40,140 bases of DNA from an uncultured bacterium (lineage in GTDB: Bacteria; Bacteroidota; Bacteroidia; Bacteroidales; CAIXTV01), in NCBI GenBank assembly GCA_903922465.1, contig CAIXTV010000274.1, forward strand, positions 1 to 40,140, given 5' to 3'. This document shows, piece after piece, positions 1 through 40,140 of the stretch. A model generated the notes under the pieces. The model worked only from the letters and a program-made list of their open reading frames with translations, ran no database searches and was not told where the DNA came from. A program made the translations under genes and the position numbers. The first letter of the stretch is position 1; the number at the start of each line of letters is the position of its first letter.

Positions 1-200
1 ATAAATTAATAAGACAATACATTCCTAAAAAAAGCGAATTCAAATATTGCAATAATAGGTTTATACAGGGAAGACAAGAAAAAATAGATATTAGACCAAG
101 AAAATAACTTAAGTTCACAGCACCAATTCAAGTATTTATTACTTTAGTGGCATGAAATATTGCATTTGCGAGTTGAATCTGCCCTTAATATCTATAAAAA

Positions 201-393
201 AATATAACACTCAAAATTCATTATATCTTTGCACCCGATGGCTTGGCTGCTATATTAGAAAAAAAGGGATTAGCAGAACAATGTATTATGCAAGTGCGGA
301 TAATTTGGGCTCCATTAATTTACTTGTAAAAGAGGATGAGACAATAGCATCTGATGTAAGTTATGATGCCTGGGGGAGACAGCGTATTCCTAT
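201..393 (+). pseudogene. Rhs/YD-repeat core remnant, frameshifted
   Basis: A short relic of an Rhs-family (YD-repeat) protein. One frame, from about 201, reads KIHYIFAPDGLAAI, typical of the segment just before the Rhs core. Near 272-281 the similarity moves to another frame, which reads MYYASADNLGSI and then SYDAWGRQR up to about 390, matching the conserved Rhs core pattern (YY..TDxLGSI ... YDAWGR). One lost base in the CAATG context near 276 would explain the shift. After the WGR motif the similarity stops, and the sequence runs into the 3' end of the next gene on the opposite strand. Neither the toxin tip nor the upstream YD repeats are in the window. It is almost surely non-functional. 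Whether an intact rhs gene lies to the left cannot be seen. Confidence 0.75.
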
Positions 394-410
394 AGGGATT
401 TATTATTTTT

Positions 411-1658
411 TCAATTCCCAAAACGCGGATTCACCACATTATTATAGATTGAGCCAAAGCTATAAGTCAAACCTATGCTTGCCCAATATGAATATTGAGT
501 ATCTAACTGACGCTGTCTTAGTAAAATATCTTCAGTAGAAGCCTCAAACTTTGGCAAACCTCTTAAGTCATGAATAAAAGATAAATTGCCCGAAAGCTGA
601 AACGAAAGCCCTTTAATTATTCTGATATTAAGCTCCGAATATATGCTTAAACTATATTTCTTGAAGTCGTAAAAGAAATTCGACCAACTTAAACTAGAAT
701 TGATAGAGCCCCATTTTTCAATCATTGCAAAAGCCATATTAAACTTTTCGACCCACAAATATTCCTCAATTTTATCGAAAATGGTGGTATCGGTATATAA
801 GCGATAGGAAACGCCTGCACTGTAATTTAAACGGAATTGCTTGCGGGTGGATTTAGAATAGGGAAAAATATTATATTCGATAGCCGGAAGGAAAGCGGCA
901 TTGAAATCCAAATTGTTATAAGTCGATTGAGTGATGGTCATCCTGTTGCCCACCGACCAATGCTCGCTAAGGCTCTTAGCTAAAAAGTTTTCGAAATACA
1001 TCGACCGATTTATAGTAACATACTTATGGGTATCGAGCTGAAAAGAACTTTCGCCATAATTATAGTTAAAATAAAACTCCACTTTCCATTCAGGAGTGGT
1101 CTTAATTGCTGAAAGATTTGTTGAAAGCGAAGTGGTATGATATGATTCTTCCCCCGAGAACCACCCATTAAAATTGATATTCATCACCCAACTTCTCCAA
1201 GCATCACCATCAGGGGTTTTTTCCGACAAATTTCCATCGTAAGAAATGCTGAAGTTTTTGGCATCAGGAGTCTTTGCAATATATCTCAACATTTCCAATT
1301 CCACAAATTTAATTAGCTGAGTTCTCTCTTCGTCAGAAGTGGTGTTAGACGAAGTGTTGATGATTAACGAATCGTTTATGCCTGCGAACTTCTTCTGTCC
1401 CTGAAAGGTAAGGGTGAATTCTTTCCCCCCTCCTCCATTATTGCGAACTGAAACCAAGACATAAACATCAGCTTCTTTCACATCCCTCACATAGTTTATC
1501 CAATTCATTTCTTTTTTGAAAAACTCTATGTCACAATCGCTGCAATCGATAAAGGTTCTCACCGCATTCTTTCTATTTGTGTCTAAACTTGTTTGCGAAT
1601 AGGTGCAGAAAACGGAAAATATAGTAAAGTAACAAAGCGCCAAAAACTTTTTATACAT
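411..1658 (-). CDS. Exported outer-membrane beta-barrel-like protein, unknown function
   Basis: 415 residues. A hydrophobic signal peptide (about 1-21, ending in TYSQ) indicates export. The mature N-terminal part (about 30-150) carries a conserved-looking block with F-I-D-C-x2-C-D, WINYVRDVKEADVYVLV and a glycine run (NNGGGGKEF), followed by a region rich in D/E and K. The C-terminal two thirds has alternating aromatic and polar residues and ends in aromatic-rich strands, as expected for a beta-barrel in the outer membrane. I recall similar uncharacterised proteins with this N-terminal block in Bacteroidota and Gemmatimonadota, but cannot name the family. The gene lies 63 bases downstream of the beta-propeller gene on the same strand, so the two may be co-transcribed. 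Function unknown. Confidence 0.75.
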   Translation of the reverse strand: MYKKFLALCYFTIFSVFCTYSQTSLDTNRKNAVRTFIDCSDCDIEFFKKEMNWINYVRDVKEADVYVLVSVRNNGGGGKEFTLTFQGQKKFAGINDSLIINTSSNTTSDEERTQLIKFVELEMLRYIAKTPDAKNFSISYDGNLSEKTPDGDAWRSWVMNINFNGWFSGEESYHTTSLSTNLSAIKTTPEWKVEFYFNYNYGESSFQLDTHKYVTINRSMYFENFLAKSLSEHWSVGNRMTITQSTYNNLDFNAAFLPAIEYNIFPYSKSTRKQFRLNYSAGVSYRLYTDTTIFDKIEEYLWVEKFNMAFAMIEKWGSINSSLSWSNFFYDFKKYSLSIYSELNIRIIKGLSFQLSGNLSFIHDLRGLPKFEASTEDILLRQRQLDTQYSYWASIGLTYSFGSIYNNVVNPRFGN

Positions 1659-1721
1659 AGATGGAAAATATTTTATTGAAAATAGGACTCCCTTTTAATG
1701 ATAACGAATGGTATTGAGAAA

Positions 1722-2723
1722 TTATTTGGGTGCAATTTCTAAAATAACAAATGTCCCCGGCTTAATTTTGGGTCTTTTTTCGCCATTGGCGATGGGCTCA
1801 AACTCGGCCGTGGGTAAAAAGAGATGATGGCTTTTTGAATCTACACAGATAGTGCGCGCCCCTATTTGTGTAGGAATCGATTCTAAAACGACATATTTAT
1901 TTCCTGCCTTTTCAACAACAGTAAGGGTTCCATCTCCATTTGAGCTAAAGGCTCTATTCAGTCCTGTGTCAAAAGCTGCTCCATCGGTTCTGCTTCCAAT
2001 GGTTAGGCTATCGGACACTTTCCCGCTGATTAAGTCAAATACTATCATTTTCATATTATCACAAACAATAAAGAGCTTTTGGTTTTTAAAATCGGCAGCC
2101 AAACCACTTGCTTCCTCTCCGGGGGCAATAGGCCAGGACGCTTCAATCTTTAAATTCTTAGTGTTAATGCACGTAAGCATTGATTTATCTTCAATGTTGA
2201 CGTATACTTTGCCCTTTCCATCACTCACTGCAAATTCAGGTTTCCCCTCAAGGGTGATGGTGGCAATTACTTTATTTGTAACGGCATCCATTACAGTAGC
2301 ATTGGCGCTTTTGCCATTAAAAACAAATACTTTATTACTATACAAATCGAAAAGGATGGCATCGGGATTTGCCCCACTCATTTTAACTTTTTCAGTAATC
2401 AGGAATGTTTTCAAATCGAAAACACTTACAGAAGAGTCTTTTCCATTCGAAATAAAACCTTTGTTTAACTTTTCAGCTACCGCAATCCCATGAACCCCAT
2501 TCTGGTTTTCAATTGTTCCTAAAAGCCTCCCATCCTTAGTGTCAACAATCTGCACAATATTGCCATGAGATATAAATAAACGATCTTTCGAATCAATTGA
2601 TAAATAATCCCATGAACCATCTCCTTGTAAATGAATTTTATTGATAATACTATAATGATTTGCGCTTTGAGAGAAGCAAGTCAGACTCAATGATAGAGAA
2701 ATAATAAGGAATAAGGATTTCAT
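1722..2723 (-). CDS. YncE-type beta-propeller protein, exported
   Basis: 333 residues. An N-terminal signal peptide (about 1-18, SLSLTCFSQ) is followed by repeated units of about 40 residues of the kind 'V-x-D-x2-T-x-K-V-I-A-T-I', for example IVDTKDGRLLGTI, VFDLKTFLITEKV, VMDAVTNKVIATI and VFDLISGKVSDSL. This spacing is typical of the YncE/NHL/YVTN family of seven-bladed propellers found in the periplasm or at the cell surface. Such proteins usually bind a partner or ligand; no catalytic residues can be assigned. It precedes the beta-barrel-like gene on the same strand, which may mean a shared envelope role, but that is inference. Confidence 0.85.
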   Translation of the reverse strand: MKSLFLIISLSLSLTCFSQSANHYSIINKIHLQGDGSWDYLSIDSKDRLFISHGNIVQIVDTKDGRLLGTIENQNGVHGIAVAEKLNKGFISNGKDSSVSVFDLKTFLITEKVKMSGANPDAILFDLYSNKVFVFNGKSANATVMDAVTNKVIATITLEGKPEFAVSDGKGKVYVNIEDKSMLTCINTKNLKIEASWPIAPGEEASGLAADFKNQKLFIVCDNMKMIVFDLISGKVSDSLTIGSRTDGAAFDTGLNRAFSSNGDGTLTVVEKAGNKYVVLESIPTQIGARTICVDSKSHHLFLPTAEFEPIANGEKRPKIKPGTFVILEIAPK

Positions 2724-2949
2724 TTTATGGATTTAATTTTAGCCAAAATTATAAATAATCTTTGAGTAGAGATTATTATTTTAAATCTATGATAAACATG
2801 ATTCTCACTATCATGGTATTGCTATTATAGGGAGAAAGCATAAATATCAAATAAAACTATACCGATGAAAATCTTCGCGAAAAGCATAAAAAGACCATCA
2901 ATTATAATGCCTTATTAACTTCTTCTTTTAAAGCAAAGAAAAGAATTTC

Positions 2950-2966
2950 TATCTTTGTCGACAAAG
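2950..2966 (+). promoter_or_regulatory. Candidate -7 box and perfect 14-bp palindrome
   Basis: TATCTTTG at 2950-2957 matches the Bacteroidota -7 consensus TAnnTTTG. No good -33 TTTG is visible at the usual distance. Overlapping it, CTTTGTCGACAAAG at 2953-2966 is a perfect 14-bp palindrome ending 11 bases before the start codon of the enhancer-binding protein gene. It could be an operator, possibly for autoregulation. The promoter role rests on the -7 match alone. Confidence 0.4.
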
Positions 2967-2977
2967 TAAATATTCCA

Positions 2978-4201
2978 ATGGACATACAATTAATTAAACA
3001 AAGATTCGGCATCATAGGGAATTCACCTTTACTTAATAGGGCAATCGACATCGCCCGACAAGTGGCTCCAACTGATATTACAGTACTCATCACGGGTGAA
3101 AGTGGTACAGGGAAAGAAAATTTCCCGAAAATAATACATCAACTTAGCGCCTATAAACATGGAAGTTATATAGCCGTGAATTGTGGTGCCATACCTGAAG
3201 GAACAATTGATTCGGAATTATTTGGTCACGAAAAAGGCTCCTTTACGGGAGCTCATGAATCGCGTAAAGGTTATTTTGAAGAAGCCAATGGAGGAACTAT
3301 ATTTTTAGATGAAGTGGCCGAACTTCCTTTATCAACACAGGTTAGATTGCTGAGAGTGCTTGAAGCCGGCGAATTTATGAGGGTTGGCTCATCAAAGACC
3401 ATAAAAACTAAAGTTAGAGTTGTAGCGGCCACAAATCTCGACATGGAAACGGCAATCCTGAACGGCAAATTCCGCGAAGATTTATATTATCGTTTAAGTA
3501 CTGTGCCTATAAAAGTGCCCCCATTAAGGGATAGAAAGGAAGATATCGTTTTGCTTTTCAGAAAGTTTGCTGCTGACTTTGCTGAATCATACCACATACC
3601 TCCATTACAACTCAACGATGAAGCAGCTGCATTGCTCACCAATTTCCGTTGGCAGGGAAATATACGCCAACTAAAAAATATTACCGAACAAATCTCAATA
3701 ATTGAGAAAGAACGCCTAATCACCGCTGAAATATTACGAAGGTATTTGCCCTCGCCTCATAGCGATTTGCCTATGCTTTATAATTTTGGAAAAGAAAAAC
3801 AAGGCGATATGTCGGAACGGGATATTTTATATAAGTTGTTGTTCGATATGAAAAAAGACATCAACGAGCTCAAGACCATCATTGCGCATATTATGCAGGA
3901 TAACCAAATGCCTCATAATATTGATATGAGCCCTATGATTAATAAAATATACAACGATCATCAGCTTGAAAAACAAAACGAACCGGAAATAGAACTACAT
4001 CCTTCTCAATCCTACGACAACAATGAACCCTTTGCTGATAGCGAAATTCTTGAAGAGTCATTATCTCTGGGAAAAAAGGAAAAGGAACTGATACTAAAAG
4101 CTCTCGAAAAGCATAAAGGTAAACGTAAGTTTGCTGCATTTGAACTTGGAATATCGGAACGAACTTTGTTTAGGAAATTAAAGGATTATAATTTAGACTA
4201 A
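2978..4201 (+). CDS. Sigma-54 enhancer-binding transcriptional activator (no receiver domain)
   Basis: 407 residues. This is an AAA+ activator that opens sigma-54 promoters. The protein begins almost directly with the AAA+ domain. Visible motifs are Walker A GESGTGKE (40-47), the sigma-54-contacting GAFTGA loop as GSFTGA (87-92), Walker B GGTIFLDE (105-112) and the arginine-finger region FREDLYYRL. The C-terminal 40 residues form a Fis-type helix-turn-helix (KFAAFELGISERTLFRKLKDY). A linker of about 100 residues, acidic and rich in I/K/E, separates the two. With no receiver, GAF or PAS domain, control must come from expression level, the linker or a partner protein. It sits 3 bases before the lptE-like gene, the start of a compact cluster leading to secG and groESL. 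This gene order is, as I recall, common in Bacteroidota. Confidence 0.93.
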   Translation: MDIQLIKQRFGIIGNSPLLNRAIDIARQVAPTDITVLITGESGTGKENFPKIIHQLSAYKHGSYIAVNCGAIPEGTIDSELFGHEKGSFTGAHESRKGYFEEANGGTIFLDEVAELPLSTQVRLLRVLEAGEFMRVGSSKTIKTKVRVVAATNLDMETAILNGKFREDLYYRLSTVPIKVPPLRDRKEDIVLLFRKFAADFAESYHIPPLQLNDEAAALLTNFRWQGNIRQLKNITEQISIIEKERLITAEILRRYLPSPHSDLPMLYNFGKEKQGDMSERDILYKLLFDMKKDINELKTIIAHIMQDNQMPHNIDMSPMINKIYNDHQLEKQNEPEIELHPSQSYDNNEPFADSEILEESLSLGKKEKELILKALEKHKGKRKFAAFELGISERTLFRKLKDYNLD

Positions 4202-4204
4202 TAG

Positions 4205-4723
4205 ATGACCCAATTCAATCGATATATAATTATAACGGGGATTTTCCTCTCTTTTGTTTTTATGCTGACTGGGTGTAAGATATACTCATTCACCGGAGCT
4301 TCAATTCCACCACAAGCTAAAACCGTTTCGGTTAGCTATTTTGTGAATAATGCAGCTGTTAAACAGCCCATGCTAAGCCAATTGTTGACCGAAGCATTAA
4401 AAAATAAACTCCAATCTCAAACCACCTTAAGTTTGATTAACTCGACAGGAGATCTCGACTTTACAGGTGAAATTACCTCTTACAGTATTCAACCAATGGC
4501 AATACAGGCAAACGAAACCGCCGCTTTAAACAGATTGACGATAAGCGTAAGTGTAAAGTACACTAATTCATTTACCGAAAGCCAAAGTTTTGAGTCCTCA
4601 TTCTCGCGATATAGAGATTATGAAACATCAAAGAACCTTTCGGCCATTGAACTTGATCTGATAAAACAAATTAATGAGGAATTGGTGGAGGATATTTTTA
4701 ATAAAGCTCTTGTAAATTGGTAG
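4205..4723 (+). CDS. lptE: LptE-like LPS-assembly lipoprotein
   Basis: 172 residues. A lipoprotein signal is clear: hydrophobic residues 8-20, then the lipobox L-T-G-C with lipidated Cys24. The mature part starts K-I-Y-S-F-T-G-A, then a V-x-V-x-Y-F-x-N stretch and a regular alpha/beta layout with T-G-E-I-x-S-Y, features I associate with the Bacteroidota LptE family. These proteins are thought to plug and help assemble the LptD barrel that delivers lipopolysaccharide to the outer leaflet. lptD itself is not in the window. The gene is packed between the sigma-54 activator (3-base gap) and the TPR gene (3-base gap), so it is surely in their operon. The assignment rests on the family pattern and context rather than on catalytic motifs. 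Confidence 0.8.
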   Translation: MTQFNRYIIITGIFLSFVFMLTGCKIYSFTGASIPPQAKTVSVSYFVNNAAVKQPMLSQLLTEALKNKLQSQTTLSLINSTGDLDFTGEITSYSIQPMAIQANETAALNRLTISVSVKYTNSFTESQSFESSFSRYRDYETSKNLSAIELDLIKQINEELVEDIFNKALVNW

Positions 4724-4726
4724 AAT

Positions 4727-5266
4727 ATGGATAAAAATCAATTTTATAATCTGATTCATCAAAAGGAGGCTTTTAATGAAGATACATTAAAAGAAATTAA
4801 GGCTAAAATAAAAGAATATGAATGCTGCAACTTATTGCAAATGTTGTATCTGAAAAACAGCCTTATTGTTCAGCCAAAAACTTTTGAACAAACACTGCCA
4901 AAAGTTTCTTGTTATGCAAATGATAGAAATCGACTCTATAAGTTTATTTTCCCTTCTGACGCCACAGAAAATGAATTTTCTAAAAAAAATCCAAAGGTAG
5001 TAACTGAAATTATAGACCGTTTTATTCAAAACGAACCATCCGTTAGCAAACTCAGCGACAATGCTCCATCCCTTGATGTTGCTCAGCAAAGTATAAAAGA
5101 ACACGACGATTTGGCCAGTGAAACTTTAGCGAGAATTTATCTGAAACAAGGCAACTATAAAAAAGCAATTCAAATTTTTGAAAAATTAAGTTTGATTATT
5201 CCGGAAAAAAGCAGTTACTTTGCAGACCAAATTGAAAAAATTCGTAAACAACACTTTCAACAATAA
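4727..5266 (+). CDS. TPR-containing protein of the lptE-secG cluster
   Basis: 179 residues with no signal peptide, so probably cytoplasmic. The C-terminal part (about 128-170) contains one clear tetratricopeptide-type unit: SETLARIYLKQGNYKKAIQ, followed by I-F-E-K-L-S-L-x2-P-x-K-S-x-Y-F-A-D-Q-I. The N-terminal half is charged and helical, with a cysteine pair (ECC near 34) that I cannot interpret. It starts 3 bases after lptE and ends 15 bases before secG, so it is part of the same transcript. Small TPR proteins at this position are, as I recall, conserved in Bacteroidota, but no specific function is known to me. A scaffold or chaperone role for envelope or secretion proteins would be a guess. 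Confidence 0.8.
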   Translation: MDKNQFYNLIHQKEAFNEDTLKEIKAKIKEYECCNLLQMLYLKNSLIVQPKTFEQTLPKVSCYANDRNRLYKFIFPSDATENEFSKKNPKVVTEIIDRFIQNEPSVSKLSDNAPSLDVAQQSIKEHDDLASETLARIYLKQGNYKKAIQIFEKLSLIIPEKSSYFADQIEKIRKQHFQQ

Positions 5267-5281
5267 AATACTGATAATAAA

Positions 5282-5614
5282 ATGGGAACATTCCTCTTAG
5301 TCTTAGTTTTAATCATAATCGCCTGCATATTAATGGTGTTAGTAGTACTAGTACAGAATTCTAAAGGAGGTGGACTTGCTTCAGGTTTTGCTTCTTCAAC
5401 CCAAATTATGGGTGTTAGAAAGACAGCCGATTTACTTGAGAAATCAACCTGGACACTTGCAATTGTTATGGTTACCTTGAGTTTGTTTTCTGTAATGGTT
5501 CTTCCAAAGCATATAGTTGCTAAAGATACTGACACAGAATTACGCGAACGTTTAGGGGAAAAAGCACAACCAGTTAAAGATTATACCACTCCTCCAGCAG
5601 GCGCGAAAAAATAA
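5282..5614 (+). CDS. secG: SecG, protein-export translocase subunit
   Basis: 110 residues. SecG is the small inner-membrane subunit of SecYEG that helps SecA-driven export. Two membrane segments are visible (about 3-23 and 55-75). Between them is the family's conserved cytoplasmic loop QNSKGGGLASGF (about 24-35), followed by a G-x-R-K-T-A-D-L-L-E-K motif. The tail (about 80-110) is charged and ends T-P-P-A-G-A-K-K. It is the last gene of the run from the sigma-54 activator and is followed 21 bases later by a good terminator hairpin, which separates it from groESL. Confidence 0.93.
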   Translation: MGTFLLVLVLIIIACILMVLVVLVQNSKGGGLASGFASSTQIMGVRKTADLLEKSTWTLAIVMVTLSLFSVMVLPKHIVAKDTDTELRERLGEKAQPVKDYTTPPAGAKK

Positions 5615-5635
5615 TCAGAAAGAATATTAAAAGGG

Positions 5636-5668
5636 AAGCTGTCTTGTAAATGAGACAGCTTTTTTTGT
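5636..5668 (+). terminator. Intrinsic terminator after secG
   Basis: AAGCTGTCT (5636-5644) pairs perfectly with AGACAGCTT (5653-5661) across an 8-base loop and is followed by a run of T to about 5665. It lies 21 bases after the secG stop codon. Confidence 0.85.
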
Positions 5669-5690
5669 TTAAAATAAACAAAGAGTGTCA

Positions 5691-5725
5691 TTTTGTCATT
5701 TACAAAATTGCAGAAATCACAATTT
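5691..5725. promoter_or_regulatory. Overlapping inverted repeats upstream of groES
   Basis: TTTTGT (5691-5696) and ACAAAA (5702-5707) form a perfect dyad with a 5-base centre. AAATTG (5705-5710) and CAATTT (5720-5725) form a second dyad. The first overlaps a direct repeat, TGTCATT twice. The position, about 70-85 bases before a candidate sigma-54 -24 element, is where an enhancer-binding protein site would be expected, but no binding specificity is known. Confidence 0.3.
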
Positions 5726-5773
5726 CGCCCTAATAGACTGAAAAAATGTCTGACTTTTTTCATTATTAAGCCT

Positions 5774-5790
5774 TGGCACAGTTTATGACT
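5774..5790 (+). promoter_or_regulatory. Candidate sigma-54 (-24/-12) promoter of groESL
   Basis: TTGGCAC occurs from 5773 (GG at 5775-5776), a full match to the -24 element. Exactly ten bases after GG comes GA (5787-5788) where GC is expected, so the -12 element is ATGA instead of TTGC. Transcription would start near 5799, giving a leader of about 47 bases before the groES ATG. No TAnnTTTG box is obvious in this gap. The -12 mismatch makes this tentative. Confidence 0.35.
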
Positions 5791-5845
5791 GAATGGAGGA
5801 AAAATTTTAAATATAAATCAAAATTAATTTAAACTAAGAGGAAAT

Positions 5846-6124
5846 ATGTCAAACGTAAACATTAAGCCTTTAGCCGACCGAGTGTTGGTAGAAGCATCTG
5901 CAGCTGAAGATAAAACAGCAACCGGTATTATCATTCCTGATACTGCTAAGGAAAAACCTATGAAAGGCACCGTTATCGCAGTTGGCCCCGGTAAAAAAGA
6001 TGAGCCTGTAACTGTTAAACCAGGCGATCAGGTTTTATATGGTAAATATTCAGGAACTGAAATCAAAATTGATAACAAAGAATATTTGATCATGCGCGAA
6101 TCGGATATCTACGCAATCATTTAA
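5846..6124 (+). CDS. groES: GroES co-chaperonin
   Basis: 92 residues, the usual length for the 10-kDa chaperonin. The heptameric GroES ring caps GroEL to form the folding chamber. Family motifs seen are [11 protein letters not shown] near the start, the mobile-loop region around [11 protein letters not shown] (about 25-35), [10 protein letters not shown] (about 41-50) and the C-terminal [12 protein letters not shown]. An A/G-rich sequence (AGAGGAAAT) stands just before the ATG. groEL follows after 33 bases, so they form a two-gene operon, separated from secG by a terminator. Confidence 0.98.
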
Positions 6125-6157
6125 TCAAATTTATAAACTTAAAAACATTATACAACA

Positions 6158-7792
6158 ATGGCAAAAGATATAATTTATAATTGGGAAGCACGTGAAGCAT
6201 TAAAAAAAGGTGTTGATGCTTTGTCAAATGCAGTTAAGGTTACTTTAGGACCTAAAGGTCGCAATGTAATCATTGATAAAAAATACGGTTCACCTGTTAT
6301 CACTAAAGATGGTGTTACAGTGGCCAAAGAAATTGATATGAAAGACCCTATCGAAAATATGGGTGCTCAAATGGTTAAAGAAGTTGCTTCAAAAACCAGC
6401 GATTTAGCAGGTGATGGTACTACAACAGCTACTGTTCTTGCTCAGGCTATTATTACTACAGGTTTAAAAAATGTTATTGCCGGTGCAAATCCAATGGATT
6501 TGAAACGTGGTATTGACAAAGCCGTTGTAAAAATTGTTGCTGAATTGAAAAATCAATCAAAAGCTATTGGCGACAGCAGCGAAAAAATTGAACAAGTGGC
6601 TGCTATTTCTGCTAATAATGATTTCACTATCGGGAAACTGATTGCTGAAGCCATGAGCAAAGTTAAAAAAGAAGGCGTTATCACTATTGAAGAAGCAAAA
6701 GGAACTGAAACTTCTGTTAAAGTTGTTGAAGGTATGCAATTCGATCGTGGTTATGTTTCTCCTTACTTTGTTACGGATACCGAAAAAATGGAAGCCGTAT
6801 ACGAAACTCCTTATATCTTAATATACGATAAGAAAATTTCAGTTATGAAAGATTTCTTACCTGTTTTGGAAAAAGTTGTTCAAACCGGACGCCCATTATT
6901 AATCATTTGTGAAGATATCGACGGTGAAGCTCTTGCTACTTTAGTAGTAAATCGCTTAAGAGGTTCTTTGAAAATTGTTGCTGTTAAAGCTCCTGGTTTT
7001 GGTGATCGTCGTAAAGAAATGTTGGAAGACATTGCTATCCTTACTGGTGGTACCGTTATTTCTGAAGAAAAAGGCTACAAACTTGAAGACGCTGAGCTTA
7101 CTTATTTAGGACAAGCCGAAAAAATCACTGTTGATAAAGATAACACTACTATCGTTAGTGGTAAAGGTGAAAAAAGTAATATTGATGCTCGCATCAATCA
7201 AATTAAATCGCAGATTGAAAAAACAACTTCTGATTATGATCGCGAAAAATTACAAGAACGTCTTGCCAAATTGGCAGGTGGTGTTGCTGTGATTTATGTT
7301 GGTGCTCTCAGCGAAATTGAAATGAAAGAAAAGAAAGACCGTTTTGACGATGCATTGCACGCAACCCGTGCTGCTGTTGAAGAAGGTATTGTTGCAGGTG
7401 GTGGAGTAGCTTATCTAAGAGCTTTGAATGTTCTTGATAATTTTAAAGGTGATAACGATGACGAAACTACTGGAATTGCAATTATCAGACGTGCCCTCGA
7501 AGAACCTCTTCGTCAAATTGTTGCTAACGCAGGCCTAGAAGGTAGTGTTGTTGTTCAGAAAGTTAAAGAAGGTAAAGATGATTTTGGTTTTAATGCTCGT
7601 ACCGAACAGTACGAAAATCTTTTCGAATCAGGTGTTATCGATCCTACTAAGGTTACACGTGTTGCTTTAGAAAATGCTGCTTCTGTTGCAGGTATGCTAT
7701 TAACTACCGAATGTGTTATTTCTGAAGTTAAAGAAGAAAGTGCTCCAATGATGCCAAACCCAGGTATGGGTGGTATGGGTGGCATGATGTAA
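6158..7792 (+). CDS. groEL: GroEL chaperonin
   Basis: 544 residues, full length. GroEL is the ATP-driven 60-kDa chaperonin that folds cytosolic proteins with GroES. Visible signatures are [14 protein letters not shown] (about 28-41), the ATP-binding [13 protein letters not shown] (about 86-98), [15 protein letters not shown] (about 108-122), the class I signature [12 protein letters not shown] (about 404-415) and the flexible tail ending G-M-G-G-M-G-G-M-M. Codon use looks stronger and more regular than in the neighbours (many GTT, GCT and GGT codons), as expected for a highly expressed gene. It is followed by a strong terminator. Confidence 0.99.
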
Positions 7793-7810
7793 TAAGCAAT
7801 TCATTATAAA

Positions 7811-7844
7811 AAAAAGCCTTCGATAAGTCGAAGGCTTTTTTTTT
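7811..7844 (+). terminator. Strong intrinsic terminator after groEL
   Basis: A perfect 13-bp stem (7811-7823 with 7828-7840) around a 4-base TAAG loop, with a T tract on the 3' side running to 7844. The A tract on the 5' side could let it also work in reverse. It lies 18 bases after the groEL stop. Confidence 0.95.
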
Positions 7845-8236
7845 CGCTTTATGTTTTGGGTATAACTGAAAATATTATTGCGAATTTTTTATGTTTCGAC
7901 TTGATAAACTGTTTAAATTAAATTTTTCAGATAGTAAATCCCCTTGTTTTTAGTCTGATTTTTTCAAAGGTGGCTTTCGTGGGTGATAAACCTAATATTA
8001 TTTATTGCCTGCTGACTTTCGAAATAAACATAAAGAAATCAAACATATATCCAACTACATTAATTAATTCAGGGTTTTTGTTTAATAGGTCCTTTGAGTA
8101 TTTCGGTTTTCAGCATGGGAGATTGATGCATTCTTTTTTTTCATGTGATATATTATTCCGAAAAATAGATATATATTTGGCATCTCATTTAGGAGACAAT
8201 ACGAATAGAAATTTTATAACCAAAATACATACTATT
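7845..8236. other. Gene-poor gap between groEL and gcvH
   Basis: No gene is supported here. An open frame runs in phase into gcvH from 7970 (89 extra codons), but its composition (rich in I, N, F, S) and the clear GcvH N-terminus at 8237 argue against an extended protein. TATATTTG at 8172-8179 fits the Bacteroidota -7 consensus and would give a leader of about 50 bases; the -33 element is not clear. Confidence 0.5.
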
Positions 8237-8617
8237 ATGAATATTCCTGAAAATTTTAAATTTACTAAAGAACACGAATGGTTAAGAGTTGAAGGCGAAA
8301 CTGCTTATATTGGTGTTTCCGATTTTGCGCAACACGAATTGGGTGATATCGTTTTTATTGAAGTGGAAACTGTTGGCGAGCCTTTGAGAAAAGGCGAAGC
8401 TTTTGGCACTATCGAAGCGGTGAAAACTGTTTCTGATATGTATATGCCTGTGGCTGGTGAAGTTTTAGAGTATAACACTTTGCTCGATGCTAAACCAGAG
8501 ACTATTAACTTTGACCCTTATGTTGATGGTTGGATTATTAAAATAAAAATGACTGATCCAAATCAGGTGAATGATTTAATGGATGCTAAAAGCTATAAAG
8601 CCCATATTGGTGCTTAG
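8237..8617 (+). CDS. gcvH: Glycine cleavage system H protein
   Basis: 126 residues. GcvH carries the lipoyl arm that shuttles the aminomethyl group between the P, T and L proteins of the glycine cleavage complex in the cytosol. The start at 8237 gives the standard N-terminus M-N-I-P-x-N-F-K-F-T-K-E-H-E-W. The lipoylation site is Lys63 in TIEAVKTVSD, followed by M-Y-M-P-V-A-G-E-V. The C-terminal part D-P-Y-V-D-G-W-I-I-K-I-K-M is typical. The frame is open further upstream to 7970, but that extension is not GcvH-like. The gene stands alone; gcvP and gcvT are not in the window. It converges on uvrC across a shared hairpin. Confidence 0.97.
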   Translation: MNIPENFKFTKEHEWLRVEGETAYIGVSDFAQHELGDIVFIEVETVGEPLRKGEAFGTIEAVKTVSDMYMPVAGEVLEYNTLLDAKPETINFDPYVDGWIIKIKMTDPNQVNDLMDAKSYKAHIGA

Positions 8618-8737
8618 TAGTAGAGTTTCATCAAACTACTCGCAATAAGAAAAAAGCCTTTGGGCTATGTGAATTTTGTGGACGTAAGTTGATGTAATTC
8701 GAATTTTACACACAACAAAAATTTTATCAAATATATG

Positions 8738-8776
8738 AACTCGGCAGATTTTAAAAATCTGCCGGGTTTTGTTTTT
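8738..8776. terminator. Bidirectional terminator between gcvH and uvrC
   Basis: CGGCAGATTTT (8742-8752) and AAAATCTGCCG (8754-8764) are perfect inverted copies around one base. The stem extends by four more pairs (one a G-T wobble) to 8738 and 8768. T-rich sequence follows on the right. It lies between two convergent genes. Confidence 0.8.
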
Positions 8777-8800
8777 ATTGGGGTGTTTATAAGTGTTGAT

Positions 8801-10618
8801 TTATGTCGCTTGATTGAAATGAGCGTGCACAATTTTCGCCTTAGCCTTCCCAATTTCTTCTTCAAGCTCCTTAAGGCTTAGTGCAGAAATCTTCTTAACA
8901 GATTTAAACTTTTTCAGCAATGCTTGCGAAGTTTCGGGGCCTATGCCGCTGATGTCGGTGAGTGAAGTAATGAGGGTGGATTTTTGCCTCTTGTTGCGAT
9001 GATGGGTAATACCAAAACGATGAGCCTCGTCGCGCAGTTGTTGAATAATTTTAAGCGACTCTGATTTCTTGTCGAGGTACATCGGAATAGAATCGTTGGG
9101 AAAATAGATTTCTTCGAGGCGCTTGGCAATGGAAATGATGCTGATTTTACCCCTAAGCTCCAGTTTTTCGAGGCTATTGAGGGCAGCATGAAGCTGGCCC
9201 TTGCCACCATCGATGACGATGAGGTTGGGCAGGGGCAGCGATTCTTCCATCAGTCTTTTATAGCGGCGGTAGATTATTTCCTCCATCGAGGCATAATCGT
9301 CGGGGCCTTCGACGGTTTTGATGTTATAGTGGCGATATTCTTTTTTAAAAGGCTTGGCATTTTTAAACACCACCATCGCGGCCACCGCATTGGTGCCCTG
9401 AATGTTCGAATTGTCGAAACATTCGATATGCATTGGCAGTTCATTCATGTGGAGGTCGGTCATGAGTTGCTGAAGTATGCGTTTGCTGTGGCGTTCGGGG
9501 TCGACAAGCTCTTTCTGTTTTAGATGATCTATTTTAAAATACTTGCAATTCTGCTCCGAAAGATAAAGGAGTTTCTGCTTATCGCCCCTTAGTGGAATGG
9601 TGGTGGTGATGCCCGGAAGGGCTGGTTTGGGTTTTATAGGAACAATAATTTCGCTGGCGTTGCTCTGAAAACGTTCGCGAAGCTCAACAATCAGATTGCT
9701 AAGGATTTCTTCGGGAGTTTCGTCGAGCTGAAACTTAACTTCCACGGTGTGGGCCTGAACTATAGCCCCGTTTATCACTTTCAGATAGTTGACAAAAGCA
9801 AAGGGCGCCTCGGCGATAATGGAAAAAACATCCACATTATTTATCGAAGGACTCACGATAGTGGACTTGCTTTGGTAGCTACGGAGCAGCTCAATTTTTT
9901 CTTTAACCATATTGGCCTTTTCGAATTCGAGCCCCTGAGCATGTTCACTCATAAGGCTTTCGAGCTGAACTATCACCTGATGAATGTTGCCTTTAAGGAT
10001 GTTCACTATACGGTTGATGGTGTTTTTGTAATCGTCATCGGTTTGCAGATTGACGCAAGGCCCGGCGCAATTTTTAATATGATATTCGAGGCATATTTTA
10101 AACTTCTTTTTAAGGATATTTTCGCGGCTGAGGCTTAGCTTGCAATTTCTTATCTGGAACACCTGCTTAATCAAATCGAGCAAAGTATGCATCATTTTAC
10201 CCGAAGCGTAGGGCCCAAAATACTGTGAACCATCTTTATATAAAATACGCGTAGTGAAAATGCGAGGGAAGGGCTCATTTTTGATACAAATCCAGGGGTA
10301 AGTTTTATCGTCTTTGAGCAGGATATTGTAGCGGGGCTGAAATTTCTTTATCAGATTATTTTCGAGCAGCAGCGCATCGTATTCGGTATCCACAACAATG
10401 AAGCGGATGTTGGCAATTTTGCGTACGAGTATGTTAATTTTGCCGCTATCATGTTTTTCTTTACTAAAATAGGACGAAACCCGCTTTTTCAGATTTTTAG
10501 CCTTCCCCACATAAATAATATGCTCGTTTTCGTCGTAATATTGATACACCCCTGGTTTTGCGGGCAGATGCTCGATAATCGACTCGAGTTTTTCCTTGTG
10601 GAGATGGGCTTTTTTCAT
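8801..10618 (-). CDS. uvrC: UvrC, excinuclease ABC subunit C
   Basis: 605 residues, full length. UvrC makes both incisions around a lesion in nucleotide excision repair after UvrAB loading. The N-terminal GIY-YIG nuclease (about 15-95) shows KPGVYQYYD and IIYVGKAKNLKKRVSSYF. A cysteine cluster follows (about 150-185: C-K-L-S, C-L-E-Y, C-A-G-P-C). Next come a UVR helix region that would contact UvrB (about 215-235), the RNase H-like nuclease with ECFDNSNIQGTNAVAAMVVF and VIDGGKGQL, and C-terminal helix-hairpin-helix motifs (LTDISGIGPETSQALLKKF). It is the last gene of a three-gene minus-strand run with the DUF5655-type and holin-like genes. Confidence 0.98.
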   Translation of the reverse strand: MKKAHLHKEKLESIIEHLPAKPGVYQYYDENEHIIYVGKAKNLKKRVSSYFSKEKHDSGKINILVRKIANIRFIVVDTEYDALLLENNLIKKFQPRYNILLKDDKTYPWICIKNEPFPRIFTTRILYKDGSQYFGPYASGKMMHTLLDLIKQVFQIRNCKLSLSRENILKKKFKICLEYHIKNCAGPCVNLQTDDDYKNTINRIVNILKGNIHQVIVQLESLMSEHAQGLEFEKANMVKEKIELLRSYQSKSTIVSPSINNVDVFSIIAEAPFAFVNYLKVINGAIVQAHTVEVKFQLDETPEEILSNLIVELRERFQSNASEIIVPIKPKPALPGITTTIPLRGDKQKLLYLSEQNCKYFKIDHLKQKELVDPERHSKRILQQLMTDLHMNELPMHIECFDNSNIQGTNAVAAMVVFKNAKPFKKEYRHYNIKTVEGPDDYASMEEIIYRRYKRLMEESLPLPNLIVIDGGKGQLHAALNSLEKLELRGKISIISIAKRLEEIYFPNDSIPMYLDKKSESLKIIQQLRDEAHRFGITHHRNKRQKSTLITSLTDISGIGPETSQALLKKFKSVKKISALSLKELEEEIGKAKAKIVHAHFNQAT

Positions 10619-10636
10619 AGTCTTTTCGGGCTTTTT

Positions 10637-11056
10637 TCAGGAGGCAGCAAGGCCCGCATTGGTTTTATACGAGATTGTGAACCATTCGATTAGGCGGGCA
10701 TCGATTTCCTGAAGTGCTGCGACTTTCACATAATGGGCATATTTATTCCCATGCAGCTTTTGGGTTTTATAAATCGGAAATTCATTTATTTCATCATCGA
10801 GCAAAAACTCAATATCAACATGATTTTTTCGGGGCTTAATGGCGCAAAAGTTATTTTTAGCGGCAAAAAGTATCGAATTTCGCAGGGGCGATATCCTGAT
10901 AAGCTCATTTTCGTGTGCAAGCTGGATGAAAGTGCTACAAATTTCGATAATTTCGGGAGTATTCTTCCCGAAAACACCCTCGAAACCATCATTCGTACAA
11001 CTATGCAATTGATTTTGATTTCGGAATGAGCGATTACACAATGCGCAAGTCCACAT
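10637..11056 (-). CDS. DUF5655-type protein with N-terminal zinc-finger-like motif
   Basis: 139 residues. The N-terminus has a compact W-T-C-x2-C ... H-S-C arrangement (C4, C7, H18, C20) that could bind zinc. The rest resembles the DUF5655 family: an F-x-G-V-F-G-K ... P-E-I-I-E-I-C helix, then I-S-P-L-R-N-S-I-L-F-A-A-K-N-N-F and I-K-P-R-K-N-H-V-D-I-E-F-L-L, then a C-terminal helix ending D-A-R-L-I-E-W-F. The function is unknown; related domains are found in small nucleic-acid-related or transport-associated proteins, so no role is claimed. It lies 18 bases upstream of uvrC and 5 bases downstream of the holin-like gene, so co-transcription with uvrC is likely. Confidence 0.8.
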   Translation of the reverse strand: MWTCALCNRSFRNQNQLHSCTNDGFEGVFGKNTPEIIEICSTFIQLAHENELIRISPLRNSILFAAKNNFCAIKPRKNHVDIEFLLDDEINEFPIYKTQKLHGNKYAHYVKVAALQEIDARLIEWFTISYKTNAGLAAS

Positions 11057-11061
11057 ATGGC

Positions 11062-11493
11062 TTATTCTTCCTCGTTTTTGTCGATATGTATCTTGATTCT
11101 GGGATTATTTAAGCTTTCGAGAACAAAGGTGATTACCGAAAGCAGTAAGCTAAAGAGTATTGCAGTGCCAAAGCCGTTTACTTTAAATCCCTCGATGAGG
11201 TCGGACGCCATCAGTATGATGAATGCGTTGATAAATAGAAGGAAAATGCCAAAGCTGAAAAGAGTTAGCGGTATGGTTAAAAGCACCAGCAGTGGCTTTA
11301 AAAAGGTGTTTAATATCGATAAGGTGAATGCCACCAGCAGTGCCGTTGTAAAGTCGGTTATTTCAACTCCCGAAATCATGTGGGCGCTAATAAATACGGC
11401 CAGTGTCGACACTAATAGTTTGAGCAAATATCGCACAATATCTTGCTTATTTATATGTTCTTTTACTTTAATTTTTATCTTCATGATGCGCAA
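11062..11493 (-). CDS. Phage holin family 4-like small membrane protein
   Basis: 143 residues with about four hydrophobic segments (about 23-43, 46-68, 70-98 and 108-130). The sequence between the second and third, LSILNTFLKPLLVLLTIPLT, matches the conserved core of the DUF360/'phage holin family 4' membrane proteins (PF04020). Despite that name these are common chromosomal inner-membrane proteins and there is no phage context here. The C-terminus is short and charged (I-H-I-D-K-N-E-E-E). The first Met or Met4 may be the real start. It is the first gene of the three-gene run to uvrC. Confidence 0.85.
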   Translation of the reverse strand: MRIMKIKIKVKEHINKQDIVRYLLKLLVSTLAVFISAHMISGVEITDFTTALLVAFTLSILNTFLKPLLVLLTIPLTLFSFGIFLLFINAFIILMASDLIEGFKVNGFGTAILFSLLLSVITFVLESLNNPRIKIHIDKNEEE

Positions 11494-11923
11494 TTTTCTT
11501 AATGGTAAAAATAATACATTTACTAATATGTGGTTTATTATAGGTGTTTTTCAGCTTTTAATGATTTATAATTGAAATTTTCTGTCTCATAATAATTCTA
11601 TTATAACACTCAGTAGGTCTACTGAGGCTTATAATATTTCTATTATGACACTCCGCAGGTTTACTAAGACTCATAATAATTCTATTATGACACTCCGTAG
11701 GTCTACTACAACTCATAATAATTCTATTATGACACTCCGCAGGTCTACTAAGACTCATAATATTTCTACTGAGTCACTCCGTAGGTCTACTAAAACTCAT
11801 AATATTTCTACTGAGTCACTCCGTAGGTCTACTAAAACTCATAATATTTCAATTATGACCTCTATTACAGCTACTATTTCATATAAAATCTATCAAAATA
11901 CTCATATAAATCACATGGAAGCC
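11494..11923. other. Non-coding gap with tandem array
   Basis: The gap lies between the start of the holin-like gene and the end of the 1504-residue gene, both on the minus strand. About 280 of its 430 bases are the 42-bp array described separately. The remainder is AT-rich and shows no gene. Confidence 0.7.
11586..11863. repeat. 42-bp tandem repeat array, about 6.6 copies
   Basis: Units start at 11586, 11628, 11670, 11712, 11754, 11796 and 11838 (partial), all exactly 42 bases apart with no insertions or deletions. Each unit has an AT-rich half, TCATAATAATTCTATTATGA in its clearest form (units 3 and 4), which is an 8-bp inverted repeat around ATTC, and a half centred on GTAGGTCTAC. In unit 1 the second half is a 7-bp hairpin, CTCAGTA with TACTGAG. 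Units 5 and 6 are identical to each other, pointing to recent duplication. Because 42 is a multiple of three, both strands contain open frames with a 14-residue period. I do not see a credible gene in either. Confidence 0.9.
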
Positions 11924-14900
11924 TTAATCGGTTTTAACTTCAGTTGAAGTAAACTTGCTTAAAAACTTCTTTTTACTTCTTTCAGTTCCAATAGTATAGG
12001 TGAGCCCCGGTTTGCCATCATCAGGATCTAAGCGGCGTTTTTCGGGTTTAGTTTCGGTTATAATTTTATTGTACTCGGGTTCCGACGAAATGGTTTGAAT
12101 GATATTATTACTATAGCTAAAGTAATACCATTTACTTTGATCCATCTCCAGATAAATCGTAATCACATCGCCACTTCTTTTCTTCTCAATTTCGATGTGG
12201 CCATTCACAAACTTATTGATTTGCATCTTGCCGATAGATGCCAAACCAATTTTGCTAGACGAATGATACGATTTGGTGATAGAATCCCACTGCAAAACTA
12301 CATCGCCAATAAAAATAGACTTTGTGAGCTGCTGAGGGAGCTTTTTGTAAATGCCACCCTGAATGGTAAGCTCGTTTCTGATTTTAGGAGCCGCAAGCGA
12401 ATCGAATATCTCGTCGAGCGCCTTAAGATATTTAGGAGTATTATTCAAATCGAGGGGGTCGTTCGAACCTTGGTCCTTTTCAATATCCTCGGCCATAAAC
12501 TTCAGGGCATCTTCATTAAAGAAAAAATCGAGGTTCATAATGATGTCGAGAGTCGACGACTCGGTGAGGGGCTGATAATCAACCTTGCCATAAGCATTCA
12601 TCTCCATGCGGCCGAAGTTAAACCCAAGGCCAAGCTTGCCCTCGCCCATATAAGAACACTTTTCGGTGTTGAAAGAAAGGTAGTTGCCCGCCAGATTAAT
12701 GTCGTTAAGTTTTTCGCGCGAAGCAATCCTATATTCCTTAGTTTCCTTGTTGTAGTTGAGAAATCCGCGTGCACCCAAAAGCACCGCATCGGTCAGCTTG
12801 CCTTTTGTGGAAAGAAAAGAAGCATACACCTGACTGCTCTTCGAAAAGAAAAGCGCCGAGAAAAGAGTGGCATTATTAATATCCTTCAACTTGGTGTCGG
12901 GCACGGGAATATAGATGGATTTAGGATTGATTTCGCTCTCAAACTTAAGCCAAAACTGATCGGCCGTGTCACAAGGGTTCACAATTTTAGTACCCCCCGA
13001 GAAGCTCAAAAACTCCTTTTTAGCCGTCAAACGAACCTTGCCCGTGTAATCGAAATAGGGGCTCAAAGCGAAATCGTCGGTTTCGGAAACGCTGCCTGTG
13101 GCGTAGGTTTGATTAATAGAATCGACGCCAATCTTATCGAAAAACACATTAAATTTCTTATCGTTCTCGTCCACATATTCATAGTTGGCCGTTGCATTAT
13201 AGTTTTTCTTCGAATTAATATTGACCACGGCATTGTTAAACTGATGATATTTGGTGGTGATATTGGCAATAATCCGGGCATTGTTGAGCTGCTTCATCTC
13301 GGCCTTGCGCAAAATGGTCACCTCCGCCTTTTCGGGGAAGATGGCCGCATCGGCAACCCTTATCAAATTAACCCCCTCGGCACTAATCACATAGTCCTTT
13401 AAATTATATACAGCCCTAGTGGACCTAAATCGCAACGAATCCTGAGCCGGATGGGTCGAAATTATTTCGTTGCCAACCATATCGAGGTCGAGCATGGCCC
13501 TGAGATTGTTAGTATCTATGGCAAGCTTAGTTTTGCTACCTACATAATTAATGGCGATTTCCGACTTATCCATAAACCATTCGAAAGCCTGCCCATAACA
13601 CATATACATATTCTGAGGGAAATCGATGCGCGACATGCCGCCATTCGAAACGAAGTCGCCTTTTCTTTTTTCGAAATCGATATGAGTTTTATAGTTATTG
13701 GTGACCAACGAAATCTCCATATTCTCTTGATTTTTAAACTTAAAATCAGCCGAATCCGAAAGAATTTCATGATGCTTAAAGGTATAATTTAAGGCAGAAA
13801 TTTCGGCATCTTTTAGCTCAGCAATGCCGCTACCTCGGGTGCCCGCCGGACTAAGAATTATCTTTCCGTGCAAATTCACCTCGCTATTATTGAAGATGGC
13901 CAAAGGCGTCATCTTCTTCGAAACACTCATTTCGTCCTGATAAGGCATCCAATGCACATAAACATCAGTGCCCTTTATAGGTGGATACTCAGTGCCCTTA
14001 GCCACTTCCTTCACCACATAATCCTGGGCATTTGCATTCATCGAGTCGGGATAAAAGAAAATATCGGCCGAATTCATGGTCGAAGTCAAATAGTTAAGAA
14101 TTCCACGCCCGCGAAAACCCTTATAACTCAAATCCACCGTATTGAAATAGGTGCCTTTGCCTTTATAAGCCGGCAAACCGCCATCGGGAATTTCATACAC
14201 AAAACCCAAAGAATTATCAGGCTGAACGGTCAAAGGATTCACAATATCGGGGAAAATTTCGGCCGAATGCAGATATCCGGCAAACTTCATGTCTTCGGTC
14301 TCAAATTTATCGAGATTCTTAACCGTAAAAGGATTCACGTGGAAATAAAAGCGATCTTTCACATACACTCCCTTTTCAATATAATACTTATTATAATAGA
14401 TGTAAGAAACGTTCTTGCTATTGAAAATCGGATACTCGGGATAATCCCTAATGCTCGATTTATTATTGTTCTTATCGATAAGCAAATCGCCCGAAATATC
14501 TTCAATTGCAGTCTTCACCTTCACCAAAGGGAAATTTCCGTAAAGATCCCTTTCCTTGCTCTTATCCTGAACAAAAAAGGTCATCGAATCGACAATCGGC
14601 AAATTGATTTTGAAATTATCATAATCGAAAGAAGATTCCTTCGAATAAAAATCGAACAAACCAGCGTGCACTCTTCCGGAGAAAGTGAAATCTCTATTTT
14701 TCTTCAGCGTAATTTCCTGCTCGGTGGGATAAAGAAACACATTCTGCGAATCGCTAAGCAAAATCATGGGAACGCCCCTGAGTTTCAGGTCAAAATTAAG
14801 CAGGTTTAAGGTGGCATTGCTTTGCTCGGTAATGGTGGAAATAAAACGCAGAATATCGTAATCAGTTTTTTTGTTTTTTGAATTCAGATATTCGAACAAA

Positions 14901-16438
14901 CGATCTTTAATAGTAATGGTATTATGATTATAATCGTAAATAATAAAGCCCATATTGGCAAGATTCATCATAAGCACCATCACCTGATCGGAAGGGCGAT
15001 GAAAAACAGCTATCATGTCTTCGAGCGAAAACAATTTCGATTTGGTTTTTTGGTAATGATCCCTCAGCACAAGCAGAGGATTCACCTGCTCAAGCCCCTG
15101 AATTTTATCGTAACGCGACTCGGCATAAAAATTAAAGGATTCAAAAGCAGCCTCACCACTGTTCGAAGCGCTCTTAATCATGCGAAGCTCCATTTTAGGG
15201 TCACCCACTTTCCAATACAAAGCCTCGAAGTACATATCAATCTTATGCCACGAATCGAAATAAGGACTCCTACCCAAACCATCGGCCATACGAAGTAGCG
15301 AAAGCTCCTTCTTGGCATCTAGATATTTAACCTCAATGCCGGGATGAAAAATCGAATCTTTTTCCCAATAAATAGTCGCAGAACCACTTGCCGAAGAGAT
15401 GCGGTCTTTTCTAATAAAGAAAGATTTAGATGTAGTCTTAATGAGGGGCTTTCCATCATAATTAAAAATGAGGTTGGCATCCTTCTCCTCATTCCCCGAA
15501 CCCATAAAACGAGCCCCCCACATCGAAAACCCACCTTGGTAATCAATATCTTTAAAAATATTTTTTATCTCGATGTTGTTGTCATAAGAAGTAAAGCGCG
15601 GATAAGTTGCCTTATCATCCGTAATATCCGCCATCACCTTTTCCTGAAGCCCACCAACGAGAGGATAATTAAAAAAACCTGAATGGAAAAACTTAACCGT
15701 ATCGGCAGAATATTTCGAATACTTCATATAAATCTCATATTTACCCAGCAAAGCATACACATTACCCTCGTCATAACCGGCACGTTTCCAATCTACTTTG
15801 CCGCCAGTCCCTTTCCAGATATTCTGAAGGGGATAGTAAGTACCTTGAGTTTCGTAAATTATAGAACTATCCTTATTGGCATTACAAATCAAATCGAGCT
15901 TAGGGAAAACAATTCGCACCGTGGTATCATATATAAATTGGAAGTCAATACTACTCGATTTCCACTGAGTGGCATTTGAAAAATAAATAATATTTTCGGT
16001 AACAAGCTTCTGGGTTTGGTCGAGATAAAGCAGAAATTGCGAACTGGTCGATTTTTCAATCAGCAGCTTCAGACTATTTTGCCAAGAAGCTAAACTCTTA
16101 TTCCCAACCGTGCTATTTACGAAATCGGAAAAGGTAGTAACATAAGTTTTAAAATGAGGAAAAGGCCTGAGCTTTCGCTTTAGCATCAAATTACAATTCG
16201 AATAAAACTGAAGCTTCATCGAATCAGTCAGCGCCATCGAATTCCAAAGCAAAGTGAAGTCTTTCATTAAAGCATCCCCTGCTTTTTTATCATCCTTGTT
16301 ATTTACTTCTTGAAAAAAAGTGTTGAGTTCGCTTATAAAATTATCTTTCGAAAACTTCTTAATGGTTTGGGCCTGAGCAGCGAACAGCATGCTCATGAAA
16401 ATAATGGGAATTATTACGTAATAAGCCTTGAATTTCAT
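11924..16438 (-). CDS. Very large exported protein of unknown function (1504 aa)
   Basis: 1504 residues with a clear signal peptide (about 1-23, ending FAAQAQ). The N-terminal part (about 25-200) looks helical. From about 200 onward the sequence is mostly beta-like, with many short V/I-x-V/I stretches and recurrent pieces such as F-S-G-R-V-H-A-G, I-K-G-T-D-V-Y-V, N-L-H-G-K-I-I-L and L-D-M-V-G-N-E-I. A segment at about 480-560 reads like a small helical (winged-helix-like) insert. There is no T9SS sorting domain; the tail is basic (E-R-S-K-K-K-F-L-S-K-F). The repetitive beta layout is reminiscent of OstA/LptD-type or AsmA/TamB-type envelope proteins, but I see no diagnostic motif, so this is only a suggestion. 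It lies 63 bases downstream of prmA on the same strand. Confidence 0.8.
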   Translation of the reverse strand: MKFKAYYVIIPIIFMSMLFAAQAQTIKKFSKDNFISELNTFFQEVNNKDDKKAGDALMKDFTLLWNSMALTDSMKLQFYSNCNLMLKRKLRPFPHFKTYVTTFSDFVNSTVGNKSLASWQNSLKLLIEKSTSSQFLLYLDQTQKLVTENIIYFSNATQWKSSSIDFQFIYDTTVRIVFPKLDLICNANKDSSIIYETQGTYYPLQNIWKGTGGKVDWKRAGYDEGNVYALLGKYEIYMKYSKYSADTVKFFHSGFFNYPLVGGLQEKVMADITDDKATYPRFTSYDNNIEIKNIFKDIDYQGGFSMWGARFMGSGNEEKDANLIFNYDGKPLIKTTSKSFFIRKDRISSASGSATIYWEKDSIFHPGIEVKYLDAKKELSLLRMADGLGRSPYFDSWHKIDMYFEALYWKVGDPKMELRMIKSASNSGEAAFESFNFYAESRYDKIQGLEQVNPLLVLRDHYQKTKSKLFSLEDMIAVFHRPSDQVMVLMMNLANMGFIIYDYNHNTITIKDRLFEYLNSKNKKTDYDILRFISTITEQSNATLNLLNFDLKLRGVPMILLSDSQNVFLYPTEQEITLKKNRDFTFSGRVHAGLFDFYSKESSFDYDNFKINLPIVDSMTFFVQDKSKERDLYGNFPLVKVKTAIEDISGDLLIDKNNNKSSIRDYPEYPIFNSKNVSYIYYNKYYIEKGVYVKDRFYFHVNPFTVKNLDKFETEDMKFAGYLHSAEIFPDIVNPLTVQPDNSLGFVYEIPDGGLPAYKGKGTYFNTVDLSYKGFRGRGILNYLTSTMNSADIFFYPDSMNANAQDYVVKEVAKGTEYPPIKGTDVYVHWMPYQDEMSVSKKMTPLAIFNNSEVNLHGKIILSPAGTRGSGIAELKDAEISALNYTFKHHEILSDSADFKFKNQENMEISLVTNNYKTHIDFEKRKGDFVSNGGMSRIDFPQNMYMCYGQAFEWFMDKSEIAINYVGSKTKLAIDTNNLRAMLDLDMVGNEIISTHPAQDSLRFRSTRAVYNLKDYVISAEGVNLIRVADAAIFPEKAEVTILRKAEMKQLNNARIIANITTKYHQFNNAVVNINSKKNYNATANYEYVDENDKKFNVFFDKIGVDSINQTYATGSVSETDDFALSPYFDYTGKVRLTAKKEFLSFSGGTKIVNPCDTADQFWLKFESEINPKSIYIPVPDTKLKDINNATLFSALFFSKSSQVYASFLSTKGKLTDAVLLGARGFLNYNKETKEYRIASREKLNDINLAGNYLSFNTEKCSYMGEGKLGLGFNFGRMEMNAYGKVDYQPLTESSTLDIIMNLDFFFNEDALKFMAEDIEKDQGSNDPLDLNNTPKYLKALDEIFDSLAAPKIRNELTIQGGIYKKLPQQLTKSIFIGDVVLQWDSITKSYHSSSKIGLASIGKMQINKFVNGHIEIEKKRSGDVITIYLEMDQSKWYYFSYSNNIIQTISSEPEYNKIITETKPEKRRLDPDDGKPGLTYTIGTERSKKKFLSKFTSTEVKTD

Positions 16439-16501
16439 TTAAAGGGGAAATTTTAATTATTAGAAATAAAGATAACGAACTTTCAGGAAAATAAATATAG
16501 A

Positions 16502-17329
16502 TTACTGCAGTTTAAACACACAAGCAACCCAGTTATTTTTTATAAGTTTACGGATATTAAACATTCCCAATTCATTTGCTTTTTCCTCGATGAATTTAAA
16601 ATCTTCTTCATAAAAGCCACTCATAAACAATAGCCCCTTTGGGTTGATGGCATTAACGTAAGTATGCATATCCTCAAGCAAAATATTTCTGTTAATGTTA
16701 GCAAGAATAATATCAAACTTTTGATTTTCGATAGAAGCCGCATCTCCCTGAAAGGCAGTAATGTGCTTGCAATGATTTCTCTCAATATTTTCAATAGTAT
16801 TTTCGTAGGCCCAACTGTCATTGTCAATAGCTACTATTGGCATGGTTCCCAGCATTTCAGCAAGTATGGCTAAAACACCCGTGCCACAACCCATATCCAA
16901 CAAGCTTTTATCCTTCAAATCTTCAAGAAGGAGCAGTTCTATCATTGTAGAAGTGGTTTCATGATGCGCCGTCCCAAATGACATTTTGGGCTCGATAATG
17001 ATATCGAACTTCGCATCAGGATTAGCAGGATGGAAAGGTGCGCGAATAAAACAAATCTCCCCAACCATCACCGGCTGAAAATTACTTTCCCAAACAGCAT
17101 TCCAATTCTGGTCGGCAATTGTTTTTATTTGCAAATTAAGTGTATCATCAGTATAGGGCATTAGGGCGTCATATAATTCATTTTCATTAAATTGCGGCTC
17201 CTGAATATAGGCAGTCAGGCCATCTTCATTCTCCATAAAACTCTCGAAACCAATATCTGCTAAACTTGCAATGAATATTTCGTTCTTATCAGGATGATTG
17301 TGTGGAAAGAAAACTTCGATATATTTCAT
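16502..17329 (-). CDS. prmA: Ribosomal protein L11 methyltransferase
   Basis: 275 residues. PrmA trimethylates amino groups of ribosomal protein L11 using S-adenosylmethionine. Seen are the family-specific linker P-K-M-S-F-G-T-A-H-H-E-T-T (about 114-126), the SAM-binding motif LLDMGCGTGVLAI (about 143-155), the acidic ribose-binding strand V-A-I-D-N-D and the active-site-like I-L-A-N-I-N-R-N. The N-terminal domain of about 60 residues is the L11-binding part. The gene starts 3 bases after the tpiA stop, so the two are translated from one transcript. Confidence 0.95.
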   Translation of the reverse strand: MKYIEVFFPHNHPDKNEIFIASLADIGFESFMENEDGLTAYIQEPQFNENELYDALMPYTDDTLNLQIKTIADQNWNAVWESNFQPVMVGEICFIRAPFHPANPDAKFDIIIEPKMSFGTAHHETTSTMIELLLLEDLKDKSLLDMGCGTGVLAILAEMLGTMPIVAIDNDSWAYENTIENIERNHCKHITAFQGDAASIENQKFDIILANINRNILLEDMHTYVNAINPKGLLFMSGFYEEDFKFIEEKANELGMFNIRKLIKNNWVACVFKLQ

Positions 17330-17332
17330 AAT

Positions 17333-18106
17333 TTAAAAACTTGTGCTAATGGTGAAAAAATCTTCTGCAATTAAAGAAGCCCCCCCAACAAGACCCCCGT
17401 CAACATCCGGCATCGAAAACAATAGTTTAGCATTGGCAGCATTACAACTTCCTCCATATATTATACTTGTTTCGTTGGCAATTTCAGTGCTAAAGTTTTT
17501 TGCAATAAGGTTTCGGATAAAAGCATGCATTTCCTGTGCTTGTTCGGGGGAAGCCGTAACTCCAGTCCCTATTGCCCAAACAGGCTCATAAGCAATAATA
17601 ATCTTTTTAATATCTTCTTCTTCAAAATGGAATATAGCTTCAGATAGCTGCGATTCCACAATCGCGAATTGTTCACCCTTTTCACGTTCTGCAAGAACCT
17701 CCCCACAGCAAAAAACAGGTTGAAGGCCATTCTTTAGTGCAATCTGAGCTTTTTCTGATAATATCCTATTCGACTCTGAAAAGTATTGCCTTCTTTCGGA
17801 ATGCCCGATAATAACATATCCTGCCCCTGTGGAATGTATCATAGATGCAGACACTTCTCCGGTATAAGCACCCTTATCAGCCCAACTGCAATTTTGAGCC
17901 CCATAAGCAAAATGAGGCTGCCCCTCTAATAAAGTTTCCAGCAAAACAAGGTGAATAAAAGGAGGGAATAATAAAATCTGTACATTATTATTTTGATAAT
18001 ATTCTGTTTTTGTTGCAGCCAATTCAAGCAGATTACTTACCAAACCAATACCCTCATCAAGGGATTGATTCATCTTCCAATTGCCTGCAGCTAATTTCTT
18101 TCTCAT
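17333..18106 (-). CDS. tpiA: Triosephosphate isomerase
   Basis: 257 residues, the normal size. It interconverts dihydroxyacetone phosphate and glyceraldehyde-3-phosphate in glycolysis. Catalytic residues are visible: Asn9 and Lys11 in AGNWKMN, His102 in IIGHSERR, Glu174 in AYEPVWAIGTG, the flexible lid VWAIGTGVTA and the phosphate-binding Y-G-G-S-C ... D-G-G-L-V-G-G-A-S-L near the C-terminus. It lies between the permease gene (33-base gap) and prmA (3-base gap). Confidence 0.98.
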   Translation of the reverse strand: MRKKLAAGNWKMNQSLDEGIGLVSNLLELAATKTEYYQNNNVQILLFPPFIHLVLLETLLEGQPHFAYGAQNCSWADKGAYTGEVSASMIHSTGAGYVIIGHSERRQYFSESNRILSEKAQIALKNGLQPVFCCGEVLAEREKGEQFAIVESQLSEAIFHFEEEDIKKIIIAYEPVWAIGTGVTASPEQAQEMHAFIRNLIAKNFSTEIANETSIIYGGSCNAANAKLLFSMPDVDGGLVGGASLIAEDFFTISTSF

Positions 18107-18139
18107 ATTGTATTCTTTTATTTGATTTTAAATTTAATT

Positions 18140-19222
18140 CTACGCGATTCTCACCCTCGGGTCGAGCCATCCATAAATAATGTCTACCATAATATTAATA
18201 ATAATTAGAATGACCGAAATGCATAAAACGGCTCCCATCACTACAGGGAAATCATACTTTTCAAGTGCATCAACAATCACTACACCCACACCTTTCCAAT
18301 CGAAAACATATTCAACAAAAACGGCACCAGCAAGCATGGATGCAAGCCATCCTGAAATTGCTGTCACCACGGGATTCATTGCATTGCGAAGCGCATGACC
18401 CAAAACAATGCCCCGAAAGGGAACCCCCTTGGCTCTTGCAGTTCTGATATAATCCTGCGACAACACATCGAGCATAGAGCTTCTTGTTAATTCAACCACA
18501 ACGGCAATAGGACGTATTCCAAGGGTAATGGCTGGCAGTATCAGGTTCTTTAAATCAAGATATTCTCCATTTCCAAAGTCATCAACCGAATACATGCTGC
18601 CAAACATATTCAATCCGGTATAAGGGGCCAAGACAAAGGCAAACAACCAGGCCATAATAATAGCCGCAAAGAAAGAGGGGATTGACATACCGGCAGTGGC
18701 AAATATTAATGCCGATTTATCGAACCAAGTGTCTTTCCAAACGGCACATAGAATCCCTATCCCAATTCCAATAACAATGGCAATAAAAATAGAAACAAAA
18801 GCCAATAATGCCGTCTTAGGGAAAGCCTCTGCTAAAATTTCGCTCACCTGACGCTTGGTCTGATAAGAACGACGGAAATAAGGTTTTTTAAATACTAAAA
18901 CCGAATTATCAGAAAAGGAGATGAGCTTTGTGGTTGAGGTGTATTTATTTGAATCGAGATACCAATAACTCTTAACATCAGTTGGATTATGAAAAGAAAG
19001 AGGGCTCAAATCGTTCAGATAATTCAAATATTGAACCACTAAAGGTTTATCTCTGCCAAGATCTTTATTGATGGCTTCCAATGAGGAGATGTCGCTGCGC
19101 TGACCCATTATCATTCTTGCAGGATCACCGGGCAATACATTAAAAAGGAAAAACACCAGAGTGATAACTCCCATTAATACCAAAAACCCATAAAACAACT
19201 TGTTCAGAATATATTTGAGCAT
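18140..19222 (-). CDS. Dpp/Opp-type ABC transporter permease (orphan)
   Basis: 360 residues. An inner-membrane permease of the peptide/nickel (DppB/OppB) class. The N-terminus shows the class signature F-L-F-N-V-L-P-G-D-P-A-R-M-I-M-G after the first membrane segment, and the cytoplasmic EAA loop appears as DYIRTARAKGVPFRGIVLGHALRNA. Five further membrane segments follow. The first periplasmic loop is unusually long (about 50 extra residues rich in S/T/K/Y between about 70 and 125). No partner permease (DppC), ATPase or binding protein is adjacent, which is odd for this class. It lies between the DoxX-type gene (9-base gap) and tpiA. The substrate is unknown. Confidence 0.92.
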   Translation of the reverse strand: MLKYILNKLFYGFLVLMGVITLVFFLFNVLPGDPARMIMGQRSDISSLEAINKDLGRDKPLVVQYLNYLNDLSPLSFHNPTDVKSYWYLDSNKYTSTTKLISFSDNSVLVFKKPYFRRSYQTKRQVSEILAEAFPKTALLAFVSIFIAIVIGIGIGILCAVWKDTWFDKSALIFATAGMSIPSFFAAIIMAWLFAFVLAPYTGLNMFGSMYSVDDFGNGEYLDLKNLILPAITLGIRPIAVVVELTRSSMLDVLSQDYIRTARAKGVPFRGIVLGHALRNAMNPVVTAISGWLASMLAGAVFVEYVFDWKGVGVVIVDALEKYDFPVVMGAVLCISVILIIINIMVDIIYGWLDPRVRIA

Positions 19223-19231
19223 CTGAAAGTC

Positions 19232-20359
19232 TTAAGGCTTCAGATATTTCTTTTCCACCTTTTCGAAAGCAGGGAAATCGTTATAATGCCATTTATCAAT
19301 CACCACACCATTATGCAATAAAACCAATCCGGGATTTGAACGAACCACAGATTTCAATGCAGTTTCATCAACAGTATAAAAGTCAATGCTTGTATGGGTT
19401 TGGGCTTTAAATACTCTAACTACATCGAATGAAGAACCTGTTAAGATGACAAAGGAGATATTCTTTTGCTTACATTCGGCTGTAAATGGATTTATTTTCT
19501 CAAATATATCCTGATCGGCTTTACGTAAATCGTGAGCAATCAAAAGGAACTGAAATCCGGGATTCTGTATAAATTGCTGTGTCATATCTGCTCCCGAATC
19601 GCTTGTAATAATAAAATCATGAATGGGAGCTTCTTTGTATTCCTGAGTTATCTTTTTCTTTTGTTCTTTAAAAGCAAGTTTCGCCATTAGAACAGTATCC
19701 TGATAGGGCAGAGTTTTAGACGTATATTCAACATCTTTTCCGGTTTCGGTGTTTTTATAAATCAGAAAAACTTCAGATTTTTCAGGTGTTGGTAATACTT
19801 TTTCGGCTATGACATTGCCTTTCTTCCAGGGCAGAAAATCTATCAAAGGTAAATGACGGTAAGAATATATGTTCACAAATAATATTACAATTACGCCGAT
19901 TAATAGTATTGAAAATTCGCTTGCTTGTGGCAATTTGTTTTTGAATTTCTTTCTTCCAACAATTATTATAATCACAAAAATCATGATGATAATATTCTTG
20001 AAAAAAGTTTCCCAATTGGTAAGGATTAAAGCGTCGCCAAAGCATCCACAATCGGAAACGGGATTGGTAAGTGCCAAAATAAACGTGAGGATGGTGAAGA
20101 ATACCATGAAAATGGTAACAAGTATTGTTGCCAGACGCATTTTAACGCCTGTAACCAGAGCAAGTCCAATCATAAATTCAAGCACACAAAGCAAAATGCC
20201 AAGATAAAGCACAAAAGGGGAAAGGAAATCTAAGTGAAATGCCACAAAATAGTCGTGATACTTGTAGGCTGAACCAAGAGGATCAACACCTTTCACAAAG
20301 CCGGAAAACATAAAGATTAGTCCGACAATTACTCTGGAAATAAGTCGTAAGTTTTTCAT
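19232..20359 (-). CDS. DoxX / BT_3928-type membrane protein
   Basis: 375 residues from Met at 20359. An upstream in-frame Met at 20410 would add 17 polar residues, but the usual family start is M-K-N-L-R-L-I-S-R-V-I-V-G. The first 140 residues form a DoxX-like four-helix membrane unit (R-V-I-V-G-L-I-F-M-F-S-G-F-V-K-G-V-D-P ... ISDCGCFGDA-type motif, here VSDCGCFGDALIL). A fifth membrane segment is near 165-185. The remaining 190 residues look like a periplasmic thioredoxin-like domain without a C-x2-C pair. The paired cysteines in the membrane unit suggest quinone- or thiol-linked redox work, by analogy only. It is the first gene of the minus-strand run to tpiA and prmA. Confidence 0.85.
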   Translation of the reverse strand: MKNLRLISRVIVGLIFMFSGFVKGVDPLGSAYKYHDYFVAFHLDFLSPFVLYLGILLCVLEFMIGLALVTGVKMRLATILVTIFMVFFTILTFILALTNPVSDCGCFGDALILTNWETFFKNIIIMIFVIIIIVGRKKFKNKLPQASEFSILLIGVIVILFVNIYSYRHLPLIDFLPWKKGNVIAEKVLPTPEKSEVFLIYKNTETGKDVEYTSKTLPYQDTVLMAKLAFKEQKKKITQEYKEAPIHDFIITSDSGADMTQQFIQNPGFQFLLIAHDLRKADQDIFEKINPFTAECKQKNISFVILTGSSFDVVRVFKAQTHTSIDFYTVDETALKSVVRSNPGLVLLHNGVVIDKWHYNDFPAFEKVEKKYLKP

Positions 20360-20433
20360 AGTTATGTATTTATATTTGTTTATGTTTGATTTTACAGTAA
20401 AATTTCTCATGCCATTTGGTTTGTCTACATCTT

Positions 20434-20460
20434 ATTGATAAAGAAATGTTTATTATCAAT
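20434..20460. repeat. 8-bp inverted repeat in divergent promoter region
   Basis: ATTGATAA (20434-20441) and TTATCAAT (20453-20460) are exact inverse copies around 11 bases, in the 226-base gap between two divergent genes. It may be an operator or an mRNA hairpin at the start of the minus-strand transcript. Confidence 0.45.
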
Positions 20461-20524
20461 AAAAGCCTTACAGGATGGCTCTAAAGTTTTATTCATTTAG
20501 TTTAGAATTTAAGGCAAATATATA

Positions 20525-20532
20525 TAATTTTG
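20525..20532 (+). promoter_or_regulatory. Candidate -7 box of folP promoter
   Basis: TAATTTTG matches the Bacteroidota -7 consensus TAnnTTTG. TTTAG at 20501-20505 lies at about the right distance for a weak -33 element. Transcription would start near 20539, about 46 bases before the folP ATG. Confidence 0.5.
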
Positions 20533-20585
20533 GTGATTCGTTTTAAGCCCTTCAATATTTTTAACTTTTAACCTCTTTTATCACG

Positions 20586-21428
20586 ATGGAAAAACGCAAA
20601 TTACTCAACATAAAAGGAACATTAATTTCAATTGAAAAGCCTATGATCATGGGCATTCTTAATGTTACACCCGATTCGTTTTATGCTAAAAGCCGTTTTC
20701 AAAATGAAAACGAATGTTTGATGGAAGTTGAAAAAATGTTATCGGAAGGAGCCGATATTATTGATGTAGGAGGGATGTCGACCCGACCTTTTGCCGAAGA
20801 AATATCCTCTGAAGACGAAATTAGTAGATTACAGCCTGTCATTAAAGCGATCAGGAAGCAATTCCCCGAAGCTATTATTTCTGTTGATACCTGGCGTTCG
20901 GAAGTTGTCAAATGTCTTGCTTCTGAGGGTATCGATATGGTCAATGATATTTCAGGGGGACAGTTCGATGAAAATATGTTTCAGGAAGTAGCTTCAAATC
21001 GTTTGATATACATCCTAATGCATACAAACACCCAACCCAAAAGCATGCAGGAAAATCCTCAATATGAAAACTTAATGAACGAGCTCTTCATTTATTTTTC
21101 AAAACAATTAAATTTTGCAAGACTTGCCGGAGTGAATGATATTATTATCGACCCTGGTTTCGGTTTCGGGAAAACTATGGCACATAATATCGAACTGATG
21201 CAACATCTCGATGAATTTAATTTCTTCGGTATTCCCGTGATGGTCGGCATTTCACGTAAATCAATGATATATAAAACCCTGAATAAAACTCCAGAAGAAG
21301 CATTAAACGGCAGTACCGTTTTGCATACCCTTGCCTTGCTAAAAGGAGTGGATATTTTAAGAGTGCATGATGTTGCCTTTGCTAAAGAGGTAGTCGATTT
21401 GATGGAAGTGTTTGGGAACTTGAGTTAA
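20586..21428 (+). CDS. folP: Dihydropteroate synthase
   Basis: 280 residues. FolP joins p-aminobenzoate to dihydropterin pyrophosphate in folate synthesis and is the sulfonamide target. Motifs: GILNVTPDSF (about 23-32), the loop GGMSTRP (62-68), V-S-V-D-T-W-R, I-I-D-P-G-F-G-F-G-K-T (pterin-binding) and V-G-I-S-R-K-S (phosphate-binding). The start at 20586 is supported by the candidate promoter upstream and by the usual family length. It is divergent from the DoxX-type gene. In many Bacteroidota a diadenylate cyclase gene follows folP; here an outer-membrane protein gene follows instead after 24 bases. Confidence 0.97.
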   Translation: MEKRKLLNIKGTLISIEKPMIMGILNVTPDSFYAKSRFQNENECLMEVEKMLSEGADIIDVGGMSTRPFAEEISSEDEISRLQPVIKAIRKQFPEAIISVDTWRSEVVKCLASEGIDMVNDISGGQFDENMFQEVASNRLIYILMHTNTQPKSMQENPQYENLMNELFIYFSKQLNFARLAGVNDIIIDPGFGFGKTMAHNIELMQHLDEFNFFGIPVMVGISRKSMIYKTLNKTPEEALNGSTVLHTLALLKGVDILRVHDVAFAKEVVDLMEVFGNLS

Positions 21429-21452
21429 TGGGTTATTGGTTATTAAGAATTT

Positions 21453-22241
21453 ATGAGTGATAATTACAAACAGAAAGTAAAAATTGCAATAAGTATTCTG
21501 TTGATGTGTATTTCTCTTGTTGTAAAATCACAAACAATTGAAATACCTGCCATTTCGGCTGACCGCCCAGGAGTGGCAACTCCCCCTTTTATTCTCGATA
21601 AGAATAATCTTCAGATAGAATCCGGGGCTGCCTACGAAAGGATGATGAATGGAAATATCCTTACTGAAAATATTCTTTATAATACCACATTGTTGCGTTT
21701 TGGGCTTAATAAAAATGCCGAAATCCGCATTCAAGCAGATTATGCTCAGATTAAAACCGCAGGTCAGAACATCACTGGTTTTAACCCAATAATTATCGGC
21801 ACTAAATTTTTGATAGCCGAAGAAAAAGGCATATTGCCTGCCACCGCCTTTCTTACAAACATCACCTTGCCTTATATTGGAGAAAAGAGCTTTCGTCCTG
21901 AGCATATCAGTCCTTCCTTTTATCTATTGATGCAAAACAACATAACGAATGCTCTTAATATTTGTTATAACGTAGGGCTTGAGTATGATGGAAGTAATGC
22001 TGAACCAACAGAGTTTGCAGCTTTATGTCTTGGGTATAATATTACACAAAAGCTAAGCATTTTTGCCGAGAACTATAATTACTTTGCCAACCATACACTA
22101 CCCCAAAGTTATATTGATTTGGGTGGGGCATATAATATAAGGAGAAACCTTCAACTCGATTTATCAGGCAATATTAGTCTTCAGGATGTTGCAAATTATT
22201 ATATGCTAAACATAGGCTTAAGTTGGAGAATTCCAAAATAA
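21453..22241 (+). CDS. Outer-membrane beta-barrel protein, MetA-pathway/phenol-degradation-like
   Basis: 262 residues. A signal peptide (about 9-27, ending V-V-K-S-Q) precedes I-S-A-D-R-P-G-V-A-T-P-P, a motif typical of the 'transporter / phenol meta-degradation' outer-membrane family (PF13557-like). The rest alternates aromatic and polar residues in barrel-like strands and ends L-N-I-G-L-S-W-R-I-P-K, with an aromatic close to the C-terminus as in outer-membrane barrels. These proteins are thought to act as channels, but substrates are mostly unknown. It follows folP by 24 bases, so it may be read through from the folP promoter. Confidence 0.82.
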   Translation: MSDNYKQKVKIAISILLMCISLVVKSQTIEIPAISADRPGVATPPFILDKNNLQIESGAAYERMMNGNILTENILYNTTLLRFGLNKNAEIRIQADYAQIKTAGQNITGFNPIIIGTKFLIAEEKGILPATAFLTNITLPYIGEKSFRPEHISPSFYLLMQNNITNALNICYNVGLEYDGSNAEPTEFAALCLGYNITQKLSIFAENYNYFANHTLPQSYIDLGGAYNIRRNLQLDLSGNISLQDVANYYMLNIGLSWRIPK

Positions 22242-23309
<1,068 letters not shown>

Positions 23310-23345
23310 TAAGCATCTTATTTTAAACATAATACAATAAAAAAT

Positions 23346-24392
23346 ATGAACATAAAAGCATTTGGCACAAAAGCTGCCGAAAAACCATTAGAACAATTAA
23401 ATATTCAACGCAGAAACGCAAGCCCACATGATGTGGAAATAGATATCCTCTATTGCGGCATTTGTCATTCCGACCTACACTCTGCCCGTAACGAATGGTA
23501 TGGTACCACTTATCCAATAGTTCCTGGCCACGAAATTGTGGGCAGGGTTAAAAATGTTGGCAATCTGGTTACAAAATTTAAAGTAGGCGACCTTGCAGGC
23601 GTTGGCTGCATGGTTGATTCATGCAGAGAATGCGAGCAATGCAAAAACGATCTGGAACAATTTTGCGAACAGGGCAATACCATGACTTTTAACTCTCCCG
23701 ACAAACATTTGGGTGGTCAAACTTATGGCGGATATTCCGAAAGCATAGTAGTTGACGAAAACTTTGTGTTGCGTCTTCCCGAAAATCTCGATTTAGCTGC
23801 AACGGCTCCTTTACTTTGTGCAGGTATTACCACCTATTCGCCTCTCATGCATTGGAAGGTTGGCCCTGGCAAAAAAGTTGGTGTTGTGGGTATTGGTGGC
23901 TTAGGTCATATGGCAGTTAAGATAGCCAAAGCAATGGGAGCCCATGTATTGGTGCTCACAACTTCTACATCAAAAATAGATGATGCAAAACGCCTCGGTG
24001 CCGATGAAGTGGTGCTTTCTACCGATGCCCAACAAATGAAAAAACATGCCAATAGTTTACACTTTATTTTAGATGCAGTGTCGGCACAGCACGACATCAA
24101 TGCCTTCATTAGTCTGCTTAAAGTCGATGGAGCATTAGTTTTAGTGGGTGCACCCATGGAACCTCTGCCTGTTCAATCCTTCAGCCTCATTTTTGGACGT
24201 AAAAGTTTTGCAGGTTCACTCATTGGAGGCATTGCTGAAACCCAGGAAATGCTCGACTTCTGTGGAAAACACAACATCGTAGCCGATATCGAACTGATAG
24301 GAGTGAACGAGATAAATGATGCTTACGAACGTTTGCTAAAAGGCGATGTCAAATATCGTTTTGTAATTGATATGGCGTCTCTAAAGAAATAG
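23346..24392 (+). CDS. Zinc-dependent NADP(H) alcohol dehydrogenase (YahK/CAD-like)
   Basis: 348 residues. A cytosolic medium-chain reductase acting on aldehydes and alcohols. Catalytic zinc ligands are Cys37 (Y-C-G-I-C-H-S-D-L-H) and His62-Glu63 (P-G-H-E-I-V-G). Structural zinc ligands are Cys93, Cys96, Cys99 and Cys107. The nucleotide fold has G-I-G-G-L-G-H-M-A-V-K followed by T-T-S-T-S-K rather than an acidic residue, which points to NADP. Most similar in pattern to YahK and cinnamyl-alcohol dehydrogenase-type enzymes. It follows the aldo/keto reductase by 36 bases and is ended by a strong hairpin, so the two probably work in one aldehyde-reducing or redox-balance unit. Confidence 0.96.
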   Translation: MNIKAFGTKAAEKPLEQLNIQRRNASPHDVEIDILYCGICHSDLHSARNEWYGTTYPIVPGHEIVGRVKNVGNLVTKFKVGDLAGVGCMVDSCRECEQCKNDLEQFCEQGNTMTFNSPDKHLGGQTYGGYSESIVVDENFVLRLPENLDLAATAPLLCAGITTYSPLMHWKVGPGKKVGVVGIGGLGHMAVKIAKAMGAHVLVLTTSTSKIDDAKRLGADEVVLSTDAQQMKKHANSLHFILDAVSAQHDINAFISLLKVDGALVLVGAPMEPLPVQSFSLIFGRKSFAGSLIGGIAETQEMLDFCGKHNIVADIELIGVNEINDAYERLLKGDVKYRFVIDMASLKK

Positions 24393-24718
24393 AAAATTTT
24401 CGCCATAGTGTTTTTTATTTAGCATATTGCAAACATTATCAGACTATTTAAAATTTGAACCAAAAATAAAAGCAGAAATTCTATTTCTGCTTTTATTATT
24501 TTATGACTTCATGGTGGAGGTTTGCCCCTTACATTTCAAAATTCTATAAGTACTATAATAAGCAGCTCAATTGACTGAGGAAAATTGTTTTCCAATAATT
24601 TCTTTATAGCTCTGCTTTGGGCTATTGTATGGGTAGAATGTGAATAATAAATCCCAGAGTAACTAAAATATTTATATCAGTAGCATCCAATCAAACCCTT
24701 ATTAGGTTTGCATTGATG
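24393..24718. other. Gap between convergent genes; terminator only
   Basis: The gap contains the hairpin described separately and a smaller dyad, CAAACC with GGTTTG (24692-24710), which has no T run and is near the stop of the minus-strand gene. I see no gene, tRNA or other signal. Confidence 0.6.
24465..24497. terminator. Bidirectional terminator between adh-like gene and T9SS cargo gene
   Basis: A perfect 15-bp inverted repeat (24465-24479 with 24483-24497) around a 3-base TCT centre, in an A/T-rich setting on both sides. It begins 73 bases after the stop of the alcohol dehydrogenase gene. Confidence 0.85.
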
Positions 24719-27130
24719 TTACCTGAAAAGGGTCACAGTTCCGTGGATTTCTTTTTCCTTTAAAGCACTTGAGCCTATTTTCTCAAAGTATTTTATTACC
24801 CAAAAATACACCCCTTGCTGAACTTCTTTCCCCTGATATAAACCATCCCAACCTTCTCCTATTTTATACGTTGTAAAGATATTTTCACCCCATCTATCAA
24901 ATATATACATGCTAAGGGTTTCTATTCCGGTGTGTTCAGATTTGAAAAAATCATTTTTCCCATCTCCATTTGGTGAAAATCCAGTTGGCACCCATATCTC
25001 ATTGCAGGGGTCCAAAACAACAGTGTCGGAAGCTAGGCATCCGCTATTGTTTACCGTCAGCCAATATAGACCTGCAACTGATACAATAATTGAACTAGAC
25101 GTACTTCCATCACTCCATAAAAATGAACCCGTTAAACTACTTGCATTTAAGATGACTTCATCTCCTTCACATATATTGCGATCAGGCCCTAAATTAACAT
25201 ATTGAGTGGGGATTACGCTTATTAATATAGAGGTAGAATCATGACAATTGTTTATGGTTCCTGTAACATAGTAATAAGTTGACGAAGAAGGAGTGACACT
25301 GATATTATTGGATGTACTATTTGTATTCCAATAATAAGTAGTTGAAGGAATACTGCTTCCTGCAGTAAGTGTGCTTGTTACGCCTTCGCAAATAGGATTA
25401 TTATCTGCCGTTATAGTCACAACCGGCAAAGGATTTACGGTAACATTGATAAATGCTGTATCCACACATAGGTTCGAAACTCCTATTACATAATAGGGCG
25501 TGGAAACTGTTGGACCAACATAGATGCTACTGGTATTGGAACTATTATCCCATGTGAAATTTGTTGATGCTAAATTACTTGAAGCAATAAGTGAAATAGA
25601 GTCTCCATAGCAAATCGTTGGATTTATGGGCAAAATATTAACTTGTGGAATTGGATTAACAATTACTATTACGCTTGCCGAATCGTAACACGCATTGCTT
25701 GTGCCTATCACTTTAAATGAAATGGTGTTTGGTGGCGAAACTCTGATAGAATCATTATTTACTCCATTGTCCCAACTGTAAGTGGTATTTGCAATATTAC
25801 TTGATGCATACAAACTAATCGAATCGCCAAAACAAATGCTTGGACTTGCCGGGCTAATTTGAATTATAGGTATAGGGTTAACCGTAATCGTAACACTTGC
25901 CGTATCGGTGCATCCTAACGCTGTTCCTGTAACTATATAAGTTGTGCTTGTTAAAGGGCTAACCGAAACTGGGCTGCCATTTAGGCTTCCGGGCATCCAA
26001 TTATAAGTGGTTCCTGCTACGGTGCTGGTAGCCGCCAATTGACTTGTGCCCCCAGTGCAAATTACCGAGGGTGTTGCCGTAGCACTCACCACAGGACCCG
26101 GATTTACGGTTACTGTAACCGTTGAAGTTCCAACGCATGTGGCTGCTGTTCCACTTACGGTGTAAGTGGTGGTGGTTCCAGGGTTAACTGAAACGGGACT
26201 CCCTGTAAGGCTTCCCGGCATCCAGCTATAGGTGGTCCCTGCAACATTGCTACTCGCTGTTAAACTGCTACTCCATCCGCTGCAAATCGTTGACGGTGAG
26301 GCGGAAGAGCTGATGGTTGGAATAGGATTAACCGTTACTGTTATCGAATCGGTATGCACACATACTTCTTGGAAAAAGATATCATCCAAGGCAAAATCGT
26401 TTGAGCCAGAATTGGTACTTTGATCAACAATTCTAATAATCGCTGAAGTATTGGCCCCCGAATTCCATACAACATAAAAATTCGACCATATTCCACCCGT
26501 GAGTGGAGCATGATGTATTGGTCCAATCAACACTCCATTTATTGAGAATTGCATCTGTGCTTCATCTCCCGAGTTTAAGTTCGGTAAAACCGAGGCAACC
26601 CAGGCCGAAAAATTATAATTCGTATTGGGGATTACGGATATTGTTTCTGTCCATACTATTGTATTAGCTATTGATGAGCCATTACAAACAAACATATTCC
26701 CTGTGCCTGTTGTATGGTCGCCAAACGACATAAAGTTGTTATGTGTTAAATTAGGACTGGTCGAAATCGTATAAGTCCCAGCATTTGACAGTGGGCCCCA
26801 GGTCCCTCCTGCGGGTGGGCCGTAGCTACTGACGAATCCAACATTGCCTGCCGAAAAATTTCCGTTAACTACCAAGTCACCACTCAACAAAGTGCCTGTT
26901 AAGGCATAAATGCCAGATGTGCTTACGGTCAGTCCTTGAGTAATAGCTCCTCCAGGACTCCACGAATAGGATGTAAATCCCATTGGGCCATTGAGATGAA
27001 GGCTCGATGGACTGCATATACTCGTATCGTTCCCTAAGCTAAAATTACATTGTGCACTGACGTTAACAGTGCTAATTGTAAAACATACAATTAAAATAAA
27101 TAGGCTTATATGGTTGATTATTTTTTTCAT
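24719..27130 (-). CDS. T9SS type B secreted protein with Ig-like repeats
   Basis: 803 residues from Met at 27130; a Met 13 codons upstream would give an atypical leader. A signal peptide (about 1-27, ending V-N-V-S-A-Q) is followed by a PKD-like module (S-I-C-S-P ... Y-S-W-S-P-G-G), then a jelly-roll-like segment (about 85-255, starting V-V-N-G-N-F-S-A-G-N). Next are six Ig-like modules of about 80 residues, each beginning with an I-C-x-G pattern (I-C-S-G, I-C-T-G, I-C-F-G, I-C-Y-G, I-C-E-G twice) and most ending V-N-P-I-P. The last 90 residues are the gliding-motility/CHU_C type B sorting domain (F-S-P-N-G-D-G-K-N-D ... F-D-R-W-G-E ... G-W-D-G). It is expected to be exported through T9SS and held at the cell surface, probably as an adhesin. 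Confidence 0.95.
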   Translation of the reverse strand: MKKIINHISLFILIVCFTISTVNVSAQCNFSLGNDTSICSPSSLHLNGPMGFTSYSWSPGGAITQGLTVSTSGIYALTGTLLSGDLVVNGNFSAGNVGFVSSYGPPAGGTWGPLSNAGTYTISTSPNLTHNNFMSFGDHTTGTGNMFVCNGSSIANTIVWTETISVIPNTNYNFSAWVASVLPNLNSGDEAQMQFSINGVLIGPIHHAPLTGGIWSNFYVVWNSGANTSAIIRIVDQSTNSGSNDFALDDIFFQEVCVHTDSITVTVNPIPTISSSASPSTICSGWSSSLTASSNVAGTTYSWMPGSLTGSPVSVNPGTTTTYTVSGTAATCVGTSTVTVTVNPGPVVSATATPSVICTGGTSQLAATSTVAGTTYNWMPGSLNGSPVSVSPLTSTTYIVTGTALGCTDTASVTITVNPIPIIQISPASPSICFGDSISLYASSNIANTTYSWDNGVNNDSIRVSPPNTISFKVIGTSNACYDSASVIVIVNPIPQVNILPINPTICYGDSISLIASSNLASTNFTWDNSSNTSSIYVGPTVSTPYYVIGVSNLCVDTAFINVTVNPLPVVTITADNNPICEGVTSTLTAGSSIPSTTYYWNTNSTSNNISVTPSSSTYYYVTGTINNCHDSTSILISVIPTQYVNLGPDRNICEGDEVILNASSLTGSFLWSDGSTSSSIIVSVAGLYWLTVNNSGCLASDTVVLDPCNEIWVPTGFSPNGDGKNDFFKSEHTGIETLSMYIFDRWGENIFTTYKIGEGWDGLYQGKEVQQGVYFWVIKYFEKIGSSALKEKEIHGTVTLFR

Positions 27131-27613
27131 GATAAATAATTTGTGATACAACAAATATCTACTTCGCAAAGATATAAATAAAATACATTGACTTTATTAT
27201 TTGTGGAACTTATTACTGATTAATTTTCAGAAGACTGAAGCGTTCGCCTTATTAATTTTCTTCCTGAGTTTTTGCTTTTGTGTTATTTACAAATGAAAAC
27301 TTACAACGATTTAGGCAATCTTGAAAAAATAAAAGAAGAATAAAATTACTCAGCTAAGGCTAATGTAAACTTTAATAAGCTCCCAAAATTGATGAAAACT
27401 CATGCTTTTTAATGAAAAAACTCATGATAATCTTCTGTTTTAATTGCATTTGACCCTATTTTCGAACATCTTTATTATAAATGGGAATTATAGCTCTATT
27501 GTTTTTGTAATGCCTAAATTTTTCCCGAAACATCGCATTAATTCAACAGGCTTGAATTTGTTCGCATCATTACAAATGAAATTAGAAGCAATAATTTCGC
27601 CGCTTTTCTAAAG
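27131..27613. other. Gap upstream of T9SS cargo gene
   Basis: Apart from the promoter box below there is only a 16-codon ATG frame (27293-27343, MKTYNDLGNLEKIKEE), which could be the remains of a gene but is too short to support. The rest is AT-rich. Nothing else is seen. Confidence 0.5.
27167..27174 (-). promoter_or_regulatory. Candidate -7 box for T9SS cargo gene
   Basis: On the minus strand this reads TATCTTTG, a full match to TAnnTTTG, followed by GCG. Transcription would start near 27160, about 30 bases before the preferred start codon at 27130, which supports that start over the upstream Met at 27169. No clear -33 element. Confidence 0.5.
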
Positions 27614-28294
27614 CTAAATTCTTTTGCAGTTTGTATGATTAGGGCCTGAATATTTATTCCTTATAGATCTAAAAGATAAGAATCCCAAAAAACCAAACAC
27701 AATTAAAGCCGGCCAAATCTTAATCAAACCTTTATATTTTTCGATTAAGGAGGATTTATTTAGGGCTATCTCTTTATTTTCATTATTAATATGTTCGCTA
27801 AGTGACCTTTCTTTTCGACGTGTTTTAATGCGCTCTTTTAATTGAGCATCCTTATTTTTAAATAAATACCACAACTGATTTTCGTAAACCATGAAACTAG
27901 CAAACGAATCTTTATAGCAAATGTTTAGCGCTTTTATAAATGACCCGTATGTAAATCCATCTCCAAAAACAAGATGCAAGCCATTAAGGGTATCTTTCTG
28001 ACATATCAAGACTTGCAATCGATTATCAAATGAATCAAGCTTATTATGAGTGGTTTCCTTGTTCCCATTAAGAACAAAACTTACATAATTCCGCTTGTTT
28101 TCAGCCAATGATAAAACACTTGTGTTGAATCGGGCTTTATTTTCATAAATATTTTTAGGCGAATATTTATCAGGCATGGTAATTTCCAGACATCTTTCTG
28201 TTTTATTGTAAGGAATTAAATAGAAATAGCATAAAACGGGCAAGAATACCAGACTTATCATTCCGGGAACATAATATATGCGACCTCGTTTCAT
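27614..28294 (-). CDS. Two-segment membrane protein with ExbD-like central domain, unknown
   Basis: 226 residues. One membrane segment sits near the N-terminus (about 8-26, M-I-S-L-V-F-L-P-V-L-C-Y-F-Y-L-I-P) and one near the C-terminus (about 192-208, W-P-A-L-I-V-F-G-F-L-G-F-L). The middle part (about 55-140) is soluble, probably extracytoplasmic. Its segment V-F-G-D-G-F-T-Y-G-S-F-I-K-A-L-N-I-C resembles the ExbD/TolR periplasmic pattern (D/G...Y..F..ALN), but the usual ExbD transmembrane Asp is not seen. A lysine/arginine-rich helix (150-185) follows. I recall similar uncharacterised proteins in Bacteroidota. No neighbouring gene suggests a partner. Confidence 0.7.
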   Translation of the reverse strand: MKRGRIYYVPGMISLVFLPVLCYFYLIPYNKTERCLEITMPDKYSPKNIYENKARFNTSVLSLAENKRNYVSFVLNGNKETTHNKLDSFDNRLQVLICQKDTLNGLHLVFGDGFTYGSFIKALNICYKDSFASFMVYENQLWYLFKNKDAQLKERIKTRRKERSLSEHINNENKEIALNKSSLIEKYKGLIKIWPALIVFGFLGFLSFRSIRNKYSGPNHTNCKRI

Positions 28295-28356
28295 ATTGTT
28301 GATGCCTTTGTTTATCGATAGAATAAAATCATACTCCTATACAATTGATTTTTTAT

Positions 28357-28364
28357 CAAAAGTA
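28357..28364 (-). promoter_or_regulatory. Candidate -7 box for the ExbD-like gene
   Basis: The minus strand reads TACTTTTG, matching TAnnTTTG. A TTTTTG lies 17 bases upstream, slightly closer than the usual 19-21. Transcription would start near 28350, about 56 bases before the ATG. Confidence 0.4.
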
Positions 28365-28403
28365 CAAAATAAACACAATTTCAAAAACATTTCCCCCATT
28401 TTC

Positions 28404-28424
28404 AATTGTCAACTGTCAACTGTC
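28404..28424. repeat. Short AACTGTC heptamer repeat
   Basis: Three heptamers, AATTGTC then AACTGTC twice. As I recall, this pattern is scattered between genes in many Bacteroidota genomes. Confidence 0.6.
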
Positions 28425-28465
28425 CATTAAAAAAAAAGGCTCACCCCACCGGCAAGCCCTCTTCC

Positions 28466-28656
28466 AAACTTTAAATACTCCAAGCACTTTTAGCACTCCA
28501 AATACTCTAGGCACTTTAGGCACTCTAAGTACTTTAGGCACTCTAAGTGCTCTAGGCACTCTAGTTCACTCTAGGCACTCTAGTTCACTCTAGGCACTCT
28601 AGTTCACTCTAGCTCACTCTAGGCACTCTAGGCACTTTAAGTACTTTAGGCACTTA
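28466..28656. repeat. 9/10-bp degenerate tandem array (GCACTCTAG type)
   Basis: About 21 units of a 9-bp word, GCACTCTAG and variants (GCACTTTAG, GTACTTTAG, ATACTCCAA), with a 10-bp form TTCACTCTAG alternating with the 9-bp form between about 28562 and 28610. The left units are the most degenerate and the centre the most regular. The right end runs past the stop codon of the next gene (28646-28648) and supplies its last codons. Confidence 0.9.
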
Positions 28657-29578
28657 TTTTCTTCTCCATCACCACATTCTGTTCGAACTTTTGTCCCTGT
28701 GCAATGGTTGTGATAATTGTTTTATCCTTATATTCAGGATGAGTATAGAGAAAGCGATGGGTGCCCCATTTGAAAGAAATATCCTCATAATATCCTAAAT
28801 TATCAGTAGTAACAGGTTTGCGTTTGGGAAGATCCAGGTTGCTAACTGTTCCCCCAATAATAGGATTGCCGCTAGCATCTTTCATATATCCCAAAATAGA
28901 GGTATGCGAAGTCGGAAAATTATCAATTTTCATTAATTTAGCCAATCCCATTGAAAATTCAGGATGATCCTTATTAAAATGTTGTGCGCTATCGAGCATA
29001 TTTGGAAAATCAAATTCCCAAATATCTTTTAAAACTTCATCAATTCTTTCTAAAGCCACTCTAACTTGACCTTGTTTCATTTTAGCTTGACCTAAAAAGC
29101 CTGATGCAGTAGTTTTTAAGAGATTGGCTTCTGTGATAATTTCAGTAGTAATCTCAGTTGAAGCAGCATAAGCTGGTACAGTATCAATTAACTTTTCTGC
29201 TTTATTAATAATAGTTGTTATAGTAGGGATAATTTCCGAAAGATTTTGGAGAGCTATTCCTCTATCGGAAAGTTTGAAAACGGCTAATAAGTCGTTATCT
29301 TTAATTTTTCTTGCATATCTCCTCGAGGGAGCCGATATAAACTGATTGATGTATTCAGATACATCTACAATCGATGCCTTTTGATTAACAGTCAGACCTT
29401 TAATGTCGAACTGTGATATGCCAATCTGAACATTAAGATCGGCGACGTTGCTATTATAATGCGCAACATCTTCGACCATGGCATCGTAGGTTTCAATTAA
29501 TTCTGCATTTTCATCTTCCGTCAGATAGTCGTTGACTTTGTCGGTAGTGTTATGCTTTGCTTCCTGTTTTTTATTCAT
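28646..29578 (-). CDS. Cytoplasmic-looking protein with C-terminal carboxypeptidase-regulatory-like domain
   Basis: 310 residues with no signal peptide or membrane segment. Residues 1-215 are mostly helical and acidic (T-E-D-E-N-A-E-L-I-E-T-Y-D-A-M at about 20-34). The C-terminal part (about 225-305) looks like a carboxypeptidase-regulatory/CnaB-like fold: I-L-G-Y-M-K-D-A-S-G-N-P-I-I-G-G-T-V ... T-T-D-N-L-G-Y-Y-E ... F-E-Q-N-V-V-M. Such domains are usually extracellular, so the lack of a signal peptide is odd. The stop codon and last two residues (S, A) lie inside the 9-bp tandem array, so the original end may have been altered. I do not recognise the full-length family and give no function. 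Confidence 0.75.
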   Translation of the reverse strand: MNKKQEAKHNTTDKVNDYLTEDENAELIETYDAMVEDVAHYNSNVADLNVQIGISQFDIKGLTVNQKASIVDVSEYINQFISAPSRRYARKIKDNDLLAVFKLSDRGIALQNLSEIIPTITTIINKAEKLIDTVPAYAASTEITTEIITEANLLKTTASGFLGQAKMKQGQVRVALERIDEVLKDIWEFDFPNMLDSAQHFNKDHPEFSMGLAKLMKIDNFPTSHTSILGYMKDASGNPIIGGTVSNLDLPKRKPVTTDNLGYYEDISFKWGTHRFLYTHPEYKDKTIITTIAQGQKFEQNVVMEKKISA

Positions 29579-29921
29579 GATAGGAATTTTTAAAGATTCT
29601 GCTACTCCTAAAAACTATAATTGTAGCAAAACCAGGGTTAATTACTAAAATTAATTTTACAAAAGAACATTGTACAAAAATAAAACCTACAAAGGAACAT
29701 ATATTAATTATATAATCAAAGAAAAATATCATAATAATTCTTAAAAATAGTTAAAATATCAATTTGAGGTGTCAAAACAGAAGTCGAAAAGATTATAATA
29801 GATTATGAAATATTCAAATCTGATGCGTTAAAATTTAAAATCGATGGAAGAATGTTCAATGTTGATGGATTAAATTTGAAAGTTGATGGAACAAATATTA
29901 AAATTAAAGCAGAAAAGATGA
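29579..29921. other. Gap with decayed coding-like tract
   Basis: Very AT-rich. From 29768 to 29950 one plus-strand frame is open without a usable start and reads as short repeated pieces (K-F-K-I-D-G, M-F-N-V-D-G, N-L-K-V-D-G, M-N-V-E-V-E-K). The word EVEKIIID here (29780) recurs as EVKKIIID at 29970 in a different frame, with 21 of 24 bases equal. It is most likely a degenerate repeat tract or the dead end of a gene. Confidence 0.5.
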
Positions 29922-30236
29922 ATGTTGAAGTTGAAAAAATCAATGTTTAAATCTCATTTTTTCAAAATCGAAGTCAAAAAGATTATAATCGATAAGCCTT
30001 TTTTAAACATCAAAGAGCTTTTTTCGAACATCAAAGACGAAAAGATCAACATTAAAGTGCCTCCGGAAATTATTGAACAGGAATATTTCGATAGAGATGT
30101 GCCTTATTTAAGATTGATAATTAATTATTTAGAATTCATAGGAGAATTTTTCGAAATTGAATTGAAATGGACGGCAGGCGAAATAAATTCCAAAATCCAA
30201 ATTTCAAATTCCAAGACCCAAGGAGTGCTTTCTTAG
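29922..30236 (+). CDS. Doubtful small hypothetical protein
   Basis: 104 residues at most; ATG at 29943 is an equally good start. The region F-F-K-I-E-V-K-K-I-I-I-D repeats a word from the preceding decayed tract. Residues about 45-88 (P-P-E-I-I-E-Q-E-Y-F-D-R-D-V-P-Y-L-R-L) read like real protein. The last 14 residues (I-Q-I-S-N-S-K-T-Q-G) are translated from a CCAAATTTCAAATTCC repeat, which suggests that the true end was lost. It may be a gene fragment. I recognise no family. Confidence 0.3.
   Translation: MLKLKKSMFKSHFFKIEVKKIIIDKPFLNIKELFSNIKDEKINIKVPPEIIEQEYFDRDVPYLRLIINYLEFIGEFFEIELKWTAGEINSKIQISNSKTQGVLS
30188..30222. repeat. CCAAATTTCAAATTCC-type repeat
   Basis: A run of TTCCAAAATCCAAATTTC then AAATTCCAAGACCCAAG. 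The same words make up the arms of the inverted repeat at 32677-32832, so it belongs to a family of short intergenic repeats. Confidence 0.6.
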
Positions 30237-30510
30237 CTTTTGGGTTTGGGGGTTTCAATTTTTGTTTTGATTACGTGATTTGATAAATTTGAAAATTCAG
30301 CAAATATAAAATGCTAAGGGTTTTTGCCAGCGATTTAAGGGGAATTGTTGAATAGAATTAAATGATTAAGAATAAATTCCAAAAGTGAGGTATCCCTGAA
30401 TTTTAAAATAGAGGTTTTTCCATTCATATTTCAGCTTAATAACCTCCATCCTTCCCCAAATCATAAATCTCAGATAAAGATAGTTTAATTAAACTTTTAT
30501 TTTAAAATGG
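30237..30510. other. AT-rich gap
   Basis: No gene is seen. It includes CCTTCCCCAAATCATAAATC (from about 30449), which partly recurs after the next inverted repeat as CCCCCAAATCTTAAATCC (about 30621). The two copies suggest that the intervening element was inserted or duplicated. Confidence 0.5.
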
Positions 30511-30604
30511 AACCACATAGACACAATAGGAACATAGAATTTCACATAGAAGAATTATACATTAAATCTATGTAAAACCTATGTTTCTATGATTCTATGT
30601 GTTA
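30511..30604. repeat. Inverted repeat element of the CACATAG / CTATGTG type
   Basis: The left arm (30511-30550) contains ACCACATAGACAC, GGAACATAGAA and TTCACATAG; the right arm (30567-30604) is an imperfect inverse copy with CTATGTAAAA, CCTATGTTTCTATG and TTCTATGTGTTA. The 16-base centre is AT-rich. The whole can fold into one long imperfect hairpin. As I recall, elements of this type are frequent between Bacteroidota genes. No protein is coded. Confidence 0.75.
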
Positions 30605-30661
30605 AAGAAACCTCCCTCCTCCCCCAAATCTTAAATCCTAAATCAAAATTCTTAAATATTT

Positions 30662-30717
30662 TTTGTTGTTTATTCAAAATTTATTTGTTGTTTTGCAAAA
30701 AACTAATAGAGCTATTA
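30662..30717. promoter_or_regulatory. Candidate operator region upstream of tetR-type gene
   Basis: TTTGTTGTTT occurs twice (30662-30671 and 30684-30693), 22 bases (two helical turns) apart. TAATAG (30704-30709) and CTATTA (30712-30717) form a dyad ending 16 bases before the start codon. A dyad this close to the start is a likely place for the repressor to bind its own promoter. No clear TAnnTTTG box is seen. Confidence 0.4.
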
Positions 30718-30733
30718 AATAGATTGATTAAAT

Positions 30734-31384
30734 ATGACCATTAACAAAGAAGCGACCAACGAACAAGCTATACTGGAAACGGCTGAGCGTTTGTTTTTGG
30801 AGAAAGGTTTTGCCATGACTTCTACCACCGAAATAGCTAAAGAGGTGGGATGTAATCAGGCAATGGTGCATTATTACTTCCGCACCAAAGACAAACTCTT
30901 CGAAGCCATCTTCGAAAAGAAAATTAAGATGTTTGTGGGAATATTCCTGCAAACCGACGAAGAAAACCTTCCTTTTTTACAGAAATTGCAACTAAAAATT
31001 GAAAGGCATTTCGATATCTTACAGGAAAATCCGCGTCTGCCCTTTCTGTTTTTCAACGAACTGACCACTCATCCCGAACGTATGGACGTCCTCAAACAAA
31101 GATTGCAGGAGTTTCCTAAAACCGTATTCCACCGACTGAACAGCGAGCTGAAAATTGAGATTGAAAAAGGCAGCATCCGCCCCATCGAAACCATCGATTT
31201 GATTTTATCCATCGTTTCGCTCAATGTCATACTGTTTCTGGCTTGTCCGATCGTCAAAAAAATCACCGGCATGTCGGATGACGATTTCCAGATCATGCTT
31301 CAACGCCGCAAAAAGGAGAATGTCATCATGATTATCAACAGCCTCCGCCCCCTCGAAATTCTAAACGAAAAGTGTATAAAATGA
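30734..31384 (+). CDS. TetR/AcrR-family transcriptional regulator
   Basis: 216 residues. The N-terminal DNA-binding part (about 8-57) has the family pattern I-L-E-T-A-E-R-L-F-L-E-K-G-F, then S-T-T-E-I-A-K-E-V-G-C-N-Q-A-M-V-H-Y-Y-F-R-T-K-D-K-L-F. The rest is the helical ligand-sensing domain. The stop overlaps the start of the tolC-type gene by 4 bases (ATGA), so it is the first gene of the efflux operon and very likely its repressor, released by a substrate of the pump. This matches the known arrangement of YbiH/CecR with the YbhGFSR pump, though the sequence alone does not prove the ligand. Confidence 0.95.
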   Translation: MTINKEATNEQAILETAERLFLEKGFAMTSTTEIAKEVGCNQAMVHYYFRTKDKLFEAIFEKKIKMFVGIFLQTDEENLPFLQKLQLKIERHFDILQENPRLPFLFFNELTTHPERMDVLKQRLQEFPKTVFHRLNSELKIEIEKGSIRPIETIDLILSIVSLNVILFLACPIVKKITGMSDDDFQIMLQRRKKENVIMIINSLRPLEILNEKCIK

Positions 31385-32655
31385 AAAAGATATGTAAACG
31401 AACATTTTTGCTGTGGGCATTGATTTTCAATGCTCAAATTGCAGCTTATTCGCAGCTCAGCATCGAAACCTGTCAGGAGAAAGCCCGCGCAAACTATCCT
31501 TTGGTGAAACAATATGGATTGATTGAGCAAAGCGAACACTACAGTATTTCGAATGCTAACAAAGGCTATCTTCCGCAGCTTGCCATAATGGCAAAAGCTA
31601 CCTATCAATCGGATGTGACGGAAATTCCCATTAAAATTCCCTTCCTCACCATCCCTACCATGAGCAAAGATCAGTATCAGCTGGTAGCCGAACTGAATCA
31701 AAGCATTTGGGATGGGGGAATGATACATGCGCAAAAGAAAAGCACCCGTGCCGCAACTGAAGTTGACAAGCGCAAAACCGAAGTCGACCTGTATGCATTG
31801 AATGAAAGGGTAAACCAATTGTTTTTCGGGCTGTTATTACTGAACGAACAGTTGAAGCAAAACGAATTGCTGCAAAAGGAGTTGCAAACCAACCTCGACC
31901 GAATTTCTTCTTTCAAGGACAATGGGGTTGCCAACGATGCCGATTTGGATGCCATCAAAGTGGAACAGCTTAAAACCAAACAGCGAAAGATAGATTTGTT
32001 AGCCACACAAACGGCTTATAAAGATATGCTTGCCGCGATGATGGGTGTTGAGATTAATGACGCAACTGTTTTGCAAAAACCCGATATTCAAAAGGCAGAA
32101 GCGAAAACCCAAAGTAATAATCGTCCCGAATTATCGCTTTTTGCCGCTCAGAGTAATTTATATTTGAGTCAGAAAAGCGCCATAACCTCAGGCAATTTGC
32201 CGAAGTTGGGCTTTTATGTCCAGGGCGGCTATGGCAAACCCGGTTTAAATATGTTGAAAGATGAATTTACGACTTTCTACATTGGCGGATTCAAGCTGAG
32301 CTGGAGTTTGGGAGGTTTTTATTCGATGAAAAACAACTTCCGTAAGATAGATATCAATCAGAAAATGGTGGATGTGCAAAAAGAAACCTTTCTATTCAAC
32401 AGCAAGCTGAAAGTTTCGCAACAACAAAACGAAATGGATAAAATCAAGGCGATATTAAAGGAAGACAACGAAATTATTACGCTTCGCAATAACATTAAAA
32501 AGGCTGCCGAAGTGAAAGTGGACAACGGTATCCTTTCGGTGAGCGATTTGATACGCGAAATTAATGCCGAGAACCTCTCAATTCAGGATAAATCTCTTCA
32601 TGAAATCCAACTGCTGATGGCTTGGTACAATCTTAAGTACACTTTGAACAACTAA
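31381..32655 (+). CDS. TolC-type outer-membrane efflux protein
   Basis: 424 residues from Met at 31381; the Met three codons earlier is possible but the ATGA overlap with the regulator supports 31381. A signal peptide (about 1-23, ending A-A-Y-S-Q) precedes L-S-I-E-T-C-Q-E-K-A-R-A-N-Y-P, the usual start of the first TolC helix. Long amphipathic helices (about 100-190 and 315-390) and the G-Y-L-P-Q-L strand motif fit the trimeric tunnel family. It would be the outer-membrane exit duct for the ABC pump downstream. A 240-base gap holding a repeat element separates it from the hlyD-type gene. Confidence 0.92.
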   Translation: MKKICKRTFLLWALIFNAQIAAYSQLSIETCQEKARANYPLVKQYGLIEQSEHYSISNANKGYLPQLAIMAKATYQSDVTEIPIKIPFLTIPTMSKDQYQLVAELNQSIWDGGMIHAQKKSTRAATEVDKRKTEVDLYALNERVNQLFFGLLLLNEQLKQNELLQKELQTNLDRISSFKDNGVANDADLDAIKVEQLKTKQRKIDLLATQTAYKDMLAAMMGVEINDATVLQKPDIQKAEAKTQSNNRPELSLFAAQSNLYLSQKSAITSGNLPKLGFYVQGGYGKPGLNMLKDEFTTFYIGGFKLSWSLGGFYSMKNNFRKIDINQKMVDVQKETFLFNSKLKVSQQQNEMDKIKAILKEDNEIITLRNNIKKAAEVKVDNGILSVSDLIREINAENLSIQDKSLHEIQLLMAWYNLKYTLNN

Positions 32656-32676
32656 TATCACACAAAACAAGAATTA

Positions 32677-32832
32677 TTAAGACCCAAATTCCAAATTTCA
32701 AGTCCTAAAATCAAAGAATTTAAAACGCTAATTAACATTATGCAGAATAAACTCAAAACTATAAAAATTCAAAGCAAGTCCTTTTGGAAAGCCTTGGAAT
32801 TTGAAATTTGGAATTTGAGACTTGGGTCTTAA
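32677..32832. repeat. Inverted repeat element between tolC- and hlyD-type genes
   Basis: The left arm (32677-32702) reads TTAAGACCCAAATTCCAAAT and a few more bases. The right arm (32793-32832) is the inverse, CTTGGAATTTGAAATTTGG through to GGGTCTTAA, with about 12 extra bases. The 90-base centre is AT-rich and shows no gene. The element could fold into a long hairpin in the operon mRNA. Confidence 0.75.
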
Positions 32833-32895
32833 TTCATTCAAATAGAAATACATAAATAAACAATTGACAATAATTATTAATAAAGAGAAAAAGGT

Positions 32896-33819
32896 ATGAG
32901 AACTTTTAAAACAAAAATAAACAGGAGCGTTCAGTTTATAGTAATCATCGTGGTATTGATGCTGCAATCTTGTGGCAGTTCGAAGAAACATTCGGATGCT
33001 TCGGGGACATTCGAAGCCACGGAAGTGATAGTTTCAGCAGAGGCTACGGGCAAGATACTTGCATTTGACATTCAGGAAGGACAAACCCTCGAAGCCAATC
33101 AGAATATTGGTTATATCGATAGTTTGCAATTGTATTTGAAGAAGAAACAACTGCTCACCAATGTGAAATCAGCCGAAAGTCGCCGCCCTGATATCAGGAA
33201 ACAAATTGCTGCTTTGGAAGAGCAAATAAAAACGGCTCAAAACGAAAAGAAAAGGTTCGAAAAGTTAGTGAAAGCCAATGCTGCCAATCAAAAACAATTG
33301 GACGACATCAACGCTCAGATTGCTGTGCTTGAGAAACAATTGATAGCCCAACAGTCTACATTGACCAACACTACCACCGGCATCAGTGAAGATGTCTCCG
33401 GCGTCGAACTGCAGGTTGAACAACTGAACGACCAACTGAAAAAGTGTGTAATTATGAATCCCATCAAGGGAACGGTCTTGGTAAAATACGCCGAACAAAA
33501 CGAAATGACCATGCAAGGCAAAGCTCTTTATAAGATTGCCGATACCGAAAACATGTTGCTTCGGGCTTACATCACCTCCACTCAGCTTAATAAGTTAAAG
33601 ATTGGTCAAACCGTAAAAGTATTGTCCGATTTTGGCGAAAATGATACCAAAGAATACAAAGGCACTATAGTTTGGATATCCTCCAAAGCCGAATTCACCC
33701 CCAAAACCATTCAAACCAAAGACGAACGCGCTAATCTTGTGTATGCAGTGAAGATTGCGGTGAAAAATGATGGGCTGCTGAAGATTGGGATGTATGGGGA
33801 ATTGAGTATAGAGAATTAA
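32896..33819 (+). CDS. HlyD-type periplasmic adaptor lipoprotein (YbhG-like)
   Basis: 307 residues. The N-terminal hydrophobic stretch ends in the lipobox L-Q-S-C with lipidated Cys26, so it should be anchored in the membrane and face the periplasm. The biotinyl-lipoyl-like half motif is G-T-F-E-A-T-E-V-I-V-S-A-E-A-T-G-K-I (about 37-54), with the other half at C-V-I-M-N-P-I-K-G-T-V-L-V-K. Between them is a long coiled-coil hairpin (about 75-165, rich in K, E, Q, A), then the beta-barrel domain. It would link the ABC permeases to the TolC-type duct. As the third gene of the operon, it corresponds to YbhG in E. coli. Confidence 0.94.
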   Translation: MRTFKTKINRSVQFIVIIVVLMLQSCGSSKKHSDASGTFEATEVIVSAEATGKILAFDIQEGQTLEANQNIGYIDSLQLYLKKKQLLTNVKSAESRRPDIRKQIAALEEQIKTAQNEKKRFEKLVKANAANQKQLDDINAQIAVLEKQLIAQQSTLTNTTTGISEDVSGVELQVEQLNDQLKKCVIMNPIKGTVLVKYAEQNEMTMQGKALYKIADTENMLLRAYITSTQLNKLKIGQTVKVLSDFGENDTKEYKGTIVWISSKAEFTPKTIQTKDERANLVYAVKIAVKNDGLLKIGMYGELSIEN

Positions 33820-33847
33820 TAATTCACAATGAATAATTAATAATGAA
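33812..33847. repeat. ATTAATAATGAA-type repeat, copy 1
   Basis: Begins inside the last codons of the hlyD-type gene (stop at 33817-33819) and contains AGAATTAATAATTCAC and GAATAATTAATAATGAA. Related copies occur around the four-helix-bundle gene at 36904, 37325, 37449 and 37531. Confidence 0.7.
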
Positions 33848-33896
33848 ATATAGAATTGATTATGACATATATGAGTTCACTATATAAAGAGCGACA

Positions 33897-33966
33897 CGTC
33901 ATTGCGAGGAGGAACGACGAAGCAATCCCGAAGCTCAAAGATTGCTTCGCTACGCTCGCAATGACG
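33897..33966. repeat. GTCATTGCGAG palindromic element
   Basis: CGTCATTGCGAG (33897-33908) and CTCGCAATGACG (33955-33966) are exact inverse copies; inside them GAAGCAATC (33919-33927) and GATTGCTTC (33940-33948) form a second matched pair. The whole 70 bases can form a cruciform or RNA hairpin. Its GC content is well above that of the surroundings. This is, as I recall, a widely scattered intergenic palindrome found in many bacterial phyla. Confidence 0.85.
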
Positions 33967-33992
33967 TTTCAAATATTCATTATTGCTAATTC

Positions 33993-34943
33993 ATGAAACC
34001 TTCTAATATTACCCAAATGCCCGCTGTAATTGCAAATAATATTTCTAAAAGCTATAAAGATGTTATGGCTTTAAAGGAAATCAGTTTCTCTGTGGACAAA
34101 GGTGAAATCTTTGGAATCATCGGACCGGACGGTGCCGGGAAAACAAGTCTCTTTCGTATCCTGACTACTTTAATCCTAGCGAATTCGGGATCAGCTTCTG
34201 TTGATGGTTTTGATGTGGTGAAGGATTATAAAGAAATTCGCAAGAGAGTGGGTTATATGCCGGGGCGTTTTTCTTTGTATCAGGACTTAACCGTTGAGGA
34301 AAACCTAAGTTTCTTTGCCCGTGTCTTCAAGACCAGCATCGAAGAAAACTATCATTTAATTAAAGGCATCTACCAGCAAATAGAACCTTTCAAAAACCGT
34401 CGTGCAGGCGACTTATCCGGAGGGATGAAACAGAAACTGGCTTTGAGTTGTGCATTGATTCATAAACCTTCCGTCCTCTTTCTCGATGAACCCACCACGG
34501 GTGTCGACCCTGTTTCAAGAAAAGAATTCTGGGTGATGCTGAAAGATTTACAGAAACAAGGCATCACCATCCTGGTTTCAACTCCTTACATGGATGAAGC
34601 TACTCTTTGCGACAGGATTGCCCTCATCATGAACGGAGAGATATTAAAGATCGACACTCCACAGAATATGGTAAACCAATTTGATAAAACCCTTTTGGGG
34701 GTACAAAGCAAAGATATGCAGCGCCTGCTTACGGATTTGCGTTTATATCCACAAGTACAGTCTTGCTTCGCTTTTGGTGATATTCATCATGTTACTTTGA
34801 ACAATGTTGATTGGTCGAAAGATGATTTAACGAAGTATTTGACTGAAAAAGCTCATGAGGATATCATCATCAACCCCATCAAAGCGGGAATTGAAGATTG
34901 TTTTATGGATTTGGGCATAAGCAATCCATCTCAAACTAATTAA
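33993..34943 (+). CDS. ABC transporter ATPase 1 (YbhF N-half-like)
   Basis: 316 residues. Walker A is GPDGAGKT (44-51), the signature is LSGGMKQ (141-147) and Walker B is VLFLDEP with Glu166. Two usual residues are missing: the Q-loop glutamine is Gly91 (Y-M-P-G-R-F-S-L-Y) and the switch histidine is replaced in S-T-P-Y-M-D-E (196-202). The second ATPase has the opposite pattern, so the two should form an asymmetric pair with one good and one poor ATP site. The C-terminal 90 residues are an accessory domain. In E. coli YbhF the two ATPase halves are fused; here they are separate genes, 6 bases apart. It energises the permease pair at 35745 and 37566. Confidence 0.95.
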   Translation: MKPSNITQMPAVIANNISKSYKDVMALKEISFSVDKGEIFGIIGPDGAGKTSLFRILTTLILANSGSASVDGFDVVKDYKEIRKRVGYMPGRFSLYQDLTVEENLSFFARVFKTSIEENYHLIKGIYQQIEPFKNRRAGDLSGGMKQKLALSCALIHKPSVLFLDEPTTGVDPVSRKEFWVMLKDLQKQGITILVSTPYMDEATLCDRIALIMNGEILKIDTPQNMVNQFDKTLLGVQSKDMQRLLTDLRLYPQVQSCFAFGDIHHVTLNNVDWSKDDLTKYLTEKAHEDIIINPIKAGIEDCFMDLGISNPSQTN

Positions 34944-34949
34944 AAGACG

Positions 34950-35729
34950 ATGAACGATAAAATTATTCAATCGAATCCAATAAAACCTTCAACTGAAAAG
35001 GTAATCAAAGTGGAAAACCTGGTAAAACGCTTTGGTTCTTTCACTGCAGTGGATCATATTTCTTTTGAAGTGGAGAAAGGGGAGATATTTGGTTTCCTTG
35101 GAGCAAACGGAGCCGGGAAAACCACTGCCATGCGTATGCTTTGCGGACTAAGTAAACCTACTTCAGGCAAGGGACAAGTGGCAGGCTTTGATATCGAAAA
35201 AGAAGCAGAGAAAGTAAAAGCCAGTATTGGCTATATGAGTCAAAAGTTCTCGCTTTATAATGATTTAAAGGTTTGGGAAAACATACGTTTATTTGCAGGA
35301 ATTTATGGAATGCCAAAGAATGAAATTGCTGAGAAGACCGATGCTTTGCTTAATAGCCTTCAGTTCGAGAGCGAACGCAATACCCTCGTAAAAGCCCTTC
35401 CCTTAGGATGGAAACAAAAGCTTGCTTTCTCAGTTTCTATCTTTCATAATCCTAAAGTTGTTTTCCTTGATGAGCCAACCGGAGGTGTTGATCCTGCTAC
35501 CCGCCGACAGTTTTGGGAACTTATCTATAATGCAACCACAAATGGCATCACCGTTTTCGTGACTACCCATTATATGGACGAAGCCGAATATTGCAACCGC
35601 GTTTCCATAATGGTGGATGGAAGAATCGATGCTCTCGACACACCGAAAAACCTAAAAGAGCAATTTAATGCCAATAATATGGACGAAGTATTTCATCAAT
35701 TAGCCCGTAAGGCGCAACGAAGTGAATAA
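34950..35729 (+). CDS. ABC transporter ATPase 2 (YbhF C-half-like)
   Basis: 259 residues. Walker A is GANGAGKT (51-58), the Q-loop glutamine is Gln98 (Y-M-S-Q-K-F-S-L-Y), Walker B has Asp174-Glu175 (V-F-L-D-E-P) and the switch His207 is present (T-T-H-Y-M-D-E). The signature motif is degenerate, LPLGWKQ (150-156) instead of LSGGQ. Combined with ATPase 1 this gives one complete ATP site (motifs of this protein with the LSGG of its partner) and one impaired site. It follows ATPase 1 by 6 bases and precedes the first permease by 15, so the three are translated together. Confidence 0.95.
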   Translation: MNDKIIQSNPIKPSTEKVIKVENLVKRFGSFTAVDHISFEVEKGEIFGFLGANGAGKTTAMRMLCGLSKPTSGKGQVAGFDIEKEAEKVKASIGYMSQKFSLYNDLKVWENIRLFAGIYGMPKNEIAEKTDALLNSLQFESERNTLVKALPLGWKQKLAFSVSIFHNPKVVFLDEPTGGVDPATRRQFWELIYNATTNGITVFVTTHYMDEAEYCNRVSIMVDGRIDALDTPKNLKEQFNANNMDEVFHQLARKAQRSE

Positions 35730-35744
35730 ATTAAACTCAGGGCA

Positions 35745-36908
35745 ATGAAAAACACAAATCCTTTTAAACAATTCATCGCAAAACGCTTTGCATTCCTGCA
35801 TAAAAGTTCCTTTCTTGCCTTTGTGCAGAAGGAATTTTATCATATTTTTCGCGATACCCGCACCATGCTTATCTTATTGGGCATGCCTATTATTCAGATT
35901 ATACTGTTTGGTTTTGCCATTACCACAGAAGTGAAGAATTCACAGATTGCCATTTACGATCCTTCAAACGACATTGCCACCCACCAAATAACTGACCGCA
36001 TTAAGACAAGTCAATACTTCGATTTGGTGAAATATATTAAGAATCCTGCCGAAATTAATTCTGTTTTTAAGGATGGAAAAGTGGGTTTGCTGATTGTTTA
36101 TGGTGAACACTTTAACGAGAACCTGATGCATACAGGGAAAGCCCAGATTCAAATCATAGCTGATGCCACTGATCCCAACATTGCCACCACCCTAATCTTT
36201 TATGCCAGCTCCATCATCAACTCCTATCAACTTGATATGATGAAACAGCTTAAAATTCCTTATCAAATTCAACCGGAGGTAAAACTTTTATACAATCCAC
36301 AGATGAAGGGTGCTTTTAATTTTGTTCCGGGTGTGTTGGGAATGATTTTGATGCTCATTTGTGCTATGATGACCTCCATTGCCATCGTTCGTGAGAAGGA
36401 AATGGGCACGATGGAAGTCCTATTAGTCTCACCCATGAAACCTATTCTTATCATCATTGCCAAAACCATTCCTTATTTCGTTATTTCTTTCGTAAACTTA
36501 ATCACGGTTTTGTTGCTTTCAGTCTTTGTGTTGAATATCCCTGTGGCAGGCAGTTTATTTTGGGTCATCATTGTGTCTTTACTTTTCATTTTTGTTTCCC
36601 TTTCTTTGGGTATGTTGGTTTCCACGCTTACCAATTCGCAAATGACCGCCATGCTGGTCTCGGGTATGGTGTTTATGATGCCTGTGATGCTCCTTTCGGG
36701 GATGATTTATCCAACAGAGAACATGCCGGCTCCACTTCAGATTGTTTCGAATATCATTCCTGCAAAATGGTTTATTATTTCCATTAAGAACTTAATGATA
36801 AAAGGCCTGGGCATCTCTTCTGTCCTAAGAGAAGTGACCATTCTCAGCTCTATGGCCGTGGTTCTGATAGCTATTAGTTTGAAAAAGTTTAAAAAGAGGT
36901 TGGAATAA
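35745..36908 (+). CDS. ABC-2 type permease 1 (YbhS-like)
   Basis: 387 residues. The layout is that of the ABC2_membrane_3 family: a first membrane segment (about 38-58, with M-L-I-L-L-G-M-P-I-I-Q-I-I), an extracytoplasmic domain (about 60-195, starting V-K-N-S-Q-I-A-I-Y-D-P-S-N), then five membrane segments from about 200. The cytoplasmic coupling region is V-R-E-K-E-M-G-T-M-E-V-L-L-V-S-P (about 220-235). The near-N-terminal F-V-Q-K-E-F-Y-H-I-F-R-D-T-R-T-M is typical. It forms the channel together with permease 2, which lies beyond a 657-base interruption. Confidence 0.94.
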   Translation: MKNTNPFKQFIAKRFAFLHKSSFLAFVQKEFYHIFRDTRTMLILLGMPIIQIILFGFAITTEVKNSQIAIYDPSNDIATHQITDRIKTSQYFDLVKYIKNPAEINSVFKDGKVGLLIVYGEHFNENLMHTGKAQIQIIADATDPNIATTLIFYASSIINSYQLDMMKQLKIPYQIQPEVKLLYNPQMKGAFNFVPGVLGMILMLICAMMTSIAIVREKEMGTMEVLLVSPMKPILIIIAKTIPYFVISFVNLITVLLLSVFVLNIPVAGSLFWVIIVSLLFIFVSLSLGMLVSTLTNSQMTAMLVSGMVFMMPVMLLSGMIYPTENMPAPLQIVSNIIPAKWFIISIKNLMIKGLGISSVLREVTILSSMAVVLIAISLKKFKKRLE

Positions 36909-36940
36909 TTAATAATGAAGAATTAATAATTAATAATGAA
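36904..36940. repeat. ATTAATAATGAA-type repeat, copy 2
   Basis: AATAATTAATAATGAAG then AATTAATAATTAATAATGAA. It begins in the last codon of permease 1 (stop at 36906-36908), so the gap to the four-helix-bundle gene starts exactly with the repeat. Confidence 0.75.
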
Positions 36941-36977
36941 AGGAAGAAAGAAGAATGTTGATAATTGGTAATATAAA

Positions 36978-37334
36978 ATGAAAGAAAACAATGTAATAAA
37001 AGAGAAATCATACTTGTTTGCATTACATGTAATTCGGGTATACAAAGTCTTAAGTTCTGAACAAAGAGAGTTTGTTCTTTCAAAACAAATGCTTAGGAGC
37101 GGAACTTCAATTGGCGCTAATATCAGAGAAGCTGAATTTGGTCAATCTAAAACAGATTTCATACATAAACTAAGCATATCATTAAAAGAAGCTAATGAAA
37201 CTGAATATTGGTTGATGCTTCTTAAAGATTCAGGATATATTGATGAAAAAACCTTTAATTCAATAGTGTATGAATGTATTGAATTGAAGAGATTGCTCAC
37301 AAGCATTATAAATACAGCAAAAAGGAATAATTAA
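36978..37334 (+). CDS. Four-helix-bundle protein (23S rRNA IVS-type)
   Basis: 118 residues. It matches the four helix bundle / S23 family pattern: S-Y-L-F-A-L-H-V-I-R-V-Y-K, then L-S-K-Q-M-L-R-S-G-T-S-I-G-A-N-I-R-E-A, then S-K-T-D-F-I-H-K-L-S-I-S-L-K-E-A-N-E-T-E-Y-W-L and a last helix. Members are found in intervening sequences of 23S rRNA genes and as stand-alone genes near repeats; related bundles (Avd) assist retroelements. Their exact job is unclear. Here it sits between the two permease genes of an efflux operon, bounded by direct repeat copies on both sides and by two inverted copies further right. This looks like a small mobile or transposed cassette. Confidence 0.93.
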   Translation: MKENNVIKEKSYLFALHVIRVYKVLSSEQREFVLSKQMLRSGTSIGANIREAEFGQSKTDFIHKLSISLKEANETEYWLMLLKDSGYIDEKTFNSIVYECIELKRLLTSIINTAKRNN

Positions 37335-37362
37335 TAATGTACAATTAAGAATTAATAATGAG
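37325..37362. repeat. ATTAATAATGAA-type repeat, copy 3
   Basis: Overlaps the last codons of the four-helix-bundle gene and contains AATAATTAATAATGTAC and TTAAGAATTAATAATGAGG. Same orientation as copy 2 on the other side of the gene. Confidence 0.7.
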
Positions 37363-37448
37363 GAAAAATTTAACTCATTAGCATGTTTTAAACACTATAA
37401 GTAAAACCTATGAATAAAACCATTCCAAATTCAGTCAAAACTTTCTTC

Positions 37449-37482
37449 CAATTATTAATTCTTCATTATTAATTTTTAATTG
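37449..37482. repeat. ATTAATAATGAA-type repeat, copy 4 (inverted)
   Basis: CAATTATTAATTCTTCATT then ATTAATTTTTAATTG, the inverse of copies 1-3. Confidence 0.7.
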
Positions 37483-37530
37483 AAAAAAGCCCCATGAAAA
37501 TAACACCTCGAATTTTCCCACTCCCTTGTT

Positions 37531-37566
37531 TTTCATTATTAATTCTTCATTATTAATTCTTAATTA
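37531..37566. repeat. ATTAATAATGAA-type repeat, copy 5 (inverted)
   Basis: CATTATTAATTCTTCATT followed by ATTAATTCTTAATT, running right up to the ATG of permease 2 at 37566. The repeat therefore forms the entire ribosome-binding region of that gene. Confidence 0.75.
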
Positions 37567-38678
37567 TGATTAATTTTCTATTAGTAAAAGAATTCAAGCA
37601 AATCCTTCGCAATCCTTTTTTGCCGAAGATTATTTTCATTTTCCCAGTAGTTATGTTGATAGTTCTCCCTTGGGCTGCCAACTTCGAAATTAAGAACATC
37701 AATCTGAATGTGGTGGATAATGACCATAGTACTTATTCGAAACGTTTGACGGATAAGATTGCTTCTTCTGGCTATTTTATCATTGCTGATGTATCGCATA
37801 ATTACACAGAAGCCCTTCATCAGATTGAAACCGATAAAGCGGATGCTATTCTTGAAATTCCTCCTCACTTTGAGCAGGACTTGGTGAAGGAACAAAGTGT
37901 AAAACTTATGATTTCGGCAAATGCAGTGAATGGAACCAAGGGGGGATTAAGTACGGCTTATCTTTCGGGTATCATTACCGACTTTGCTGCTGATGTTAGA
38001 AGCGAATGGGTGCAAACGGATAAAATTTCCGCTGCTCCCCTTATCGAAATTGTTTCGCAAAACTGGTTTAACCCCCATCTGAATTATAAAATCTTTATGG
38101 TGCCCGCAATTGTGGTGATGCTGATGACCATTATGGCTGGTTTTCTGCCTGCTCTGAACATAGTGAGTGAAAAAGAGGCTGGCACCATAGAGCAAATCAA
38201 TGTAAGTCCGGTCTCAAAGTTTACTTTTATTCTTTCAAAGCTAATCCCTTATTGGATTATCGGTTTCATTGTCCTGACGCTGTCTTTTGGGGTGGCTTTT
38301 CTGTTGTATGGTTTGGTTCCACTGGGGCACTTCTATACCATTTATTTCTATGCCGCTATCTATATTTTAGCCATTTCGGGCTTTGGGCTGGTAGTTTCAA
38401 ACTATTCGCAGACCATGCAGCAAGCAATGTTTGTGATGTATTTCTTTATGCTCATCGTAATCATCCTTAGTGGTTTGTTCACTCCCATAAACTCCATGCC
38501 TCAATGGGCGCAGAACATCACCATCTTCAATCCTCTAAAATATTTCATGCAAGTGATGCGCCTTGTTTATCTAAAAGGCAACAGCATTAGTGAACTTACT
38601 ACACAATTCATTGCGCTGGGTTCATTTGCGGTATTCTTTAATGTTTGGGCGGTGTTGAGTTATCAGAAGAAGAAGTGA
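37566..38678 (+). CDS. ABC-2 type permease 2 (YbhR-like)
   Basis: 370 residues with the same fold as permease 1. A first membrane segment (about 19-38, F-I-F-P-V-V-M-L-I-V-L-P-W-A-A) is followed by an extracytoplasmic domain (about 40-175, starting I-K-N-I-N-L-N-V-V-D-N-D-H-S), then five segments from about 180. The coupling region is V-S-E-K-E-A-G-T-I-E-Q-I-N-V-S-P. The N-terminal V-K-E-F-K-Q-I-L-R-N-P-F-L-P-K is typical. It is the last gene of the efflux operon. Its start codon abuts an inverted repeat, so its translation or transcription may be uncoupled from permease 1. Confidence 0.94.
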   Translation: MINFLLVKEFKQILRNPFLPKIIFIFPVVMLIVLPWAANFEIKNINLNVVDNDHSTYSKRLTDKIASSGYFIIADVSHNYTEALHQIETDKADAILEIPPHFEQDLVKEQSVKLMISANAVNGTKGGLSTAYLSGIITDFAADVRSEWVQTDKISAAPLIEIVSQNWFNPHLNYKIFMVPAIVVMLMTIMAGFLPALNIVSEKEAGTIEQINVSPVSKFTFILSKLIPYWIIGFIVLTLSFGVAFLLYGLVPLGHFYTIYFYAAIYILAISGFGLVVSNYSQTMQQAMFVMYFFMLIVIILSGLFTPINSMPQWAQNITIFNPLKYFMQVMRLVYLKGNSISELTTQFIALGSFAVFFNVWAVLSYQKKK

Positions 38679-38790
38679 TTTCATTTTTTCTTTATTTTGC
38701 CAAAAATATTTCTGTTGGAAAGCCTAATTGAAAAAGATGTTTCAGAAACCCATGAATGCTACGAACTCATTATCTCACTAAATTCCAAAA

Positions 38791-39891
38791 ATGTTACAGA
38801 AATTATTTACATCATTAAACTTTCCTAACAAATTCGAGGGTTCATTAATTGAACGGCAGGAGCCTTGCCGAATTTGCGCAAGCAAACAAGCATTGAAAAT
38901 CGCAGAAACTGATTTTTGGGATTTGCAGCATTGTTCTATTGTTAAATGCAATGTTTGTAATAACATTCAGTTAGACCCCATGCTTACAGATGAAAGCACA
39001 GCAATTGGGTGTTATGCATATCATTTAAATGAAATGTTGAGGATTTCGCATAAAGAACAAAAGGGAAATCTCATCAGGAATTATAGAAGAGGGATTTTAT
39101 TTGCCAATCAGTTGAAAAGATTGAGTTTTTACCCTAAAGAAATTTTAGAATTTGGGCCTGGTTCAGGTTATTTCGCCAGTGGAATACAGTTTATCTTTCC
39201 GGAATCAAAAATTACGGTTGTGGATATTGTGGATGATGTTTTAAAACGAAATAAAGAAATCCACAATTTTGAAGCAATAAAGGGGACTCCTGAAAATACG
39301 GATGAAATTGGAAATAGAAAATATGATTTGATTATAGCAAGAGATATAATTGAGCATGTAACTGATATTTCCAAGATGATAGAAAATGTTTCTCAGTTAC
39401 TCGAGAAGGATGGGATGTTCCATTTTCTTACACCTAACGGACACGAAGATGTTTGGGGTCATTACCTTCGTTGGAAAATTAGTAATAGACCCTCCGAACT
39501 ATTGATAAATCATGTGAATTATTTTGATGGCAAGGGTTTGCTTGATTTGATGAAAGAAAATTTCTTGTTGCCAATTAAATATTATAACTATCAAATCAAG
39601 TCAACTATTCGGGGCAAAGGATGGTCGAAGAAAAGTAGTAGGTTGCAAAAACAATCTGAAAGACTTTCGGCTAAAACTGAAATTAATCAAAAAGAAAATT
39701 TAATATCCGATATTAATTTTGATAAAAATGAAATATTAAATAAGTGGTATATCCGCAAACGACATAAGTGGATAACTTTGCTGTATTCTTGGTATCAACA
39801 TCATTGGATTTTTAAACTATCTCCACAGTTAAATATTGGTCATGAAATTTATGGTCTTTTTATTAAGTCAGCATCAAAACTGAAAGAATAA
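38791..39891 (+). CDS. SAM-dependent methyltransferase with N-terminal cysteine cluster
   Basis: 366 residues. Residues 26-56 carry a zinc-binding-like cluster, C-R-I-C (26-29) and C-N-V-C (53-56), as in the zinc-ribbon at the start of many sugar or natural-product C-methyltransferases. The class I SAM domain follows: E-I-L-E-F-G-P-G-S-G-Y-F (117-128), V-V-D-I-V-D-D (acidic ribose site), D-L-I-I-A-R-D-I-I-E-H-V (post-motif) and F-L-T-P-N-G-H-E-D-V-W-G-H. The C-terminal 100 residues are basic and without a recognised domain. The gene stands alone, 112 bases after the efflux operon. Methylation of a sugar or small molecule is likely, but the substrate is unknown. Confidence 0.88.
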   Translation: MLQKLFTSLNFPNKFEGSLIERQEPCRICASKQALKIAETDFWDLQHCSIVKCNVCNNIQLDPMLTDESTAIGCYAYHLNEMLRISHKEQKGNLIRNYRRGILFANQLKRLSFYPKEILEFGPGSGYFASGIQFIFPESKITVVDIVDDVLKRNKEIHNFEAIKGTPENTDEIGNRKYDLIIARDIIEHVTDISKMIENVSQLLEKDGMFHFLTPNGHEDVWGHYLRWKISNRPSELLINHVNYFDGKGLLDLMKENFLLPIKYYNYQIKSTIRGKGWSKKSSRLQKQSERLSAKTEINQKENLISDINFDKNEILNKWYIRKRHKWITLLYSWYQHHWIFKLSPQLNIGHEIYGLFIKSASKLKE

Positions 39892-40037
39892 GCTTAGAGT
39901 GAGTCAACAGGAGGAGTGGGATTGGAAATTATATAATGATATAATTGAATCGGAAAAGATTGATTTAAGAACAAGGAACAAGGATTTTTGATTAAAGAAG
40001 ATTAGGTGGTTGGGAGAGTTGGAGATAGTTAGGAAAT

Positions 40038-40140
40038 TTATTTTTTGATGAGTTTACAAGTGAGACGGATGATTTTGGTATCATCGGTGGTGATGTTTGT
40101 TTGTGAGAAGTTTTCGTAATCGGGATGGACGGAGGTCATA
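40038..40140 (-). CDS. 3' end of an unidentified minus-strand gene (partial)
   Basis: Read on the minus strand from the window edge, the frame gives T-S-V-H-P-D-Y-E-N-F-S-Q-T-N-I-T-T, then T-K-I-I-R-L-T-C-K-L-I-K-K and a stop at 40038-40040. The sequence has ordinary protein-like composition, and an ATG at the very edge is probably internal. Too little is visible to identify it. Confidence 0.5.
   Translation of the reverse strand, partial: MTSVHPDYENFSQTNITTDDTKIIRLTCKLIKK

Follow-up and report, generated by a model that had tools for sequence, protein, structure and literature searches.

The closest described counterparts of the element reported here are the intervening sequences (IVS) of 23S rRNA genes, which in Coxiella and Leptospira carry an open reading frame (ORF) of the S23p/IVP family in the loop of a stem formed by terminal inverted repeats, and which are sporadic and horizontally spread. 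In the Coxiella IVS, GACAGAT heptads lie directly before an ORF of this family, the terminal stem is 28 bp long, and the first repeat carries an RNase III site; the ORF is seemingly not expressed, according to the authors of that study (PMC4990558).

Short tandem units are also known from intergenic regions. The STRR of cyanobacteria are tandem 7-nt units that form hairpins between operon genes, for example hupS and hupL; their description makes no connection with IVP genes (PMC2670836). The TAACTGA heptamer repeats of Beggiatoaceae adjoin start codons as intergenic direct 7-nt repeats and are patchily distributed across Cyanobacteria and Bacteroidetes, with no known mechanism (PMC4679880); they differ from the cassette described below in their single fixed unit, their direct orientation, and the lack of any reported IVP gene. 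In REP/RAYT systems (REPtrons), a small gene is bracketed by inverted repeats and gene-less copies are found elsewhere, while the Avd protein of diversity-generating retroelements has a homologous four-helix-bundle fold (PMC10053308). Among open-access papers, no report was found that ties IVP genes to heptad hairpins.

The window analyzed here is a stretch of 40,140 nucleotides from an uncultured member of the Bacteroidales (assembly GCA_903922465.1, contig CAIXTV010000274.1). It contains an efflux operon encoding TetR, TolC-like, and HlyD proteins, two ABC ATPases, and two ABC-2 permeases, with the following features around the locus of interest:

33817-33992, plus strand: second heptad hairpin of AATTAAT units, without an IVP gene, at the HlyD/ATPase 1 junction of the same operon
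35745-36908, plus strand: ABC-2 permease 1, the upstream host gene (PF12698, 4.4e-50), stop codon TAA at 36906-36908
36907-36941, plus strand: heptad array A1, AATTAAT AATGAAG AATTAAT AATTAAT AATGAAA
36978-37334, plus strand: IVP gene for a four-helix-bundle protein of 118 aa (PF05635, TIGR02436, relative 2rld)
37329-37363, plus strand: heptad array A2, AATTAAT AATGTAC AATTAAG AATTAAT AATGAGG, overlapping the end of the IVP gene
37450-37483, minus strand: inverted heptad array A3, paired with A2 in the predicted fold
37532-37565, minus strand: inverted heptad array A4, stopping at the permease 2 ATG, predicted to form the outer stem with A1
37566-38678, plus strand: ABC-2 permease 2, the downstream host gene (PF12698, 4.9e-48), ATG at 37566

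The repeat-bounded interval of 657 bases between the permeases, which the initial annotation had singled out, is confirmed as the gap 36909-37565, and contains four heptad arrays and one gene. Array A1 (period-7 score 17.5) starts within the stop codon of permease 1; A1 and A2 are oriented as the host genes, and A3 and A4 run opposite. The repeat ATTAATAATGAA, which belongs to the AATTAAT, AATGAAG, and AATTAAG heptad arrays, has exact plus-strand copies at 36908 and 36929, plus-strand copies with one mismatch each to the right of the IVP gene at 37330 and 37351, and inverted copies, again exact, at 37462, 37532, and 37546. The layout proposed earlier, with same-direction repeats on both sides and inverted ones at the right, is therefore correct in outline, except that the right-hand plus-strand copies are imperfect and that the inverted copies number three, in two arrays, instead of two. 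With up to two mismatches, ATTAATAATGAA has 46 matches in the window against 19.8 (sd 4.6) after shuffling, a count reached by 0 of 100 shuffles.

In the predicted RNA fold of the cassette (z -3.65, 20 shuffles), an outer stem of A1 with A4 encloses the gene and A2 pairs with A3 in an inner stem; the A1-A4 stem is present in both the MFE and the centroid predictions. As modeled, the complementary termini would form a stem with the ORF in its loop, as in an IVS, and the tandem 7-nt intergenic units are able to form a hairpin, as in STRR. Most likely, the cassette is co-transcribed with the efflux operon. Unlike a 23S IVS, it separates two protein genes of an operon and, not being located in rRNA, is not to be filed as one; its stem, moreover, is itself made of heptads that vary by locus.

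The AATTAAT hairpin at the HlyD/ATPase 1 junction gives a score of 22 against the flanks of the cassette, and it has a REP-like palindrome, CGTCATTGCGAGGAGGAACGACGAAGCAATC, inside it. Arrays of other types occur elsewhere in the window without an IVP-family ORF. The gap between two minus-strand genes (28397-28655) has one array of the TTGACAG type and a long one of 9 nt, ACTCTAGGC, and the TolC/HlyD gap (32656-32895) has two AATTTGG-type arrays that are inverted relative to each other and lie far apart.

The IVP gene is the sole ORF of at least 80 aa in the permease gap. Its product matches PF05635 (23S_rRNA_IVP) with E 1.7e-30 and 105.8 bits (curated cut-off 33.8) and TIGR02436 with 2e-33 and 114.9 bits (curated cut-off 24), and it has a solved relative in 2rld (E 2.5e-37); IVP is a pentamer in a solved relative. 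These matches bear out the four-helix-bundle identity assigned by the initial annotation, which was also right to connect the gene with 23S rRNA intervening sequences. The median dN/dS of 0.11 in 13 close pairs shows strong purifying selection on the IVP protein, which sets it apart from the apparently unexpressed ORF of Coxiella. IVP genes are found in 107 of 148 genomes, at 0-18 copies each, and the source genome, a draft of 312 contigs, holds about a dozen besides that of the window. Viral carriage was set aside, as no relative was found in viral contigs; of two matches in phage records, the one inspected has no arrays. A role as retroelement helper, suggested earlier from related proteins, is unsupported because no reverse transcriptase shares a contig with an IVP gene: there is none at the window cassette, as there would be in a diversity-generating retroelement, nor on any IVP-bearing contig of the source genome, whose single match is on C306, a contig where the search for IVP genes found none.

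The flanks of 178 IVP genes were compared, all with both flanks available and picked by protein similarity only, from genomes of the same order and from GTDB species, which were scanned with a single protein query. These loci are not independent, gene calls in the retrieved stretches follow simple ORF rules, and the names of neighbor genes beyond the window (among them nuo, kor, mut, and sdh) come from reading translations by eye. Each left flank was scored against the reverse complement of all 178 right flanks: its own right flank ranks first in 68 cases, where 1 is expected, and within the top three in 96. Matching in the same direction is weak, with the own flank first in 17 cases. An arm score of at least 13 is reached by 129 of the 178 IVP genes versus 11 of 250 other small genes of the same stretches, and by 0 of 19 ParE genes; about a quarter of the IVP genes have no clear arms. 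In predicted RNA, left-right pairs have a median of 38 with the own flanks versus 17 with a swapped right flank (175 loci, p 8e-18), although the inverted arms could alternatively form a DNA cruciform.

The arms are made of short-period arrays, mainly of period 7 and less often of 8 or 9, with a score of at least 12 in at least one flank of 137 of the 178 genes and in none of the shuffles. On the left-arm strand, 76 of 106 period-7 units fit RRYNRRN, against 2 on the other strand and 43.5 (maximum 54) with shuffled letters; the Coxiella heptad GACAGAT also conforms to it. In 26 of 37 loci, both arms have the same letter at the free last position of the heptad (shuffled mean 10.1, maximum 22). 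Unit variants mostly do not keep their order from one arm to the other (p<0.05 in 7 of 57 loci; p 0.18 in the window), and since the arms share units but mostly not order, simple block copying is not shown; an origin as ordered block copies was set aside on this weak signal. Nearly all further IVP genes of the source genome are flanked by short-period arrays as well. The unit differs with each locus family (TTTAGACN, GGCAATC, GTGAATA, GATGTGG, AATTTGAA, GATTTGGT, and GGATTAA).

Arrays of this kind are not confined to IVP genes, which raises the possibility that heptad hairpins spread alone, as spacers, by polymerase slippage or template switching, and that IVP genes merely land as passengers in the same tolerant gaps. 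A 610-kb sample of the source genome holds 28 arrays of score at least 14, 24 of them intergenic; most are without an IVP gene, leaving about 20 intergenic arrays of this sort, or roughly one per 30 kb. ORF-less hairpins are also seen at operon junctions in three surveyed loci (L076, L118, and L234), as in the cyanobacterial hupS/hupL gap (PMC2670836), and GxxExxY nuclease-like genes (PDDEXK_3) are bracketed likewise in 15 of 24 cases, with looser, longer units. Repeats at junctions without such genes, which had been named as evidence against a cassette, thus do occur, but the 28 arrays correspond to about 0.03 expected per 620 bases of flank, against 124 of 178 IVP genes with flank arrays of score at least 14. 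ParE genes, likewise small and patchy, have no arms.

An argument against independent spread comes from the units themselves. Between genomes, and counting only pairs of loci without homologous neighbors, unit sharing climbs with IVP identity over six bins (1.6, 1.3, 4.1, 14.8, 28.7, and 80.4%), so the unit follows the protein in unrelated contexts; within one genome, by contrast, 0 of 77 pairs of dissimilar IVP loci share a unit. Common ancestry or a similar base composition could contribute to the trend between genomes, but neither explains the within-genome result. Because the unit tracks the protein across genomes and the loci of one genome differ, array and gene travel together, and on these sequence comparisons heptad unit and IVP protein are co-inherited. 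The passenger explanation is consequently considered unlikely, if still worth weighing.

Since GxxExxY genes are also bracketed, such hairpins may carry several kinds of cargo gene, IVP among them. At L139 (6832-7174), L176 (6950-7349), and L275-L304, GxxExxY genes, a second cargo family, are enclosed by inverted repeats that are specific to the locus and have units of about 10 nt (CACAGAG, GCAGAT). A TnpA_REP-like gene, identified by eye, has matching inverted flanks at L206 (1757-2333), with an IVP gene on the same stretch.

A different proposal would make IVP a transposition factor acting on single-stranded hairpins, as RAYT does on REP, with the ORF-less hairpins as its non-autonomous copies. 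A gene between inverted repeats, dispersed gene-less copies, and the co-inheritance of unit and protein all fit such a scheme. However, the cassette has no Y1 (TnpA_REP) transposase and no other ORF of 80 aa, IVP carries no known catalytic motif, and the dispersed near-identical palindromes typical of REPs are missing. The repeat is instead a short-period array, and its freely varying unit leaves no fixed sequence to be recognized. A REPtron-like element is, on these grounds, quite improbable.

The distribution of the gene within and outside the efflux operon bears on its mobility. Adjacent permease pairs with both ends in view were found at 27 loci in 60 genomes of the same order. None of these 27 relatives has an IVP gene between the two permeases, where the gap measures -4 to 171 bases as called; at L037, L041, and L028 it holds a short-period inverted array and no gene. 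The sporadic distribution expected of an IVS is therefore seen here too, the stable presence at this junction that would have spoken for a component of the pump is not, and the data support reading the IVP cassette as an insert, bounded by its own repeats, between permease 1 and permease 2. The comparison yielded no target-site duplication and no exact empty site in a close strain; with at most 62% identity in permease 2, the relatives are too distant to fix the exact ends of the cassette.

Twelve other genomes carry close relatives of the window's IVP (58-74% identical) in this efflux operon, spread over three junctions different from that of the window; among these carriers, only the window has the gene between the permeases. 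The other positions are:

HlyD/ATPase 1: L079, L081, L083, L118
ATPase 1/ATPase 2: L076, L090
ATPase 2/permease 1: L075, L077, L078, L080, L090, L095, L103

The operon of L090 carries two such genes. All the efflux-operon members except L118 fall into a single clade (SH-aLRT 85), together with L084 and L089, which sit outside the operon in nuoD/nuoH and MFP/RND gaps, and the operon tree requires at least six changes of place among the carriers. Relatives at three other junctions of the same operon show that the cassette changes place within it, and the phylogeny suggests repeated shifts between junctions. The interpretation given in the initial annotation is supported in part; it overlooked the inverted-repeat hairpin with its locus-specific unit, the presence of the gene's clade at other junctions of this operon, and the generality of the pattern in the family. 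Members of other IVP clades are found at the ATPase 2/permease 1 junction in L059 and, as judged by eye from the translation, in L224. Some carrier operons have ORF-less hairpins of the same unit at other junctions, of which that of L118 is a near copy of about 90 bases; taken over all operons, another junction holds an array of the same unit in 10 of 32 cases versus 17% with foreign flanks, a modest excess. The ATPase 1/ATPase 2 gap of L075 holds four copies of a TTTCCGC..GCGGAA palindrome between TTAAGAG heptad arms.

That IVP is a subunit or regulator of the pump, selected in this operon, as its clade in 13 genomes (the window's included) and the family-wide dN/dS of 0.11 might suggest, is very improbable and was rejected on placement, given that the gene is missing from most relatives, that its junction within the operon varies, that members of its own clade (L084 and L089) lie in other operons, and that other clades occupy gaps such as korA/korB, mutA/mutB, and hsdS/hsdR.

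Plasmids extend the pattern to further phyla. All nine plasmid IVP loci inspected have locus-specific inverted heptad arms (scores 19-39); they belong to Bacteroidota, Bacillota, Spirochaetota, and Cyanobacteriota, and their sites include hsdS/hsdR, cas2/cas1, and drmD/pglX gaps. Six are cyanobacterial, so that arms of the STRR type are here found together with an IVP gene, in contrast to STRR as described. On an Anabaena and a Nostoc plasmid (L351 and L353), the IVP gene lies between cas2 and cas1, antisense to both, and co-transcription with host genes is therefore not obligatory.

The interpretation favored here is that 36907-37565 is probably a mobile hairpin cassette of a widespread kind, the mRNA counterpart of the 23S IVS. 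In such a cassette, an IVP gene occupies the loop of a long predicted stem, and inverted arrays of a unit of 7-9 nt, specific to the locus, make up the arms. It lodges in intergenic gaps, in this case from the permease 1 stop codon to the permease 2 ATG. Judging from the predicted pairing, the arms may pair in the transcript through any register of the unit and then be cut by RNase III; the ORF would leave as its own RNA, and the insert would thereby be tolerated, as in a 23S IVS. The IVP protein might bind the arms as nucleic acid and keep or copy the element. Movement within an operon could use same-unit arrays at neighboring junctions, by recombination or template switching, whereas longer moves would follow horizontal transfer, and the ORF-less hairpins would be reduced derivatives of the cassette. 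More tentatively, IVP genes and their locus-specific inverted heptad arrays may form one mobile class without a known transposase, spanning at least four phyla, in which members in mRNA operons, 23S IVS, and STRR hairpins are three faces of the same element and IVP builds, matches, or moves the arms; this broader proposal is possible, but far from established.

Around the IVP family, the same arrangement recurs in several phyla with repeat letters that differ at nearly every site, and it shifts between junctions, which suggests a type of mobile element that has so far been overlooked and is akin to the long-known interruptions of rRNA genes. The rule that an IVP gene comes with matched, locus-specific heptad arms joins several long-standing puzzles, namely the role of IVP, the movement of 23S IVS, and the origin of heptanucleotide hairpins, and gives IVP proteins a testable substrate. 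It also adds a class of operon inserts, placed between genes that encode subunits (in efflux, nuo, kor, sdh, mut, hsd, and cas operons), where they may cut or regulate the transcripts of their hosts.
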